The notes under the pieces are model-generated. The model was not told the origin of the DNA. It saw nothing but the letters and a program-made list of their open reading frames with translations, and ran no database searches. The position numbers and the translations under genes were made by a program. From the NCBI RefSeq assembly GCF_000376385.1, contig NZ_AQWN01000004.1, forward strand, positions 124,001-188,000: a stretch of 64,000 nucleotides of DNA. Direction: 5' to 3'. Below are positions 1 to 64,000 of this stretch, one piece after another; position 1 is the first letter of the stretch, and every line of letters starts with the position of its first letter. This DNA comes from Desulfurispora thermophila DSM 16022 (GTDB taxonomy: Bacteria > Bacillota > Desulfotomaculia > Desulfotomaculales > Desulfurisporaceae).

Positions 1-2
1 AT

Positions 3-653
3 ATTAAGAATAAACTGGTGGATTTTAAAACTGCCCTGCCCATCCTGGTGACTTCAGTGCTCCTGGCTCCGCCGGGGGCGTGGGCGGCCCAGTATGTAGC
101 GCGGCAGTATTTACTGGCTCTTTTTGCACTGTTTCTGGTATTTGCCGGTTCCATGATGTTGTTTTACCGGCCGGTGCGGCGTGCACAGACAGCAGTGGCT
201 GGCAGTGGGGCTGCAGAAAAAGGTAGCGCTACCAGCCCGGATGGGGGGGAGGTGCGGGCTATCTCGCCGGTGCCGGATGGGCAAAGCGTTTTGTTGCCCG
301 GAGTGACTGCCGGGGTGGTAGCTGGATTTATGGGCGGCCTGCTGGGTGTGGGCGGTGGTAATTTCATCGTGCCCGTGCTGAACTGGCTGGGTTATGAGCC
401 CAAGCGCGCCTCTGCCACAACCGCCTTTGTGGTTGTGTTTTCCTCCCTGTCCGGTTTTTTGGGCCACGCCACCCTGGGCAAAATAGACCCGCTCTTTCTG
501 CTGTTTACCGGCGTTGCTGCCTGTTTGGGTGCTTTGATTGGCTCATGGCTTATGCAGTATAAATTGACGGGCAATCAGCTGAAGCAAATAATTGGTGCGT
601 TGCTGTATTTGATGGCGGGTAAAATACTTTGGGAGCTTTTGAGCAAACACTGA
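3..653 (+). CDS. TauE/SafE family permease, 5'-truncated by the window edge
   Basis: Membrane permease of the sulfite exporter TauE/SafE family, which moves sulfur oxyanions or related organic anions across the cytoplasmic membrane; the substrate here is unknown. The frame stays open to the left edge, so an apparent GTG start at position 18 is probably internal and the N-terminal half lies outside the window. What is visible is the second half of the usual two-repeat fold: a hydrophobic segment, a polar loop at about residues 55-95, then the glycine-rich repeat motif GFMGGLLGVGGG followed by several membrane spans. An intrinsic terminator follows 4 bases after the stop. A second TauE gene lies downstream behind its own promoter. 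Family call good, substrate unassigned. Confidence 0.85.
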   Translation: MKNKLVDFKTALPILVTSVLLAPPGAWAAQYVARQYLLALFALFLVFAGSMMLFYRPVRRAQTAVAGSGAAEKGSATSPDGGEVRAISPVPDGQSVLLPGVTAGVVAGFMGGLLGVGGGNFIVPVLNWLGYEPKRASATTAFVVVFSSLSGFLGHATLGKIDPLFLLFTGVAACLGALIGSWLMQYKLTGNQLKQIIGALLYLMAGKILWELLSKH

Positions 654-656
654 CAT

Positions 657-693
657 GAAAAGCCGGGGGAGAAAAATCCTCCGGCTTTTTGCG
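657..693 (+). terminator. Intrinsic terminator after first TauE gene
   Basis: AGCCGGGGGA pairs with TCCTCCGGCT around a GAAAAA loop, followed by a short T run. It begins just past the stop codon and separates the two TauE genes transcriptionally. Confidence 0.85.
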
Positions 694-713
694 GCCATTA
701 TCCATATAATCAA

Positions 714-742
714 TTGACATGTTTTAGCATCAAACGTATTAT
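714..742 (+). promoter_or_regulatory. Sigma-A-type promoter for second TauE gene
   Basis: TTGACA (714-719), a 17-base spacer, then TATTAT (737-742). This gives an untranslated leader of roughly 155 bases before the ATG at 906. The leader contains the palindrome ACTTATAAGT near 768-777. I recognise no riboswitch class in it. Confidence 0.65.
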
Positions 743-905
743 TAGTATAAATATATATGCACGGTGCACTTATAAGTGGGGTGATGGCACACCAATCTGT
801 ATAAGCAGCCTGCAACCAACTTTTCATGATTGACAGTTGCAACATTCATGAGAATACCGGAGTTGCGTTTTACAGGTTTACAGGTATGGTGAAAGGAGTG
901 GGTTT

Positions 906-1874
906 ATGCATTTTCCGGTTTCCGGTGTGGATGTGCTGCCCTTTATCCCGCCGCTGGTGGCCTTCCTGGTCTCCTCCCTGACGGCTTCGGCCGGTGTTTC
1001 CGGGGCCTTTTTGCTGCTGCCGTTTCAGGTCAGTGTGCTGCATTATACCAGCCCTTCGGTCAGTCCCACCAACCTTATTTACAACATTGTGGCCATTCCG
1101 GGCGGCCTGTACCGCTATATTAAAGAAGGCCGTATGGCCTGGCCCCTGACCTGGACCGTGGTTATCGGTACCCTGCCGGGGGTGTTTTTCGGGGCCTGGA
1201 TCCGCATCCTGTACATGCCCAACCCCAAAACCTTCAAGCTCTTTGTGGGCTGTGTGCTCCTGTACCTGGGCTACCGGTTGCTGTCCGAAGTGCTGGGCTG
1301 GAATAAAAAGGTGCAGGAGCAGAACGCCATGATGCAGAAAAAGTTTGCCGAACAGGTGGCCAGGCTGAAAGAAGAAAGCTCCAGACGCCTGGCGGCCGGT
1401 CTGCCCGCCGGGGCGGTGGTGAAGACCAAATCTGTTTCCCTGCGCAAGATTGAGTACGAATTCTGGGGGGAAACCTATTCTTTCAGCACCCTGTCCATTT
1501 TACTGCTGGCCCTGGCGGTGGGATTGATTGGCGGCATTTACGGCATTGGCGGCGGGGCCATAATTGCCCCCTTCTGTGTGTCGGTACTGGGGCTGCCCGT
1601 ATATACCGTGGCCGGTGCGGCGCTGGCCGGTACCTTCATCACCTCCATAGCCGGGGTGATCTACTACCACATTCTGGCGGTAAGCAGCATTGCGGGCGGA
1701 GCGGCGGTGGCTCCGGACTGGCTGCTGGGCGCCCTGTTTGGTGTGGGGGGCCTGCTGGGCACCTATGTGGGGGCCCGCATTCAGAAGTTTTTGCCGGACA
1801 AGGTGATTAAAGCCATCCTCACCGTCCTGGTTCTATTCCTGGCCTTAAACTATATTGGACAGTATTTCTTTTAA
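906..1874 (+). CDS. TauE/SafE family sulfite/sulfonate-type permease
   Basis: Complete 322-residue TauE/SafE permease. Hydrophobic helices at each end carry the two family repeats; the second contains GIYGIGGGAIIAP at about residue 210. Between the repeats, roughly residues 137-185, lies an unusually long charged segment rich in Lys, Glu and Arg that probably forms a cytoplasmic helix. The ATG is preceded by AAAGGAGTG at good spacing. The gene follows a promoter at 714-742 and precedes a PadR regulator by about 40 bases, so the two may be co-transcribed. Role in sulfur-oxyanion or sulfonate export is inferred from the family only. Confidence 0.85.
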   Translation: MHFPVSGVDVLPFIPPLVAFLVSSLTASAGVSGAFLLLPFQVSVLHYTSPSVSPTNLIYNIVAIPGGLYRYIKEGRMAWPLTWTVVIGTLPGVFFGAWIRILYMPNPKTFKLFVGCVLLYLGYRLLSEVLGWNKKVQEQNAMMQKKFAEQVARLKEESSRRLAAGLPAGAVVKTKSVSLRKIEYEFWGETYSFSTLSILLLALAVGLIGGIYGIGGGAIIAPFCVSVLGLPVYTVAGAALAGTFITSIAGVIYYHILAVSSIAGGAAVAPDWLLGALFGVGGLLGTYVGARIQKFLPDKVIKAILTVLVLFLALNYIGQYFF

Positions 1875-1913
1875 TTGCATCGCGCAATGAACAGGGACTT
1901 GAGGTGAAACCGG

Positions 1914-2294
1914 GTGAAGGAACAACCACCAAACACTGCTTTTGCTTATCTTGCCGGGCGCATTGACAAAATGCTGGTCCCGGCCCTGCTCTTTTTTTTG
2001 GCCCAAAAACCCTCCCACGGCTATGAATTAATCCAGAAGATCAACCAGGCCGGTTTTGCGGAAATTGAGGCGGATCCCGCCACTATTTACCGTAACCTGC
2101 GCCGGATGGAAGAAGACGGCCTGGTGGTTTCGCAGTGGGACACCGAGCACACTGGCCCGGCCCGGCGGGCCTACCGTTTGAGCCCGGCGGGGTATCAGGC
2201 GTTGGACTACTGTGTACAGCTGATTACCGATAAAGTTACCAGAATGCAGGCATTTTTGGAGGAATACCGGCGGGAGGTGAGGGGAGTTGAGTAA
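1914..2294 (+). CDS. PadR-family transcriptional regulator
   Basis: A 126-residue winged-helix protein with the PadR signature: a helix-turn-helix containing KPSHGYELIQKIN near residues 32-44, the wing phrase DPATIYRNLRRMEEDGLV, and a short C-terminal dimerisation helix. PadR proteins repress nearby genes and are often released by small ligands. It starts at GTG with GAGGTG upstream. Its stop overlaps the next gene by 8 bases, so translation is probably coupled to the WtpA-like protein. That suggests the binding protein and the regulator act in the same circuit. The target operator is not evident. Confidence 0.85.
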   Translation: MKEQPPNTAFAYLAGRIDKMLVPALLFFLAQKPSHGYELIQKINQAGFAEIEADPATIYRNLRRMEEDGLVVSQWDTEHTGPARRAYRLSPAGYQALDYCVQLITDKVTRMQAFLEEYRREVRGVE

Positions 2295-3108
2295 CCGGCG
2301 TACATTGAAAATACTACATGCCGGTGCCCTGCGCAAACCGGTGGTGGAGTGTGCCAGGCTTTTGCAGCAAACCCGCCCGGAGGTGGAGATAATCCTGGAG
2401 TCCTTCGGTTCCCGGGCCTGTGCCAGGCAGGTGCGGGAGGGCAAGGTGGTGGATGTTCTGGCTCTGGCCGACCCCATGCTGTTTGAAGAATTTCTGGTGC
2501 CCGAGTATGTGGACAGGTATTATATCTTTGCCAACGACCAGATTGTGCTGGCCTGTAACGAGTTTTCCAGAGGTGGCGGGGAAATCAATGCGCAAAACTG
2601 GTTTGATATCCTGCTCCGGGAGGAAGTCACCTTTGGCCGCTCCAACCAGGACCTGGATCCCTGTGGCTACCGCACTTTGATGGTCTGGCAGTTGGCCGAG
2701 GAGTATTACGGGCACTCCGGATTATTTGTCAAATTGGATCAAAAGTGCCGGGGGGATTTCATCTACCCCAAGTCCTATGACCTGGCCGCCGATGTGCTGG
2801 TGGGCAAGCTGGATTATGCTTTTGTCTATCGCTGTGTGGCCAGCCAGTTTGGCTTGAGGTATCTTGCTTTGCCGGAGAAAATCAACCTCTCCCATCCCGC
2901 CCATGCCTCGTATTACAGCCGGGCTACTGTCAGCTTGCCGGGGAAAAATTCCGGCGAGATGATGACCATTTCCGGTGCGCCCATTGAATTTGCCATTGCC
3001 ATCCCCAGGAACGCGGCCAACCCCGCTCTGGCCGGAGTTTTTCTGGATCTGATCCTCAGCAAGCAGGGCCAGGAATTGCTGGAGGAGTGCGGACTGATCC
3101 CATATTAG
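2287..3108 (+). CDS. WtpA/ModA-like solute-binding protein lacking a signal peptide
   Basis: A 273-residue periplasmic-binding-protein fold resembling tungstate/molybdate-binding WtpA: an early HAGAL segment, DVLALADPMLFEEF at about residues 57-70, FGRSNQDLDPCGYRTL, and a C-terminal hinge ending GLIPY. Members normally carry an N-terminal signal or lipobox. Here translation begins at TTG with a short polar leader that runs straight into the first strand, so the protein looks cytoplasmic. It overlaps the PadR gene and no ModB/ModC permease or ATPase follows. Either the transporter lies elsewhere and the export signal has been lost, or the protein is an intracellular oxyanion sensor. Family fairly sure, function inferred. 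Confidence 0.75.
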   Translation: MSNRRTLKILHAGALRKPVVECARLLQQTRPEVEIILESFGSRACARQVREGKVVDVLALADPMLFEEFLVPEYVDRYYIFANDQIVLACNEFSRGGGEINAQNWFDILLREEVTFGRSNQDLDPCGYRTLMVWQLAEEYYGHSGLFVKLDQKCRGDFIYPKSYDLAADVLVGKLDYAFVYRCVASQFGLRYLALPEKINLSHPAHASYYSRATVSLPGKNSGEMMTISGAPIEFAIAIPRNAANPALAGVFLDLILSKQGQELLEECGLIPY

Positions 3109-3156
3109 AGGGGACGGCGGCTGGCCGTCCCCTCCTGCTGTACCCGGGTATTGTTT

Positions 3157-5085
3157 TTATAGCCGTTCTTGATCTGCCTTGAATCGCCCGGCCAGTTTTT
3201 CCAGATTTTCCGCCAGCACATGCAGCTCCTGGGTGGTGGAGGCCACTTCCTGCATGGCCGCCGTCTGCTGCTGGGTGGCGGCGGCGGCGTTTTGCACCGC
3301 GGCGGAAATCTCCTCGGCGGCGCGGGCTACTTCATCCACCCGGCCGTGCAACTGTTCCACGGTTTCGATAATGCCGGCAAACACCCGGCCCGAATCGGCC
3401 ACCTGGCGCACGCCGCCGGCAATCTGGGTGATGTTTTCTTCCATACTGCTCAAAGCCCGCCCGGCACTTTGGTTGATGGCCCGGGTCTGCTCCATAATCT
3501 GGCGGGCGGCCTGAGCCGAGCGCTCGGCCAGCACCCGCACTTCCTCGGCTACTACGGCAAAGCCCCGCCCGTGCTCACCGGCCCTGGCCGCTTCGATGGC
3601 CGCGTTTAATGCCAGCAGGTTGGTCTGCTCGGCAATGCCCGTGATGATCTCCACCATTTCCCCGATGGTCTGGGTTACTCCGGTCAGCTGGCGCAGGGCG
3701 GCGGCGGCACTGTCGGCGGCCCGGCTCACCTGGTCCATCTGTCCTTCCACCTCGCCCAGTTGCCGGCGGCCCTGTTCGGCCGCCGCCGCGGCGCCGGCGG
3801 CGTCCTGGGCCACCGCGCGGGCGCTTTCAGCCACCTGCTCGGCGCTGGAAGCCACCTGGGTCATATTGGAGGCCGTGGCCGTGGCGGCGGCGGTGGTCTG
3901 CTGGGCATTGTGGCTCAGGTCTTCAGCCACGTTGGCGACCTTTTCCGCCGCCGCGCTCAGTTCACCCAGAATGTGGCGGAAGCTGGTCGCCAGTTCGTTC
4001 AGGGAGAGCGCGGTCTGGCCTATTTCATCCCGGCGGGACAGCTCCAACTGCACGTTCAGATTGCCGGCGGCCAGCTGGCGGTGGGCGCCGGCTACCTGGA
4101 TGATGGGACGGGCCAGGTGACCGGCGTACCACAGGGCCAGCAGGGCGGCCAGCAGACCGGCCAGGACGGTGTTGGCCAGAAGGCCCCGGCGCATTTTAGT
4201 GGCCGACTGTTCCAGTGAGGCCACATCCACAGCCACGGCTACTATTCCGCGCACCTGGCCGCCGGCGTCGGCCAGCGGGGCGAAGGCCACATGGTGCTCC
4301 AGGCCGTGAATTTTCAGCCGGGTGTGGGTAATATGCTCTCCTTTATCCTTGTTTTGCACCAGCTGGTTGATTAACCGGGTATCAGCCAATTCCACCTGTT
4401 CCCCCTGCTTTTGGAAGATGCTGCCTTCCGGCAGGGCGGTGTGCCCTCTCAGCAGATAATGGCCGCCTGTATTGTAAAAGAAGAGTACATCGGCACCCGT
4501 GGTTTTGCCCAGGAAGTCGGCCAGCTGGTCATTGATGTACAGGCCGGCCTTCACTGTCCCCACCAGCTGCCCGTCCAGCAGCACCGGGTAGATGGCATCC
4601 AGGGCGGCCTCGCCCGTGGTCTGGCTGTTGGTCAGGCCGGAGGTGGCCCGGCCGGCCAGGGCCTGGGAGACCTGTTCATGGTCTTTTTTATTATCGCCGA
4701 ATTTTTCCGGCTTGTGGCCGCGCATGAGAACCGTACCCGTGGCATCGGTGACTTCCAGGGTGTTGATAGGTATGTTTTTCTGAGCGTTTTGGAAAGCCGG
4801 TTGCAGCAATTGTTGCAGGGCGGCCCGGTCGCCCTTTTGCAGGGACTGGGCCAGCAGCCGGTTCTGGCTGAGCATTTCGGCCAGCATGGCCATTTCCTTT
4901 TGGCTGCGGGTCAGTGCCCGGCTAGCTACCCGGGAAGCATCGGCCATGCGTTCCTGGGCGGCCTGCACGGCCATCTGGCTGGCGGCGCGGTAGGCCAAAA
5001 GGCCGGAGACCGCCAGGGGCAGCAAGGTGAGAAGCAGGACAAACAGGGTTATTTGCCAGCGAATACTGCGCACCTTGAAAACCAC
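3157..5085 (-). CDS. Methyl-accepting chemotaxis protein, membrane-bound
   Basis: A 642-residue transmembrane chemoreceptor. Order of parts: N-terminal membrane anchor at about 8-30, an extracytoplasmic Cache-like sensing domain to about 300, second membrane segment near 303-323, HAMP linker, then a long cytoplasmic four-helix signalling domain whose hairpin tip [20 protein letters not shown] sits near residue 487. The tip is where CheA and CheW bind. It is transcribed divergently from another chemoreceptor across a 276-base AT-rich gap. No che genes lie in the window, so it must feed a chemotaxis array encoded elsewhere. The ligand is unknown. Confidence 0.93.
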
Positions 5086-5361
5086 CTCTTTTACGACAAA
5101 TTATGGTATATTGATTATTAATTTTAACCGGCAGCAGTCCGGCCGGCCAGTGGTTTTGAAAAAATTAATAATTTGTTAAGCAATGGCCGGGAGGGGTTTT
5201 TATTGGTCAAAAAGTATTAAAAATAAAGAAAATACTGATTTTAAAAAAGGAAATAACTTATATACAGCGTATACTATAACTCAACACCTGCAAGATGAAT
5301 GAATGTTTAGTCATATTTTGTGGGGTTTTGGGGTCATGGACAAAAAAAGGAGGAGGTTTTT

Positions 5362-6993
5362 ATGAGCGTCACCCTGCGTTATTTTTCCCGCCGCGCACTT
5401 TTGCTGGGCGTGCCCGTCATGCTCTTGCCCGCCCTGCTTACGGCCGGGCTGAATGTGTGGCTGTCCGGAGTGCTGCCGCCAGTCCTGGTCGGGCGTTTCT
5501 GGCTCTGGCCGGTGCTGTGGGCTTTCCTGCTGGGCTACGTTACGATTTATCTGCTCTGGAGCAATCGAGTCTACAGTACTGTGGCCCGGGCCCTGGCCGA
5601 TCTGGAAAATGAAGAACTGGCCCAGCAGGCCTACCGGGCGATTACCACCTACGGCAAGCGCATGACGTTGTTCTGTGTGGTCTTTTTACTGCTCTTTGCA
5701 GTCCTGGTGGTGTGGTTTCTGGCCGCGGCAGGTGCTCCGGCAGCCTGGTGGAAAGTGCTGGTGCTGGTGGTGCTGGGTTATCCCCAGGGTGCCCTCTGTA
5801 CCCAGCTCTATCTCACACGGCCGGTGGGCGAGCCTGTACCTTATCTGAAAATCAAGGTCAAGTCGCGCTCCGGTGTCAGCCTGGGCTTCAAGTTTACCGT
5901 AAACAATTTTATCGTGCCGGCCCTGACCCTGGGCAGCCTGTATATTGGATTTACCCAGAGCAATGTGCCGGCCTGGCAGCATCCGGTTCACGTGGCCTTC
6001 CTGCTGCTGATCATCCTGCTGGGGTCGATGTACCTGCGGGTGGATGTGCTGCGCAAGGTACGCTTTGTTACACAAAAGTTTGTGGAACTGCAGCAGGCAC
6101 GCGACCTCTCCCTGCGCGTGCCGGTGATCGGCACGGACGAAATTGCCATCCTGGCGGTGGCTTTTAATGATTTTGTAGCACGGCTGCAGGAGTTTTTCGC
6201 CGCCGTGGTGCGCCAGGTGACCGCTGTGGACGAGGCCGTGCTGGCCCTGGCCCATGTGGTGCAGACCAATACCGCGCAGCAGGAGCAGCTGGGCCGGGCG
6301 GTGGAACAGGTGACCGAGGCCTTCAGCCAGGTTTCCGCCAGTGTGCAGAACGCTGCCGCCTTTGCCGGCGAGGTGACCGGTATGGCCGCCAGTGGCGGGC
6401 AGGGAGCGCAGCAAATTATGTCGGAGATTGACATGATGAGCCGGACGGCGGTGGAGGCCCGGCAGGCGGTGGAAGAACTGAACAGCCTGGCGGCCGGCAT
6501 CGGTCAGCTGGCCGAAATGATTGTCACCGTGGCCTCCCAGACCGGCCTTCTGGCCCTTAACGCGGCCATTGAGGCGGCCCGGGCCGGTGAGCACGGGCGG
6601 GGCTTCAGCATTGTGGCCCAGGAGGTGCGCCAGCTGGCCGATGAATCGGCCAAGGTGGCCGGTCAGGTGACGGCGGTGGTGCACCAGATCCAGGCCGGTT
6701 GCGCCCGGGCGGCCGCGGCCATGGGCAAGGGTGCCGAGCAGGTGCTGGGCAGTCATGGCCGGGTGCAGCAGGTGAGCGCCAGCTTCAGCCATATCTCCGA
6801 GGCGGTGCAGCAACTGGGCGATCTGGTGCAGCGCCTGGCCGATACGGCCCAGAGCGGTGCCGGCAATGTGGCGACAGCGGAAGGAGTGTTGCAGGAGCAG
6901 CAGCAGAGCAGGCAGACCATTTCTGCCGCTACGCAGGAACTGGAGCGGGTTTCCCGGGAACTGCGCGCTGCGGTGGCGGCCTGGAAGGTGTAA
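5362..6993 (+). CDS. Methyl-accepting chemotaxis protein with multi-span membrane domain
   Basis: A 543-residue chemoreceptor with an N-terminal region of several hydrophobic segments (about residues 1-225) in place of a large extracytoplasmic sensor, a HAMP region near 228-280, and a signalling domain with the tip [20 protein letters not shown] near residue 393. The start was chosen at the ATG preceded by AAAGGAGGAGG; an upstream in-frame ATG at 5320 has no ribosome site. The multi-span input suggests sensing of membrane or energy state rather than a soluble attractant; this is inference. Divergent from the receptor at 3157-5085. Confidence 0.9.
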
Positions 6994-7084
6994 TGTGCTG
7001 GAGGGCATAAAAATAGTTATCACTTGCGTTGCAAAATCGCAATCAGAATATTAAAATATCACCAGATTTAACTTGATATTTCCC

Positions 7085-7192
7085 GGTGGGAGCTAAGGAG
7101 AAACACCCCGGCGCGGGAGGAAAATTATGATATAGCAGGATAGATATACCGGGGCTATGGGCAGAGCTGACCGGACTAGAACAAAACCGGGG
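7085..7192 (+). promoter_or_regulatory. Leader RNA element upstream of glpP
   Basis: The block GGTGGGAG-CTAA-GGAGAAA-CACCCCGGCGCGGG (7085-7117) closely matches one in the glpF leader at 7953-7984. CCCCGG at 7106-7111 can pair with CCGGGG at 7149-7154, or alternatively with CCGGGG at 7187-7192, which covers the start region of glpP. Two mutually exclusive pairings of this kind could switch translation. Whether it is an RNA switch, a GlpP-binding site, or both is inference. Confidence 0.5.
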
Positions 7193-7794
7193 TGAGTGAG
7201 TTGAAGGAAGGTTTTTTGACCGGAGCCATGGGCGGGGAAAAAATAGGTGCGGCCATCCGCCGTCCGGAAGACCTGGATGAGGTGCTGGGCTACCAGCATA
7301 TCAAAGCGGTTTTTTTGCTGGGGGGGGATATCAACTTTTTGCCGCCCCTGGCCAAAAAAGTGCGCGAAGCGGGCAGGGTGCTGCTGGTGCACATCGATCT
7401 GATGGAGGGTATTGGCAAAGACCTTGCCGGGGCATACCTGCTCAAGAGAATGGGTGCCCACGGCATTGTGACCACCCGGGCCGCTCTGGCTAAACAAGCC
7501 CGCGAACTGGGCATTTATGTGGTGCAGCGCTTTTTTATCGTGGATTCCGAGTCGCTGCGCACGGCTCTGAAAGTGGCCACAGGTCCGGCCCTGCCCAGCG
7601 CTGTGGAGGTGCTGCCGGCCACCGTACCCACCTATGTGGTGGAGGAAATTAAAAAGGAGCTGGGCGTGCCCGTGCTGGGGGGAGGCCTGCTGCGTACGGT
7701 GGAGGACGCCCGGGAAGCCCTGGGCAAGGGCTTTGACGCCATCTCTACCAGCCGCCGCCAGATCTGGCAGGCCGGCGTCGTTCTGCAGCCTTAA
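7192..7794 (+). CDS. glpP: Glycerol uptake operon antiterminator GlpP
   Basis: A 200-residue cytoplasmic protein of the GlpP family. In Bacillus, GlpP with glycerol-3-phosphate binds leader mRNA of glp genes and prevents termination. Recognisable elements include FLLGGDINFL, VHIDLMEGIGKD at about residues 67-78, GIVTTR, and a C-terminal GGGLLRTVEDAREAL with FDAISTS. The GTG at 7192 has little ribosome site; the TTG at 7201, 4 bases after GGGGTGAG, is an alternative start. It heads the glycerol cluster, and the following leader holds two intrinsic terminators suited to antitermination control. The 5' region of glpP carries a related element, suggesting autoregulation (inference). Confidence 0.93.
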   Translation: MSELKEGFLTGAMGGEKIGAAIRRPEDLDEVLGYQHIKAVFLLGGDINFLPPLAKKVREAGRVLLVHIDLMEGIGKDLAGAYLLKRMGAHGIVTTRAALAKQARELGIYVVQRFFIVDSESLRTALKVATGPALPSAVEVLPATVPTYVVEEIKKELGVPVLGGGLLRTVEDAREALGKGFDAISTSRRQIWQAGVVLQP

Positions 7795-7872
7795 ATGAGG
7801 GTGCGGCCGGCAAATTGACAGCAGTAGCGGGAAAATTATGAGCGAAAGCTGAAAATAAGCAAAATTTTGCGA

Positions 7873-7901
7873 TTGACAGGCGGTAAAAAATCAGTTAATA
7901 T
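7873..7901 (+). promoter_or_regulatory. Promoter of the glpF leader
   Basis: TTGACA (7873-7878), 17-base spacer, TATAAT-like TAATAT (7896-7901). Transcription would begin near 7908, giving about 365 untranslated bases before the glpF ATG. Confidence 0.75.
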
Positions 7902-7952
7902 ACAATTAACAAGTTAGTAATATTTCAGGCAAAAGCGAAAACTTGATACTGC

Positions 7953-8032
7953 GGCGGGAGTGCTGGAGAAAGACCCCTGACGGGTAGCCTTGGTTATTAT
8001 ACAGGCTGCCTGTGAAGGGTTTTTTATTTTTA
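7953..8032 (+). terminator. First leader terminator upstream of glpF, with GGAGAAAG element
   Basis: After GGCGGGAG and GGAGAAAG, an 18-position stem forms between ACCCCTGACGGGTAGCCT (7973-7990) and AGGCTGCCTGTGAAGGGT (8003-8020). It has two mismatches and two G-U pairs, and is followed by a T-rich tail to 8032. This is an intrinsic terminator inside a leader, the expected target for GlpP antitermination. Confidence 0.75.
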
Positions 8033-8056
8033 CTCCTTTACCTGGCCGGGAGAAAA

Positions 8057-8107
8057 GGAGAAGGCCTGTTGTGGCAGCCCCCTGGTTGCCATGATAGGTC
8101 TATTTTT
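8057..8107 (+). terminator. Second tandem leader terminator upstream of glpF
   Basis: GGAGAAG (8057-8063) runs into a 15-bp stem, AGGCCTGTTGTGGCA (8062-8076) with TGCCATGATAGGTCT (8087-8101), which includes five G-U pairs. The loop is 10 bases and the tail is T-rich. No gene lies between it and the first terminator, so the two act in series in the glpF leader. The remaining leader to 8274 shows nothing I recognise. Confidence 0.6.
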
Positions 8108-8274
8108 ATGTCAGGCAGGTGATGCAGGGGGACAAAAGCGACAGGTCGTGATGGAGACCTGAAAGAACTGCTGGGGTTTTTCCGGTAGTACGGGCAGAAA
8201 AACAGAAAATTCAGGGTGAGCTACAGGTTTTATTGTGCAGCAATCTTTACAGAGGTATTGAGGAGGGAGTACTT

Positions 8275-8985
8275 ATGACGCCATTTCTGGCGGAAGTTAT
8301 CGGTACCATGCTGATCATTGTCTTTGGCGGCGGTGTGGTGGCCGGCTGTGTACTGAAAAAGAGCAAATCGGAAAACGGCGGCTGGATTGTGATCACCTTT
8401 GGCTGGGGTCTGGGTGTGGCTATGGCGATTTATGCTTCCGGTCCCTTCAGCGGGGCGCACCTCAACCCGGCGGTGACCATTGCTCTGGCCTATCTGGGCA
8501 AATTCCCCTGGAGCGATGTGCCTGCTTACATCCTGGCCCAGTTCATCGGTGCCTTCCTGGGTGCGGTAATTGTCTGGCTGCACTACCTGCCGCACTGGGC
8601 GGCCAGTGACGACCCGGGGGCCAAGCTGGCGGTGTTCTCCACCGGTCCGGCCATCCGCAATCTGCCGGCCAACCTGCTCAGTGAAATCATCGGTACCTTC
8701 ATCCTGGTGCTGGGCATCATGGCCCTGGGTGCCAATAAGTTCACCGAAGGTCTCAACCCCTTCATTGTGGGTATGCTGATTGTGGTGATCGGCCTTTCGC
8801 TGGGTGGTCCCACCGGTTACGCCATCAACCCGGCCCGCGACCTGGGCCCTCGCATTGCCCACTTTGTATTGCCCATTGCCGGCAAGGGCGATTCGGACTG
8901 GGGCTACGCCTGGGTGCCGGTGGTGGGACCCGTGATCGGTGGCCTGCTGGGCGCCATTGTCAGCAAGGCTGTCGGGCTGGTATAA
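8275..8985 (+). CDS. glpF: Glycerol facilitator (aquaglyceroporin)
   Basis: A 236-residue MIP-family channel that lets glycerol diffuse across the cytoplasmic membrane. Six membrane helices and two half-helices carry the family's NPA boxes: HLNPAVT near residue 63 and INPARDLGPR near residue 183. The Asp following the second NPAR is the mark of glycerol facilitators as opposed to water channels. The ATG at 8275 has AGGAGG at good spacing; an upstream in-frame GTG lacks one. It lies between glpP and glpK behind a leader with two intrinsic terminators, so expression is probably gated by GlpP and glycerol-3-phosphate. Confidence 0.95.
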   Translation: MTPFLAEVIGTMLIIVFGGGVVAGCVLKKSKSENGGWIVITFGWGLGVAMAIYASGPFSGAHLNPAVTIALAYLGKFPWSDVPAYILAQFIGAFLGAVIVWLHYLPHWAASDDPGAKLAVFSTGPAIRNLPANLLSEIIGTFILVLGIMALGANKFTEGLNPFIVGMLIVVIGLSLGGPTGYAINPARDLGPRIAHFVLPIAGKGDSDWGYAWVPVVGPVIGGLLGAIVSKAVGLV

Positions 8986-9023
8986 AACCCGGGGCTTAGC
9001 GGCCTTACGCATAATCCGGATAT

Positions 9024-9043
9024 GATATTACAGGATATTACAG
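9024..9043 (+). repeat. Tandem 10-bp direct repeat in glpF-glpK gap
   Basis: GATATTACAG occurs twice back to back. The 275-base glpF-glpK gap otherwise shows no clear promoter or terminator. The repeat could be a regulator site or chance. Confidence 0.5.
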
Positions 9044-9155
9044 GTTGCTGTTCTCGCCAGCGGTGGATGGTGCAGGACATCCGGCAATAAATCTGGCGCT
9101 AAAATGCTGTTCAAACCGGGCAATGACAAAGCAGTGGTCTGGTTATTGCATGTAG

Positions 9156-10760
<1,605 letters not shown>

Positions 10761-10828
10761 TGATGCGCGGTGTGTCCGGCAGGCAAGGCTGGGACAATTT
10801 GATGAAGCAATTTGTCGGCATGAGATGA

Positions 10829-10884
10829 GGAGAAGCCGCACAGTACCAGGAGAATATGCTGTCCTGTATTGTGCGGCTTTTTAT
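10829..10884 (+). terminator. Intrinsic terminator or attenuator between glpK and glpA, preceded by GGAGAAG
   Basis: GGAGAAG (10829-10835) leads directly into AAGCCGCACA, which pairs perfectly with TGTGCGGCTT. An inner stem CAGGA/TCCTG and a T run follow. It may simply end glpFK, but its 5' element matches those before the two glpF-leader terminators. Confidence 0.75.
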
Positions 10885-10917
10885 AGTTGTCTGACGTCAG
10901 TCATTAAGCCGTCAGGC

Positions 10918-10944
10918 AGGGTTCAGCCCGGATCCGGGCTAACC
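10918..10944. repeat. Near-perfect palindrome upstream of glpA
   Basis: GGGTT and AACCC flank the perfect 16-base palindrome AGCCCGGATCCGGGCT (10925-10940), with one bulged C. No T run follows, so it is more likely an operator or an RNA hairpin than a terminator. It lies about 80 bases before the glpA ATG. Confidence 0.55.
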
Positions 10945-11024
10945 CGCATGTGTCTTGCAGGCAGAAAGAGTTTGGCCGCAGGCAAATGACGGGATTGATA
11001 GAACTGGCCACGGGGGAATAGACC

Positions 11025-12632
11025 ATGCAAAAACTAAGTGTGCAGGTGGTGGTAGTGGGCGGTGGTGCTACCGGCACCGGTATTCTGCGCGACCTGGCCA
11101 TGCGCGGCATCTCCGCCCTGCTGGTTGAGCAGGGAGACCTGGCCCATGGCACCAGCTCCCGCTTCCACGGCCTTTTGCACAGCGGCTGCCGTTATGCGGT
11201 GAAAGACCCGGCGGCCGCCAGAGAGTGTATTGAAGAAAACATGATTCTGCGCCGCATCGCCCCCAACTGTGTGGAAATCACCGGCGGGTTGTTTGTGCAG
11301 CTGCCGGAAGACGACCCGGCCTATGCGGAGGAATGGGAGAGCGCCTGCCGCCAGGCCGGTATAGAAGTTGAGGAAGTGGACCCGGCTGCAGTGCGGCGTC
11401 AGAACCCGGCTTTGAGCCCCCGGATCACGCGCGCCTTTGCCGTACCCGACTGCGCTGTGGACGGCTTCCGTGTGGTCTGGAGCAATCTGCACTCGGCCCG
11501 CCGCTACGGGGCGCGGGCGCTTACTTACACCCGCCTGAAGGCCATCGAGCAGCAAAATAGCTGTATCACCGGTGTGCGGGCGGAAAATGTTTTAACCGGG
11601 GAGCAGTACCACATTGAGTGTCAGGTGCTGATCAATGCCGCCGGCCCCTGGGCCGGGGAGGTAGCCGCCCTGGCCGGGCTGGAAGTGGGAGTAATTAAAG
11701 ACAAAGGTACGCTGATTGCCTTCAACCACCGCCTGGTGCAGCAGGTGGTGAACCGGCTCAGGCCGCCCGGGGACGGAGATATTTTTGTGCCGCACGGCCC
11801 CATCACCATTCTGGGCACCACATCGTTGCCGGTGGAAAATCCGGCGGATAACCGGCCGCAGCAAAAAGAGGTGCTGGATCTACTGGCGATTGGCCGGGAA
11901 ATAATACCCGATCTGGATGAGTACCGCCTGATCCGGACCTTTGCCGGTGTGCGGCCGCTGTATCAGGAAGTGCCGCTGGCGGGCAGTGGACGCTCGGTCA
12001 GCCGAAACTACGCCCTGCTGGACCACCAACAGCGCGACGGCCTGGCGGGCCTGATCAGCATTGTGGGCGGCAAGTTTACCACTTTCCGGCTGATGGCGGA
12101 AAAGGCCGCGGACCTGGCTGCAGGCAAGCTGGGCATAAGCCGCCCCTGCCGCACGGCCGGCGAGCCATTGTTTGATCCGCTGCCGCCCGAGTGGCTGGAG
12201 CGGGGCAGAAAAGTTTTCGGAGTGGCGGCAGCTCACAAGGCGGCCGAAAGGCTGGGAGATGATTTTGCCGCTGTGGTGGCCAGGGCTGAGCAAAATCCCG
12301 AGCAGGCCCGTATTCTGTGCGAGTGCGAACTGGTCAGCCAGGCCGAGGTGGAGCAGGCCCTGGCGGCCGACACCACCTTTACCCTGGGTGATGTGCGGCG
12401 CAAGACCCGCCTGGGTATGGGCACCTGCCAGGGTACCTTTTGCAGCTACCGCAGCCTGGGCATATTGAGCCGCTACCCGCGCTTTGCCGCCGATCACCGC
12501 CAGTATCTGGCCGATTTTTTGCAGAAGCGCTGGAAAGGAATGCGCCCCGTGCTCTGGGGCCAGCAACTGCGTGAGGCCCAGCTATCCACAGCCATTTATA
12601 GCGCACTGTTCGGGATGGAGAGAATGTTATGA
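11025..12632 (+). CDS. glpA: Anaerobic glycerol-3-phosphate dehydrogenase subunit A
   Basis: A 535-residue FAD-dependent subunit that oxidises sn-glycerol-3-phosphate to dihydroxyacetone phosphate. The N-terminal FAD-binding motif is GGGATGTGILRDLAMRG (about residues 12-28), followed by the DAO-family core. The C-terminal region from about residue 430 is a BFD-like iron-sulfur domain with CECE and a downstream CxxxxC pair (GTCQGTFCSYR). The gene overlaps glpB by 4 bases, so the A, B and C subunits are translationally coupled. Electrons probably pass to the quinone pool through GlpB and GlpC. Confidence 0.95.
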   Translation: MQKLSVQVVVVGGGATGTGILRDLAMRGISALLVEQGDLAHGTSSRFHGLLHSGCRYAVKDPAAARECIEENMILRRIAPNCVEITGGLFVQLPEDDPAYAEEWESACRQAGIEVEEVDPAAVRRQNPALSPRITRAFAVPDCAVDGFRVVWSNLHSARRYGARALTYTRLKAIEQQNSCITGVRAENVLTGEQYHIECQVLINAAGPWAGEVAALAGLEVGVIKDKGTLIAFNHRLVQQVVNRLRPPGDGDIFVPHGPITILGTTSLPVENPADNRPQQKEVLDLLAIGREIIPDLDEYRLIRTFAGVRPLYQEVPLAGSGRSVSRNYALLDHQQRDGLAGLISIVGGKFTTFRLMAEKAADLAAGKLGISRPCRTAGEPLFDPLPPEWLERGRKVFGVAAAHKAAERLGDDFAAVVARAEQNPEQARILCECELVSQAEVEQALAADTTFTLGDVRRKTRLGMGTCQGTFCSYRSLGILSRYPRFAADHRQYLADFLQKRWKGMRPVLWGQQLREAQLSTAIYSALFGMERML

Positions 12633-13900
12633 ACAGCAAAAAGACAGATATAATGGTTATCGGCCTGGGACTGGCCGGTATGGTGGCCGCCGCCCGGGCG
12701 GCGGAACTGGGTAAAAAAGTGGTGCTGGTGGGCAAGGGGGCGGGCAGCCTGACCTTGTCCTCCGGCGGCATAGACCTGTGGGGATACAGCCTGGAACAGC
12801 CGGAAAAGCCCGCATTAAGCCCCCGGCACGAAATATCCCGCCTGGTGGAGCGAAATAAAGACCACCCTTACGCTAAAGCCGCCGATGTGCTGGAGGATAG
12901 CCTGGCCTTTTTCCAGGCGGTTTGCCGGTCAGCCGGGCTGCCCTATCTGTCCAACGGCCTGGGCAACTGGCTGGTGCCCACGGCCCTGGGCACGCTGCGC
13001 CCCACTTGCCTGGTGCCCGAGAGCATGGCCGTGCCCGACCTGCAGCAGGTGGCGCGCATTTTGTTAGTAGGTTTTGCCGAACTGAAAGACTTTTACCCCG
13101 CCGTGCTGGCGGTCAACTTACAAAAATGCGGGTGCTTGCCGTCCGGTTGCCGGTTGGATATTGCAGATGTGCGCATGAGCGGTCGGGAGATGAACGCGGT
13201 GACCCTGGCCGGGCGCCTGGAGCAGCTGGGGGTGCTGGAAGAAGTGGTCGCCCAGATCAGACCGCATCTGACGCCCGGTACACTGGTTCTGGTGCCGCCC
13301 GTGCTGGGGCGGGCCAGACACCGGCAGGTGCGGGAAAACCTGGCCGCCCTGCTGGGCTGTCCGGCCTACGAGGTGGCCGGCCTGCCGCCGGCTCTGCCCG
13401 GCCTGCGCCTGAGCGACGCTCTGCTTACCCATTTAAAACGGAATGGGGTAACCGTGTTGTCCGGCAGCACTGTGCACAGTGTCCGGTTGGACGAACAGCG
13501 GCGGCGCTGCCTTGCCGTGCAGCTGGCCGGACCGGGCGGGAGGCTAGAGGTGCAGGCCGCTGCCTATGTGCTGGCCAGCGGCTCATTCCTGGGCGGGGGT
13601 CTCAAAGCCGGCCCCGGGCTGGTGCAGGAAACCATTTTTGGACTGCCGGTGCAATTTGATCCTGATGGTTGGGCGTGTGAGGAATTTCTGGACCGGCGCG
13701 GCCACGCCTTTAACAGCTTTGGCCTGCGGGTGAATGAAAACCTGCAGCCGGTGGATGGAGAAGGCCGGGTATGTCTGGAAAATGTGCTGGCGGCGGGAGC
13801 CATCCTGGGCGGTAGCAACTGGCCGGTGGAAAAATGCGGCAACGGTGTGGCTCTGACCAGTGGTTACAAAGCCGGCCAGCTGGCCGCAGGGGGTGTTTAG
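12629..13900 (+). CDS. glpB: Anaerobic glycerol-3-phosphate dehydrogenase subunit B
   Basis: A 423-residue flavoprotein-like subunit B of the anaerobic glycerol-3-phosphate dehydrogenase. It has an N-terminal Rossmann signature GLGLAGMVAAARAAELGKKV, a serine-rich SLTLSSGGIDLWGY segment, and a C-terminal GNGVALTSGYKAGQLAA block typical of FAD-linked reductases. It starts within the ATGA overlap with glpA and ends one base before the glpC start. GlpB links the catalytic A subunit to the membrane-associated iron-sulfur C subunit. Confidence 0.93.
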   Translation: MNSKKTDIMVIGLGLAGMVAAARAAELGKKVVLVGKGAGSLTLSSGGIDLWGYSLEQPEKPALSPRHEISRLVERNKDHPYAKAADVLEDSLAFFQAVCRSAGLPYLSNGLGNWLVPTALGTLRPTCLVPESMAVPDLQQVARILLVGFAELKDFYPAVLAVNLQKCGCLPSGCRLDIADVRMSGREMNAVTLAGRLEQLGVLEEVVAQIRPHLTPGTLVLVPPVLGRARHRQVRENLAALLGCPAYEVAGLPPALPGLRLSDALLTHLKRNGVTVLSGSTVHSVRLDEQRRRCLAVQLAGPGGRLEVQAAAYVLASGSFLGGGLKAGPGLVQETIFGLPVQFDPDGWACEEFLDRRGHAFNSFGLRVNENLQPVDGEGRVCLENVLAAGAILGGSNWPVEKCGNGVALTSGYKAGQLAAGGV

Positions 13901-13901
13901 G

Positions 13902-15260
13902 ATGTCTGGTATGGACAAGAGGGATTATCCGGAGCCGGGCGCGGAGTCCATTGCCCGGCCTGCTTCAGCAGGCGGCGCAGGGGCGACCTGTGCTGGCGGG
14001 TCCGCGGCGCAAGGAAGCCATGCTTATGATTTGGACAACTGCATCAAATGCACTATCTGCCTGGCGCACTGTCCGGTGAGCCGGGTAACCGACAAGTTTG
14101 CCGGGCCCAAGCAAAACGGTCCGGATCTGGAGCGGTTCCGCCTGCTGGAGCCGGCCGCCGTACACCCTTCCATTGTTTATTGTACGGGCTGCCGCACCTG
14201 CGAGGTGGTCTGTCCTTCCGGGGTGCCTGTGGCTGCTATGAACAGCCGGGCCAAAGCCCAGTATGTAGCCCGGTACGGCGCTCCCCTGCGCGACCGCCTG
14301 CTGGCCACCCCGGATGTAGCCGGGCGCCTGGCTACTCTGGCCCCCGGATTGATCAACCGGCTGGGGCGGAGCAACTGGCTGCGCGCGGCCGGGGAAAAAC
14401 TGGCCGGGGTGAGTGCCGCCCTGCCCCTGCCTCGCTACGCCGACCGGTCTTTCCCGGTCCTGTACCGGATGTGGCGCCGGGAGCGGCAGGGAGCGGGAGT
14501 GAATAGCCGGAGCTCCCACGGGGTGACCGGTGGTGAAAAGGTGCTTTACTATCCCGGGTGTTATGTCAACTACAACCAGCCGCAAATCGGTCTGGCCGTA
14601 CTGGATGTACTGGTCGCCAGCGGCGTGGAGGCACGGGTGGAGGAATTTCCCTGCTGCGGCCTGCCGGCCATCAGTGCCGGACTTTATGACGCCGCCCGTC
14701 ACAAGGGGGAGGAGACCCTGCGCTTGTTAAAGCCCTACCTGGAAGAGGGGTACCGGGTGGTCACCACTTGTCCCAGCTGTTTATTCACCTTAAGCCAAAA
14801 GTACGGCGAATTGCTGGGCCTGGACCTGGCTGGCCGGCCGGAACAGATCACAGATATCTTTACCTATCTGCTGGAACTGAAAGAGCAGGGACGTTTTTCC
14901 CTGAACCCGGCACCGCTGCCGCTGCGGCTGGCTTATCACCAACCCTGCCACCAGCGCGCCATGGGCTGCGGTTCTCCCTCCCTGGATGTGCTGGCCCTGA
15001 TCCCCGAACTGCAGGTGGTGGATCTGGCGGCGGGCTGCTGTGGTCTGGCCGGCACCTACGGCTTCAAACGCGAAAAATACCCCGTCAGCCGGGCTATCGG
15101 GGAAAATGTGCGCCAGGCTATGGAGCAATTGGCCCTGAGCGAGGCCGTCACCGAGTGCGGCATGTGTGCCCTGCAAATTGGTCACCTGACCGGGGCGCGG
15201 GTGTACCACCCGGTGGAATTGTTGTCGCGAGCCTTTGCGCAGGCCGGGCAAAAGGGATAG
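13902..15260 (+). CDS. glpC: Anaerobic glycerol-3-phosphate dehydrogenase subunit C
   Basis: A 452-residue membrane-associated electron-transfer subunit. Two [4Fe-4S] motifs lie near the N-terminus, CIKCTICLAHCP and CTGCRTCEVVCP, followed by two CCG-type cysteine-rich domains (CCGLPAISAG and CCGLAGTYGFKRE) like those of HdrB and GlpC. The N-terminal 45 residues before the first cluster are a low-complexity Gly/Ala/Ser-rich stretch not usual in the family; a second ATG at 13911 is possible. It closes the glpABC operon and passes electrons to menaquinone. Confidence 0.93.
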   Translation: MSGMDKRDYPEPGAESIARPASAGGAGATCAGGSAAQGSHAYDLDNCIKCTICLAHCPVSRVTDKFAGPKQNGPDLERFRLLEPAAVHPSIVYCTGCRTCEVVCPSGVPVAAMNSRAKAQYVARYGAPLRDRLLATPDVAGRLATLAPGLINRLGRSNWLRAAGEKLAGVSAALPLPRYADRSFPVLYRMWRRERQGAGVNSRSSHGVTGGEKVLYYPGCYVNYNQPQIGLAVLDVLVASGVEARVEEFPCCGLPAISAGLYDAARHKGEETLRLLKPYLEEGYRVVTTCPSCLFTLSQKYGELLGLDLAGRPEQITDIFTYLLELKEQGRFSLNPAPLPLRLAYHQPCHQRAMGCGSPSLDVLALIPELQVVDLAAGCCGLAGTYGFKREKYPVSRAIGENVRQAMEQLALSEAVTECGMCALQIGHLTGARVYHPVELLSRAFAQAGQKG

Positions 15261-15459
15261 TCGAGGGCAAAAAATAGTGTTGCTATAGAAATACATTCTG
15301 GTTTGCGGCGGCCTATTCGCGGTGGTCAGAGGTGCGCTGCAGAATGGGCTGTAAAATGAGATTTGTCGGATTAATTTTGACAATAGAAAATGTAATACAA
15401 ATTATCCAGGCGCAATAATGAGAAAATTTTCACATACTGTGACAGGGAGGTTTCGCTCT

Positions 15460-16482
<1,023 letters not shown>

Positions 16483-16523
16483 TAAATAATATATAGTAGA
16501 GATAATAGTCTGCTTATTTTTAC

Positions 16524-16567
16524 ATTCCCCGAGGGTACTTGTGAGCTGCTCGGGGAATTGTTTTTTT
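16524..16567 (+). terminator. Intrinsic terminator of gap
   Basis: ATTCCCCGAG pairs perfectly with CTCGGGGAAT across a 15-base loop, followed by TTGTTTTTTT. Confidence 0.93.
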
Positions 16568-16574
16568 ATATTGT

Positions 16575-16604
16575 TTGACATTAAATTGCATTATTTTGTA
16601 AAAT
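16575..16604 (+). promoter_or_regulatory. Upstream promoter for the MFS transporter
   Basis: TTGACA (16575-16580), an 18-base spacer, TAAAAT (16599-16604). It begins immediately after the gap terminator, so the transporter is independently expressed. Confidence 0.6.
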
Positions 16605-16687
16605 ACTACTATTTGTTTGGGTGACACGTAGTTTGTTGCCGTGCTCGCCTTTTCTCAAATTGCAGGCAATAGCGGTTTGCTGCGGTA

Positions 16688-16748
16688 TTGACATGGGGAA
16701 GCATTTTGTTTAACATATAAATGTTTAATTGCATTAAATGTTAATATA
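16688..16748 (+). promoter_or_regulatory. Second promoter with AT-rich operator-like repeats before the MFS gene
   Basis: TTGACA (16688-16693), 17 bases, TAACAT (16711-16716). Overlapping and following the -10 is a run of AACAT/ATGTT half-sites, including TTTAAT-TGC-ATTAAA as a perfect inverted repeat. The arrangement suits a repressor of a drug exporter. No regulator gene is adjacent. Confidence 0.5.
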
Positions 16749-16793
16749 TCAAAGTAATTTTCCGGTATTTGCTCTGGCAAAGGAGTGTGACGA

Positions 16794-18356
16794 ATGCAGC
16801 AGGAATCCAGACGCAGGATATTGCTGGCCGGGTTGCTCCTGGGGATGTTTTTCTCCTCCCTGGACCAGACAGTGGTGGGGACGGCTATGCCGCGCATCAT
16901 TGGCGAACTGGGCGGACTGGACATCATGACCTGGGTGACCACGGCCTATATGCTTTCCTCCACGGCCATCGTGCCGGTGGCCGGCAAGCTGGCCGACCTC
17001 TACGGCCGGCGCATCATGTACGCGGGCGGGATAGTGCTGTTCATGCTGGGGTCGGCTCTGTGCGGCACCAGCCGGAATATGACCGAGCTGATTATCTACC
17101 GCGGTCTGCAGGGGATTGGCGGCGGGGTGATGATGCCCATGGCCATGACCATTGTGGGGGACATCTTTCCGCCGGAAAAGCGGGGCAAATGGCAGGGTGT
17201 GGTGGGTGCCGTATTCGGCCTTTCCTCGGTGATTGGCCCTTCCATCGGCGGTTGGATTGTGGATTACAGTTCCTGGCGCTGGGTTTTTTACATCAACATT
17301 CCGGTGGGTGTGCTGGCGGCGGTGGCCATCTATGCCGGTTTGAGTGGCGAAAAGCGCTTTAAAGAACAGGTGGTTATTGACTATGCCGGCATTGCCACGC
17401 TGGTGGCCGGGGTGGTATGCCTGTTGCTGGGGCTCAACCTGGGCGGTCAGCAGTACCCCTGGGCTTCCTGGCAGATAGAAGGCCTGCTGGGGGGAGCGGC
17501 TGCTCTGCTGATTGCCTTTGTGCTGGTGGAGCGGCGGGCGGTGGAGCCTGTATTGAGCCTGTATCTTTTCCGGAACAGGGTCTTTACCATTACCAGCATC
17601 ACCGGTTTTTTGATGGGCATGGGCATGTTCGGCGCAATTATGTTTTTGCCGCTCTTTTTACAGGGGGTGGTGGGGGTGAGCGCCACCCGTTCCGGCAATA
17701 CCATGTTGCCCATGATGCTGGCCATGATGTTTACCAGTATGCTGGGCGGGCAGTTGTTGAGCCGGCTTTCGCTGCGCAGCATTCTGGCCGCCGGCATGGG
17801 CTTGATGGTGCTGGGCTTTTATTTGCTCAGCACCATGACGGTACACACCGGGCAACTGACGGCCATTTTATACATCATCGTGCCCGGGCTGGGGATGGGC
17901 CTGATTATGCCCACCCTGACGGTGGCCGTGCAAAGCGCTTTCCCGGCCGAGCAGCGCGGCGTGGCCACCTCGGCCACCCAGTTTTTCCGCAGCATTGGCG
18001 GGACGGTGGGCATGACAGTGCTGGGAGTGGTGCTAAATAGCCGTTCCCTGGACTTGCTGCAGGGACAAATGGCCGCGTTGCCGCCGGCGGCCGGGCAGCG
18101 GCCGGGCGCTCTGCCGGCAGAGATCTGGCAAAAGATGACCGCCGATCCCCGGGGCCTGTTCAATATACTGCTCAGCCCGGAGGCCCTGGCCAAATTGCCG
18201 GCCGGGGTAAAGGGATTCCTGCTGCCGCTTTTGAAGAACACCCTGGCCCAGTCCCTGCACACTGTTTTTCTGGTGGCCATGTCCTTTGCTCTGGCCGGCC
18301 TTTTGGTCAGCCTGGCCCTGGGCAGGAGCAGAAGGGCAAATTTTAGGAATTGTTAA
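16794..18356 (+). CDS. DHA2-family (EmrB/QacA-type) MFS multidrug exporter
   Basis: A 520-residue major facilitator with about fourteen hydrophobic segments, the number typical of the drug:H+ antiporter-2 family. Visible family motifs are LDQTVVGTAMPRI in helix 1, GKLADLYGRRIMY (motif A) near residue 63, the helix-4 phrase RGLQGIGGG, and motif-C-like GPSIGGWI near residue 147. It exports lipophilic compounds by proton antiport; the substrate cannot be read from sequence. It lacks a partner EmrA gene. Two promoters and a repeat-rich operator zone precede it, suggesting induction by a ligand-responsive repressor encoded elsewhere. Confidence 0.93.
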   Translation: MQQESRRRILLAGLLLGMFFSSLDQTVVGTAMPRIIGELGGLDIMTWVTTAYMLSSTAIVPVAGKLADLYGRRIMYAGGIVLFMLGSALCGTSRNMTELIIYRGLQGIGGGVMMPMAMTIVGDIFPPEKRGKWQGVVGAVFGLSSVIGPSIGGWIVDYSSWRWVFYINIPVGVLAAVAIYAGLSGEKRFKEQVVIDYAGIATLVAGVVCLLLGLNLGGQQYPWASWQIEGLLGGAAALLIAFVLVERRAVEPVLSLYLFRNRVFTITSITGFLMGMGMFGAIMFLPLFLQGVVGVSATRSGNTMLPMMLAMMFTSMLGGQLLSRLSLRSILAAGMGLMVLGFYLLSTMTVHTGQLTAILYIIVPGLGMGLIMPTLTVAVQSAFPAEQRGVATSATQFFRSIGGTVGMTVLGVVLNSRSLDLLQGQMAALPPAAGQRPGALPAEIWQKMTADPRGLFNILLSPEALAKLPAGVKGFLLPLLKNTLAQSLHTVFLVAMSFALAGLLVSLALGRSRRANFRNC

Positions 18357-18458
18357 GTTAAAGTTTAAATAATTTTTATAAATATGCGCTAGGATATGGG
18401 ATAAGATAACAACCGGCGGGAGCTCCGGCGGTAAAATTGGTAAAAGGAGTGTTGGGCA

Positions 18459-18836
18459 ATGACGGAAATTGGCCAGGTATACAAGTGCAATATCTGCGGC
18501 AACATTGTGGCCATGGTGCACGAGGGCAAGGGGCAGCTGGTGTGCTGCGGCCAGCCCATGGTGCTGCAGGCCGAAAATACGGTGGACGCCTCCAAAGAAA
18601 AGCATGTGCCGGTGGCCGAAGCCCAGGGGGATAAAGTGGTGGTGAAAGTGGGCAGCGCGCCCCACCCCATGGAGGAAAAGCACTACATCGAGTGGGTGGA
18701 ACTGAAAGCGGGCGACCGCTCCTGCTGGCAGTTCTTGAAGCCCGGCCAGGCGCCGGAGGCCGTGTTTGAAAATGTCAGTGGTCCTTACACGGTGCGCGCC
18801 TACTGTAACTTGCACGGACTGTGGAAGCTGGGTTAA
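18459..18836 (+). CDS. dfx: Desulfoferrodoxin (superoxide reductase, 2Fe type)
   Basis: A 125-residue superoxide reductase that reduces superoxide to peroxide without producing oxygen, a defence typical of anaerobes. The N-terminal desulforedoxin-like iron site uses CNIC (residues 10 and 13) and the CC pair at about 29-30. The C-terminal catalytic iron site has the His of KEKHVP near residue 48, the histidines of APHPMEEKHYIEW, and the Cys and His of AYCNLHGLWK. The ATG follows AAAGGAGTG. It is a single-gene unit ended by a hairpin terminator. Electrons would come from rubredoxin, which is not encoded here. Confidence 0.96.
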   Translation: MTEIGQVYKCNICGNIVAMVHEGKGQLVCCGQPMVLQAENTVDASKEKHVPVAEAQGDKVVVKVGSAPHPMEEKHYIEWVELKAGDRSCWQFLKPGQAPEAVFENVSGPYTVRAYCNLHGLWKLG

Positions 18837-18852
18837 GGGAAGGGGAACAGGT

Positions 18853-18900
18853 GAACCGGTCTGCTCATCGTACAAGATGAAGCGGACCGGTTCTTGTTAT
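18853..18900 (+). terminator. Intrinsic terminator after desulfoferrodoxin
   Basis: GAACCGGTC pairs with GACCGGTTC, with further pairing CATC/GATG inside, followed by TTGTTAT. Confidence 0.8.
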
Positions 18901-19017
18901 CTAAAAGCGCTTCATTAATCCCTTTACTGTTTATTGGTTGGCCTTTAGGGCGGCTTTGCAACGGCCGTTGTACTGCGTAGCAGTATGTGCTGTGGAGCTG
19001 GTAAAGGATTTTTGTGT

Positions 19018-20292
19018 TCAGACGTGTGAAGCCGGCAGCATGACCTGCTTTACCCGTTCCAGGCAGCGCAAGTCGGCCAGGGGGTTGCCCTGCACGGCCA
19101 GCAGGGCGGCCGGCGCGCCGGGAACAATTACCCCCGGCAGAGCACCGGCAATGCCCAGGATGGCGGCATTGCCCCGCGTGGCCAGGCGCAGCACCTGCAC
19201 GGCCGGCAGGCCGGCTTCCCGGTAATAGAGCATTTCTTGCAGCAGGCCCCGGCCGTGCTCCACGCCGCTGGCGCCGGCGTCACTGCCCAGACCCAGTGGT
19301 ACGCCCAGCTCCCAGGCTTTAAGAAGCATTTCCTGCTGGCGGCGGTAGGTTTTTTCAATCACCCGCCTGTTTTCGGCCGGCCAGCCGGCGGACAGCTCCG
19401 TGCGCACCTGGTTGGCCACCGGCACAATGGTGGGCAGCCAGGCAGTTTGCTTTTCAGCCATTTCTTTTAAACAGTCCTCATCCAGGAAGTATCCGTGCTC
19501 CACGGTGGCCACACCGGCCCGTACAGCCTGTTTCACCCCTTCCGGGGAGTTGGCGTGCGCCATCACCGGCCGGCCCAGTTGCCGGGCATGAGCTACCAGC
19601 GCGCTTAGTGCCTCCTGGGAGAAGTGCAGCGGTCCCACCTGGCCATAGCGGGTAAAGCTGACCACACCCGAAACCAGAATTTTGATCCAGTCCACGCCCC
19701 GGGCGGCCAGTTCCTCTACCAGGTCGCCCAGTTTTTTTTCCGGCCAGTCCGGTCCCAGAAAGCTGCCGTAACGCTCCGGGTGGCGCAGGGCCATGCCCGT
19801 GGTGCGCAACAGCGGCCAGGCCGGGTTTTTGCTTTGCCGGTAGTGCAGCGCGGTGGCGGCGGCGTCACCCCCGTCGCGCAGGGCGACCACGCCGGCGGCC
19901 AGCCATTCCGCTGCGTGCCTGGCCACGCGGGTCATATACTCCTCCTCGCTCTGCCAGGCCGCCCGGCTGGCGGCAAAATCTCGCCCGTCCAGGCCCAGAT
20001 GGACATGGGCATCAATCAGCGGTGGCAGCAGGGTGCAGCCGGGCAGGTGCAGCACCGGCATTGATTCCGCTGGTATCGTCCTGGGGGATCCTGTGCCGGG
20101 TGGGGCGACCCTTTCCGGGAACGTCCCCGTACTGCGGTGGTCGCGGGTGCGCAGGCAGCTGGATATGGCCGCAATGCGCCCCTGTCTGATGAGCAGCCGT
20201 GGCCGGGACAGGAGGGTGTCGCTTACGCCGTCCCAGAGCCAATCGGCCTGCACACACAGGATTTCATCTGGTAGAATATATCTTAAAGTCAT
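19018..20292 (-). CDS. Amidohydrolase-superfamily metal-dependent hydrolase
   Basis: A roughly 424-residue amidohydrolase of the imidazolonepropionase/dihydroorotase-like group. Metal ligands appear in order: HxH in IDAHVHLG, a lysine in DWIKILVSG that would be carbamylated, His in MAHANSPEG and EHGYFLDED, and the catalytic Asp in LGSDAGASG. A beta-sandwich composite domain is formed by the two ends. The ATG at 20292 was chosen over one at 20352 because the protein then begins with the usual strand. It is monocistronic and converges on the desulfoferrodoxin gene. Substrate unknown; cyclic amides or prolidase-type peptides are possible. Confidence 0.85.
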   Translation of the reverse strand: MTLRYILPDEILCVQADWLWDGVSDTLLSRPRLLIRQGRIAAISSCLRTRDHRSTGTFPERVAPPGTGSPRTIPAESMPVLHLPGCTLLPPLIDAHVHLGLDGRDFAASRAAWQSEEEYMTRVARHAAEWLAAGVVALRDGGDAAATALHYRQSKNPAWPLLRTTGMALRHPERYGSFLGPDWPEKKLGDLVEELAARGVDWIKILVSGVVSFTRYGQVGPLHFSQEALSALVAHARQLGRPVMAHANSPEGVKQAVRAGVATVEHGYFLDEDCLKEMAEKQTAWLPTIVPVANQVRTELSAGWPAENRRVIEKTYRRQQEMLLKAWELGVPLGLGSDAGASGVEHGRGLLQEMLYYREAGLPAVQVLRLATRGNAAILGIAGALPGVIVPGAPAALLAVQGNPLADLRCLERVKQVMLPASHV

Positions 20293-20502
20293 GGGCAGCA
20301 CCCTGATTGGAGTATTTTCAATGAAAGATAATTCGCAGTTAATTGTTCGCATTCCTTCCTGTGCACCGCACCGTTAGAGCATTGCTGTCCACAAAAAAGT
20401 AGGGCCGGGTATTCTTCTGTCTGGTTCTGCTGGAAAAGCCCCGGTTTTTGGCTGTGCCTGGCAGTTCCGTGGAGATAAAAATATTGAAAGAGGTGTGCTT
20501 AT

Positions 20503-21375
20503 TTGGAAAAACAAGCGATTGAGCAAGTCGAGCCGTCCGGGGAAGTAAATGAGGAAATTAATCAGGGTTCGGAAAGTTTCTGGATCAGAATCAAACGGAG
20601 CAGGACTTACAAATACCTGGCTCCCCTGCTGGCCCTGCTGGCTCTGGCCGGCAAAGTGCTCAAGCCTCTGCTGGTTGTGCTTAAACTCAGCAAGCTGGGC
20701 GGCACCTTCATTTCCATGCTGATCACCGTGGTGGTGTATGCCCTGTTCTGGGGCTGGAAGTTCGCCCTGGGTTTTGTGTTGCTCATTCTGGTGCACGAAA
20801 ATGGTCACATGCTGGCCGCCCGCCGTGCGGGGTTACCGGTGAGCAACCCGGTTTTCATTCCTTTTGTGGGAGCCTTTATCAACCTAAAGGAAATGCCCCG
20901 CGATGCCCGCCAGGAGGCCGCCATCGGCCTGGGCGGGCCGCTGTTGGGCGGCCTGGCCTCCCTGGCCTGCCTGGGCATTTTTGCCCTGGGAGGCGGGACC
21001 TACTGGTTGGCCCTGGGCTACACGGGCTGTTTTTTAAACCTTTTCAACCTGGTGCCTTTTTCTTTCCTGGATGGCGGGCGTATTGCCACCGCCATTTCCC
21101 TGTGGCTGTGGCTGCCCGGAGCTTTCTTGCTGGGCGTGCTGGCCTTTAAGCTGGGCAATCTGTTGCTGGTGGTTATTTTGTTGCTGGGGCTGTGGGAGGC
21201 CTGGGGGGTATTTAAAAAGCGGAACTCACCCGAGTTTACCGCCTACTACGGCCTGCCGGGCGCTTTTCGGTTGCGCATGGGGCTGGTTTACCTGACCATG
21301 CTTACCGTGCTGGGTTTGGGGATGAGTTATGCCCACGAATTGCTGGTTCATCTGCAACCGCAGTTGGTTAAATAG
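20503..21375 (+). CDS. Site-2 protease family (M50) membrane metalloprotease
   Basis: A 290-residue intramembrane protease. The zinc-binding HExxH motif is seen as HENGH at about residue 98 inside a hydrophobic helix, and the third ligand region is NLFNLVPFSFLDGGRI near 185, matching the NxxPxxxxDG signature of M50 enzymes. About six hydrophobic helices follow a charged N-terminal tail of 40 residues. It starts at TTG with GAAAGAGGT upstream. It sits just before sbcD with a 19-base gap and may be co-transcribed. Substrates could be anti-sigma factors or membrane proteins; none is indicated here. Confidence 0.88.
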   Translation: MEKQAIEQVEPSGEVNEEINQGSESFWIRIKRSRTYKYLAPLLALLALAGKVLKPLLVVLKLSKLGGTFISMLITVVVYALFWGWKFALGFVLLILVHENGHMLAARRAGLPVSNPVFIPFVGAFINLKEMPRDARQEAAIGLGGPLLGGLASLACLGIFALGGGTYWLALGYTGCFLNLFNLVPFSFLDGGRIATAISLWLWLPGAFLLGVLAFKLGNLLLVVILLLGLWEAWGVFKKRNSPEFTAYYGLPGAFRLRMGLVYLTMLTVLGLGMSYAHELLVHLQPQLVK

Positions 21376-21394
21376 CGTTTGGGAGGAATAAAGC

Positions 21395-22726
21395 TTGCGC
21401 TTTCTGCACACCTCGGACTGGCACCTGGGGCGCGCCCTGGAGGGGCGCAGCCGTCAGTCCGAACAGGAACAGTTTGTGGACGAGCTGTGTGCCATGGCCC
21501 GCGACCAGCAGATCGATGCGGTGCTGGTGGCCGGTGATGTCTTTGACAGCTTTAACCCGCCGGCCTGGGCCGAGCAGCTTTTTTACGAAGCGCTGGACCG
21601 CCTGGCGGAGGGCGGACGGCGGGCCGTGGTGGTGATTGCCGGCAACCACGACAGCCCGGAGCGGCTGACGGCGGCCCGCCCCCTGGCCGGGCGGCAGGGC
21701 ATTCACCTGCTGGGCTGGCCGGGGGAAGGCGCGGGCGGCATTGCCGGGAACGGGGAGCAACTGCCGGAGGGCGGATGGAAGGGAACCGGGACGGGGGAAA
21801 GAACTGCCGGTGCACAGAATGATGGGGGACTGATGTGCCGGGGTGGCGGACCCGCGGGGGAGCATGCCGCCGGGGGCTCCGTGCGGGCCATGCCGCTGGA
21901 AATAGTTGTACCGGGCTGTGACCACAGCGCCGTGCTGGCCGCCCTGCCCTATCCCTCCGAGGCCAGGCTGCGCCAGTTGCTGCAGGAGTCGCTGGCCGAC
22001 GAGGCGGCCGGCCAGCGGGCTTACGCGGTTCGGGTACGCCGGCTTTTTGCCGCCCTGGCGGCCGGTTTTAAGCCGGACACGGTAAATATTGCGGTCAGCC
22101 ACCTCTTTGTGCAGGGGGGCCTCAGCAGCGATTCCGAACGGCCGGTGTACTGGGTGGGCGGTGCGGCCGCCGTGGGGCCGGACGACCTGCCGTCGTCCGC
22201 CCAGTACATCGCCCTGGGCCACCTGCACCGGCCGCAGCGGGTGACGGCGCCCGTGCCCTGTCGCTATGCCGGTTCGCCCCTGGCCTACAGCTTTGCCGAG
22301 GCCGGCCAGGCCAAATCGGTTACCGTGGTGGAGGCCCGGCCGGGGCTATCGGCCCGGGTGGAGGAAGTACCCCTGTCCTGCGGCCGCCCCCTGGTGGTAT
22401 GGCAGGCCCGGGGGCTGGAACAGGTTTACCGCTGGCTGGATGAAGGGAAGGACGCCCGGGCCTGGATCAATCTGGAGGTGCAGGTGGCCGAGCCGCTCTC
22501 CCGCCAGCAAATTCAGGATTTGCGCCGGGCCTGCGATCGTTTTGTGGACATCCGGGCCATCTGCCCGCAGGCGGCGGAGCAGGTGCCCCTGGAAAGCCGC
22601 GCCGCTCTGCCGCCCGGGGAGTTGTTTGCTTCCTTTTACCGCTCCCAGCGGGGTGCCGAGCCCGACCCGGCTCTGGTCAACCTTTTTCTGGAGATACTGG
22701 GCGAGCAGGGCGAGCCGGGGCAGTGA
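21395..22726 (+). CDS. sbcD: Exonuclease SbcCD subunit D
   Basis: A 443-residue Mre11-family nuclease subunit that, with SbcC, cleaves hairpins and blocked DNA ends. Metallophosphoesterase motifs: HTSDWHLG at residue 6, AGDVFDSFNPP near 48, AGNHDSPERL near 86, and GHLHRPQ near 275. Translation begins at TTG. Between the GNHDSPERL block and the next strand lies an insert of about 60 residues (roughly 112-170) that is very rich in Gly and Ala and looks disordered; most SbcD proteins lack it. The sbcC gene follows 77 bases later. Confidence 0.94.
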   Translation: MRFLHTSDWHLGRALEGRSRQSEQEQFVDELCAMARDQQIDAVLVAGDVFDSFNPPAWAEQLFYEALDRLAEGGRRAVVVIAGNHDSPERLTAARPLAGRQGIHLLGWPGEGAGGIAGNGEQLPEGGWKGTGTGERTAGAQNDGGLMCRGGGPAGEHAAGGSVRAMPLEIVVPGCDHSAVLAALPYPSEARLRQLLQESLADEAAGQRAYAVRVRRLFAALAAGFKPDTVNIAVSHLFVQGGLSSDSERPVYWVGGAAAVGPDDLPSSAQYIALGHLHRPQRVTAPVPCRYAGSPLAYSFAEAGQAKSVTVVEARPGLSARVEEVPLSCGRPLVVWQARGLEQVYRWLDEGKDARAWINLEVQVAEPLSRQQIQDLRRACDRFVDIRAICPQAAEQVPLESRAALPPGELFASFYRSQRGAEPDPALVNLFLEILGEQGEPGQ

Positions 22727-22803
22727 CCGGGTGCGGACAAGGTTCTTCTTAAAGTTTTTTTTTAGTAGGTGAATTTTCCGGGTAAAGGAGTACGACTGCT
22801 TTT

Positions 22804-25800
22804 ATGAAACCCTTGCATTTGAAAATTTCCGGCCTGCACAGTTTCAGCGAGCCCCAGGAGATTGACTTCCGCCAGTTGTGTGCCGCCAGCCTGTTCGGTA
22901 TTTTCGGCCCCACCGGCAGCGGCAAGTCCACCATCCTGGATGCCATCACTCTGGCCCTCTACGGCAGGGTGGACCGGGCCGCCCGCGGTACCCAGGGCAT
23001 CATGCACCATGCTGTGGACAGGCTGGAGGTGCAGTTCACCTTTGCCCTGGGGCAGGGTGGGGAGGAAGCGGCCTACCGGGTGGAACGGGTGTACAGGAGG
23101 ACGGGCGAGCACACGGTGCAGCAACAGGCCGCCCGGCTGGTGGATCTGGGCAGCGGGGCGGTGCTGGCCGAAAAAACCGCCGTGGATGACAGCGTGCAGC
23201 AGTTGCTGGGCCTGACCCACGAAGACTTCACCCGGGCCGTGGTGCTGCCCCAGGGCAAGTTTGACGAAGTGCTGAAAAAGGTGCGACCGGCCGACCGGTT
23301 TAAAATGCTGGAGCGCCTCTTCGGCCTGGACGAGTACGGCGACAAATTGAAGCAAAAGGTGGAGCGGCGCCTGCAGCAGGTGCAGGAGCGACATGCGGCC
23401 GTGCAGGGCGAACTGGACGGTTTGGGCGATGCTTCCGCCCGGGCTCTGGACCAGGCCCGGGCCGTCCTGGAGCAGGCTCAGGCCCGGGAAAACGCACTGG
23501 CCGGGCAGCTGGCCGAGATGGAGCAGCGGGAAAAGGAATTGGCCGCGGTCTGGCAGTGGCAGCAGGAACTGGAACAGGTGGAGGAAGATCTGGACCGGCT
23601 GCGCCAGCAGGAAGAGGAAGTGGAGCGGCAAAGGCAGGCGCTTCTGGCGGCCGGCCGGGCGGCCATGGTGGTGCCGCTGGGAGAGGAATTCCGGCAGGCC
23701 GGGACGGCCGCCCGGGAGGCCGAGCAGGCACTGGGGCTTTTGCAGGAACGGCTGCCCGGGGTCCGCCGCACACTGGAAGAGGCGCAGCAGGCCGCCCGCC
23801 GGGCGGCGGAGGAGCGGCGGCAGTGTGAGCCGCTGCTGCTGGAAAAGCGGGGCCGCCTGGAGCAGGCCGGGCGTCTGGAAAAGGAACTGGCCGATCTCAA
23901 GCAGCAGGGCCGGGAGAAGGTCGGCCAGTTGCAAGAACTGGAACGGGAACAGAAAGAGCTGGCGCTGCAGCGGGAGGAAAAAAGCCGCCGGCAGGAGGAG
24001 CTGGAGCAGCAGCTGGCGGCATGCCGCCGGGAGCTGGGGCAGGTAACGCTGCCCTTTGCCCTGCGTCAGCACCTGGATGAGGCCTGGCTGCTCTGGCAAA
24101 GCTGCCGGGACGCAGAGGAGCGCTGGAGCAGGGCCGGCGAGCAGAGCAGATCCTGGCAGGAAAAGCTGGGCTTGGCGCAAACTGAACTGGCGGCGGCGCA
24201 GCGGAACCTGCAGGAAGCGGAAAAAGCCGTCCGGGAACTGGAACAGGCTGTGGACCGGGCTCGCCAGGCCGAACTGGCCGCTGCACTGGCGGCCGGTTTG
24301 GTGGCCGGGCAGCCCTGCCCGGTGTGCGGCTCGCCACACCACCCCCGGCCGGCCGGCGAAGCGGCCGGGTCGGAGTTGGCCCGGCTGAATGAGCAGCTGG
24401 CGACGGCACAGCAGGCCCTGGAAAACGCTCGCCGCCGGGAGAAGCAGGCCGCCGCAGCCCGGGCCGCGCTGCAGGGCCGTTGGGCGGAAGCCGCAGCGGC
24501 GGAGCGGGAGGCGGCGGTGGCCCTGGACGGGCAGCGGCAGTACATGCAAAAGGTGCTGCAGGCCCTGGCCGGGGCTGCCGCGGCGGCCGGCCCGGGCCCG
24601 GCCGGTGGGGAGGATGCTTTCAGTTTGCTCTGCCGGCAGGCGTTGCAGCAGCCGGCCCTGCTGGAAGAACTGCGGCAGCAGGCGGTGGAGCGGGAAAAAC
24701 GGCGGGAAGAACTGGAAGAAAGGCGTGCCGGTCTGGAAAAGGACAGAAGCGCCCTGGCGCTTGAGCTATCCGCCTGTGAGGAGCGGCTGCGCGAACTGGC
24801 CGTGGCGCTGACGGCCGGTCAGGCCGCTTTGAGCGAAATGCGCCGCCAGTACAGAGCAAAGCAGGAGCAGCTCAGAGAGCTCACCGGCGGGCAGCCGGTG
24901 CAGGAGCTGCTGGAGGCTGTGCAGCAGGAGCTGGATGGTCTGGCACACCGTGAGGAAGAGACCCGCCGGGCAGCCGATGCTGCCGCCGGGGAGCTGGCCC
25001 AGCTGGAGAAACAGCAGGCAGTAAAGCAAAAAGAGACGGAACTGGCCGCCCAGCGCCTGCAGCGGGCGCGGCAGGCGCTGGACATTGCCCTGGCGGCCAG
25101 CGGTTTTGCTGCGCTGGAGCAGGCTGAGGCGGCCTGGCTGGATGAAGGGCAGCAGGAGCAGTACCGCAATGCGGTGGAGGAACATCAGCGCCAGCAGGAG
25201 CGGTTGCTGGGGCAGCAGCACAGCCTGCAGGAACGGCTGGCCGGGCGGCGGCTGGCGGCGGCAGAATGGCAGCGGTTTGGCGAAGAGCTGGAAAAGCTGC
25301 GCCGGGATTACCGGGCCGCCCTGCAGGACAAAGCGGTGGCCCTGGAGGCCCTGGAAAACAAAAAACGCGCCCACGCCCGCTGGTGCGAACTGGTCGCGGC
25401 ACTGGCCGAACTGGAAAAACAGCGCGGCCGGCTGGAGGAACTGAAAAGCCTGCTGCGGGGCAATGCCTTTGTGCAGTTTGTGGCCCAGGAGCAGCTGGTG
25501 AACATTGCCCGGGCCGCTTCGGTCCGGCTGGGGCAGCTCACCCGCTACCGCTATGCTCTGGAGGTAACGGGTGAAGGTGGCTTTATTATCAGCGATGAGG
25601 CCAACGGTGGCATCAAGCGGCCGGTGAGCAGCCTGTCCGGCGGTGAGACCTTTTTAGCTTCCCTGGCTCTGGCCCTGGCCCTCTCGGCCCAGATTCAGCT
25701 GAAAGGGCGTCACCCGCTGGAATTTTTCTTCCTGGACGAGGGCTTTGGCACACTGGATGCCGGGCTGCTGGATACGGTGGTGAGCACGCTGGAGCAACTG

Positions 25801-25932
25801 CGTCTGGAAAACCTGCACATCGGCCTGATCAGCCACGTGCCCGAGCTGCAAAAGCGCCTGCCCCGCCGCCTGCTGGTTCACCCGCCCGGCCCGGACGGCC
25901 GGGGCAGCCGGGTGGAACTGGAGGTAGGGTAG
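22804..25932 (+). CDS. sbcC: Exonuclease SbcCD subunit C (SMC-like ATPase)
   Basis: A 1042-residue Rad50-family ATPase. The N-terminal Walker A motif GPTGSGKST is at about residues 35-43. Long coiled coils rich in Gln, Glu and Arg occupy about 190-860, interrupted by the zinc hook CPVC near residue 505, which dimerises two molecules. The ABC signature LSGGETFLASLALALA and Walker B FFFLDEGFGTLD lie near the C-terminus. It partners with SbcD and uses ATP to control nuclease access to DNA ends. The coiled-coil composition makes alternative frames look open, but only this frame carries the motifs. Confidence 0.97.
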   Translation: MKPLHLKISGLHSFSEPQEIDFRQLCAASLFGIFGPTGSGKSTILDAITLALYGRVDRAARGTQGIMHHAVDRLEVQFTFALGQGGEEAAYRVERVYRRTGEHTVQQQAARLVDLGSGAVLAEKTAVDDSVQQLLGLTHEDFTRAVVLPQGKFDEVLKKVRPADRFKMLERLFGLDEYGDKLKQKVERRLQQVQERHAAVQGELDGLGDASARALDQARAVLEQAQARENALAGQLAEMEQREKELAAVWQWQQELEQVEEDLDRLRQQEEEVERQRQALLAAGRAAMVVPLGEEFRQAGTAAREAEQALGLLQERLPGVRRTLEEAQQAARRAAEERRQCEPLLLEKRGRLEQAGRLEKELADLKQQGREKVGQLQELEREQKELALQREEKSRRQEELEQQLAACRRELGQVTLPFALRQHLDEAWLLWQSCRDAEERWSRAGEQSRSWQEKLGLAQTELAAAQRNLQEAEKAVRELEQAVDRARQAELAAALAAGLVAGQPCPVCGSPHHPRPAGEAAGSELARLNEQLATAQQALENARRREKQAAAARAALQGRWAEAAAAEREAAVALDGQRQYMQKVLQALAGAAAAAGPGPAGGEDAFSLLCRQALQQPALLEELRQQAVEREKRREELEERRAGLEKDRSALALELSACEERLRELAVALTAGQAALSEMRRQYRAKQEQLRELTGGQPVQELLEAVQQELDGLAHREEETRRAADAAAGELAQLEKQQAVKQKETELAAQRLQRARQALDIALAASGFAALEQAEAAWLDEGQQEQYRNAVEEHQRQQERLLGQQHSLQERLAGRRLAAAEWQRFGEELEKLRRDYRAALQDKAVALEALENKKRAHARWCELVAALAELEKQRGRLEELKSLLRGNAFVQFVAQEQLVNIARAASVRLGQLTRYRYALEVTGEGGFIISDEANGGIKRPVSSLSGGETFLASLALALALSAQIQLKGRHPLEFFFLDEGFGTLDAGLLDTVVSTLEQLRLENLHIGLISHVPELQKRLPRRLLVHPPGPDGRGSRVELEVG

Positions 25933-25942
25933 TTCTATAGTG

Positions 25943-26788
25943 CTATGCGCCGATGCGGTCGGCAAACTGGCTCATGTCCCCGGCCATGGCGGCAATCTGT
26001 TGCACGGCCAGATTGATTTGCTCGGCCGCCGCGGCCTGGCGCGAGTCAATCAGGGCGGTCTTCTCCTTGATTTCCTGGAACAAAAGGTTCAAGGAACCCC
26101 TGATATCCTGGATGATCTGCTGGATTTCCTTGGCCGCCGCGCTGCTGCGCTCGGCCAGCTTGCGTACCTCGTGGGCCACCACGGCAAAGCCCCGGCCGTG
26201 CTCGCCGGCCCGGGCGGCCTCGATGGCCGCGTTGAGGCCCAGCAGGTTGGTCTGGTCGGCCACCTTTTTAATGAAGTCCAGTACCTCGCCCGTCTTGTTC
26301 AGGTGCACCTCGGCGCCGCCCACATTGGCCTGCAGGTCGTTCTTGTGCTGGCTCACAATTTCTCCCAGCTCCTGCAGAGTGGCCGGTATGGCGCTCACTG
26401 TGCGGTTGAGCTGGGCGGCGGTTTCAGCCAGCCAGGCCGCCTGACGGCCCATGTCCTGCAGCAGTTTCTCCTTGTTCTCCACCAGCATGTACATCAGACG
26501 GGCCACCTTGGGGTGGGCGATGACCGTCTGCTCGTTTTTGATTTCGGCCAGTTTGGCCGCCACCTCCTCGCTGCCCGTGACGTTGATCAGAATATCCAGG
26601 TCGGGGCGGGTGGCCAGCTGGGCGAAGTCCGGAAAATATGGTATGCCCAGCTCTCTGGCCAGCACCACGCCCGGCGCGTCAGCGCGCATGTCGGAAATGC
26701 CGGCGATTTGCACCTCACCCAGTGTGGAGAGCACCTGCAGCATGGCCCGGCCGCCGCGCCCGCCGCCCACAATGCCTACGGTAAGCAT
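25943..26788 (-). CDS. Soluble chemoreceptor with N-terminal Rossmann (NAD-type) domain
   Basis: A 281-residue fusion. Residues 1-110 form a nucleotide-binding fold that begins [14 protein letters not shown] and continues through [11 protein letters not shown] and DILINVTGS. This resembles Gfo/Idh-type Rossmann domains found at the front of some sensor kinases. Residues about 130-281 are a methyl-accepting signalling hairpin with the CheA/CheW-binding tip [20 protein letters not shown]. There is no membrane segment and no HAMP. The ATG at 26788 was chosen because the Rossmann fold starts there and AAAGGGG precedes it. It probably reports cytoplasmic NAD(H) redox state to the chemotaxis array; this is inference. 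It converges on sbcC with an 11-base gap. Confidence 0.85.
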
Positions 26789-26904
26789 AAAAAGTCCCCT
26801 TTCTCTCCCCCGCAATCACGCGTTTCTTTTTCCTTCCGCCGGATCCGGCACCAGGAGTGCCTTTGCACACCGGAAAACTCAAGATGGTCTTGCCAGGGGT
26901 GGTT

Positions 26905-26933
26905 ACTATATATTTAAAGTAATATTGCATCAA
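26905..26933 (-). promoter_or_regulatory. Promoter of the Rossmann-chemoreceptor gene
   Basis: On the minus strand TTGATG (26928-26933), 17 bases, TATAGT (26905-26910), giving a leader of about 110 bases. Confidence 0.5.
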
Positions 26934-26994
26934 TATTAAGTCAATATTTTCTATTTTTGAGAAAATAATTAAATAATTCGATCATTTCAGGTGC

Positions 26995-27068
26995 ATAAAA
27001 AACAACAGCCTGCTCCGGCAGGACACTCGCCCGGTTGGGCTGTGTGTTGGAGCAGGCTTGTTTTTTTT
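26995..27068 (-). terminator. Terminator of the pantothenate operon
   Basis: AGCCTGCTCC and GGAGCAGGCT (27007-27058) form a 10-bp stem. Both strands have T runs after it, so it can work both ways. On the minus strand it lies about 25 bases after the panD stop. Confidence 0.85.
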
Positions 27069-27082
27069 CACCAGCAGGTCAA

Positions 27083-27454
27083 TTAGCCTGTTTCTCCCGG
27101 CAGTTCGGCATGGCGAATTTCAATGATGCGGTTTTGCCCGTCCACCATAACCACGGTGGGGCGAAAAACGGCCGCTTCCTCCGGGGTGAGCAGGGCGTAG
27201 GCAATGATGATCACCGTGTCGCCGGGCTGCACCAGCCGGGCGGCGGCGCCGTTCAGGCAAATTACGCCCGAATCGCGCGGGCCGGCAATTACATAGGTCT
27301 CCAGCCGGGCGCCATTGTTGTTGTTCACCACCTGCACCTTTTCGTGGGGCAGAATGCCGGCCGCTTCCAGCAGGGCAGAGTCAATGGTGATGCTGCCCAT
27401 ATAATTGAGGTTGGCCTCGGTGACGGTGGCCCGGTGGATTTTGCTTTTAAACAT
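27083..27454 (-). CDS. panD: Aspartate 1-decarboxylase
   Basis: A 123-residue pyruvoyl-dependent enzyme making beta-alanine from aspartate for pantothenate synthesis. The self-cleavage site Gly-Ser is in NYMGSITID near residues 24-25, where the Ser becomes the pyruvoyl group. Other conserved pieces are [10 protein letters not shown] at the N-terminus and [12 protein letters not shown]. The ATG at 27454 was chosen to match the family's MFKSKIHRA start. It is the last gene of the leftward operon DUF2520-panB-panC-panD, and a bidirectional terminator follows. Confidence 0.97.
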
Positions 27455-27475
27455 GGTCAGCCACATGGACCTGTT

Positions 27476-28321
27476 TCATCCTTCCAGTACAATATTGTCA
27501 ATCAGCCGGGTCTGGCCGAAGCGCACGGCCACGGCCAGCAGGGCGGGCCCGCTGATCTGCTGGATTCTTTCCAGATTGGGCAGGGCGCGGATCTCGCAAT
27601 AGTCGATCTGCGCGCCGGGGGCGCTGCTGATCTGGCGCTGCACCAGCTCTTCCAGCCGGGTCACGTTTTTTTCCCCCTGTCGCACCGCATCCCGGGCGTT
27701 CAGCAGGCTCTGGTAGATCACAGGCGCGGCGGCCCGCTCGGGCGGGCTCAAATAGACATTGCGCGAGCTCATGGCCAGCCCGTCGGCCTCGCGCACGGTG
27801 GGCACGGTGACTATTTCCAGGGGCAGGTTCAGGTCTTCCACCAGGCGCCTGATCACCAGCACCTGCTGGGCATCCTTCTGGCCGAAGTAGGCCCGGTCGG
27901 GCTGCACTATATTGAACAGTTTGGTGACCACGGTGGCCACGCCGCGGAAGTGGCCGGGGCGGGAGCGCCCGCACAGGCAGTCGGTCAGGCCGGTCACGTC
28001 CACATGGGTGCTGTAACCGGGCGGGTACATTTCCGCTGCCTCCGGGTAAAAGACGGCATCCACCGGTACCGTGGCGGCCAGCTTGAGGTCGCGTTCCAAA
28101 TCGCGGGGGTAGCGGTTAAAGTCCTCGCTGGGGCCGAACTGCAGCGGGTTGACAAAAATGCTGATGATCACCACGTCGCATTGCCGGCGGGCCTGGCGCA
28201 TCAATTCCAGGTGTCCTTCGTGCAGGTAACCCATGGTGGGTACAAAGCCGATGCTTTTGCCCTGGCGGCGGTTTTCGCCGACAAACTGGCGGACCCGGGC
28301 AATTTCTGTCAGTAACTGCAT
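27476..28321 (-). CDS. panC: Pantothenate synthetase
   Basis: A 281-residue ATP-dependent ligase that joins pantoate and beta-alanine to make pantothenate. The nucleotidyltransferase motif PTMGYLHEGHLEL is at about residue 28, FVNPLQFGPSED near 60, FGQKDAQQV near 150, and the KMSKS-like SSRNVYLSP near 183. The ATG at 28321 follows AAAGGAG at good spacing; an in-frame start 51 bases upstream overlaps panB and is less likely. It sits 13 bases after panB and 21 bases before panD. Confidence 0.97.
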   Translation of the reverse strand: MQLLTEIARVRQFVGENRRQGKSIGFVPTMGYLHEGHLELMRQARRQCDVVIISIFVNPLQFGPSEDFNRYPRDLERDLKLAATVPVDAVFYPEAAEMYPPGYSTHVDVTGLTDCLCGRSRPGHFRGVATVVTKLFNIVQPDRAYFGQKDAQQVLVIRRLVEDLNLPLEIVTVPTVREADGLAMSSRNVYLSPPERAAAPVIYQSLLNARDAVRQGEKNVTRLEELVQRQISSAPGAQIDYCEIRALPNLERIQQISGPALLAVAVRFGQTRLIDNIVLEG

Positions 28322-28334
28322 GGGACGGGCTCCT

Positions 28335-29171
28335 TTAGTACAATTTCTCCAGCAAGGTTTCATCCATGCCAAAGCTGTGTTCCGGTCCGGGGAAGGTACG
28401 GCTCTGCACCTCTTCCCGGTAGGCCGTTAAAGCAGCCATGATGTTCTCGTGCAACTGGGCGTAGCGCTTGGCGAACTTGGGCGAAAAGCCGCCGTACAGG
28501 CCCAGCAGGTCGTGGGTGACCAGCACCTGGCCGTCGCAGTGGGGTCCGGCGCCGATACCGATGGTGGGCACGCTCAGCTTTTGCGTCACCAGGGTGGCCA
28601 GCGGTGTGGGCACGCATTCCAGTACAATGGAGAACACGCCCGCCTGCTCCAGGGCCAGGGCATCGTCCAGCAGTTTGCGGGCGGCCGCTTCATCCTTGCC
28701 CTGCACTTTGTAGCCGCCCAGCTGGTGGATGGATTGGGGGGTGAGACCCAGGTGGCCCATCACCGGGATACCGGCGCTGACGATGGCTTTCACCTGGGGC
28801 AGTACTTCCCGGCCGCCTTCCAGTTTGACGGCCTGGGCCAGACCCTCCTGCAGCATGCGTCCCGCATTGCGCACGCTTTCTTCCACAGAGATGTGGTAAG
28901 AAAGAAAAGGCATGTCGGCCACCACCATGGCCCGTTTTACGGCGCGGGTGACCGCCTTGACGTGGTGCAGCATATCCTCCATGGTCACCGGAATGGTGGA
29001 CTCGTAGCCCAGCACCACATTGCCCAGCGAGTCGCCCACCAGGATGGCGTCAATGCCCGCGGCGTCCACCAGCCGGGCGGTGGGGAAGTCATAGGCGGTA
29101 AGCATTGTCAGCGGCCGTCCCTCCTGTTTGGCCTGCCGGAAGTAAGCCGTGGTCACTCTTTGGTTGCTCAT
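28335..29171 (-). CDS. panB: 3-methyl-2-oxobutanoate hydroxymethyltransferase
   Basis: A 278-residue TIM-barrel enzyme that uses 5,10-methylene-THF to hydroxymethylate 2-oxoisovalerate to ketopantoate, the first committed step of pantothenate synthesis. Conserved blocks include LTAYDFPTARLVDAAGID, LVGDSLGNVVLGYEST, VADMPFLSYH and GIPVMGHLGLTPQS. The ATG at 29171 is firmly supported by homology (MSNQRVTTAYFR), so the 83-base overlap with the upstream DUF2520 gene is real. The overlap implies translational coupling between the two proteins. Confidence 0.97.
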   Translation of the reverse strand: MSNQRVTTAYFRQAKQEGRPLTMLTAYDFPTARLVDAAGIDAILVGDSLGNVVLGYESTIPVTMEDMLHHVKAVTRAVKRAMVVADMPFLSYHISVEESVRNAGRMLQEGLAQAVKLEGGREVLPQVKAIVSAGIPVMGHLGLTPQSIHQLGGYKVQGKDEAAARKLLDDALALEQAGVFSIVLECVPTPLATLVTQKLSVPTIGIGAGPHCDGQVLVTHDLLGLYGGFSPKFAKRYAQLHENIMAALTAYREEVQSRTFPGPEHSFGMDETLLEKLY

Positions 29172-30054
29172 ATTGCTTTTCCTCCTTTAATACCTCCGCC
29201 AGGGCCAGGGCCTGCCGGTGGTCGATAGTACCCTTTTCCAGGGCGATTTTAACAGTATATTGTCCTAAAGCGCGGTATAAATGCGCCAGCTGGCTGCCTG
29301 CCTCTTCCAGCGCGGGCAGGTGGCCGCGCAGGGTGGGGATGTCGCCGCGGGCGATGGGTCCGGTGAGTGCCTGCACCGGGCCGACGGCGGCGATGTTGTT
29401 CAGCGTGCCCTGCACCAGGGGCTGCAGCGCGGCAAAGGCTTCCTGGCGTGTCAGGCCGAATTTTTCGTAAAGTCCGGTGGCAAAGTGCAAAAGTGCCACC
29501 AGGTAATTGGAGGCAATGCAGGCCGCTGCATGGTAGAGCGGTTTGTCTTGAGCCCGGATGTGAAAGCTTTTGCCCCCCAGATCGGATACAATTTGCTCGG
29601 CCAGGGGCAGAGCGGCGGCATCGCCTTCCAGGGCGAAATAGGAGCCCGGCAGGTTGCGGCGAGCCGTGTCCAGGTCGGCAAAGGACTGCAGCGGGTGAAT
29701 GGAGACGGCCAGGGCGCCGGCCTGTCGGGCGCCCAGCAGCTCGTCGGCGCTGTGGGCGCCGCTGGTGTGGGCCACCACCTGGCCGGGGTGGTAGGCACCG
29801 GCTTCCGCCAGGTAGGCGCTCACCGGGGCGATTTCCCGGTCGGGCGTGGTGATGAAGACCAGTTCGGCGCTGTCCACCAGCGGCAGGGGTGAATCAAAGG
29901 CCGGGGCGCCGGTTAAATCGGCCAGGCGGCAGGCCGAGGCAAAACTTTTACTGGCAATGCCGGCCAGCGGGTAACCACGCGCTTTAAGCAATATGGCCAG
30001 GGCGCTGCCCACTTTGCCGGCACCGATGATGGCCGTGCGGGGTTTTTGGGTCAT
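29089..30054 (-). CDS. Rossmann-like/DUF2520 oxidoreductase, candidate ketopantoate reductase
   Basis: A 321-residue dehydrogenase-like protein. N-terminal NAD(P)-binding motif AIIGAGKVGSALAILL, then a six-helix DUF2520 C-terminal domain containing DKPLYHAAACIASNYLVALL near residue 170. First gene of the pantothenate operon, and its last 83 bases overlap panB in another frame. The operon has panB, panC and panD but no panE or ilvC gene, so this protein could supply the missing NAD(P)H-dependent ketopantoate reduction. That role is inferred from context; the domain family lacks a firm general function. The ATG at 30054 follows GGGGGAA. A leader RNA and terminator precede it. Confidence 0.85.
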   Translation of the reverse strand: MTQKPRTAIIGAGKVGSALAILLKARGYPLAGIASKSFASACRLADLTGAPAFDSPLPLVDSAELVFITTPDREIAPVSAYLAEAGAYHPGQVVAHTSGAHSADELLGARQAGALAVSIHPLQSFADLDTARRNLPGSYFALEGDAAALPLAEQIVSDLGGKSFHIRAQDKPLYHAAACIASNYLVALLHFATGLYEKFGLTRQEAFAALQPLVQGTLNNIAAVGPVQALTGPIARGDIPTLRGHLPALEEAGSQLAHLYRALGQYTVKIALEKGTIDHRQALALAEVLKEEKQYEQPKSDHGLLPAGQTGGTAADNAYRL

Positions 30055-30159
30055 GGTTCATTCCCCCGAATATATGAATATTTACTGGCAGATTTGGCAA
30101 CAGGCTGATTATTTACCAGTTACCTCCGGAATATGACAAAATATTGCTCAAAGTCACAC

Positions 30160-30319
30160 AAAAAGCGCCCTGCGGGATTTCCCAGGGCGCAGTGTTATGC
30201 TCGCATGAGGCATCACTCCCCGTCTCGGTCCTTCCCGGCTCCAAGCGGTAAAATTGTGATTTTGTGGCTGGCTTTTGCGGGTACGGTTTTGCCGTGGCAA
30301 ATACCGTCCCTCACCGTTC
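30160..30319 (-). ncRNA. Structured leader RNA of the pantothenate operon, ending in an intrinsic terminator
   Basis: From the promoter start near 30319, the transcript first forms a long hairpin (30277-30315). In it ACGGU pairs with ACCGU and UUUGCC with GGCAAA, with one unpaired A on each strand. About 80 bases of further pairing follow, then the terminator GCGCCCT/AGGGCGC with TTTTT at 30160-30190. The gene starts about 105 bases beyond. The bulged-A hairpin in front of pan genes recalls the published pan RNA motif, but I cannot confirm the consensus from memory. A free-standing small RNA is the alternative. Confidence 0.6.
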
Positions 30320-30325
30320 GCCTTT

Positions 30326-30354
30326 ATTTTAACATTTGCCTTTGCTGTTGACAA
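30326..30354 (-). promoter_or_regulatory. Promoter of the pan leader
   Basis: Minus strand: TTGTCA (30349-30354), exactly 17 bases, TAAAAT (30326-30331). Confidence 0.72.
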
Positions 30355-30442
30355 GTGTATACAGTGAATTTATCTGAAAAATTATTTAATTAATACAAAT
30401 ACAATATCTATTAAACGCAAAGGTGAACTTTTTTTTACCAGG

Positions 30443-30471
30443 TGTTACGAAATGGTTTTGCCGGGCGTCTA
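30443..30471 (+). promoter_or_regulatory. ECF-sigma-type promoter upstream of the sigma factor gene
   Basis: TGTTAC (30443-30448), 17 bases, then CGTCTA (30466-30471). The GTNAC-type -35 and CGTC -10 are the hallmarks of ECF-sigma promoters rather than sigma-A ones. The gene it serves encodes an ECF sigma factor, which fits autoregulation. Confidence 0.6.
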
Positions 30472-30553
30472 TACTTACAGAAAACACTTTTCTATAAATT
30501 TGCCCCCACCGGCCGGACCCGGGCTGCCGGTGGGAAAAGGGGGATGGCCCTGA

Positions 30554-31138
30554 TTGTTACCCAACGAAAAAAAGCCGCCCTTTACGGAACTTTATGAGGG
30601 GAACTTTGCGCGCATCAACCGTTACCTGCGCTACCGTCTGGCCGACCCCTGGGAGGCCGATGATTTGACGGCACAGGTGTTTTTAAGGGCACTGGAGAAA
30701 TACGCTTCTTTCCGCGCCGATGTACCGGCTCACGTCTGGCTTTTCCGCCTGGCCCACAACCTGCTGGTGGACCACTATCGCCGGGAGCAATCCCGGCCAA
30801 GGCGATTGGATATGGAGAAAGCTCTGGCCGAACTGGTGGCTGTGGCAGCGGACACGCCCGAGGAGCGCCTCTTGCAGGAGGAGGAATTGCGGCAGTTGCG
30901 GCTTTGTTTGCTCCAGTTGCCGGCCGATTATCAGGAAGTGCTTTCGCTGCGTTACGGCGCCGACCTGAAATTTGCCGAAATTGGCCGGGTGCTGGGGCGC
31001 TCCGAGGCTATAGTACGGGTGTGGCACTGGCGGGGCCTGAAGGCCCTGCGCCGGGCCTTTCAGGAGTGGCGAGATAAAAAGCGAGGTGAGTGGGAGTGCC
31101 CGGAAACCAACAAAGCAAAGCAGATGGCGGCAAGATAA
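30554..31138 (+). CDS. ECF-family RNA polymerase sigma factor
   Basis: A 194-residue sigma-70 family protein of the extracytoplasmic-function type. It has region 2 (FARINRYLRYRLADPWEADDLTAQVF, residues about 18-44, here abbreviated to its key Arg/Asp positions), a short linker, and region 4 with LQLPADYQEVLSLRY and the helix-turn-helix AEIGRVLGRSEAIVRVW near 140-156. Translation starts at TTG, with a purine-rich GGGGGA upstream. An ECF-type promoter precedes it, and the next gene, overlapping by about 43 bases, encodes a membrane protein positioned as the anti-sigma factor. ABC-2 exporter genes follow in the same operon. Confidence 0.9.
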   Translation: MLPNEKKPPFTELYEGNFARINRYLRYRLADPWEADDLTAQVFLRALEKYASFRADVPAHVWLFRLAHNLLVDHYRREQSRPRRLDMEKALAELVAVAADTPEERLLQEEELRQLRLCLLQLPADYQEVLSLRYGADLKFAEIGRVLGRSEAIVRVWHWRGLKALRRAFQEWRDKKRGEWECPETNKAKQMAAR

Positions 31139-32631
31139 CCAGCCTGCAGGAGTGGCAGGAGCGCCGCCGGGGAACCGAAAATATTGAGCTGCTGGCGGAA
31201 AAAATGCGCCGCCTGCGCGCGGCCACGCCGGTAAATGAAGAACTGCGCCAGCAGCTGCGGCAAAAACTGGCCCAACGTTTGGCTGCCCAGGCACCGGGTG
31301 CTGACCCATCGTCAGGGGTGTTGCCGGACATCAGGACCGGTGCAGGCGGTACCGGGGAGGAAACCGCAGCGGTGAACATTGCTGACGGGATGCGCACCGT
31401 CTCCATGCGGGGAGAGCGGCGGCGGGAGCGGTGGTGGCCATGGCTGGCGGCACTGAGCGTCTTGCTGCTGCTGGCGGCCGGGCTGCTATACTACCGGCAA
31501 TTGCCCCGCCAGCTGGTGGTGACCGGCCGGCAGGAACTGGGCGGCTTTCTGGCGGCGGGGGAAAAAGACACTGCTTTGCAACTGGCGGTACCGCCGGGGG
31601 AGGACTACTTGCTGGCAGCCGGACACGGTCGTTTGTTATTAATGGACAGGCAGGGCAGTCAGCGGGCAGTGCTGGGTGAAGCGCACGACCAGTACAGTTA
31701 TCCGGCCATATCGCCCGACGGGCGCTATTTGGCCGTGGCCCACACGGCTTCCGGTCGGGGGGCGGAGATTTGCCTGGCCGAGATACCTGGCTTTAACAGC
31801 TGGAACCAGTTTAGCACTGCTCTGACCGAAAAACTGCGGGAGGCCCGGCGGATACCAGTGCCTGCCGGGGTAAGCAAATTATCCAGTTTGTACTGGGCGC
31901 CCCTGGGACCCAAGCTGGTTTTTTCCGGAATAAAAGATGGGGATAATGCTGGGCAAAATGATGGAGAAATCTTTATTACCAGCTGGCAGGAAGATGCCCG
32001 GGGTACCTTTGTGCAGCAGACACAGTTTTTAACCGAAGGCCGGGCGGCCGGCTGGTCGCCCGACGGGCGCTGGTTGTTGCTAACCCGGTCCCGGGACGGG
32101 GAAGAGAAGATTTACCTGCGGCCCAATCCCTGGCTTTTCAGCCAGTCGGCCGGGCAGGAAGTGCTTTTGGGCAATGGTAGCCAGCCTCTCTGGCTCAAGG
32201 AAGGTTATTTGCTCTTTGTGCGGCCGGTGCAGCAGGAAATGGTGCTCACTTATTCGCCGGATGGCTTGCCCGGCCTGGTGCTGAGCCGCTGGGAAGAGGA
32301 ACTGTGCTGGGTGCGGCCGGAGGGGGATTTTTCCCGGTGGACATCTGCAACCCGGCTTAAGTTGCTAGAGCGGGCTGCGGTTCTGCTGCCCGCGGAGAGT
32401 GGATTGCCCACCGCGGTGCTGGAGTGGGTACAGCGCATGGAGGCCCGGGGGATGCAGCGGGCGCGGCTCAGTCTGCCGCCCCAGCGCCGCATTCTGGAGC
32501 TGGTCATGGGTGAGGAAAAAGGGGGGCGCCGGGCGGTTTATTATGTGTTGGGCCAGCAGCAACGGCTGACCGTTGGCCGCCTGGAGCTGGCGGAAAGAAC
32601 TGGTGAGGAGGAGAAAAATGGGCAGAAATAA
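31096..32631 (+). CDS. Single-span membrane protein with TolB-like beta-propeller, probable anti-sigma factor
   Basis: About 511 residues. The N-terminal 110 residues are charged and cytoplasmic, with helices such as ENIELLAEKMRRLRAATPVN that could clasp the sigma factor. One membrane span (WPWLAALSVLLLLAAGLLYY) is at about 113-132. The extracytoplasmic part contains beta-propeller blade repeats of the TolB/PD40 type: SYPAISPDGRYLAVAHT and AAGWSPDGRWLLLTRS. It overlaps the sigma gene, and its start (GTG 31096, or 31090) lies inside it. This is the usual layout of a sigma/anti-sigma pair, though no zinc-binding anti-sigma motif is seen. It may sense the product handled by the exporter downstream. 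Confidence 0.65.
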   Translation: MPGNQQSKADGGKITSLQEWQERRRGTENIELLAEKMRRLRAATPVNEELRQQLRQKLAQRLAAQAPGADPSSGVLPDIRTGAGGTGEETAAVNIADGMRTVSMRGERRRERWWPWLAALSVLLLLAAGLLYYRQLPRQLVVTGRQELGGFLAAGEKDTALQLAVPPGEDYLLAAGHGRLLLMDRQGSQRAVLGEAHDQYSYPAISPDGRYLAVAHTASGRGAEICLAEIPGFNSWNQFSTALTEKLREARRIPVPAGVSKLSSLYWAPLGPKLVFSGIKDGDNAGQNDGEIFITSWQEDARGTFVQQTQFLTEGRAAGWSPDGRWLLLTRSRDGEEKIYLRPNPWLFSQSAGQEVLLGNGSQPLWLKEGYLLFVRPVQQEMVLTYSPDGLPGLVLSRWEEELCWVRPEGDFSRWTSATRLKLLERAAVLLPAESGLPTAVLEWVQRMEARGMQRARLSLPPQRRILELVMGEEKGGRRAVYYVLGQQQRLTVGRLELAERTGEEEKNGQK

Positions 32632-34831
32632 ACTGGGCGGTATATGGGTTTTGGCGCTGTTTCTCTGGCTGGCGGCCGCCCTGCCCGGTCAGGCCGGGGT
32701 GCTGCTGGAAGTGACGCCGGGCCTGGGCGGTATATACAAGGGGGACACTGTATTGCCCCTGCAGGTACAGGTAACCAATCAGGATGATCAGGCCCTGAGG
32801 GGAGAAATTCGCCTGGAAAAGCGGGTGGCTCAGGGGCAGGTACCCCAGGAACTGCCCTACGACTACCGTCTGGCGGTACAGCTGCCGCCCGGCGGACGCC
32901 AGAGTTATACCATGTTCCTGTCCCCCGAGATGAGCAATTTTTTCAATTACGGAGACGGTGACATATTTGTGGTGCTGGAAAGTGCCGGGCAGGTGCTGGG
33001 CCGGGTCAGGCCGGGCGGTACCAATGTGCAGGGAGGGCAGGTCTGCCTGGTGGGCGAAATGGAGCTGTTAAATTCGCCGCTGGTGGCCTATCTGAACAAG
33101 CAGCTGGGCAACAGCCTGACCGTGAAATATCTGCCCCCTGAAAAACTGCCTGTGCAGGGGGCGGCCTGGGATAATGCCGACTGGCTGGTGGCCTCTCCGG
33201 CTCAGCTGGCGGCTCTGGACTCGACCCGCAGCCAGATTTTAAAGCAGTGGGTGGCCCGGGGCGGAGTGCTGGTGGTGCCGGGTCTGAGCCACGAACTGAC
33301 CCCCGATTTAACTGCTCTGACGGAGCGTCTGTATAACCGGCTGGATGCGCCGGGGGGCGGGCAGCTGAAGACCTATCTTTATGGCCGGGGTTTTGTGCTG
33401 ACTGCAGATCGGCCGCTCTCCGCCCTGGCTGCGCTGCCGGCCGAGTTGTGGGCGACCTGGCTGCCCGGCGCGGCGGAAAAAGGTAAAAACGCTCTAAGTG
33501 CCAGCAGTAGCTTTCTGGCCGAGCAGGCCGGGTACTGGTCGTTACCCCGCCTGGTCCGTTCGGGAACCCTTTTTGCCCTCTGGCTTATCTACCTGTTGCT
33601 GGTAGGCCCCGGTTTGTACTGGCTGTTGAAACGACGCGGCCGGACGGCCTGGATGTGGCCGGCCGTGCCCGCCCTGGCCCTGCTGACCGCGCTGGCCATC
33701 TACCTGGCCAACCCGCTGACGCGGGCAGGGGATTACCGGCAGCAAACCCTGGCCCTGGTGGATGTACAAACCGCCCGGGAGCGCCAGGTGCACCTGGGGA
33801 CGGCGGTTTTTTTGCCCCGGGGGGGGCGGCTGGTACTGCAGCCCGGGCCGGGTTTTCTGCTCTGGCCGGTTTTTGGTGATGGGACGGAGGACGTATTGAT
33901 TCAGCAGCGGAATGAAGAACAAACCATTTCTTACAGTAATGTTCCCTATAGCTCCCAGCGGCGTCTGCAGGGTGGTGGTTACCTGTCCGGTCAGGGGCAG
34001 ATACAGGCTACTCTGCACTTTACCGGGGATATACTTACCGGTACCCTGACCAATAGTACGGGAGTGGATCTGTATGATTGTTACCTGACGGCGGGCGGGC
34101 ACCGCATTGCTCTGGGGGAGATCAAGAACGGCCAGAGCAAGCAAGTGGCCGTGCGTCCCGGGGACTGGATTGTGGATGGGCCCTGGCGCGGAGATGTGAA
34201 ACCAGTGCCGGAAGCAGTAGTGCAACAACAGTATGAGGAACAGCGCAGGCGGGTGGAAAGTGAACAGGCCGGGGCGCGGCAGGGGGAGGACTCCCTGCTG
34301 GAAGACTGGCGGCGCCAGCAAATGCTGGATGCTGCCCGTCCTGCCGGTCCGGGGGAAGGCCTCTGGTTCTGGGGCTGGAGCCGGCAGGAACTGGCTGCTC
34401 TGCAGGTGCGGCAGCCCGGGGCCGGTTCCGGGCAAAAACAGCTGGTACTCTGGCGGCAGCGCCTGTATCTAAACAGCCCGCAGGGCGCTTTTGCGCTGCC
34501 CGCCGGTACCCTGCTGCGGGGCATTACGGTTAACCGGACGCCTACCGCTCAGGAAGTGGTTTACGATCTGGCGGAATTGCTGGGCAGCGCCCGCCTGCGC
34601 CTGACCGGCCTGCAGATCGCCGCGATCCCCGAACTGGAGGGACGCAGCGTGAAGATCTACAACCAGCAAAAGAAGACCTGGCAGCCGCTTGAGCTGCCCT
34701 GGCGGGCTGAAGCAGCTGCGGCCAACCAGTATCTGCTGCCCAACGGCCGGGTGAAGCTGTTGTTTACCGCTACAGAAAAGGAAGCACCGGAGCGCGGGTT
34801 GCTGGCCGTGCAGGGGGTGGTGAAAAAATGA
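32618..34831 (+). CDS. Large secreted/membrane protein, GldG-like companion of an ABC-2 exporter
   Basis: About 737 residues with an N-terminal signal peptide ending near PGQAG (about residue 26), an extracytoplasmic region with beta-rich segments, and a DUF4350-like segment (NADWLVASPAQLAALDSTRS, KQWVARGGVLVVPG). Two adjacent membrane spans lie at about 308-360, followed by a long extracytoplasmic C-terminal region. The ATG at 32618 follows GAGGAGGAG and overlaps the preceding gene by 14 bases. Its stop overlaps the ABC ATPase start by 4 bases. Such proteins accompany ABC-2 transporters and probably bind the exported substrate; the substrate is unknown. Confidence 0.6.
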   Translation: MGRNKLGGIWVLALFLWLAAALPGQAGVLLEVTPGLGGIYKGDTVLPLQVQVTNQDDQALRGEIRLEKRVAQGQVPQELPYDYRLAVQLPPGGRQSYTMFLSPEMSNFFNYGDGDIFVVLESAGQVLGRVRPGGTNVQGGQVCLVGEMELLNSPLVAYLNKQLGNSLTVKYLPPEKLPVQGAAWDNADWLVASPAQLAALDSTRSQILKQWVARGGVLVVPGLSHELTPDLTALTERLYNRLDAPGGGQLKTYLYGRGFVLTADRPLSALAALPAELWATWLPGAAEKGKNALSASSSFLAEQAGYWSLPRLVRSGTLFALWLIYLLLVGPGLYWLLKRRGRTAWMWPAVPALALLTALAIYLANPLTRAGDYRQQTLALVDVQTARERQVHLGTAVFLPRGGRLVLQPGPGFLLWPVFGDGTEDVLIQQRNEEQTISYSNVPYSSQRRLQGGGYLSGQGQIQATLHFTGDILTGTLTNSTGVDLYDCYLTAGGHRIALGEIKNGQSKQVAVRPGDWIVDGPWRGDVKPVPEAVVQQQYEEQRRRVESEQAGARQGEDSLLEDWRRQQMLDAARPAGPGEGLWFWGWSRQELAALQVRQPGAGSGQKQLVLWRQRLYLNSPQGAFALPAGTLLRGITVNRTPTAQEVVYDLAELLGSARLRLTGLQIAAIPELEGRSVKIYNQQKKTWQPLELPWRAEAAAANQYLLPNGRVKLLFTATEKEAPERGLLAVQGVVKK

Positions 34832-35760
34832 TTAAAATTGAAGGATTGCGTAAAAGTTTTGGCCGCACTGTGGCCCTGGACGATATGGATTTGCGGGTGC
34901 CTCCCGGCTGCATCATGGGCCTGGTGGGCCCCAACGGGGCGGGTAAGACCACGGCCATGAGCATACTGGCCACCCTGCTGCCGGCTGATGGCGGCCGGGC
35001 GCTGGTGGCCGGTTACGATGCCGCCCTGCAGCCCGGACAAGTGCGCTCCTTGATTGGCTACATGCCCGACTTTTTCGGCGTCTACGACGGGCTGACCTGT
35101 GAGGAGTACCTGAACTTTTTCGCCGATGCCATGGGCTTGCCGGGCAGCGGGCGGGAGGGCCTGATTGCCAACCTGCTGGAACTGGTCAACCTGGCGGAAA
35201 AGCGCGGCGAATATGTGGACTTGCTCTCCCGTGGTATGAAACAGCGCCTGGCCCTGGCCCGTTGCCTGGTGCACGACCCGGAAGTGCTCATACTGGACGA
35301 ACCGGCCTCCGGCCTGGATCCGCGGGCGCGGGCCGAACTGAAAGCCATTATCCGGCAGCTCAAGGAGATGGGTAAAACCGTGTTGATCAGCTCGCACATT
35401 TTGCCCGAACTGGCCCAGATCTGCGACCAGGTGGCCATTATGGAAAAGGGCCGGGTGATTGCGGCCGGCCCGGTGGAGGAAATTACCGCCCTGCAGGACG
35501 GCAGCCAGCTGGTGCAGATGGAGGTGCTGGAAAATGTGGAGCAAGTGGTCCGCTACCTGCAGGAGGCCGGGGCGGTGCAGGTGCGGCTGGAAGGAGAGAA
35601 AGTAACCTTTGCCTGGCGGGGCGGGCAGCAGGGGCTGTCGGGACTGCTCAGGCAACTGGTGCAGGCCGGCTTTCCGGTGCTTTCCTTTGCACCGCAGCGG
35701 CGCGACCTGGAAGAAACCTTTATGGCTGTGACCAGGGAGGGGGATGAGCATGGCCGTTAA
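34828..35760 (+). CDS. ABC transporter ATP-binding protein (ABC-2 exporter type)
   Basis: A 310-residue ATPase. Walker A GPNGAGKTTAMSIL is at about residues 34-47, the Q-loop region is MPDFFGVYDGL, the signature motif is the variant LLSRGMKQRLALAR, and Walker B is LILDEPASGLDPRA. The switch His is in LISSHILPEL. The C-terminal 80 residues form the extension seen in CcmA-like exporters. It overlaps both neighbours, so the operon sigma-antisigma-GldG-like-ATPase-permease is tightly coupled. It energises export of an unidentified molecule. Confidence 0.93.
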   Translation: MIKIEGLRKSFGRTVALDDMDLRVPPGCIMGLVGPNGAGKTTAMSILATLLPADGGRALVAGYDAALQPGQVRSLIGYMPDFFGVYDGLTCEEYLNFFADAMGLPGSGREGLIANLLELVNLAEKRGEYVDLLSRGMKQRLALARCLVHDPEVLILDEPASGLDPRARAELKAIIRQLKEMGKTVLISSHILPELAQICDQVAIMEKGRVIAAGPVEEITALQDGSQLVQMEVLENVEQVVRYLQEAGAVQVRLEGEKVTFAWRGGQQGLSGLLRQLVQAGFPVLSFAPQRRDLEETFMAVTREGDEHGR

Positions 35761-36589
35761 CCCGGTCTTGAGCAAGGAAATCAGACAGCGCTTTCACAGT
35801 TATAAAGCGGCCCTGATTGTGGCCGGCTATCTGCTGGCCCTGGGCAGCTTCATTCTGGGCTTTATTTATCTCAACTGGCAGCACCGGCCGGGCTATTTTC
35901 AGCCCGGCCAGAACCGGGAGATTTTCATAATGCTGGTGCTGGCCCAGTTTGCCCTGCTCTGTTTTGTGGTACCCGGTTTGACGGCCGGCCTGATCAGCGG
36001 TGAGCGGGAAAAGCAGACTTTGAATGTGCTGCTCACCACCCGCCTGAGCTGCCGCAGCATTGTGACCGGCAAGCTGGCCGCTGCCTGCCTCTTCTTTGTC
36101 CTGCTGCTTTCGGCTTCGTTGCCTCTCTACAGCATGGTCTCGCTTTACGGCGGCTTTGCCCCGGGTCAGACCGCCGCTGCCTTCGGTATTTATTTGCTGA
36201 GCATGTATCTATATGGTGCGCTGGGCATGGCCTGCTCGGTGTTTTTTCAGCGCACCGGTGTGAGCACGGTGGCCACCTACGGGATTGCCTTCTTTTTGAG
36301 TGTGTGCACCGGGCTGCTGGCCATCTTCTTCTACCAGTTTTTGCAGCCGCCCGGCGGCTATGCCGGTGGCCTGCCGCCCTATATCGTGCGCCTGTTGCTG
36401 GCTATAAACCCGGGTGCCGTTCTGACGGCCATTTTGGAACCACGGGCCAACCTGCCTTTTGGTAACCTGGGCCTGCCTTACTGGTTGATTTACACCCTGT
36501 TCTGCCTGGGACTGGGCACGGTGCTTTTGGCTTACAGCAGCTATGCTTTGAACCCCCTGCGCCGGCGGGGTGTGCGCTTCTGGCGGTAA
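35744..36589 (+). CDS. ABC-2 family transporter permease
   Basis: A 281-residue membrane protein with six hydrophobic segments. The N-terminus carries NPVLSKEIRQRFHSY, the cytoplasmic segment that contacts the ATPase in ABC-2 permeases, and the phrase SGEREKQTLNVLLTTRL is highly characteristic of that family. It overlaps the ATPase gene by 17 bases and ends the operon. With the ATPase and the GldG-like protein it would form an export complex under control of the ECF sigma factor. Confidence 0.9.
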   Translation: MSMAVNPVLSKEIRQRFHSYKAALIVAGYLLALGSFILGFIYLNWQHRPGYFQPGQNREIFIMLVLAQFALLCFVVPGLTAGLISGEREKQTLNVLLTTRLSCRSIVTGKLAAACLFFVLLLSASLPLYSMVSLYGGFAPGQTAAAFGIYLLSMYLYGALGMACSVFFQRTGVSTVATYGIAFFLSVCTGLLAIFFYQFLQPPGGYAGGLPPYIVRLLLAINPGAVLTAILEPRANLPFGNLGLPYWLIYTLFCLGLGTVLLAYSSYALNPLRRRGVRFWR

Positions 36590-36684
36590 GGCTTTTTCAC
36601 ATGGTGTTGCGGATTTCTTCCTCTTGCTCCTGTTGGCGATTGGTCAGCCCTTCCATCGTCCTGGTAAATTAAATAATAAATGCA

Positions 36685-36725
36685 GGCCGCTTGCCAGACA
36701 GCCCTGTGGCTGCTTCCAAGCGGCC
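36685..36725. terminator. Bidirectional terminator between the ABC-2 operon and the lipase gene
   Basis: GGCCGCTTG pairs with CAAGCGGCC, with inner AGCC/GGCT. T-rich tails follow on both strands, and the flanking genes converge. Confidence 0.75.
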
Positions 36726-36759
36726 CGTAATTTTTATGGCTTATTTAACAGTCGAGTAA

Positions 36760-38031
36760 TTAATTTGCCGGCAGAGAAGCCAGGAGTGATGCCAGATCGC
36801 GATACCAGGAGGTGGGGCTCCACAGGGTGCCGATACCCACAATATCCATATGGTCGGTGGATTCCAAAAGACCCAGGTAGTGCCAGCGACCGGGTTGTGC
36901 CTGCCCGTTGTAATTAACAATGGTGTCACTTGAACCGATGTGCGGACCGGACATGGAGCAGGTGTTGACTACGCCATCATTTTTCCACCAGTTGCTGTCT
37001 ATTACCACCCGGTCCGGCACATTGCGGGTATAGGCGCCCATGTGCAGGGCGAAGGGTACGAAGATAGGGTTCATGCTCAGTTCCGGTATTTCATGGCCGG
37101 TGATTAGTTCGCGGAAGGTGGCCTCGGTACCATATGAGAAGTAGTAAATGTCCGGTTGGGCTTTTACCCATTTATTTAGTTCTCTGGCGCCGTCCGGACT
37201 AAGATCCCAGGCGCTGATATCGTGTGTTGATTCCCAGATGCTGCTGTTCCAGACCCTGTCGGCATAGCTGGCAAAAGTTTCGCCTGGTTGGCGCTTCAGC
37301 CCCCATTGATCCAGTTTGAAGTCGTAAACCAGATTGTCCGCGCACAGACCGCTGGCGGCAGCTACTAATGCGACTGTTTGCTGGGCAAATGGTAACATTC
37401 CGTTCACAGCATCGGCCAGAGTAGTGCCGTCGTGCGGGGTGGAAATGGTGGTGATGCTGTGGATCCAGGACTTTTTCTGGCCATTAAATAGTGGTGATAA
37501 TTCGCTGGGTGGGGTGGTGGCAATTTCATCCGGATCGCCATTTTCCAGTAACTGAGCTAGTAAGCGGATTGTTTGCCCGCCCATACTGTGGCCAATCAGG
37601 TGGATCTTTACAGTTTTGCCCGTAGATGGGTCAACTTCTCCCCAATTGGGTAACAAGCCTGGGTAGGTGCGGCCATAACGGGCGTGTCCGTATTTAGCGG
37701 CGTGTGCTTTGCCGTAGTCTACCCGGCCGCCTTTAATGAAGGCATAAAGCTCGCAGGCTCTGTCCCAGTTGCTGGAAAACGGTCCCACGGCAGCGGTGTA
37801 TGTCTGATAACCGGCACTTTCCAACTTTTCCTGCAGGTCAGTGAAGCCGCCCCAGTACTTAAAGCCCAGCATTTCGTCACGCCCCCAGCCGCTAAAACCG
37901 TGTACAAGTACTATGGGGTAGTTGTTTTGCCTTTCGGCTGCGGCGGCCGGTCCGCCTCCCAGAAAGAAGGCTGTAACCAGCAGGCAGAGCATGGTGACCA
38001 GCAAAAAGTGTAATTTTTTTACCTTTAGCAC
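36760..38031 (-). CDS. Secreted triacylglycerol lipase, family I.5-like
   Basis: A 423-residue alpha/beta hydrolase resembling thermostable Geobacillus-type lipases. The N-terminal signal peptide (hydrophobic stretch HFLLVTMLCLLVTAFFLGGG) is cleaved near AAAAE. The mature start has the oxyanion-loop motif PIVLVHGFSGWG. The nucleophile Ser is in GHSMGG near residue 153; Bacillus family I lipases usually show AHSxG. The acid is probably the Asp of DLSPDGA and the catalytic His is in STDHMDIVG. Upstream sequence is AT-rich. A secreted lipase would release glycerol from lipids, which the glp regulon could use; that link is inference. It may have been acquired from a bacillus. Confidence 0.9.
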   Translation of the reverse strand: MLKVKKLHFLLVTMLCLLVTAFFLGGGPAAAAERQNNYPIVLVHGFSGWGRDEMLGFKYWGGFTDLQEKLESAGYQTYTAAVGPFSSNWDRACELYAFIKGGRVDYGKAHAAKYGHARYGRTYPGLLPNWGEVDPSTGKTVKIHLIGHSMGGQTIRLLAQLLENGDPDEIATTPPSELSPLFNGQKKSWIHSITTISTPHDGTTLADAVNGMLPFAQQTVALVAAASGLCADNLVYDFKLDQWGLKRQPGETFASYADRVWNSSIWESTHDISAWDLSPDGARELNKWVKAQPDIYYFSYGTEATFRELITGHEIPELSMNPIFVPFALHMGAYTRNVPDRVVIDSNWWKNDGVVNTCSMSGPHIGSSDTIVNYNGQAQPGRWHYLGLLESTDHMDIVGIGTLWSPTSWYRDLASLLASLPAN

Positions 38032-38351
38032 AAGTTTCCCTCCCTGGTGGTAATTTGAATATTATTTTGATCATTGAGTATATTCAATAAATTTTAAATA
38101 GTCAAGTAATTTATTGTATGATATTGTTTTTAAACTATGGGTAAATTCTTGCTGTAGGTGTAGCATGTGCTAACGTTGAAGAAGAACTTCAAATTATTGT
38201 CGAATTCCTCAGATACCGCCGAAATAATCCCCCGGCTTAAACCGGTTTAAATAAACAGAGCATAAGCGCAGGCGAAAACTGTGCACCTATAAGGGGCTGT
38301 TGGTTTCAAGGTGCAGTGTGCTCAGGTAAAAGCTGGTTTTTTCTCAAAAAC
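38032..38351. other. Non-coding gap between lipase and flippase genes
   Basis: About 320 bases, AT-rich near the lipase. It contains TGCACC/GGTGCA as distant complementary arms (about 38281-38317) and a short stop-bounded frame with no start. I find no convincing gene, tRNA or known RNA here. Lipase expression probably starts in this stretch. Confidence 0.5.
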
Positions 38352-38381
38352 AGGGAAAACTCCGGCAATATGCCGGAGGGG
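38352..38381 (-). terminator. Intrinsic terminator of the SpoVB-like gene
   Basis: CTCCGGCA pairs with TGCCGGAG across a 3-base loop. The minus strand continues TTTTCCC, just past the stop of the flippase gene. Confidence 0.75.
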
Positions 38382-38386
38382 GTTTA

Positions 38387-40057
38387 TTAATATGTTTTGG
38401 TTTTAGCAGCCAGCCACCCGGCCAGCCGGCGCCCGGGACCGGGCAGGCGGGATAGGTCGGACGGGGTAATCCCTCCCAGGGCGTAAAGCAGGGGCGGGTA
38501 GGTCAGCAGACCGCAGCCTATGGCCAGGGCGGTGGCCGGATAGCTGTGTCCCGTCCAGAGCAGCAGGGCGCGGTAGGCGGCCCAGACTGCGGCGGCCATG
38601 AGAGCCGAGGCGGCTGCGGCCGGCAGCAGGTCCTGCCGGGGGCGGAACTCCAGGCCCACCAGGCGGCGCAGGGATAGCACGTTCAAGGCACCGGCCAGGG
38701 CGAACATGGCCGTGGTGGCCAGAGCGGCGGCCCGGATGCCCAGAGGGGTGGGTGTCAGCCCCCAGGTGAGAGCGATTTTCAGCCCAATGCCGGTGAGCAG
38801 GTTGCGCACGGGCAGATCGGCCCGGCCCAGGCCCTGCAGTGTGCCCGAGAGTACCAGGTGCAACCCCCAGAAGAGCACAGCCGGAGCCAGATAGCGCAGG
38901 GGTGTGCCGGCGGCACTGTTGGCGAACAGCAGGTCGGTGAGCTGGGGGGCCAGCACCAGCAGACCGGCCGTGGCCGGCAGTGAGGTGAGCAGGGAAAGGC
39001 GTAACGCTGCGCGCAACTGGCTGCGCACGGCGCTATGGTCGCTGGCGGCGTGGGCGCGGGATACGGCCGGCACCAAACTGGTGCCCAGGGAAAAGGAGAA
39101 GGCGATGCTGATATTGATAAAAGAAAGCGCCATCTGGTTGAGCTGGCCGTACAGCGCCGTGGCCTGCTGCTGGGTGTAGCCAGTAAGCTGCAGGCGTTCA
39201 ATAATCAGCTTGTTGTCAATAATGCCGGTGAGGGCCATGGATACATTGGCAAAAGAAATGGGAATGGATACCGTAAAAACCTTTTTCAGCAACTGCCAGG
39301 CGCTTTCCCGGCTGCCCGAACTGTCCAGCGCCACCGCCTGTCTAAACTGCGACCGGTAGCGCAGAAAAACCAGCAGCATAAAAAGTGTGGCGGCCACCGC
39401 GCCGGGCACGGCGCCGAAATTGGCCCCGGCCGCGGCCGCGGCCAGTCCCCGGGGCAGCAGCAGGTAGCTGAAGAGCAGGGTGCCCGCCACCAGCAGGGTC
39501 TGGTCCACCACCTGGGAAAGCGCCACCGCGGTCATATTTTGCAGTCCCTGAAAGAGCCCGCGGAAGGCTGCCGTAACCGCGGCGAAAAAAACCACCGGGG
39601 CGATGGCCCGCATCCCGGCCAGGGCGGCCGGGTTGGCCACTAGCCCCACCCGCACCAGGAAGGGGGCACCGCAATAGAGCAACAGGGAAAAACCCAGCCC
39701 CAACCCCAGCATGGTCAGCAGGGTGATTTGAAAAGTACGGTAGGCGTCGCGCCAGGCACCTACTGTCACTTTGGCCGCCACCAGGCGGGATACGCCTACC
39801 GGGATACCGGCTGCTGAAATGGTGAAAAAGAGCAGGTAATACTGGTTGGGGATGGCGTACAGGCCCAGCCCCTCGTCGCCCAGCAGGCGGCCCAGGGGGA
39901 TGCGGTAAACTGCTCCCAGCACGCGGACCAGCAGGCCGGCCAGGGTTAAAATCAGCGCCCCTTTGATCAGCGTCTGCCCGGCCAATTGAAGCGGCCGGGC
40001 CGGTGTGTTTTGCTCTGTTGTTATGGTCGGGTGTTCCGGTTTTTTTACCAGGCTCAT
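38387..40057 (-). CDS. SpoVB/YtgP-type MOP-family lipid-linked saccharide flippase
   Basis: A 556-residue membrane protein with about fourteen hydrophobic helices, of the MATE-like MOP exporter superfamily that includes MurJ and SpoVB. A hydrophilic N-terminal tail of about 30 residues is followed by LIKGALILTLAGLLVRVLGA and the family phrase YRIPLGRLLGDEGLGLYAIP, which is strongly typical of SpoVB and its paralogues. Roles are in flipping lipid-linked cell-wall precursors, during spore cortex formation or vegetative growth. It is monocistronic and leftward. Which paralogue it is cannot be told without a phylogeny. Confidence 0.9.
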   Translation of the reverse strand: MSLVKKPEHPTITTEQNTPARPLQLAGQTLIKGALILTLAGLLVRVLGAVYRIPLGRLLGDEGLGLYAIPNQYYLLFFTISAAGIPVGVSRLVAAKVTVGAWRDAYRTFQITLLTMLGLGLGFSLLLYCGAPFLVRVGLVANPAALAGMRAIAPVVFFAAVTAAFRGLFQGLQNMTAVALSQVVDQTLLVAGTLLFSYLLLPRGLAAAAAGANFGAVPGAVAATLFMLLVFLRYRSQFRQAVALDSSGSRESAWQLLKKVFTVSIPISFANVSMALTGIIDNKLIIERLQLTGYTQQQATALYGQLNQMALSFINISIAFSFSLGTSLVPAVSRAHAASDHSAVRSQLRAALRLSLLTSLPATAGLLVLAPQLTDLLFANSAAGTPLRYLAPAVLFWGLHLVLSGTLQGLGRADLPVRNLLTGIGLKIALTWGLTPTPLGIRAAALATTAMFALAGALNVLSLRRLVGLEFRPRQDLLPAAAASALMAAAVWAAYRALLLWTGHSYPATALAIGCGLLTYPPLLYALGGITPSDLSRLPGPGRRLAGWLAAKTKTY

Positions 40058-40086
40058 GCAAAACCCTACTTTAGTTATGATGGCTT

Positions 40087-40404
40087 TTATTTTTCTTCCG
40101 GCCCGGAATTGTTGGGGGGAGTATTGTCCCTGTTTTCGGTCAACTGGCCTATCCGGCGCAGGGGTGTTACTTTGTTACGCCGGCCGGGCCGGGTTTCCGG
40201 TACTTCGGATTCGGTAACTTCCAGGTAAAACACCCTTTCCGGGTAACAGAGCACGGTAACCAGGCCACGTTCGGGTTCGGTCAGCCAGATGCCCTTGAAC
40301 TCCAGCATCTCGCCCAGCGGTTCCACTTTGACCCGGCGCGGTCCTTCCAGCACTTCCAGTTCCCAGCCCTGAATACTCACCACAATGGTTTTTTGTACCG
40401 ACAT
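40087..40404 (-). CDS. Hypothetical protein, about 105 residues
   Basis: A small soluble protein of beta-strand character: SIQGWELEVLEGPRRVKVEP, then GIWLTEPERGLVTVLCYPERVFYLEVTES, with a polar proline- and asparagine-rich tail. I recognise no family. The ATG at 40404 follows GGAGGG at good spacing; an in-frame ATG at 40440 has none. It lies just upstream of the flippase gene on the same strand with a 29-base gap and may be co-transcribed with it. Confidence 0.6.
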   Translation of the reverse strand: MSVQKTIVVSIQGWELEVLEGPRRVKVEPLGEMLEFKGIWLTEPERGLVTVLCYPERVFYLEVTESEVPETRPGRRNKVTPLRRIGQLTENRDNTPPNNSGPEEK

Positions 40405-40540
40405 ATAGCCCTCCTGTTGGTTTGCAGCGGTTTGATGCAATCAGGCTGATTGCAGAAATCAGCATCACACCATACAACTGATATCTTACCACAAACTGGC
40501 GGATAGTAGAAGTTTTCTGTTTGACGGAATACAGCCAGGG

Positions 40541-40589
40541 ATAAAACAAAAGCAGGATGTCCGCCCGTTGTAGCGCGCGGCATCCTGCT
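40541..40589 (-). terminator. Intrinsic terminator after the YbjQ-family gene
   Basis: AGCAGGATG pairs with CATCCTGCT, followed on the minus strand by TTTGTTTT. Confidence 0.85.
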
Positions 40590-40640
40590 GCTCATGTGTG
40601 CGATAAAATCGCTTTCCGGTTTGGTCATGTATGATCACAG

Positions 40641-40952
40641 TCAGATGACCACGGCGGTGCCCGAGGCTGTAACCATTAGCATACCCTCCCGGATCACCTC
40701 GTAGTCCAGGTCAATGCCGACCACGGCATTGGCGCCCAGCCGGGAGGCCTGGGCGGCCATTTCGCTTAGGGCGATCTCTCGGGCCTGGGCCAGTTTGGTC
40801 TCATAAGCGCCCGAGCGGCCGCCCACAATGTCGGTGATGCTGGCGAACAGATCCCGCACGATGTTGGCGCCCATGATGGCCTCCCCGGTGACAATGCCCA
40901 GATATTTTTGCACGGGACGCCCTTCAATGGTGGGGGTGGTGGTGAGCAGCAT
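40641..40952 (-). CDS. YbjQ/UPF0145 family protein
   Basis: A 103-residue protein of the YbjQ (UPF0145, heavy-metal-binding domain) family. The typical order is seen: an N-terminal [20 protein letters not shown], the [10 protein letters not shown] segment, and the C-terminal [14 protein letters not shown]. The fold is a small pentameric alpha/beta domain; a cellular role is not established. It is separated from the SdpI-like gene upstream by 24 bases on the same strand, so it may belong to that transcript, ended by the terminator at 40541-40589. Confidence 0.9.
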
Positions 40953-40976
40953 GGCTAAAACCTTCCTTTCTTAAAC

Positions 40977-41666
40977 TCATGATAATGTGCTTTTTTTGGT
41001 ATACAGATAGTATGAGTAAGCGATAGTAATTACAGTACTGCCCAGGACGGCCGTCAGGAAAACGGTAAAGGCGTACCGGCCGGCAAAACTGCCCAGCAGT
41101 CCAAGTATGCCCCCGGCTACCATCAGGCGGCCGCCCACCCGGTGGGTGCGCTGCCACACTGTCGGGTCGGCCAGGGTCCAGGGGGTGCGGATGCCCACGA
41201 AGTAATTGGGGCGCACCCGGGTCAGGGAATTGCCGGTCAGGATGAACAGGACACTGACGGCGACCGGGACAATGGTGCTTACCGGGACGCGATACCCCAG
41301 TGCGTACAGGACAACTACGTAGTTTAATATTACCAGAAAGGTACACAGTAGGTAAACCAGCAGGTTGTAAAAACCTTGAAAGTAGACATAGTTTTCCCGC
41401 CGGGGATCCAGGCGGGGCAAGAAGCGCATCAGGGCATAAATCAGGGCGGGAAGCAAACTGAAAACGAGCAGCGCGGCCAGTTTAGCAGTGTACTGGTCAA
41501 CCTGGCCCGCCACATTCCAGTGGGTGGGCAATCTTTCCGGCAACCGAGGGTAGACAAGGGCATCAAACACCCAGGTGACCAGTATCAGCAGCCAGAGTGG
41601 CCAATCATGGCGCAAACTGCTGCCGGTCTGCTCTCGGTTACTTGTGCCGGGGTGCTTTTGTTTCAT
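40977..41666 (-). CDS. SdpI/DUF1648-family membrane protein
   Basis: A 229-residue membrane protein with about six hydrophobic segments, matching the SdpI/YhfL-like family. The DUF1648 motif LPERLPTHWNVAGQVDQY is near residue 45, and a C-terminal SdpI block contains RVRPNYFVGIRTPWTLADP and WQRTHRVGG. In Bacillus, SdpI with SdpR protects against the SdpC toxin. Here no sdpABC genes are nearby, so the protein may be an orphan immunity or stress protein. Its start overlaps the ArsR-type regulator by 29 bases, indicating coupling. Confidence 0.88.
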   Translation of the reverse strand: MKQKHPGTSNREQTGSSLRHDWPLWLLILVTWVFDALVYPRLPERLPTHWNVAGQVDQYTAKLAALLVFSLLPALIYALMRFLPRLDPRRENYVYFQGFYNLLVYLLCTFLVILNYVVVLYALGYRVPVSTIVPVAVSVLFILTGNSLTRVRPNYFVGIRTPWTLADPTVWQRTHRVGGRLMVAGGILGLLGSFAGRYAFTVFLTAVLGSTVITIAYSYYLYTKKSTLS

Positions 41667-41943
41667 ACTGGTCTCCTCCTCCTGTGTGCATGATTGATGC
41701 CAGCCAGCCCAGAACCTCCTGGAAAACCGTGGTGTTAAGGGAATAATAGATGTTCTGTCCCTGGCGCTGGTCCAGCACCAGTCCGGCCTGCTTCAAAATT
41801 TGCAGGTGGTGGGAGATACTGGGCTTGGAGATGTTAAAATGTCCGGCTATTTCTCCCGCCGTCAGGTCGCCCTGCTGCAGCAGGCGCAGGATCTGGCGCC
41901 GGGTGGGATCGGACAGTGCCTTGAAAGTGTCGTTTAGTCCCAT
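41638..41943 (-). CDS. ArsR/SdpR-family transcriptional repressor
   Basis: A 101-residue winged-helix protein with the ArsR-type core: FKALSDPTRRQILRLL at the N-terminus and the recognition region AGEIAGHFNISKPSISHHL near residues 30-48. No CxC metal-binding motif is present, as in SdpR-type autorepressors. Its stop lies within the SdpI-like gene and both are read leftward. A candidate operator lies about 40 bases upstream. This matches the Bacillus SdpR-SdpI layout, in which immunity protein and repressor control each other. Confidence 0.9.
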   Translation of the reverse strand: MGLNDTFKALSDPTRRQILRLLQQGDLTAGEIAGHFNISKPSISHHLQILKQAGLVLDQRQGQNIYYSLNTTVFQEVLGWLASIMHTGGGDQYETKAPRHK

Positions 41944-41982
41944 GGTTTGACTATAATCACCTGCCTGCTGTTTTCATGTAAT

Positions 41983-41998
41983 TTAGAAGTTTGTCTAA
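41983..41998. promoter_or_regulatory. Candidate operator of the SdpR-like repressor
   Basis: Inverted repeat TTAGA-N6-TCTAA in an AT-rich stretch 40 bases upstream of the repressor gene. Size and position fit an ArsR-family site; proof needs binding data. Confidence 0.45.
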
Positions 41999-42051
41999 TA
42001 ATCTAATTATATGTATTAACCGTATGGCAAGTCAAGAAAATCAGAGGGCTG

Positions 42052-42101
42052 AAATAAATAAAACGGCCTTCCCATCATTTATGCATTCGGGAAGGCCGTT
42101 A
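42052..42101 (-). terminator. Intrinsic terminator of the AcuA-like gene
   Basis: ACGGCCTTCCC pairs with GGGAAGGCCGT (11 bp). On the minus strand TTTTATTTATTT follows. Confidence 0.9.
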
Positions 42102-42121
42102 CAGTCCTTCAGGCAATTGAC

Positions 42122-42811
42122 CTATATGGCGCCTATCATTTGGCCAAACTTGGTAAAGCGCAGCGATTCAAACAGGAGCACATCCTGCTTGCTAACCCTG
42201 GGGCCAATTTTGGCCAGCAACACATTGGCCGGGTGCTCTAAGATGTCCGGGTCGTCGGTGGCCACTTTGGAAAGCCCCGCCTTTTCAAACATGCCGGTCA
42301 GCATCCTTTGATACTGCCAGACATCCAGACCGCTGTTTTTCAAATCCCAGTGCCAGCAGTATTCCATGGTGATGCAAATGTATTCGTCCAGGTTGGCGGA
42401 GGAAAAGGCCAGCTGCAACAGGTGACGGCCGATTTTATAGCGCCGCCACTCCGGGCTGATTTCGATACCGCCCATTTCCAGGATGCGGGGGTGCTGGTAC
42501 CAGCGGGTGTACTCATCGGGGCGGTGAAAGGTGACATAGCCAATAATTTCATTTTCAAAACGGGCAATGTAAATCATGCCCTCGGGCATACCGGCAATGT
42601 CCACCAGCGCTTTGTGTTGTTTTTCCGCCGGGCGGAAGTTGTTGAGCTGCGGGTTCATTTGCAGCAGGGCCAGTTGCCGGGGGGGTACGGGGCCCTCCAG
42701 CCAAACCTGACCACGCGGCGTACTTAGCGCCAGGCGGTCAAAAACACGGGCGCTGGGAGCGGGGGGAGGGGGCGTGACTGGTTGTTGCGCTATATGGCGA
42801 TCCGCTTGCAT
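42122..42811 (-). CDS. acuA: AcuA-like GNAT acetyltransferase
   Basis: About 229 residues, closely resembling the Bacillus acetoin-utilisation protein AcuA, a lysine acetyltransferase that inactivates acetyl-CoA synthetase. Shared phrases include VWLEGPVPPRQLALLQM, NNFRPAEKQHKALVDIAGMPEG, IGYVTFHRP and the C-terminal WHWDLKNSGLDVWQYQRM and ATDDPDILEHPANVLLAKIG. The GNAT core with the acetyl-CoA loop is in the central WRRYKIGRHLLQ region near residue 125. The ATG at 42811 follows GGAGGAG. No acuB, acuC or acsA lies alongside, so its target must be encoded elsewhere. Followed by a strong terminator. Confidence 0.88.
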   Translation of the reverse strand: MQADRHIAQQPVTPPPPAPSARVFDRLALSTPRGQVWLEGPVPPRQLALLQMNPQLNNFRPAEKQHKALVDIAGMPEGMIYIARFENEIIGYVTFHRPDEYTRWYQHPRILEMGGIEISPEWRRYKIGRHLLQLAFSSANLDEYICITMEYCWHWDLKNSGLDVWQYQRMLTGMFEKAGLSKVATDDPDILEHPANVLLAKIGPRVSKQDVLLFESLRFTKFGQMIGAI

Positions 42812-43133
42812 GGGGATCACTCCTCCGAACTGATAATTTCAGGTTTTGCTTCAACCGGTTGCCACCGCTGGTGTCACATCAGGTGCAAAACAGGGTTTGG
42901 GCTGCAGCGGGTGCAGTTCTGCCATGGAAAATTACCGGTAAACAACTTGTCAGAATATTTATTCCGCTTAGTATTAAATATCTACCGTTCAGGGATTTAT
43001 TTTGTCATTTCACCTGTTGTTGCTTCCATTATAAATATAGCGGTTCTGGAAAACAATAGAGCGACATTAATTTAAATATAATATAAATTTTGCAAAAGAC
43101 AGAAAACTGTGCCCGGGGCAGGAGGAGGGCTTG
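42812..43133. other. Divergent intergenic region with no recognised gene
   Basis: About 320 bases between leftward acuA and the rightward small-HTH gene. The right half is AT-rich, with TATAAT at about 43077-43082 as a possible -10 for the rightward gene, but no good -35. Open frames here look random. Confidence 0.4.
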
Positions 43134-43403
43134 ATGATGGCGAAAGCTTATTTTCAACAAAGGAGGCGGCCCTACCCGATGACAATAAAGAATCGCCTGC
43201 GTTACTGGCGCGTGCACCTGGGAATAGAGGACATTCATAATTTTGCCGAATTGATTGACATGAATCCCTGGTTTGTACAGCAGTGGGAAGAGCAGCGATT
43301 CCAGCCCAGCCTGGAGGCTTTTTGCCGCATCCGGGAAAGACTGCGCAAACTGCTCCCCCAGATAACGCTGGATGATTTGTTGGATTACTCGCCACAGGAT
43401 TAA
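43134..43403 (+). CDS. Small helix-turn-helix (XRE-like) protein
   Basis: About 89 residues. The segment TIKNRLRYWRVHLGIEDIHN, then NFAELIDMNPWFVQQWEEQRFQPS, follows the pattern of Cro/C1-type helix-turn-helix proteins (recognition helix near NPWFVQQWE), with a C-terminal RLRKLLPQITLDDLL. Two ribosome sites are possible: GGAGGAGG before the ATG at 43134/43137, and AAAGGAGG before an internal ATG at 43179, which would give a 74-residue protein starting at the domain. Its target is unknown. It begins a run of three small rightward genes. Confidence 0.65.
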   Translation: MMAKAYFQQRRRPYPMTIKNRLRYWRVHLGIEDIHNFAELIDMNPWFVQQWEEQRFQPSLEAFCRIRERLRKLLPQITLDDLLDYSPQD

Positions 43404-43507
43404 CCCGGGGTAATTTGCCAAGCTGAACAGGATATGGTATGCTATAAAGAGTAGTACAAGGTCATAAGGCAAGGCTGTTCAGGCCGGGAGCAATAATAAT
43501 TGAGCGG

Positions 43508-43816
43508 GTGCTGGAAATGACGGACAAGGTGGTTAGCCTGGAGGAAAAAAGGCTGAAAGAAATTCTGGCTCAAATGTACAGGTTACAAATGGAAAATTTT
43601 TTTAGTGACGGTATCATGCCAGCGTTGATGGATAAAGCGGGGCTGAGTGAAGAACAGGCGATCCAGGTGCTGCAGCAGCTGATCGAGCGGGGATACCTGT
43701 GTACCGGTAATTTCAAAGCCCGCTATTTTTTGCGGCCCGGTTATGTGCACTGTTTTCCGGTGGTTATTTCCGCTCAGGGCCTGAGCTGGCTGAAATGCTC
43801 GGAGTCCGTACAATAA
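43508..43816 (+). CDS. Hypothetical protein, possible winged helix
   Basis: About 102 residues starting at GTG. The helix-rich first half includes FFSDGIMPALMDKAGLSEEQAIQVLQQLIERGYL, which resembles a winged-helix DNA-binding domain, and the second half is strand-like. I do not recognise a family, and a ribosome site is weak. It lies between the small HTH gene and the repeat-containing zinc-ribbon gene, all rightward, with gaps of about 105 and 25 bases. Confidence 0.5.
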   Translation: MLEMTDKVVSLEEKRLKEILAQMYRLQMENFFSDGIMPALMDKAGLSEEQAIQVLQQLIERGYLCTGNFKARYFLRPGYVHCFPVVISAQGLSWLKCSESVQ

Positions 43817-43840
43817 ATTTGGAGAACAGGGGGGCTGGCG

Positions 43841-44329
43841 GTGGAAGTTTTCAAACGCTTTGCCGAAACAGTGAAGGACATCACTCGTGACCTGGGAGAA
43901 AAGGCCAAAGACATTGGGGAAAAGGCGCGCGATATAGGTGAGAAGGCGCTGGATCTGGGCGAAAAGGCCGGGGACAGGGCCAAGGACGTGGCCAAAAAAT
44001 CGGTCGAATTTGTCGGTGCCCAGAAATTAAAGCTGGAACTGTCCCGCTATGAGAAGGAAATGGAAAACAATATGGCCGCTCTGGGCTACCTGTATTACAA
44101 GAGTCGCCAGGGCGATGTCAGCCAGCAGCAGGAGATGGAGGAACTCTACCAGCGCACCTTGCAACTGGAACAGGATATTCGCCAGCTGGAAGAAGAGATC
44201 AACAAGCTCTTGCCCCGGCCGCCGGTTTGTCCGCAGTGTCAGAAAGAACTGCCACCCGGCGGGCGCTTCTGCAGCTATTGTGGCCGGCAGGTGGTAGGGG
44301 AAGAGCAGCGCGGTACACCTGAAGAATAA
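43841..44329 (+). CDS. Zinc-ribbon protein with amphipathic GEKA-type repeats
   Basis: A 162-residue protein in three parts. Residues 15-55 contain a run of about five near-identical 7-residue units of the type LGEKAKD/IGEKARD/LGEKAGD, giving an amphipathic helix as seen in LEA-like or apolipoprotein-like segments. Residues 60-125 form a coiled coil (YEKEMENNMAALGYLY, LEQDIRQLEEEINKLL). The end is a zinc ribbon, CPQC and CSYC. The protein probably binds membrane or a partner through the repeat; the function is unknown. The GTG start follows GGAGAACAGGGGGG. Confidence 0.75.
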   Translation: MEVFKRFAETVKDITRDLGEKAKDIGEKARDIGEKALDLGEKAGDRAKDVAKKSVEFVGAQKLKLELSRYEKEMENNMAALGYLYYKSRQGDVSQQQEMEELYQRTLQLEQDIRQLEEEINKLLPRPPVCPQCQKELPPGGRFCSYCGRQVVGEEQRGTPEE

Positions 44330-44415
44330 GCCGGAAAGAAAAGAATTACTTTGGTGATCCGGAGCGAGCACGGGCAAATTGAATTTACACTGTATTGCTA
44401 AATGATGTGACTGTA

Positions 44416-44460
44416 AAAAAGCAGACCAACTGATGGACGATCAGCGGTCTGCTTTTTGTT
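44416..44460. terminator. Bidirectional terminator
   Basis: AAAAAGCAGACC pairs with GGTCTGCTTTTT around a loop, with T runs on both strands. It lies between converging genes. Confidence 0.85.
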
Positions 44461-44464
44461 AATG

Positions 44465-44923
44465 TCACTGGCGCAGGCCCTGGAGCATCTGCACCACCAC
44501 GGCGGCGTCGGTGCCTGTGTAGACGGCTTTGGCCGACCCGTAGCCGCGCGATTTGGCTTCATTGCGCGAGAGCGCTTTCAGGCCCCGGGCCCCTATCTCC
44601 CGGGCCAGGCTGTCGGCACGGGAAAACAGGAAGACCGTGCGGGGTGGCTCCATGTCTTTGATGATGTAGAGGATTTTGCGCTCGCCGATATAATAGCTCA
44701 CTGTGCCGCCCACATCTTTTTTGTGCAGGTTGATGACCTGATTGCTGGCGGCCAGCTCGTCCAGGGCGCTGACTATCTTCTGGCAGGCCGGGGCACTGTG
44801 GCCGGGCTGGCGGCGCGGGCGGCTTTCCTTTTCCGCCCGGCGCGCTTCCGCTTTGACCGCCTGCTCCTGCGGTGCGCTGTTCTTTTTAAACTTGCTCAGT
44901 AAATTGCTCAAAAATCCGCTCAT
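44465..44923 (-). CDS. Hypothetical protein, about 152 residues
   Basis: A charged N-terminus with Lys/Arg and Gln-rich stretches (residues 1-45) is followed by an alpha/beta domain with TVSYYIGERKILYIIKDMEPP, VFLFSRADSLAREIGARGLK and KAVYTGTDAAVVVQMLQGL. I recognise no family. The ATG at 44923 lies at proper spacing from GGAG; the ATG 6 bases upstream is too close. Leftward, single gene, convergent with the zinc-ribbon gene. Confidence 0.6.
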   Translation of the reverse strand: MSGFLSNLLSKFKKNSAPQEQAVKAEARRAEKESRPRRQPGHSAPACQKIVSALDELAASNQVINLHKKDVGGTVSYYIGERKILYIIKDMEPPRTVFLFSRADSLAREIGARGLKALSRNEAKSRGYGSAKAVYTGTDAAVVVQMLQGLRQ

Positions 44924-45084
44924 AAACATACACTCCTTTATTGTATTTATTTCTCAACGCCGGGACGTCCTGGAAAAGATGATGCCCCGGAAAGCTGATG
45001 GTCGTTTGTACTATTACATGGATTACTGTGAGTTCGCTATGCCGGGCAGTAAATCCTGCAAAAATTATTAAAGGGGAGAATTTT

Positions 45085-45840
45085 GTGTTGTCTTATGCCG
45101 ATAAAATATCCGCTCTGGCGCATATGTTGCAAAACAGCCAGCCGGCATTTGCCTTCACCGGGGCGGGCATGAGTACCGAAAGTGGCATCCCCGATTTTCG
45201 CAGTCCGGGCAGCGGTCTGTGGACCAAAGTGGACCCGGCCAGTGTGTCCACCCTGACGGTGCTCAAAAAAGACCCGCAAAAATTTTACCAGTTCAACCTG
45301 CCCCGCTGGCAGTCCTACCGGCAGGCGCGGCCCAATACCGGGCACCTGGCTCTGGCCGAGCTGGAGCGGCGGGGGCTGCTGGTGGGCGTGATTACCCAGA
45401 ATATCGACGGCCTGCACCAGGCCGCCGGTAGCCGGAGGGTGTGGGAGCTGCACGGTAACCTGCGGGAGTGCTATTGTCTATCCTGCCGGGAGAAGGACGA
45501 GTTTGACGTGCTGGCGGAAAAAGTGGGCTCCGGTGAGATACCGCCCCGCTGCCGGCATTGCGGTGGTATATTACGCCCGGCCGTGGTGTTGTTTGAGGAC
45601 CGCATGAGTGAAGATTATTTTCAGGCCGTGCAGGTGCTCAGCGGTTGCCAGCTGTTACTGTTGCTGGGCAGCAGCCTGAAGGTGTATCCGGCGGCGGCTT
45701 TGCCGGAAAAGGCCCGCCAGGTGGTAATCATCAACCACGACCCCACGGCCTGGGATGAGCGGGCCGAGCTGGTCTTCCGGGAGAGCATCGGCCGGGTGCT
45801 GGGCGATTTGCTGGTTGAACTTGATAGACAGCAGCGGTAG
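45085..45840 (+). CDS. SIR2-family NAD-dependent protein deacylase
   Basis: A 251-residue sirtuin that removes acyl groups from lysines using NAD and forming O-acyl-ADP-ribose. Conserved blocks are [21 protein letters not shown] near residue 24, TQNIDGLH near 109, and the catalytic His in ELHGN near 125. A four-cysteine zinc site is formed by CYCLSC and CRHCGG, and GSSLKVYP follows. A GTG start at 45085 follows AAGGGGAGAA; an upstream in-frame GTG has no ribosome site. It could reverse acetylation by the AcuA-like enzyme nearby; this is inference from co-presence only. Confidence 0.94.
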
Positions 45841-45868
45841 GTTTTGTTTGTTCAGCACCTTTGGGTTA

Positions 45869-46561
45869 TTATTTCTGTTCCAGTTGGAACTCCCCCAGTA
45901 AAGGCAAATGGTCGGAGGCCAGGGTGGGGATGGTGCGGCAGCGGAGCAGTTGCCAGTGGGGCGAGAAAAAGAAATAGTCCAGGGGCTGGCGCGGCTTTTC
46001 GGCCGGGTAAGTATGGATGGTAGCCGGGCTGGTTTGGGCAATTTGGTGCAGGGGCATCAGCTCCGGGGCAAAAGGCGGGGCGTTGAAGTCGCCGCCCAGG
46101 ATGAAGGGTGCTCCCAGACCGGCCAGCAGGTCGGCAATATAGAAAGCCTGGGCCGCCCGTTCGCTGGCGGACAGTCCCAGGTGGGTGCCCAGAAAATAAA
46201 AAGGTGGTCTGGTTTGCAGTCTGACCAGGAGCAGGTTGCGCTTTTCCCAGCCGGAACCGGGCAGGGAAAGGCGCTTTTTTTCATTCACCGGCAGGCGGCT
46301 GCCCAGGCAGTTGCCGTAGCGCCAGGATAACAGGTGCATGGCCGGGAAGAAATACATCTTTAAACCGCTCAAGCGGGAAAGGCGGTGCGGCTGGTGCACG
46401 AAACCCGAACGGGGGGAGCCGCTTTCCACCTCCTGCAGGGCCGCCAAATGGGCGCCGCTGGCGGCGATGAGTGTGGCCAGGCGGGGCAAGCTGTCCCTGC
46501 CTTTTAAGTCCCTCCCGTGGTGGATGTTGATGGTGAGCACTTTCAAAAACAGGCCGGGCAT
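45869..46561 (-). CDS. Endonuclease/exonuclease/phosphatase-family phosphoesterase
   Basis: A 230-residue EEP-fold metal-dependent hydrolase. The motif order fits the family: KVLTINIHHG at residue 7, a glutamate in LAALQEVES near 41, THLGLSAS, GGDFNAPP near 166, and the C-terminal His in ASDHLPLLGEF. The substrate could be phosphodiesters or phosphoinositide-like molecules; it cannot be narrowed. The ATG at 46561 was chosen because the first beta strand begins there; in-frame starts upstream run into the neighbouring terminator hairpin. Confidence 0.85.
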   Translation of the reverse strand: MPGLFLKVLTINIHHGRDLKGRDSLPRLATLIAASGAHLAALQEVESGSPRSGFVHQPHRLSRLSGLKMYFFPAMHLLSWRYGNCLGSRLPVNEKKRLSLPGSGWEKRNLLLVRLQTRPPFYFLGTHLGLSASERAAQAFYIADLLAGLGAPFILGGDFNAPPFAPELMPLHQIAQTSPATIHTYPAEKPRQPLDYFFFSPHWQLLRCRTIPTLASDHLPLLGEFQLEQK

Positions 46562-46605
46562 GGTTTGTGCCCCCGTCAAATTCGATTTGGAACACAAGTG
46601 GCGGT

Positions 46606-46633
46606 ACAAAAACCGGGCGGGTAACCGCCCGGT
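46606..46633 (-). terminator. Terminator of the amt-P-II operon
   Basis: A perfect 10-bp stem, AACCGGGCGG with CCGCCCGGTT, closed by a 4-base loop. T residues follow on the minus strand, about 90 bases past the P-II stop. Confidence 0.8.
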
Positions 46634-46720
46634 TGAAGTATCGCACACTTCGTTCAGTGTTATTATACGGTTTAACCTATAAAGATTTACCTGCCGCGAC
46701 ACTGGTAATTGGTGGCTGGG

Positions 46721-48551
<1,831 letters not shown>

Positions 48552-48705
48552 GGGGATCACTCCTTTATTTATGGATATATTATTGCTGTCCGTTGGCACC
48601 GGGCTGGCGGGCTTTTTCTGCCAGACGGGTGCTGGACATGACGGACGCTTTTCCCTGGCCGGGCTTTCTTCTGCGCCGTATCGTATTAGGGGCGAAGAAT
48701 AACAA

Positions 48706-48836
48706 AGGCAGCCCCGGCCCCGGGTGGTGTGCGGCGGGTTTCCGCCGGTCCTGCTCCGGACACGAAGGCTGCGCTGCCAGAATCGGCAAAATAAAACAGG
48801 CGCTCTTCCAGACGGGAAAAGCGCCTTTGCCGATTG
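48706..48836 (-). promoter_or_regulatory. Structured leader of amt with terminator-like hairpin
   Basis: On the minus strand the transcript first meets an 11-bp stem GGCGCTTTTCC/GGAAGAGCGCC with TGTTTTATTTT after it. An outer pairing AATCGGCAAA/TTTGCCGATT encloses both. It then meets a second folded block bounded by GGCAGC/GCTGCC (48707-48778) that contains GGCGG/CCGCC and GTCC/GGAC hairpins. This looks like an attenuated leader. I do not recognise a known riboswitch. Confidence 0.5.
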
Positions 48837-48869
48837 CGATACATCAATGTATCAATTATTAAACTTTGT

Positions 48870-48897
48870 ATTTTATGATAACACCACCATCAGTCAA
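48870..48897 (-). promoter_or_regulatory. Promoter of the amt leader
   Basis: Minus strand: TTGACT (48892-48897), 16 bases, TAAAAT (48870-48875). The leader to the amt ATG is about 310 bases. Confidence 0.65.
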
Positions 48898-48941
48898 AGG
48901 CAAGGGGGGAGGCGAATATTTAATAAAAATTAATTTTTGTT

Positions 48942-50237
48942 TTACCGGATTATCTTTGCAAAAGCCTCCACCACGGCAGGGTCGTAATATTCCCCCGCCT
49001 TGCTGAGTAGCTCGGCCAGCGCTTCCTGGCGGGAGAGGGCCGGGCGGTAGGGACGGTGGGAGGTCATGGCGTCGTAAACATCGGCCACGGCAATTATGCG
49101 TGCTTCCAGGCGGATTTGTTCACCGGCCAGATTGTCCGGGTAACCCGAACCGTCCAGACGCTCGTGGTGCTGGGCCACAATCTCCACCAGATCGGCCGAC
49201 TGGGGTATTTGCTGCAGAATCTGCTTGCCCATCAACGGGTGCAGGGTGATGAAATTCCACTCCAGGGTTGACAACTTGCCCGGTTTGACCAGAATCTCCA
49301 GCGGTATGGTAATCTTGCCGATATCGTGCAGCATGGCTGCGTTATGCAGCAGCTTCAGGCGCTTTTTATCCAGCCCCAGTTTGCGGCCGATGCGCTGGGA
49401 CAGGTCGGCTACCTGTTTCTGGTGGCCCGCCGTATAAGGGTCGCGCAGTTCCACCAATTGGGACATGGTGGCGATAATCCCTTCGTAAACCAGTTCCAGC
49501 TGGCGGCGGCGCAGGATACGGTCGGTGATGTCCCGGGCGATGCCGTGTACCAGGGGGGGAGATGTATCCCGGTTGAGCAGCGAGTTGTATTCCAGGTAGC
49601 GTTCCCGGCCCTGGGCGTCCAGGACGCACATCACTCCCCGGCTGGCTCCCGTGGTAATGATTTGCTGCATATAATCGGTAAAAGTGTGGCGCAGGCGGGG
49701 GGTGAGCAAATCGGCGATATACTGGCCCTGCCATTTTTCCGCCGGGTATTGCATGACCAGCTCAATAGCCCGGTTCACTTCCACAAAGCGCCACTCGGTC
49801 ACATCGTGGGTATAAACAATATCGCTGATATTGTCCAGCAGGTTGCGGTAGCGCGTCTCCGACTGGCGCAGCTGCGTTTCGGCCTGTTTGAGCACACTGA
49901 CATCCATCACCTGGCCCAGCACAGCCGGTTTGCCCTGGAAAATGATGCGGGAGAAAACCCCGCTCAAATGCACTACCTGCCCCGCTTTGTTGACGGCGCG
50001 AAACTCGTATGATTCGGGCACCGGTTCGCCCTTTAAGCGGCGCAGGGCGGTATCCACCACCCGGGGCCGGTCTTCCGGGTGGATGAGCTGGTAAAAGGGC
50101 ATATCCAGCACTTCCTCCAGGGTGTAACCCGTGAGCTGTACCATTTTGGGGTTGGCCAGCCGGAATTTGCCGTCCTGCAGCACATAGATGGGCAGTGGTG
50201 AGAGGTCGAATATTTTTTTAAATTCCATTTCGGACAT
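48942..50237 (-). CDS. PAS-PAS-HD-GYP protein, probable cyclic-di-GMP phosphodiesterase
   Basis: A 431-residue cytoplasmic signalling protein. Two PAS domains occupy about residues 1-115 (FDLSPLPIYVLQDGKFRLAN) and 125-245. An HD-GYP domain follows with HDIGKITIP near residue 305, HHERLDGSGYP near 367, and RIIAVADVYDAMTSHRPYRP. HD-GYP enzymes hydrolyse cyclic-di-GMP to pGpG or GMP. The metal residues and the GYP motif are intact, so activity is likely. The signals sensed by the PAS domains are unknown. It is a single leftward gene upstream of amt with no clear terminator between. Confidence 0.93.
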   Translation of the reverse strand: MSEMEFKKIFDLSPLPIYVLQDGKFRLANPKMVQLTGYTLEEVLDMPFYQLIHPEDRPRVVDTALRRLKGEPVPESYEFRAVNKAGQVVHLSGVFSRIIFQGKPAVLGQVMDVSVLKQAETQLRQSETRYRNLLDNISDIVYTHDVTEWRFVEVNRAIELVMQYPAEKWQGQYIADLLTPRLRHTFTDYMQQIITTGASRGVMCVLDAQGRERYLEYNSLLNRDTSPPLVHGIARDITDRILRRRQLELVYEGIIATMSQLVELRDPYTAGHQKQVADLSQRIGRKLGLDKKRLKLLHNAAMLHDIGKITIPLEILVKPGKLSTLEWNFITLHPLMGKQILQQIPQSADLVEIVAQHHERLDGSGYPDNLAGEQIRLEARIIAVADVYDAMTSHRPYRPALSRQEALAELLSKAGEYYDPAVVEAFAKIIR

Positions 50238-50458
50238 AATAAAGCACTCCGTGTTAAACAGGTTATTCTTCAGTCTTTAATATTGTAAATATTTTAAAAA
50301 TTTTAAATGATTAATAGAGACTGCTTCGGCAAAAAATTAGAAAGTCCTTCTATCAAAGGTAAATTGGTGTATAATATTTTTATTTGGTTAAAGGATTAAA
50401 CAAGCACCCCGCCCCCGGGCCGGTGCCTGTGCTGAGGAAAGTAAAGGATGGTGTTGGT

Positions 50459-51481
50459 ATGGCGGTTTACATCCTGGGCATAGAAACTTCCTGTGATGAG
50501 ACTTCCGCTGCCGTGGTGCGGGACGGACGGCAGATCCTGTCCAGCGTGATTGCTTCCCAGGGGGGCGAACACAGCAAGTTTGGCGGTGTGGTGCCCGAGG
50601 TGGCCTCGCGCAAACACCTGGAGTGGCTCAATCCGGTGCTGCAGGAGGCTCTGGAGCGAGCCGGTATAGGCTGGCACGACCTCTCCGGTGTGGCCGTGAC
50701 CTACGGTCCGGGGCTGGTGGGCGCCCTGCTGGTGGGTTTATCGGCGGCCAAGGCCATTGCCCTGGCCCTGGATATTCCCCTGCTGGCCGTCAATCATATG
50801 CAGGGTCACGTGCTGGCCAACTGGCTGGAGGAACCGCTGCCCGAACTGCCGGCCGTGTGTCTGGTGGTGAGTGGTGGGCACACGGATTTGCTGCTGCTGC
50901 GGGGGCTCTGTGAATTTGAGCTTTTGGGGCAGACGCGCGACGACGCGGCCGGTGAGGCTTTTGACAAAGTGGCCCGCGTGCTGGGCCTGGGTTATCCGGG
51001 CGGTCCGCTCATCGACCGGCTGGCCCGGCAGGGCGACAGCCGGGCCATTGAGTTTCCCCGTGCCTTTCTGGAAGAGGACAGCCTGGATTTCAGCTTCAGC
51101 GGTCTCAAGTCGGCCGTGATCAACTACCTGCACCGGGCGACCCAGCAGGGGGTGGCAGTGAACAGAGCCGACGTGGCGGCCTCCTTTCAGCAGGCCGTGG
51201 TGGATGTGCTGGTGGAAAAGACCATGCTGGCCGCCCGGCGCTGCGGTGTGCGCCAGTTACTTCTGGCCGGGGGAGTGGCTGCCAACAGCGCCCTGCGGTC
51301 GGCCCTGGAGCGGGCGGCGGCGCAGCAGGGCTGCCGGCTGGCCTGTCCGCCGCCAGTGCTGTGTACCGACAACGCGGCCATGGTGGCCTGTGCCGGCTAT
51401 TATAAATATCTGCGGGGCGATTTTGCGCCCCTGACCGTAAATGCAGTACCCTATTTGGAGCCGGGGCAGGACGCCTACTAG
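50459..51481 (+). CDS. tsaD: tRNA N6-adenosine threonylcarbamoyltransferase
   Basis: A 340-residue ASKHA-fold enzyme that transfers threonylcarbamoyl to A37 of ANN-reading tRNAs, together with TsaB and TsaE. Motifs: LGIETSCDETSAAVV at the N-terminus, the metal-binding HMQGH near residue 112, and VVSGGHTDLLLL near 140. The C-terminal LLAGGVAANSALR and CTDNAAMVA are also present. The ATG at 50459 was chosen because the family begins MxVYILGIETSCDE and AAAGGA precedes it. A long cluster of DnaA boxes starts 10 bases after the stop. Confidence 0.97.
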   Translation: MAVYILGIETSCDETSAAVVRDGRQILSSVIASQGGEHSKFGGVVPEVASRKHLEWLNPVLQEALERAGIGWHDLSGVAVTYGPGLVGALLVGLSAAKAIALALDIPLLAVNHMQGHVLANWLEEPLPELPAVCLVVSGGHTDLLLLRGLCEFELLGQTRDDAAGEAFDKVARVLGLGYPGGPLIDRLARQGDSRAIEFPRAFLEEDSLDFSFSGLKSAVINYLHRATQQGVAVNRADVAASFQQAVVDVLVEKTMLAARRCGVRQLLLAGGVAANSALRSALERAAAQQGCRLACPPPVLCTDNAAMVACAGYYKYLRGDFAPLTVNAVPYLEPGQDAY

Positions 51482-51490
51482 GCCGAAAAA

Positions 51491-51789
51491 TTATACACAG
51501 CACTGCGCTGAAAAATTACGGTTTATCCAGAGATTTATCCACAGGCTGTGGATAATATGACTGTGGATGTGGTTGGAAATGAGTACCGAAAACCAGTGGC
51601 ATGGTAATTTTTCATTTCCTCAGAGGTGCTTTGTCCGCACCACTCTTTGCCGGGAGTATTTACTGCGGTGTTGCGAAATGGTTGCCGGCGCTGGATTTAC
51701 TCTGTGTATGGCAATAATTGTAAATTGTTAATTATCCACATTGGTTGTGAGCCGTTTTCTGTGGATAATGTGGATAAGTCTGTAGATAA
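51491..51789. other. DnaA-box cluster (six exact 9-mers and three near matches)
   Basis: Exact TTATNCACA boxes: forward at 51491-51499, 51535-51543 and 51732-51740; reverse at 51547-51555, 51760-51768 and 51769-51777, the last two abutting. One- or two-mismatch boxes: 51523-51531, 51562-51570, 51781-51789. An AT-rich stretch lies just before the 51732 box. No dnaA, dnaN, rpmH or recF gene is present, so this is more likely a DnaA-titration or regulatory cluster than the primary origin. The two groups are separated by about 160 bases. Confidence 0.8.
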
Positions 51790-51806
51790 CTTGGGCTATC
51801 GGCCCT

Positions 51807-53171
51807 GTGCCTGTGGGTGAAACTGTGCAGCAAAAATTGTCGGAATTTGAAATAAATAGTTTCTTGGTGCACTGTGCCGGCCGGCACAATATCCTGCCCC
51901 TCACCTCGTTGTGCAATGTGCGCTGCCTTTTTTGCAGCCACCACCAGAACCCGCCGGGAGTGGAGAGCATTTTTCTGCCGCCGGTTAGCGAACATCAGTT
52001 TTTCTTGATGTTGGACTGTTTGGATCCGGGCCGCCCGGTGGTGATTGGCGAGTCGGTTACCCGGTTGATGGAAGGCGAGCCGCTCACCCACCCGCATTTC
52101 CGTTCTTTCCTGACACAGCTGCGCCGCCGTTTTCCCCGCCAGTTGATCAAGCTCACCACCAACGGTACACTGCTGGACCGGGAGATGGTGGAGTTCCTGG
52201 CGGAAATGCGGCCGCTGGAAATTACTCTTTCGCTGAACAGCGCCTCACCGGCCGGGCGGCAAAAGCTGATGCGGGACGGGCGGGCGGCGGTGGCCCTGCA
52301 GGCGGGTGAACTGCTGGGCCGTTACGGCATACTCTGGCAGGGCAGTGTGGTGGCCATGCCCCGGGTGGTGGGCTGGGACGATATAAATGATACTCTCCGG
52401 TTCCTGGCAGCCAGTGGTGCTGCCTGCATCCGCCTGTTTGTGCCCGGCTATACCCGGCTGGCGCCGGTCGCTCTGCGTATGTCCGGGTCGGACAGAGAAG
52501 CGCTCGAGCGGTTGGTGCGGGAGTGGCGGCAAAACAGCGCCGTGCCCCTCACACTGGAGCCGCCCGGTCTGACCGATTTGGCCGCGGAACTGGCCGGTGT
52601 GTTGCCCGGTTCCCCAGCGCAGGTTGCCGGTCTGCAGGCGGGGGATGTGGTGCTGGAAGTCAACGGGCGGCCGGTTTTCAGCCGGGCGGATGCTTTTGAA
52701 AAGGCTTTTGCCCTGCCCGGGCCGCTCTTGACCTGCCGGCGGGGGGAGCGCGTCTTTACTGTGCGGCTGGAGAAAAAGGCCCGCTGTTTTTCCGGCCTGG
52801 TGCTGGATTGCGACCTGGCGCCCGATGAACTGGCCGCTGTTGCCGCGATCATAGAGCGCCACCGCCCGTCCACCGTGCGGGTCCTCACCGGTGAGCTGGC
52901 CCACCCGCTGCTTAAGGCCGCTATGCAGCGCTGGGGGCCGCCCTTGTCCCGGGTGGAGCTGGTGGCCGTGCCCAATCATTTTTTCGGTGGCAACATCGCC
53001 TGCGCCGGGCTTTTGACCGTGGGTGACATGGCGCGGGCGCTGGCGGAGCTTAAGCCGGTGGATCTGCTGCTTTTGCCCGGCCGGGCCTTTGACATGCGGG
53101 GGCGGGACCTGCGGGGGGAAAAATATAGCGCTTTAGCAGGAAAGTATGCCCGGGCCGTGGAACTGGTATAG
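51807..53171 (+). CDS. Radical SAM protein with internal PDZ domain and DUF512-like C-terminus
   Basis: About 454 residues. The N-terminal half is a radical SAM domain with the cluster motif CNVRCLFC near residue 37 and a TNGTLL beta strand near 114. From about 250 to 320 lies a PDZ-like domain, [21 protein letters not shown] and [16 protein letters not shown]. The last 130 residues resemble the DUF512 group of radical SAM proteins ([17 protein letters not shown]). In many such proteins the PDZ is N-terminal; here it is internal. The GTG start has little ribosome site, so it could begin later at 51813 or 51825. The target is unknown. Confidence 0.75.
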
Positions 53172-53224
53172 GGTTTTTACAACACGGGGGCAACAAGTTT
53201 GGAAACATAAAGGAAGGGATGAGC

Positions 53225-54523
53225 ATGTACTGGGAGAAAGAGAAAGAGACCATGAGCCGAGACGAGCTTTGCGCGCTGCAACTGGCCCGGCTGCAGGAAA
53301 CCGTGCGGCGGGTGTACGAAAATGTGCCCTTTTACCGGCGCAAGATGCAGGAAGCAGGTATCGAGCCGGGGGACATCAAAGAGCTGGGCGATTTGCGCAA
53401 GTTGCCCTTTACCGTCAAACAGGACTTGCGGGACAATTACCCCTTCGGCCTTTTTGCCGTGCCGCTATCCGAGGTGGTGCGCCTGCACGCGTCATCCGGC
53501 ACCACGGGCAAGCCCACCGTGGTGGGCTACACACAGGAGGACATTGCCATGTGGGCCAACCTGATGGCCCGCGCCCTGGTCATGGCCGGGGCCACCCGGC
53601 ACGATGTGGTGCAGAACGCCTATGGTTATGGCCTGTTTACCGGTGGTATCGGTGTGCATTACGGGGCCGAGCGCCTGGGGGCCACGGTGGTGCCCATTTC
53701 GGGTGGCAACACGGCCCGGCAGCTGATGCTGATGCAGGATTTTGGCACCACCATCCTCACCTGCACCCCTTCCTACGCCCTCTACCTGGCCGAGGAGGGC
53801 GAGCGGGCCGGCCTGGACTTCCGGCAGTTACCCTTGAAAGCGGGCATCTTTGGGGCCGAGCCCTGGTCGGAGCGCATGCGCGTCCAGCTGGAGGAAAAAT
53901 TAGACATTACGGCCCTGGACATATACGGCTTGAGTGAAGTGCTGGGTCCCGGCGTGTCCATGGAGTGCCGGGAGAAACAGGGCATGCACATTTTTGAAGA
54001 CCACTTTATTGCCGAGGTGATCGACCCCGATACGGGCGAGAACCTGCCCTATGGCGCGCAGGGCGAGCTGGTCTTCACCTCGTTGACCAAACAGGCCCTG
54101 CCCATCATTCGTTACCGCACCCGGGACATCACCGTGCTGGACGATCGCCCCTGCGCCTGCGGCCGCACCTTTGTGCGCATGCGGCGGGTGACCGGACGCA
54201 GCGACGACATGCTCATTGTGCGCGGCGTCAACGTTTTCCCCTCCCAGGTGGAGAGCGTGCTGCTGGAGTTTGGCGAAACCGAGCCCCATTACCTGCTGGT
54301 GGTGGACCGCAAGGGCAATCTGGACGAACTGGAAGTGTGGGTGGAGCTTTCCGAGAAAATGTTCAGCGACCAGGTGCGCCAGCTGGAGGGCCTGGAAAAC
54401 CGCCTGCGCGGCCGCCTGGCCAGTGTGCTGGGTATAAACGCCCGCGTCAAGTTGGTGGAGCCGCGCACTATCCCCCGCAGCGAGGGCAAGGCCAAACGGG
54501 TGATGGACCGGCGCGAGCTTTAG
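53225..54523 (+). CDS. paaK: Phenylacetate-CoA ligase family enzyme
   Basis: A 432-residue adenylate-forming enzyme activating phenylacetate or a related aryl acid with ATP and CoA. Core motifs: [16 protein letters not shown] near residue 93, [12 protein letters not shown], the [10 protein letters not shown] region, [11 protein letters not shown], and [21 protein letters not shown] near the C-terminal lid. The ATG at 53225 was preferred over 53219 by spacing from AAAGGAAGG. It is followed by a tandem-ACT protein 39 bases away, a pairing common in anaerobic Firmicutes and archaea. Aromatic amino acid degradation is the likely context. Confidence 0.93.
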
Positions 54524-54562
54524 GTGTATAATTTAACCAGTAAATGCCTGGAGGTGGGGCAA

Positions 54563-54994
54563 GTGAAAATAAAGCAAATATCGGTTTTTCTGGAGAACAA
54601 GTCGGGCCGTCTGGCCCGGGTGACCAAAGTGCTGGGCCAGCACGACATCAACATCCGCGCCCTCTCCATTGCCGACACCACGGACTTTGGCATCCTGCGC
54701 CTGATTGTAAACAACCCGGACAAGGCCTTCCAGGTGCTCAAGGAAGCCGGTTTTACCGTCAGTGTTACCGAAGTGCTGGCCGTGGAGGTGACCGACCGTC
54801 CCGGTGGGCTGGCCGAAGCCCTGGCCGTGTTGCAGGAAGCCGAGATCAATATCGAGTACCTGTACGCTTTTGTGCAAAAGGCCACCAACGCCGCCCTGGT
54901 GGTTTTCCGGGTGGAGCAGCTGGACAAAGCCATTGAGGCTTTGCAAAAGCATAATATTTCCATAATGCCGGAAGAAAAGGTGTATTCGCTGTAA
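54563..54994 (+). CDS. Tandem-ACT-domain protein
   Basis: A 143-residue protein built of two ACT domains: residues about 1-70 ([40 protein letters not shown]) and 73-143 ([40 protein letters not shown]). ACT modules bind amino acids or aromatic ligands and regulate partners. GTG start after GGAGGTGG. Linked to the adjacent ligase, it may be its ligand-responsive regulator; this is inference. An intrinsic terminator follows. Confidence 0.92.
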
Positions 54995-54998
54995 CAAT

Positions 54999-55037
54999 AG
55001 CCCCTGCCGGACCAACCGGCGGGGGCTTTGCCTTTTT
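54999..55037 (+). terminator. Intrinsic terminator after the ACT gene
   Basis: AGCCCCTGCCGG pairs with CCGGCGGGGGCT across a 5-base loop (one G-U pair), followed by TTGCCTTTTT. Confidence 0.9.
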
Positions 55038-55233
55038 CTAATTTTTCGATATAATTGTTTGTCATCCGGCAGGAACTGCCCGTTCGGCGTTGAATTGATC
55101 CTCTAGTATGATTTAAAAAAATGTTAAATTTTATCAGACATTTAGCGTTAAAGTATTCGGTAATTTGTTTGTCACACTGGCGCGGATAAAATTTCAGGAT
55201 AGCCGTGCGATATGGGGAGAAGGTTTGATCTGA

Positions 55234-55878
55234 ATGTCAGGCAAAGAAGAGGCAGATAAAACAGTTGCCGCCAAGAAGGCTTTGCGCCGTGCCGTGCTGG
55301 CTGCCCGCCAGGCTTTGGATGAGGTGACCATCCAGCAGAAAAGTGCAGCCATCTGCCGGCGGCTGATGGCTTTACCGGTGTGGGAAAAGGTGCGTACTCT
55401 GATGGCCTATGTGGACTTCAGGGGTGAGGTGGCTACCGCTTCGCTGATTTTGCAGGCCCTGGCCGGTGGCAAGACGGTGGCCGCTCCGGTTACCATCATT
55501 AGTGAAAAGAAACTCATTCCAGTAGTCATAGAAAGGTACCCGGAGGATTTACAGCCGGGTGTCTGGGGCATCCGGGAGCCCGATCCGGAGCGGGGACGCC
55601 ATCTGGCACCGGAAGAGCTGGATTTGGTGATTGTGCCCGGCGTGGCCTATGATGTAAAGGGCAACCGCCTGGGGTACGGGGGCGGCTTTTATGACCGCTT
55701 TCTGCCCCGCACCCGTCCGGACACGGTTTTTGTGGCTCCGGCCTACGAACTGCAGATCAGGGATTACTGCTATCCCGGTCCGCATGACTGCCCGGTGGAT
55801 ATTATTGTCACCGAGGAAAGGGTGATTTACACCGGGGCGCGCGGCAAGCGGGCGGGTGGTCCGGATCAGGGACGGTAG
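55234..55878 (+). CDS. 5-formyltetrahydrofolate cyclo-ligase
   Basis: A 214-residue ATP-dependent enzyme converting 5-formyl-THF to 5,10-methenyl-THF. Motifs include KKALRRAVLAARQAL at the N-terminus, GIREPDPERG near residue 110, the phosphate-binding VPGVAYDVKGNRLGYGGGFYDRFL near 128 (quoted here as its Gly-rich core GYGGGFYDRFL), and VDIIVTEERV at the C-terminus. It lies just upstream of the formate dehydrogenase operon, with a hairpin in the gap. Both touch C1-folate metabolism, so the layout suggests a link to the Wood-Ljungdahl methyl branch. Confidence 0.94.
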   Translation: MSGKEEADKTVAAKKALRRAVLAARQALDEVTIQQKSAAICRRLMALPVWEKVRTLMAYVDFRGEVATASLILQALAGGKTVAAPVTIISEKKLIPVVIERYPEDLQPGVWGIREPDPERGRHLAPEELDLVIVPGVAYDVKGNRLGYGGGFYDRFLPRTRPDTVFVAPAYELQIRDYCYPGPHDCPVDIIVTEERVIYTGARGKRAGGPDQGR

Positions 55879-55897
55879 GTATTTTTACCGGCACCGT

Positions 55898-55923
55898 CCT
55901 GCTGCTGTGTGTGGCAGCAGCAG
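55898..55923 (+). repeat. Hairpin between the cyclo-ligase and formate dehydrogenase genes
   Basis: CCTGCTGCTG pairs perfectly with CAGCAGCAGG across a 7-base loop. No T run follows, so it may be an RNA-stability or processing element rather than a terminator. Confidence 0.5.
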
Positions 55924-55982
55924 GCTGATATAAGGCTGTTTGTTGCTTTCATTGTTTATTTCTTGAGGGGAGGTTGAAGTTT

Positions 55983-56468
55983 TTGGCCTGTCAATGCAGT
56001 CAGCAAGATGCGGCAGCCCGGGAACAGGCCATGCGCCAGGCGCTGGAAAAGTACAAGAACATGCGCGGCGCGCTGATTCCGCTGCTGCAGGAAGCACAGG
56101 AAATCTACGGTTATCTGCCCAAAGAGGTTATGCAACTGATATCCCGCGAGCTGGGCATTCCCTTCAGCAAAACCTACGGTGTGGCCACTTTTTACGCCCA
56201 GTTCCACTTAAAGCCGCGGGGCCGCAATATCATCCGCGTTTGCCAGGGTACGGCCTGCCATGTGCGGGGCGGCGCCAAGATTTTAGAAGAAGTTAAAGAC
56301 AAGCTCCAGGTGAAGGTGGGCGACAGTACGGCCGACCTGCGTTATACGCTGGAGACCGTGGCCTGCATTGGTGCCTGCGGTTTGGCGCCGGCCATGATGG
56401 TGAACGATGATACCCACGGCCGCCTGACGCCGGAAAAGGCTGTGCAGGTGCTCGAGCAGTACGAGTAG
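55983..56468 (+). CDS. NuoE-like [2Fe-2S] subunit of a formate dehydrogenase complex
   Basis: About 161 residues with an N-terminal helical region and a thioredoxin-like [2Fe-2S] domain. The four ligands are seen in order as VCQGTACHV (CxxxxC) near residue 85 and CIGACGLAP (CxxxC) near 125. It carries electrons to or from NAD-linked NuoF-like partners. TTG at 55983 was preferred over 55974 because the ribosome site GGGGAGG abuts the latter. It starts the operon nuoE-like, nuoF-like, small iron-sulfur protein, selenoprotein formate dehydrogenase. Confidence 0.92.
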   Translation: MACQCSQQDAAAREQAMRQALEKYKNMRGALIPLLQEAQEIYGYLPKEVMQLISRELGIPFSKTYGVATFYAQFHLKPRGRNIIRVCQGTACHVRGGAKILEEVKDKLQVKVGDSTADLRYTLETVACIGACGLAPAMMVNDDTHGRLTPEKAVQVLEQYE

Positions 56469-56481
56469 GAGGTGATTCCCC

Positions 56482-58428
56482 ATGTATTCCTTGTTGGACA
56501 AGTGCTGCGACAGGTGTACGCATACGCCCGCCACTCCCTGCAAAGATTATGTGGCCTGCCGTCTGGACGGGCCTATTTGTCATGAAGACGAGAATTGTCG
56601 CAACAAGCGGCTGGCGCGTCTGGCCTGCGTTAAGCCCGCATCGCCTGAGGATCAGTTAATCATTTGCGTGTGTGCCGGTGGCTGCACATCTTCGGGTTCG
56701 ATGAAGATTATTGAAAAACTGCAGGAACTGGTGACGGCGCAAAATCTGGGCGACAAAGTCACAGTGCGCAAGGTAGGCTGTCACGGTTTTTGTGAGCAGG
56801 GTCCCATAGTCACTCTGGAACCGGCCCGGATTTTCTACACGGCGGTTACTGCGGAAGATGCGGCGGACATTCTGGCCTCGGCCACGGGCGGGCCGGTGGT
56901 GGAACGTCTGCTTTTCAAGGATCCGGCCAGCGGGCAGACTATCCTGACCTACGATCAAGTCCCCTTCTATGCCCGGCAGCAGAAGCTGGTGCTGGACAAG
57001 TGCGGCTACATCAATCCGGAGTCGCTGGAAGATTACATTGCCATGGGCGGCTACAGAGCACTGGCCAGGGTGTTGTTCAACATGACACCCCAGCAGGTGG
57101 TGGATGAAGTTAAAACTTCGGGCCTGCGGGGCCGTGGGGGTGCCGGTTTCCCCACCGGTGTCAAGTGGCAGGGGGCACTCAATGCCAAAAATGACAAGAA
57201 ATACGTGGTGTGCAACGCCGACGAGGGCGACCCGGGTGCATTCATGGACCGCAGCGTGCTGGAGGGAGACCCGCACGCCGTGCTGGAGGGCATGGCCATC
57301 TGCGGCTTTGCCACCGGTTCCGACGAAGGTTACATCTATGTGCGCGCCGAGTATCCCATGGCCATTCACCGTTTGAAGATTGCCATTGCCCAGGCCGAAC
57401 AGTACGGTCTGCTGGGCGACAACATTTTCGGAACGGGCTTTAACTTCCATATCAAGATCAAGGCCGGTGCCGGTGCCTTTGTCTGCGGCGAGGGTACGGC
57501 GCTGATGACGTCCATTGAAGGAAACCGGGGTATGCCCAGATTCAAAGTGGGACGTTCCACCGAGAAGGGACTCTGGGATAAGCCCACCACCCTGAACAAT
57601 GTGGAGACCTTTGCCAACGTGCCCATTATCATCAACAAGGGTGGCGCTTGGTATGCCAGCATCGGCACGGAAAAGAGCAAGGGCACCAAAATTTTCTCCC
57701 TGACCGGCAAGGTGAACAACAACGGTCTGGTGGAAGTGCCCATGGGTATCACTCTGCGCCAGATCATCTTCGATATTGGCGGCGGTATCAGGGATGGGCG
57801 TTCCTTCAAGGCGGCCCAGGCCGGTGGCCCTTCGGGAGGCTGTATCCCGACCGAGCATCTGGATCTGCCCATAGATTATGATTCGCTGGGTGCCGTGGGA
57901 GCCATGATGGGTTCGGGCGGCCTGGTGGTCATGGACGATAGCACCTGTATGGTGGATGTGGCCCGTTATTTCCTCAACTTCACCCAGGCCGAGTCCTGCG
58001 GCAAGTGTACGCCGTGCCGCGAGGGTACCAAGCGCATGCTGGAAATCCTGGAGCGCATCTGCGCCGGCCAGGGAGTGCCCGAGGATATTGACACGCTGGA
58101 ACGCCTGAGCCGGGTGATTGTGCAAACCTCGCTGTGCGGCCTGGGTCAGAGTGCGCCCAATCCGGTGCTTTCCACCCTGCGCTACTTCCGGGATGAATAT
58201 CTGGCCCACATTCATGACAAGCGCTGCCCGGCCGGGGTTTGCCAGAACCTGCTGATCTATACCATCAACGCGGAGAAATGCACCGGCTGCGGCCTGTGCG
58301 CCAAAAACTGTCCGGCCAACGCCATCACCGGCGAGAAAAAGCAGCCTCATGTCATTGACAGCAAGGCCTGCATCAAGTGCGGCAACTGTATTCAGAAGTG
58401 CAAATTCGGTGCGGTGGAGAAGAAGTAA
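56482..58428 (+). CDS. NuoF-like NADH-binding subunit with extra N- and C-terminal iron-sulfur domains
   Basis: A 648-residue flavin-iron-sulfur subunit. After a cysteine-rich N-terminal stretch of about 50 residues (CCDRC, then CKDYVAC and HEDENC), a [2Fe-2S] thioredoxin-like domain has CVCAGGC near 62-68 and VGCHGFCEQGP near 100. The FMN/NADH core is GLRGRGGAGFPTGVKW near 213 with CNADEGDPGAFMDRS. A [4Fe-4S] site is ESCGKCTPCREGT. The C-terminus has two ferredoxin motifs, CTGCGLCAKNCP and CIKCGNCIQKCKFG. This domain set is that of electron-bifurcating hydrogenase and formate dehydrogenase partners. Confidence 0.93.
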   Translation: MYSLLDKCCDRCTHTPATPCKDYVACRLDGPICHEDENCRNKRLARLACVKPASPEDQLIICVCAGGCTSSGSMKIIEKLQELVTAQNLGDKVTVRKVGCHGFCEQGPIVTLEPARIFYTAVTAEDAADILASATGGPVVERLLFKDPASGQTILTYDQVPFYARQQKLVLDKCGYINPESLEDYIAMGGYRALARVLFNMTPQQVVDEVKTSGLRGRGGAGFPTGVKWQGALNAKNDKKYVVCNADEGDPGAFMDRSVLEGDPHAVLEGMAICGFATGSDEGYIYVRAEYPMAIHRLKIAIAQAEQYGLLGDNIFGTGFNFHIKIKAGAGAFVCGEGTALMTSIEGNRGMPRFKVGRSTEKGLWDKPTTLNNVETFANVPIIINKGGAWYASIGTEKSKGTKIFSLTGKVNNNGLVEVPMGITLRQIIFDIGGGIRDGRSFKAAQAGGPSGGCIPTEHLDLPIDYDSLGAVGAMMGSGGLVVMDDSTCMVDVARYFLNFTQAESCGKCTPCREGTKRMLEILERICAGQGVPEDIDTLERLSRVIVQTSLCGLGQSAPNPVLSTLRYFRDEYLAHIHDKRCPAGVCQNLLIYTINAEKCTGCGLCAKNCPANAITGEKKQPHVIDSKACIKCGNCIQKCKFGAVEKK

Positions 58429-58454
58429 ACTGTGCCGGGGGGAGAGTGAGAGCA

Positions 58455-59396
58455 ATGTCGGATGTAAAGCTGACAATCAACGGTCAGCCGGTTAAAGTGC
58501 CCGCCGGCAGCACCATCCTGGATGCGGCGCAGCAACTGGGGATTTTCATTCCCACCTTCTGCCACGATCCTTCCCTGCCGGGCATAGCCTCCTGCCGCAT
58601 CTGCGTGGTGGAGGTGCAGGGCAACAAAAACCTGACCCCGTCCTGTATGGCCCAGGTGCGGGAGGGCATGATGGTAGAGACCGATTCACCCGCCGTGCTG
58701 GAAGCCCGCCGTACCATCCTGCAGCTGATCCTGGCCAACCATCCGATGGATTGTCTGACCTGTGAAAAGAACGGGGACTGCCGGCTGCAGGACTACTGCT
58801 TCCTGTATGGTGTCAAAGAAAGCGGTTTTACCGGTGAAAAACACAGCTACCCGGTGGAAGATGACAACCCCTATATCATCCGGGATATGAACAAGTGCAT
58901 TCTGTGTGCCAAATGTGTGCGCACCTGTGCCCAGGTTCCCGAGCGGGCGGTGATCGATTACGCTTTCCGGGGCTTTCAGACCAAGATCGCCCCGCCCATG
59001 GACACCACCCTGGGGCAGTCGGACTGTGTTTACTGCGGCCGCTGTGTGGCCCTGTGTCCGGTGGGTGCGCTGTCCTACAAGCGTCTCAAAGGCCGGGGGC
59101 GGACCTGGGAAGTACAGAAAAAGCCGGTCACCTGCACATTCTGTGAAGCCGGCTGCCATTTCTACCTGGTCTACAAGGATGGCCGGGTCATCGGCGTGGA
59201 GGCGGCCGCCCCGGCGCCTGGCCGGCCGCTTTGCCTGAAGGGCCGTCTGGGCCTGGAGTTCTTATACATGGACAACCCGCTGCCGCCCGAGCTGAAAGTG
59301 GACGGGGAATTTCGTCCCGTAACCTGGGAACAGGCCCTGGGTCTGGCCGGCATCATGGAGAAGCTGCGGCAGGCCGGGGGTAGCGGACAGGAATAG
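58455..59396 (+). CDS. Iron-sulfur protein resembling the N-terminus of NuoG/formate dehydrogenase
   Basis: About 313 residues. A plant-type [2Fe-2S] ferredoxin domain comes first ([18 protein letters not shown]), then a His/Cys 4Fe-4S site, two ferredoxin motifs (CILCAKCVRTCAQ and CVYCGRCVALCP), and a CxxCxxxC site of the molybdopterin-Fe4S4 type (CTFCEAGC). It stops where the catalytic molybdopterin domains would begin. The start ATG at 58455 follows GGGGGGAGAG. The next gene has the same N-terminal module followed by the full catalytic chain, so these are paralogues in tandem. It probably relays electrons within the complex. Confidence 0.9.
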   Translation: MSDVKLTINGQPVKVPAGSTILDAAQQLGIFIPTFCHDPSLPGIASCRICVVEVQGNKNLTPSCMAQVREGMMVETDSPAVLEARRTILQLILANHPMDCLTCEKNGDCRLQDYCFLYGVKESGFTGEKHSYPVEDDNPYIIRDMNKCILCAKCVRTCAQVPERAVIDYAFRGFQTKIAPPMDTTLGQSDCVYCGRCVALCPVGALSYKRLKGRGRTWEVQKKPVTCTFCEAGCHFYLVYKDGRVIGVEAAAPAPGRPLCLKGRLGLEFLYMDNPLPPELKVDGEFRPVTWEQALGLAGIMEKLRQAGGSGQE

Positions 59397-59410
59397 GAAG
59401 GGGGGAAAGC

Positions 59411-62149
59411 ATGGCCCAAGTTACACTGACCATCAACGGGCGGAGCGTAACCGTGCCCCAGGGCAGCACTATCCTGGAAGCAGCCCAGCAGCTGGGTATT
59501 TTCATCCCCACGCTCTGCCACGATCCCGAACTCAGCCGTCCCGCTTCCTGTCGCATCTGCGTAGTGGAGGTCAAGGGCAGCAAAAACCTCACCGTGTCCT
59601 GCGCCACGCTGGCCCGGGAAGGCATGGAAGTGGAGACCGACACGCCGGCGGTGCTGGAAGCGCGGCGGACCATTATTGATTTGCTTTTGTCCAACCATCC
59701 GGAGGATTGCCTGACCTGCGGCCGCAACGGCGACTGCCGCCTGCAGGATTATGCCTACTTGTACGGCGTGCGGCAGGGCTCCTTCCGGGGCGAGAAGCAT
59801 ACCTATCCCCTTGAGGACGACAACCCCTTCATTGTGCGGGATATGAACAAGTGCATCCTGTGCGGCAAGTGCGTGCGGGCCTGCGCGGAAATCCAGGGCA
59901 ACAATGTAGTGGACTTCATCTACCGCGGTTTTAATACCAAAGTGGGTGCTTTCGGCGATGTTTCCCTGGCCGGCTCGCAGGAGTGCGTATTCTGCGGCAA
60001 CTGTGTGGCGGTTTGCCCGGTGGGTGCGCTGCAAGAGAAGGACCTGCGCGCCAAAGCCCGCACCTGGGAAGTCAAGAAGGTGCGCACCACCTGTCCTTAT
60101 TGCGGTACGGGCTGCAATTTCGACCTCAATGTCAAGGACGGCCGGGTGGTGGGCGTTACTTCCTGCGATGGCGATGTGAACGGCCGGGCCCTGTGTGTGA
60201 AGGGACGCTTTGGTTACGGCTTTATTCACCATCCCGACCGCCTCACCCAGCCCTTGATTAAAAAAGACGGGCGGTTTGTGCCCGCAAGCTGGGAGGAAGC
60301 CATCGGACTGGTGGCGGAAAAGCTGGGCCAGATCAAAGAGCAGTACGGCAGCGACAGCCTGGGCGTGCTGGCCTCGGCCCGCTGCACCAATGAGGAAAAC
60401 TATCTTTTAAGCAAATTTGCCCGCGCGGTGCTCGGTACCAACAATATCGATCACTGCGCCCGTCTCTGACACGCCCCCACTGTCGCCGGTCTGGCGACTG
60501 CGTTTGGCAGCGGGGCTATGACCAACCCCATAGCCGACATTGCCGGGGCCGACTTCATCCTGGCTCTCGGCACCAACACCACCGAGACCCACCCGGTGAT
60601 TGCCCTGCGGGTCAAGCAGGCCGTGCGCCGGGGGGCCAGGCTGGCCGTAGCTGACCCGCGCCGCACGGCGCTGGCCGAACTGGCCCACTACCACCTGCAA
60701 ATCAAGCCGGGCAGTGATATTGCCCTGCTCAACAGCCTGGCCCAGGTGATCATCGAGGAAGGACTGGAAAACAAGGAATTCATTGCCGGGCGCACCGAGG
60801 ACTACGAGGCCTTCAAACAGACCGTGGCCCGCTACACGCCCGAGTATGCCGCCCAGGTCACCGGCGTGCCGGCGGAAGTCCTCCGCGCGGTGGCCCGGGA
60901 GTATGCCACGGCGCCCAACTCCACCATTCTCTACACCATGGGTGTCACGCAGCACATCTGCGGCACGCACAACGTTTTTGCCGTGGCCAACCTGGCCCTG
61001 CTCTGCGGCCAGATCGGCAAGCCCTACAGCGGCGTCAACCCGCTGCGCGGCCAGAACAACGTGCAGGGAGCCTGCGATATGGGCGGCCTGCCCAATGTGC
61101 TGACGGGTTACCAGAGCGTGACCCTGCCCGAAGTGCGGGAAAAATTCGCCCGGGCCTGGGGTGTGGCTTCCCTGCCCGAAAAACCCGGCCTGACGGTGGG
61201 CGAAATGATGGAAGCGGCCGCCCACGGCCAGATTAAGGCCATGTACATCATGGGCGAAAACCCGCTCATTTCCGATGCCGATGCCGGTCATGTGGCACAG
61301 GCGCTGGAAAAACTGGACTTTCTGGTGGTGCAGGACATCTTCCTCACCGAGACGGCGCAACTGGCCCATGTGGTGCTGCCGGCGGCCAGCTTTGCCGAAA
61401 AGGACGGCACCTTCACCAACACCGAGCGGCGGGTGCAGCGGGTGCGCCAGGCTATCCAGCCGCTGGGCAATGCTCTGCCCGACTGGCAGATCATCTGCCG
61501 GGTGGCCGCGGCCATGGGCCATCCCTGGCGCTACAGCTCGCCGGCCGAAATTATGGCCGAGATTGCCGGCCTGACACCTTCCTACGGCGGCATCAGCTAC
61601 GAGCGTCTGGAACAGGGCGGCCTGCAGTGGCCCTGCCCGGCCCCCGACCATCCCGGCACGCCCGTGCTGCATGTGGGGCAGTTCGCCCGGGGCAAGGGCA
61701 AATTCCACGCCGTGGAGTACGTGCCGCCCCATGAGCAGCCCGATGCCGATTATCCCTTTGTGCTCAGCACGGGCCGGCGCTATTACCACTACCACACCGG
61801 CACCATGACTCTGCGCACCGGGGCCCTGGAAGTGTACTACGGCCGGGAGTATCTGGAGGTCAACCCGCAGGATGCGGCGGCCCTGGGCATTGCCGACGGC
61901 GATCTGTTGCGGGTCACTTCGCGGCGGGGCAGTGTGGAAGTGGCCGCCTGCCTGACCGACCGCGTGCCGCCCGGCATGGTCTTCACCTCCTTCCACTTCC
62001 CGGAAGTGGCCATAAACAAGCTGACCAACCCGGCCCGCGATGCCATTGCCAAAATCCCCGAGCTCAAGGTGTGCGCCGTGCGCCTGGAAAAAGCGGGCGG
62101 CAGCGCTTTCAGCGGCGGCTGCAGCTGCGGCTGCGCAGCCCGGGCTTGA
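59411..62149 (+). CDS. Selenocysteine-containing formate dehydrogenase, catalytic subunit (reads through TGA 60467-60469)
   Basis: About 912 residues after decoding an in-frame TGA as selenocysteine 353. The halves 59411-60466 and 60470-62149 are in the same frame, and residues around the TGA read NIDHCARL[11 protein letters not shown], the formate dehydrogenase active-site context. N-terminal iron-sulfur domains resemble those of the preceding gene. After Sec come the molybdopterin-binding domains, including [14 protein letters not shown] and [12 protein letters not shown]. Just after the TGA a hairpin fits a bacterial SECIS element. It interconverts formate and CO2, with NuoE/NuoF partners probably coupling to NAD(P) and ferredoxin. 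Confidence 0.93.
60467..60510 (+). promoter_or_regulatory. Selenocysteine codon and SECIS hairpin
   Basis: TGA (60467-60469) is followed by GTCGCC (60482-60487), loop GGTCT, and GGCGAC (60493-60498). Position and GGUCU loop match the bacterial formate dehydrogenase SECIS arrangement. Decoding needs SelA, SelB and the selenocysteine tRNA, none of which is in the window. Confidence 0.85.
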
Positions 62150-62229
62150 TGGAAAAGACCCTGCTATGTTCACAGTGTCCCTGGCATAAAACCAGGGCTT
62201 GGAACAAGTAGGGGTTACAAAAGTAGATT

Positions 62230-62262
62230 TACCCCCGTTCGTTTATGAACGGGGGTTTAAAA
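62230..62262 (+). terminator. Intrinsic terminator of the formate dehydrogenase operon
   Basis: ACCCCCGTTC pairs perfectly with GAACGGGGGT over a 6-base loop, followed by a T/A-rich tail. Confidence 0.9.
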
Positions 62263-62289
62263 TTTTATAGAGATTGCCCTGCTGTATTA

Positions 62290-62337
62290 TTGACATATGA
62301 CAAATATGTTGCTAAACTATAATTAACAAATGTCAAT
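62290..62337 (+). promoter_or_regulatory. Promoter with inverted repeats before the zinc-ribbon gene
   Basis: TTGACA (62290-62295), 17 bases, TAAACT (62313-62318). ATTGACAT (62289-62296) and ATGTCAAT (62330-62337) form a perfect 8-base inverted repeat 33 bases apart. ACATAT/ATATGT lies within the promoter. These could be operator sites for a regulator of the downstream cofactor-related genes. Confidence 0.5.
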
Positions 62338-62357
62338 AAATTGCAGGAGGGTTTGCT

Positions 62358-62762
62358 ATGCGCCAGTTTGTATGTTTACACTGCGGTCACGTGGTCACAC
62401 AGCCCCGCTGCAACGGGGTGAAGGGCTGGCAGGTGCGCTGCGACCAGTGTGGCGGGCCGGTTCAGCGCTGCGAGCGGGGCGGCCGGATGGCGGGATACCG
62501 GAGGGCCGGCAGTATTGTCGTCAGGGGAACTCAGCCAGAACGGGCGGAGCAGCAGTCGCCCGGTGAAACCGGGCAGTTGGCCTCTCCGGCCAGGGAGCAA
62601 TCCGCCAGCTCCGTTGACGGCCGGGGATACCGGCAGGCGGAGGTGGCCCGGGGTGGTCGCTTTGCGGGCGGTGGTAATTATGCTGCAGGTAGGGGCAGAC
62701 AGTGGTTTTGCGGTGCTGCCGGTGCGGGCCGGGGCTACGGCCGGGGAGGCAGGTGCTGGTAG
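62358..62762 (+). CDS. Small zinc-ribbon protein with Gly/Arg-rich tail
   Basis: A 134-residue protein. The first 40 residues have a zinc ribbon of the form CLHC...CDQCGGPVQRC. The remainder is low-complexity, rich in Gly, Arg, Gln and Ala, ending in GRGYGRGGRCW with an isolated cysteine near the end. It starts at ATG after GGAGGG. Genes with such tails often neighbour NifX-like and MinD-type genes in anaerobes; the function is unknown. The next gene starts 1 base after its stop. Confidence 0.75.
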   Translation: MRQFVCLHCGHVVTQPRCNGVKGWQVRCDQCGGPVQRCERGGRMAGYRRAGSIVVRGTQPERAEQQSPGETGQLASPAREQSASSVDGRGYRQAEVARGGRFAGGGNYAAGRGRQWFCGAAGAGRGYGRGGRCW

Positions 62763-62763
62763 G

Positions 62764-63138
62764 ATGAAAATTGCGGTTTGCAGTCAGGGAAGCACACCCG
62801 GCGCCATGATTGACAGCCGTTTTGGGCGCTGCCAGTATCTGCTGGTCTACGACAGCGAGCAAAAAAACTGGCAGACCCTGCCCGCGCCGGGATGTAACTC
62901 GGGCGGGGGAGCCGGGATTGAGACGGCCCGCTTTTTAGTCGGGCAGGGCGTGCAGGTGCTCCTGGCCGGGCATGTGGGTCCCAACGCCATGCGCGTGCTG
63001 GACGCGGCGGGCGTGCAGGTCTACACGGGCATAGAGGGCACGGTGGAAAACAGCCTGCGCCTTTACCAGGCGAACCGTTTAACCCGTCTGACCGCTCCCA
63101 ACGCGGCGCCGCACCACGGTTTGGCCGCCCGGGTGTAG
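62764..63138 (+). CDS. NifX/NafY-type (dinitrogenase Fe-Mo cofactor) domain protein
   Basis: A 124-residue single-domain protein with the fold of dinitrogenase iron-molybdenum cofactor-binding proteins. It has MKIAVCSQGSTPGAMIDSRF at the N-terminus, GGGAGIETARFLVGQGVQVLLAGHVGPNAMRVLDAAGV in the middle (given by its core GGAGIETARFL), and a histidine/arginine-rich tail. Members bind metal clusters. No nif genes are visible, so it need not relate to nitrogen fixation; iron-sulfur or metal-cluster handling alongside the downstream ATPase is more likely (inference). Confidence 0.9.
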   Translation: MKIAVCSQGSTPGAMIDSRFGRCQYLLVYDSEQKNWQTLPAPGCNSGGGAGIETARFLVGQGVQVLLAGHVGPNAMRVLDAAGVQVYTGIEGTVENSLRLYQANRLTRLTAPNAAPHHGLAARV

Positions 63139-63176
63139 AAGGTTATCCAAAGGAAGCATATCCGTGTACAGGTAAT

Positions 63177-64000
63177 ATGAACAGGGCGGTGGATAAAGTG
63201 GGGGAGAGTTTAACCGTTGCCGTGGCCAGCGGCAAGGGGGGCACGGGCAAGACCAGCCTGGCCACCAGTCTGGCCCGGGTGGCCAGTGCGCAATATGAAC
63301 GGGTGGCTTACCTGGACTGTGATGTGGAAGAGCCCAACGGGCATATTTTTTTGCCCGCCACATTGGAGAGGAAAGAGATAATTCATGTGGAAGTGCCCGA
63401 GATTGACCAGGAAAAGTGCGATTACTGCGGCTACTGCGCGCAAATTTGCGCCTTTAACGCGCTGGCCATTTTGCCCGGTGCTCCTTTGGTGTTTGCCAAC
63501 CTGTGTCATTCCTGTGCCGGCTGCTGGACGCTCTGTCCACAAAAAGCCATCCGGGTGGGCAAACGCGGCATTGGCGTGGTGGAAACCGGTCATTTGGGCC
63601 ATATGGAGTTCTGGCAGGGGCGCCTGGATCCCGGTGTGGCGACCAGTCCACCCTTGATAGACGCCTTGCAAAAGCGGGGCCTGGGGCCGGGCATAAATAT
63701 CCTGGATGCGCCGCCGGGTACTTCCTGCCCGGTGGTCAGAACCGTGGAAAGGGCGGATTTTGTTTTGCTGGTGACCGAGCCCACGCCCTTTGGCCGGCAC
63801 GACCTGGAACTGGCGGCCGCAATGGTGCGGCAAATGGGGTTGCCGGCCGGTGTGGTGATCAACCGCTCCAGCGGTGATGACGGTATTATTGAAGATTTCT
63901 GCCGGCAGAGCGGTCTGCCCCTGCTGGGACGGCTGCCCTGGGAGCGGCGGGTGGCAGAGGGTTATGCCGCCGGCCTGTGTGCCGTGGAAGTGATGCCCCG
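63177..64000 (+). CDS. MinD/Mrp-family ATPase with ferredoxin insert, 3'-truncated by the window edge
   Basis: At least 274 residues. The N-terminal deviant Walker A motif ASGKGGTGKTSLATSL (near residue 18) marks the ParA/MinD/Mrp ATPases, and a Walker B region DAPPGTSCPVV follows near 178. Two ferredoxin-type clusters are inserted between: CDYCGYCAQICAF near 83 and CHSCAGCWTLCPQ near 108. This arrangement is known in CooC-like, NifX-associated ATPases that load or move metal clusters. The start ATG follows a weak AGG; the gene runs off the right edge. Confidence 0.92.
   Translation, partial: MNRAVDKVGESLTVAVASGKGGTGKTSLATSLARVASAQYERVAYLDCDVEEPNGHIFLPATLERKEIIHVEVPEIDQEKCDYCGYCAQICAFNALAILPGAPLVFANLCHSCAGCWTLCPQKAIRVGKRGIGVVETGHLGHMEFWQGRLDPGVATSPPLIDALQKRGLGPGINILDAPPGTSCPVVRTVERADFVLLVTEPTPFGRHDLELAAAMVRQMGLPAGVVINRSSGDDGIIEDFCRQSGLPLLGRLPWERRVAEGYAAGLCAVEVMP

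Follow-up and report, generated by a model that had tools for sequence, protein, structure and literature searches.

An open question is how Firmicutes, in the absence of Hda, SeqA and datA, limit the initiation of DNA replication. A dense group of DnaA boxes directly 3' of a tsaD gene may bear on it: is such a cluster an origin, a regulatory site for a neighbouring gene, a reservoir for DnaA or an accident of base composition? The cluster lies in the 64-kb stretch of DNA analysed here (hereafter, the window), and its position, its conservation in relatives and its likeness to characterized loci are considered in turn.

The box cluster and its flanking genes

Six exact TTATNCACA boxes are present in the window, and all of them lie within 287 bases 3' of tsaD, in the intergenic span between the tsaD stop and the start of a radical SAM gene (51482-51812). 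Pattern searches placed these boxes on both strands: at 51491-51499 (TTATACACA), 51535-51543 and 51732-51740 (both TTATCCACA) on the forward strand, and at 51547-51555 (TTATCCACA), 51760-51768 (TTATCCACA, read as TGTGGATAA on the forward strand) and 51769-51777 on the reverse strand, the last two abutting exactly. A near-match search added two boxes with one mismatch, TTATCCAGA at 51523-51531 (forward strand) and TTATCTACA at 51781-51789 (reverse strand, after a 3-base gap, GTC), as well as a candidate with two mismatches at 51562. Hence, the six exact boxes in both orientations and the abutting pair described in the first-pass annotation of this DNA were recovered as stated, and its count of three near matches was slightly generous with respect to the third. 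The boxes between 51760 and 51789, also identified by alignment across the order, make up a conserved core of three (boxes 1 to 3) that in the window reads TGTGGATAA TGTGGATAA GTC TGTAGATAA CTT, and an additional box group is located near the tsaD stop. The boxes at 51535 and 51547 form the left and right arms of a head-to-head pair, a perfect inverted repeat (TTATCCACA-GGC-TGTGGATAA, 51535-51555) with a 3-bp gap.

The number of boxes exceeds that expected by chance. In 100 dinucleotide shuffles of the window, exact boxes numbered 1.03 on average and 4 at most, with none of the 100 reaching six, and our own Poisson estimate for six exact boxes within 287 bp is about 4e-11. A pattern search of the 2.82-Mb genome returned 88 exact boxes, compared with 34 for the same pattern read backwards, and the tsaD cluster was the densest, with two or fewer exact boxes per 300 bp elsewhere.

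The upstream gene, tsaD (gcp; tRNA N6-adenosine threonylcarbamoyltransferase, 50459-51481, forward strand; Pfam TsaD, E = 1.2e-96), ends at 51481, and the cluster (51491-51789) follows directly. A tsaB-like match in this genome is on contig C2, away from tsaD, and the cluster is still found at tsaD. Downstream is a gene with radical SAM, PDZ and DUF512 matches in Pfam (51813-53171, forward strand). Its first GTG, at 51807, is indeed 18 bases beyond the last box, as had been noted, although conservation of 'CTGTGGGTGAA' in relatives suggests that translation starts at the GTG at 51813.

Conservation at tsaD and at a second site

We compared 56 tsaD loci from the order, the window included. In 400-base flanks, 83 exact boxes were counted 3' of tsaD and zero 5' of it, and a half-sample of these loci contained 42 against a shuffled mean of 0.63. 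The best match to the 18-mer TGTGGATAATGTGGATAA 3' of tsaD was bimodal (0-2 mismatches at 38/56 loci, 6-9 at 18/56), and none within 3 mismatches was found 5' of tsaD in the 56 genomes. The 38 core-bearing loci share an ungapped array, TGTGGATAA TGTGGATAA GTC TGTTAATAA CTT, such that the triple-box core is nearly identical among them, and it is absent from the other 18. Box 3 is TTATTAACA in most relatives, versus TTATCTACA in the window. Presence of the core tracks families; for example, it occurs throughout f3, f8, f9, f11 and f16, and in no member of f7, f14 or f17. Conservation of the boxes at tsaD in relatives, put forward in the first-pass annotation as a check on its reading, is thus borne out in this order.

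Across the phylum, an exact abutting pair was detected in 137 of 299 genomes, and a reversed-pattern control gave zero in every listed genome. In 80 genomes chosen for having such a pair, 113 exact abutting pairs were mapped against the positions of tsaD and dnaA: 45 pairs, distributed over 40 of the genomes, sit 19-767 bp 3' of tsaD, every one of them oriented opposite to that gene, and four are near dnaA. Because this set had been selected for carrying the pair, we added an even sample of 29 genomes, one from each of 29 families, in which boxes with up to one mismatch were counted in 450-base flanks. At least three boxes were present 3' of tsaD in 19/29 genomes and 5' in 0/29; about one third of this sample is without a tsaD cluster. 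The sample takes in Sda-bearing Bacilli. In one family (that of G319), which the presence of Sda suggests is Bacillaceae, 28/29 genomes carry no fewer than two exact boxes 3' of tsaD; at the one locus read there, a convergent ABC-F gene comes next, matching the arrangement of B. subtilis gcp/ydiF.

Among named loci, at least two exact boxes were found in 14/34 from Bacillota, compared with 1/45 from other phyla. A single locus named as non-Firmicute, in an Armatimonadetes metagenome-assembled genome (L091, contig JAHZOA010000005.1), carries the abutting-pair core 3' of tsaD, which may reflect either a misbinned contig or a transfer. The cluster appears to be inherited vertically together with tsaD, since its presence changes 18 times on a TsaD tree of 190 sequences, and shuffled labels gave at least 53 changes. 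DnaA-box clusters of B. subtilis are often regarded as minor and species-specific; retention at the same gene, in one orientation and in most sampled families argues that this one is under selection.

Of the neighbours of the cluster, tsaD is the sole constant one across the families compared. Depending on the family, the gene that follows encodes a radical SAM protein, an ABC-F ATPase (convergent), 5-formyltetrahydrofolate cyclo-ligase, MurC, Lgt, a LytR-CpsA-Psr protein or an outer-membrane-like protein, and its direction also varies while the core persists. The last of these was seen at a tsaD box cluster (L359, G112:C30) whose next gene weakly matches Toluene_X (outer-membrane transport protein); the genome concerned is perhaps that of a diderm Firmicute.

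A further position recurred among 40 loci whose pairs are away from both tsaD and dnaA: in about half or more of them, the pair lies 3' of comFC and/or ahead of (csp-)hpf-secA. The window genome has its second cluster here (L034:9778-9862; G000:C8, about 179777-179861). It closely follows the 3' end of comFC and precedes cspA-hpf-secA, and its boxes, two of them exact and three with one mismatch, all lie on the same strand. Abutting box pairs occupy the comFC-hpf position in many other genomes of the phylum. In an even sample, a cluster was present upstream of hpf in 8/30 genomes (the window genome included) and downstream in 0/30. The top DnaA regions listed for B. subtilis (PMC4447404) do not include this second site.

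Alternative explanations

The conservation by itself already refutes pure chance, and the broader proposal of a fortuitous cluster, or of a different protein's target that resembles DnaA boxes, is very improbable given the shuffles, the phylum-wide positional conservation, the empty reversed-pattern control and the binding of DnaA to the equivalent B. subtilis region (PMC4447404). It is also unlikely that the cluster exists for transcriptional control, whereby DnaA on the core would repress or activate the downstream gene (here that for the radical SAM protein) or block read-through from tsaD. Such control would be in keeping with the order's core ending about 25 bases ahead of the conserved GTG start, and several of the clusters in B. 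subtilis are promoters under DnaA control (PMC8203912). However, the gene downstream, and even its direction, varies while the core stays, no sigma-70-type promoter at the site rose above chance level in a scan, and gcp is missing from the listed DnaA-regulated gene sets of B. subtilis (PMC8203912). The earlier proposal that DnaA controls the radical SAM gene may hold in this order but, with different genes downstream in different families, it does not describe a conserved role. A promoter or terminator as the main reason for the cluster was likewise rejected, with scans at chance level, and no Rfam family reached threshold for a structured RNA at the site.

A second replication origin, or a relocated oriC, would account for the tsaD site having more exact boxes than oriC, where they are few, yet this explanation is extremely improbable. 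The dnaA gene is on contig C12, in the order recF-dnaN-dnaA-rpmH-rnpA-yidC-jag-mnmE-gidA (names from reading translations; dnaA by Pfam), which includes the canonical rpmH-dnaA-dnaN-recF region. The 72-bp dnaA-dnaN gap (L033:7557-7628; G000:C12) holds TATTAGTAATAG, GGGG and TGTGCATATGTGGATAA, with two tandem box-like sites and TAxTAxTAx trios (DnaA-trio), and this is likely the oriC unwinding element. No DnaA-trio or GC-rich element was found at the tsaD site, and GC skew stays positive over all 293 kb of contig C4, with no sign change at tsaD. Locating dnaA, dnaN and the skew, as the first-pass annotation had advised, thus upheld its view that the cluster lacks dnaA, dnaN, recF, rpmH and gidA neighbours and is not the usual Firmicute oriC, and led us to discard its suggestion of a second initiation site. 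Quite improbable, too, is an element that alters which nucleotide DnaA carries, in the manner of E. coli datA (ATP hydrolysis) or DARS (ADP release), to which the cluster had also been compared. There are likenesses: the boxes are dense and outside oriC, the window has one head-to-head pair (51535-51555), datA is a box cluster away from oriC that is proposed to lower active DnaA, and DARS1 and DARS2 are non-coding box clusters, as is the tsaD site. However, datA works with IHF, whereas the 500 bases at the tsaD site contain no exact match to the IHF consensus TAAnnnnTTGATW on either strand (weak sites may exist), and the locus is not homologous. The DARS core requires opposed DnaA boxes I and II, and DARS2 requires IHF/Fis as well (PMC8682772), whereas all three boxes of the conserved tsaD core have one orientation, and the head-to-head pair occurs in exact form in 1/56 genomes of the order, i.e., in the window alone. 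Moreover, B. subtilis is described as being without IHF, datA and DARS (PMC13220808). With neither an exact IHF consensus match nor conserved opposing boxes, we rejected membership of the datA/DARS type.

Probable role and relation to known DnaA-box clusters

The gcp (= tsaD) region is among the strongest DnaA-binding regions of B. subtilis. Downstream of gcp, DnaA binds 10 sites with a Kd of 0.15 uM (ATP) or 0.33 uM (ADP), and at 55 nM binding is 16-fold higher with ATP (PMC4447404). Deleting six extra-oriC clusters together caused early initiation (PMC5295017, PMC13220808), which was partly relieved by restoring one cluster (PMC5295017). Since the six-cluster deletion leads to early initiation and gcp is outside the DnaA-regulated sets, the locus is read as a putative DnaA sink. 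In our assessment, the site in the window is probably an extra-oriC DnaA-box cluster of the B. subtilis gcp type, acting most likely as a non-transcriptional sink. It is very likely that the tsaD cluster is of ancient origin and brakes or buffers DNA replication, in a way described so far mainly for B. subtilis.

By analogy with B. subtilis, we infer DnaA binding, a preference for ATP-DnaA and an effect on initiation timing at the window cluster. Both the AAA+ domain and the helix-turn-helix domain (DNA-binding domain Bac_DnaA_C, Pfam) are intact in the genome's own DnaA. The non-coding cluster DNA would bind many DnaA molecules, and the core, with three successive same-strand boxes, two of them abutting, would favour cooperative ATP-DnaA assembly, as head-to-tail abutting boxes should favour ATP-DnaA oligomers. 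Holding DnaA as a sink, the cluster would double in copy number shortly after initiation, on passage of the replication fork, leaving less free (ATP-)DnaA at oriC and delaying re-initiation. In seven complete core-bearing genomes of the order, tsaD lies 0.27, 0.47, 0.48, 0.58, 0.76, 0.83 and 1.75 Mb from dnaA, and the time of doubling is therefore not fixed; the B. subtilis gcp site is 0.63 Mb from the origin (PMC4447404).

More tentatively, and with somewhat less than even confidence, we propose that the common ancestor of the Bacillota already had a DnaA-control locus fixed directly 3' of tsaD, and that part of the phylum has another at comFC-hpf-secA. These would form a phylum-wide system of DnaA sinks, functionally equivalent to datA; B. 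subtilis gcp would be a single descendant, and selection would act on the linkage to tsaD itself. The defined 30-bp core could be deleted or relocated in many species. In the literature searched, no paper tied tsaD or comFC/hpf to conserved DnaA boxes outside Bacillus. As far as that literature shows, what is new is conservation at tsaD across the phylum, together with the core of three boxes and the site at comFC-hpf, although priority is uncertain.

The kind of element is already known from the DnaA-box clusters of B. subtilis, this very site included. The ywlC, ywcI/vpr, yqeG/sda, yydA and trmE clusters likewise have boxes outside oriC, and DnaA binding is known for them. They are located upstream of DnaA-regulated genes, whereas the tsaD cluster is downstream of tsaD and has no constant target. 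The closest counterpart is the gcp/ydiF cluster (region 4 of Smith and Grossman 2015, PMC4447404), which also has many boxes on both strands 3' of tsaD (gcp). It differs in exact spacing and box number and in the next gene (convergent ydiF, as opposed to the co-directional radical SAM gene of the window). With six exact boxes in 287 bp, an oriC located elsewhere, a position immediately 3' of tsaD/gcp and conservation over the phylum, the window cluster occupies the same place as gcp/ydiF, in agreement with the original suggestion of a locus comparable to the B. subtilis clusters that titrates or regulates DnaA.
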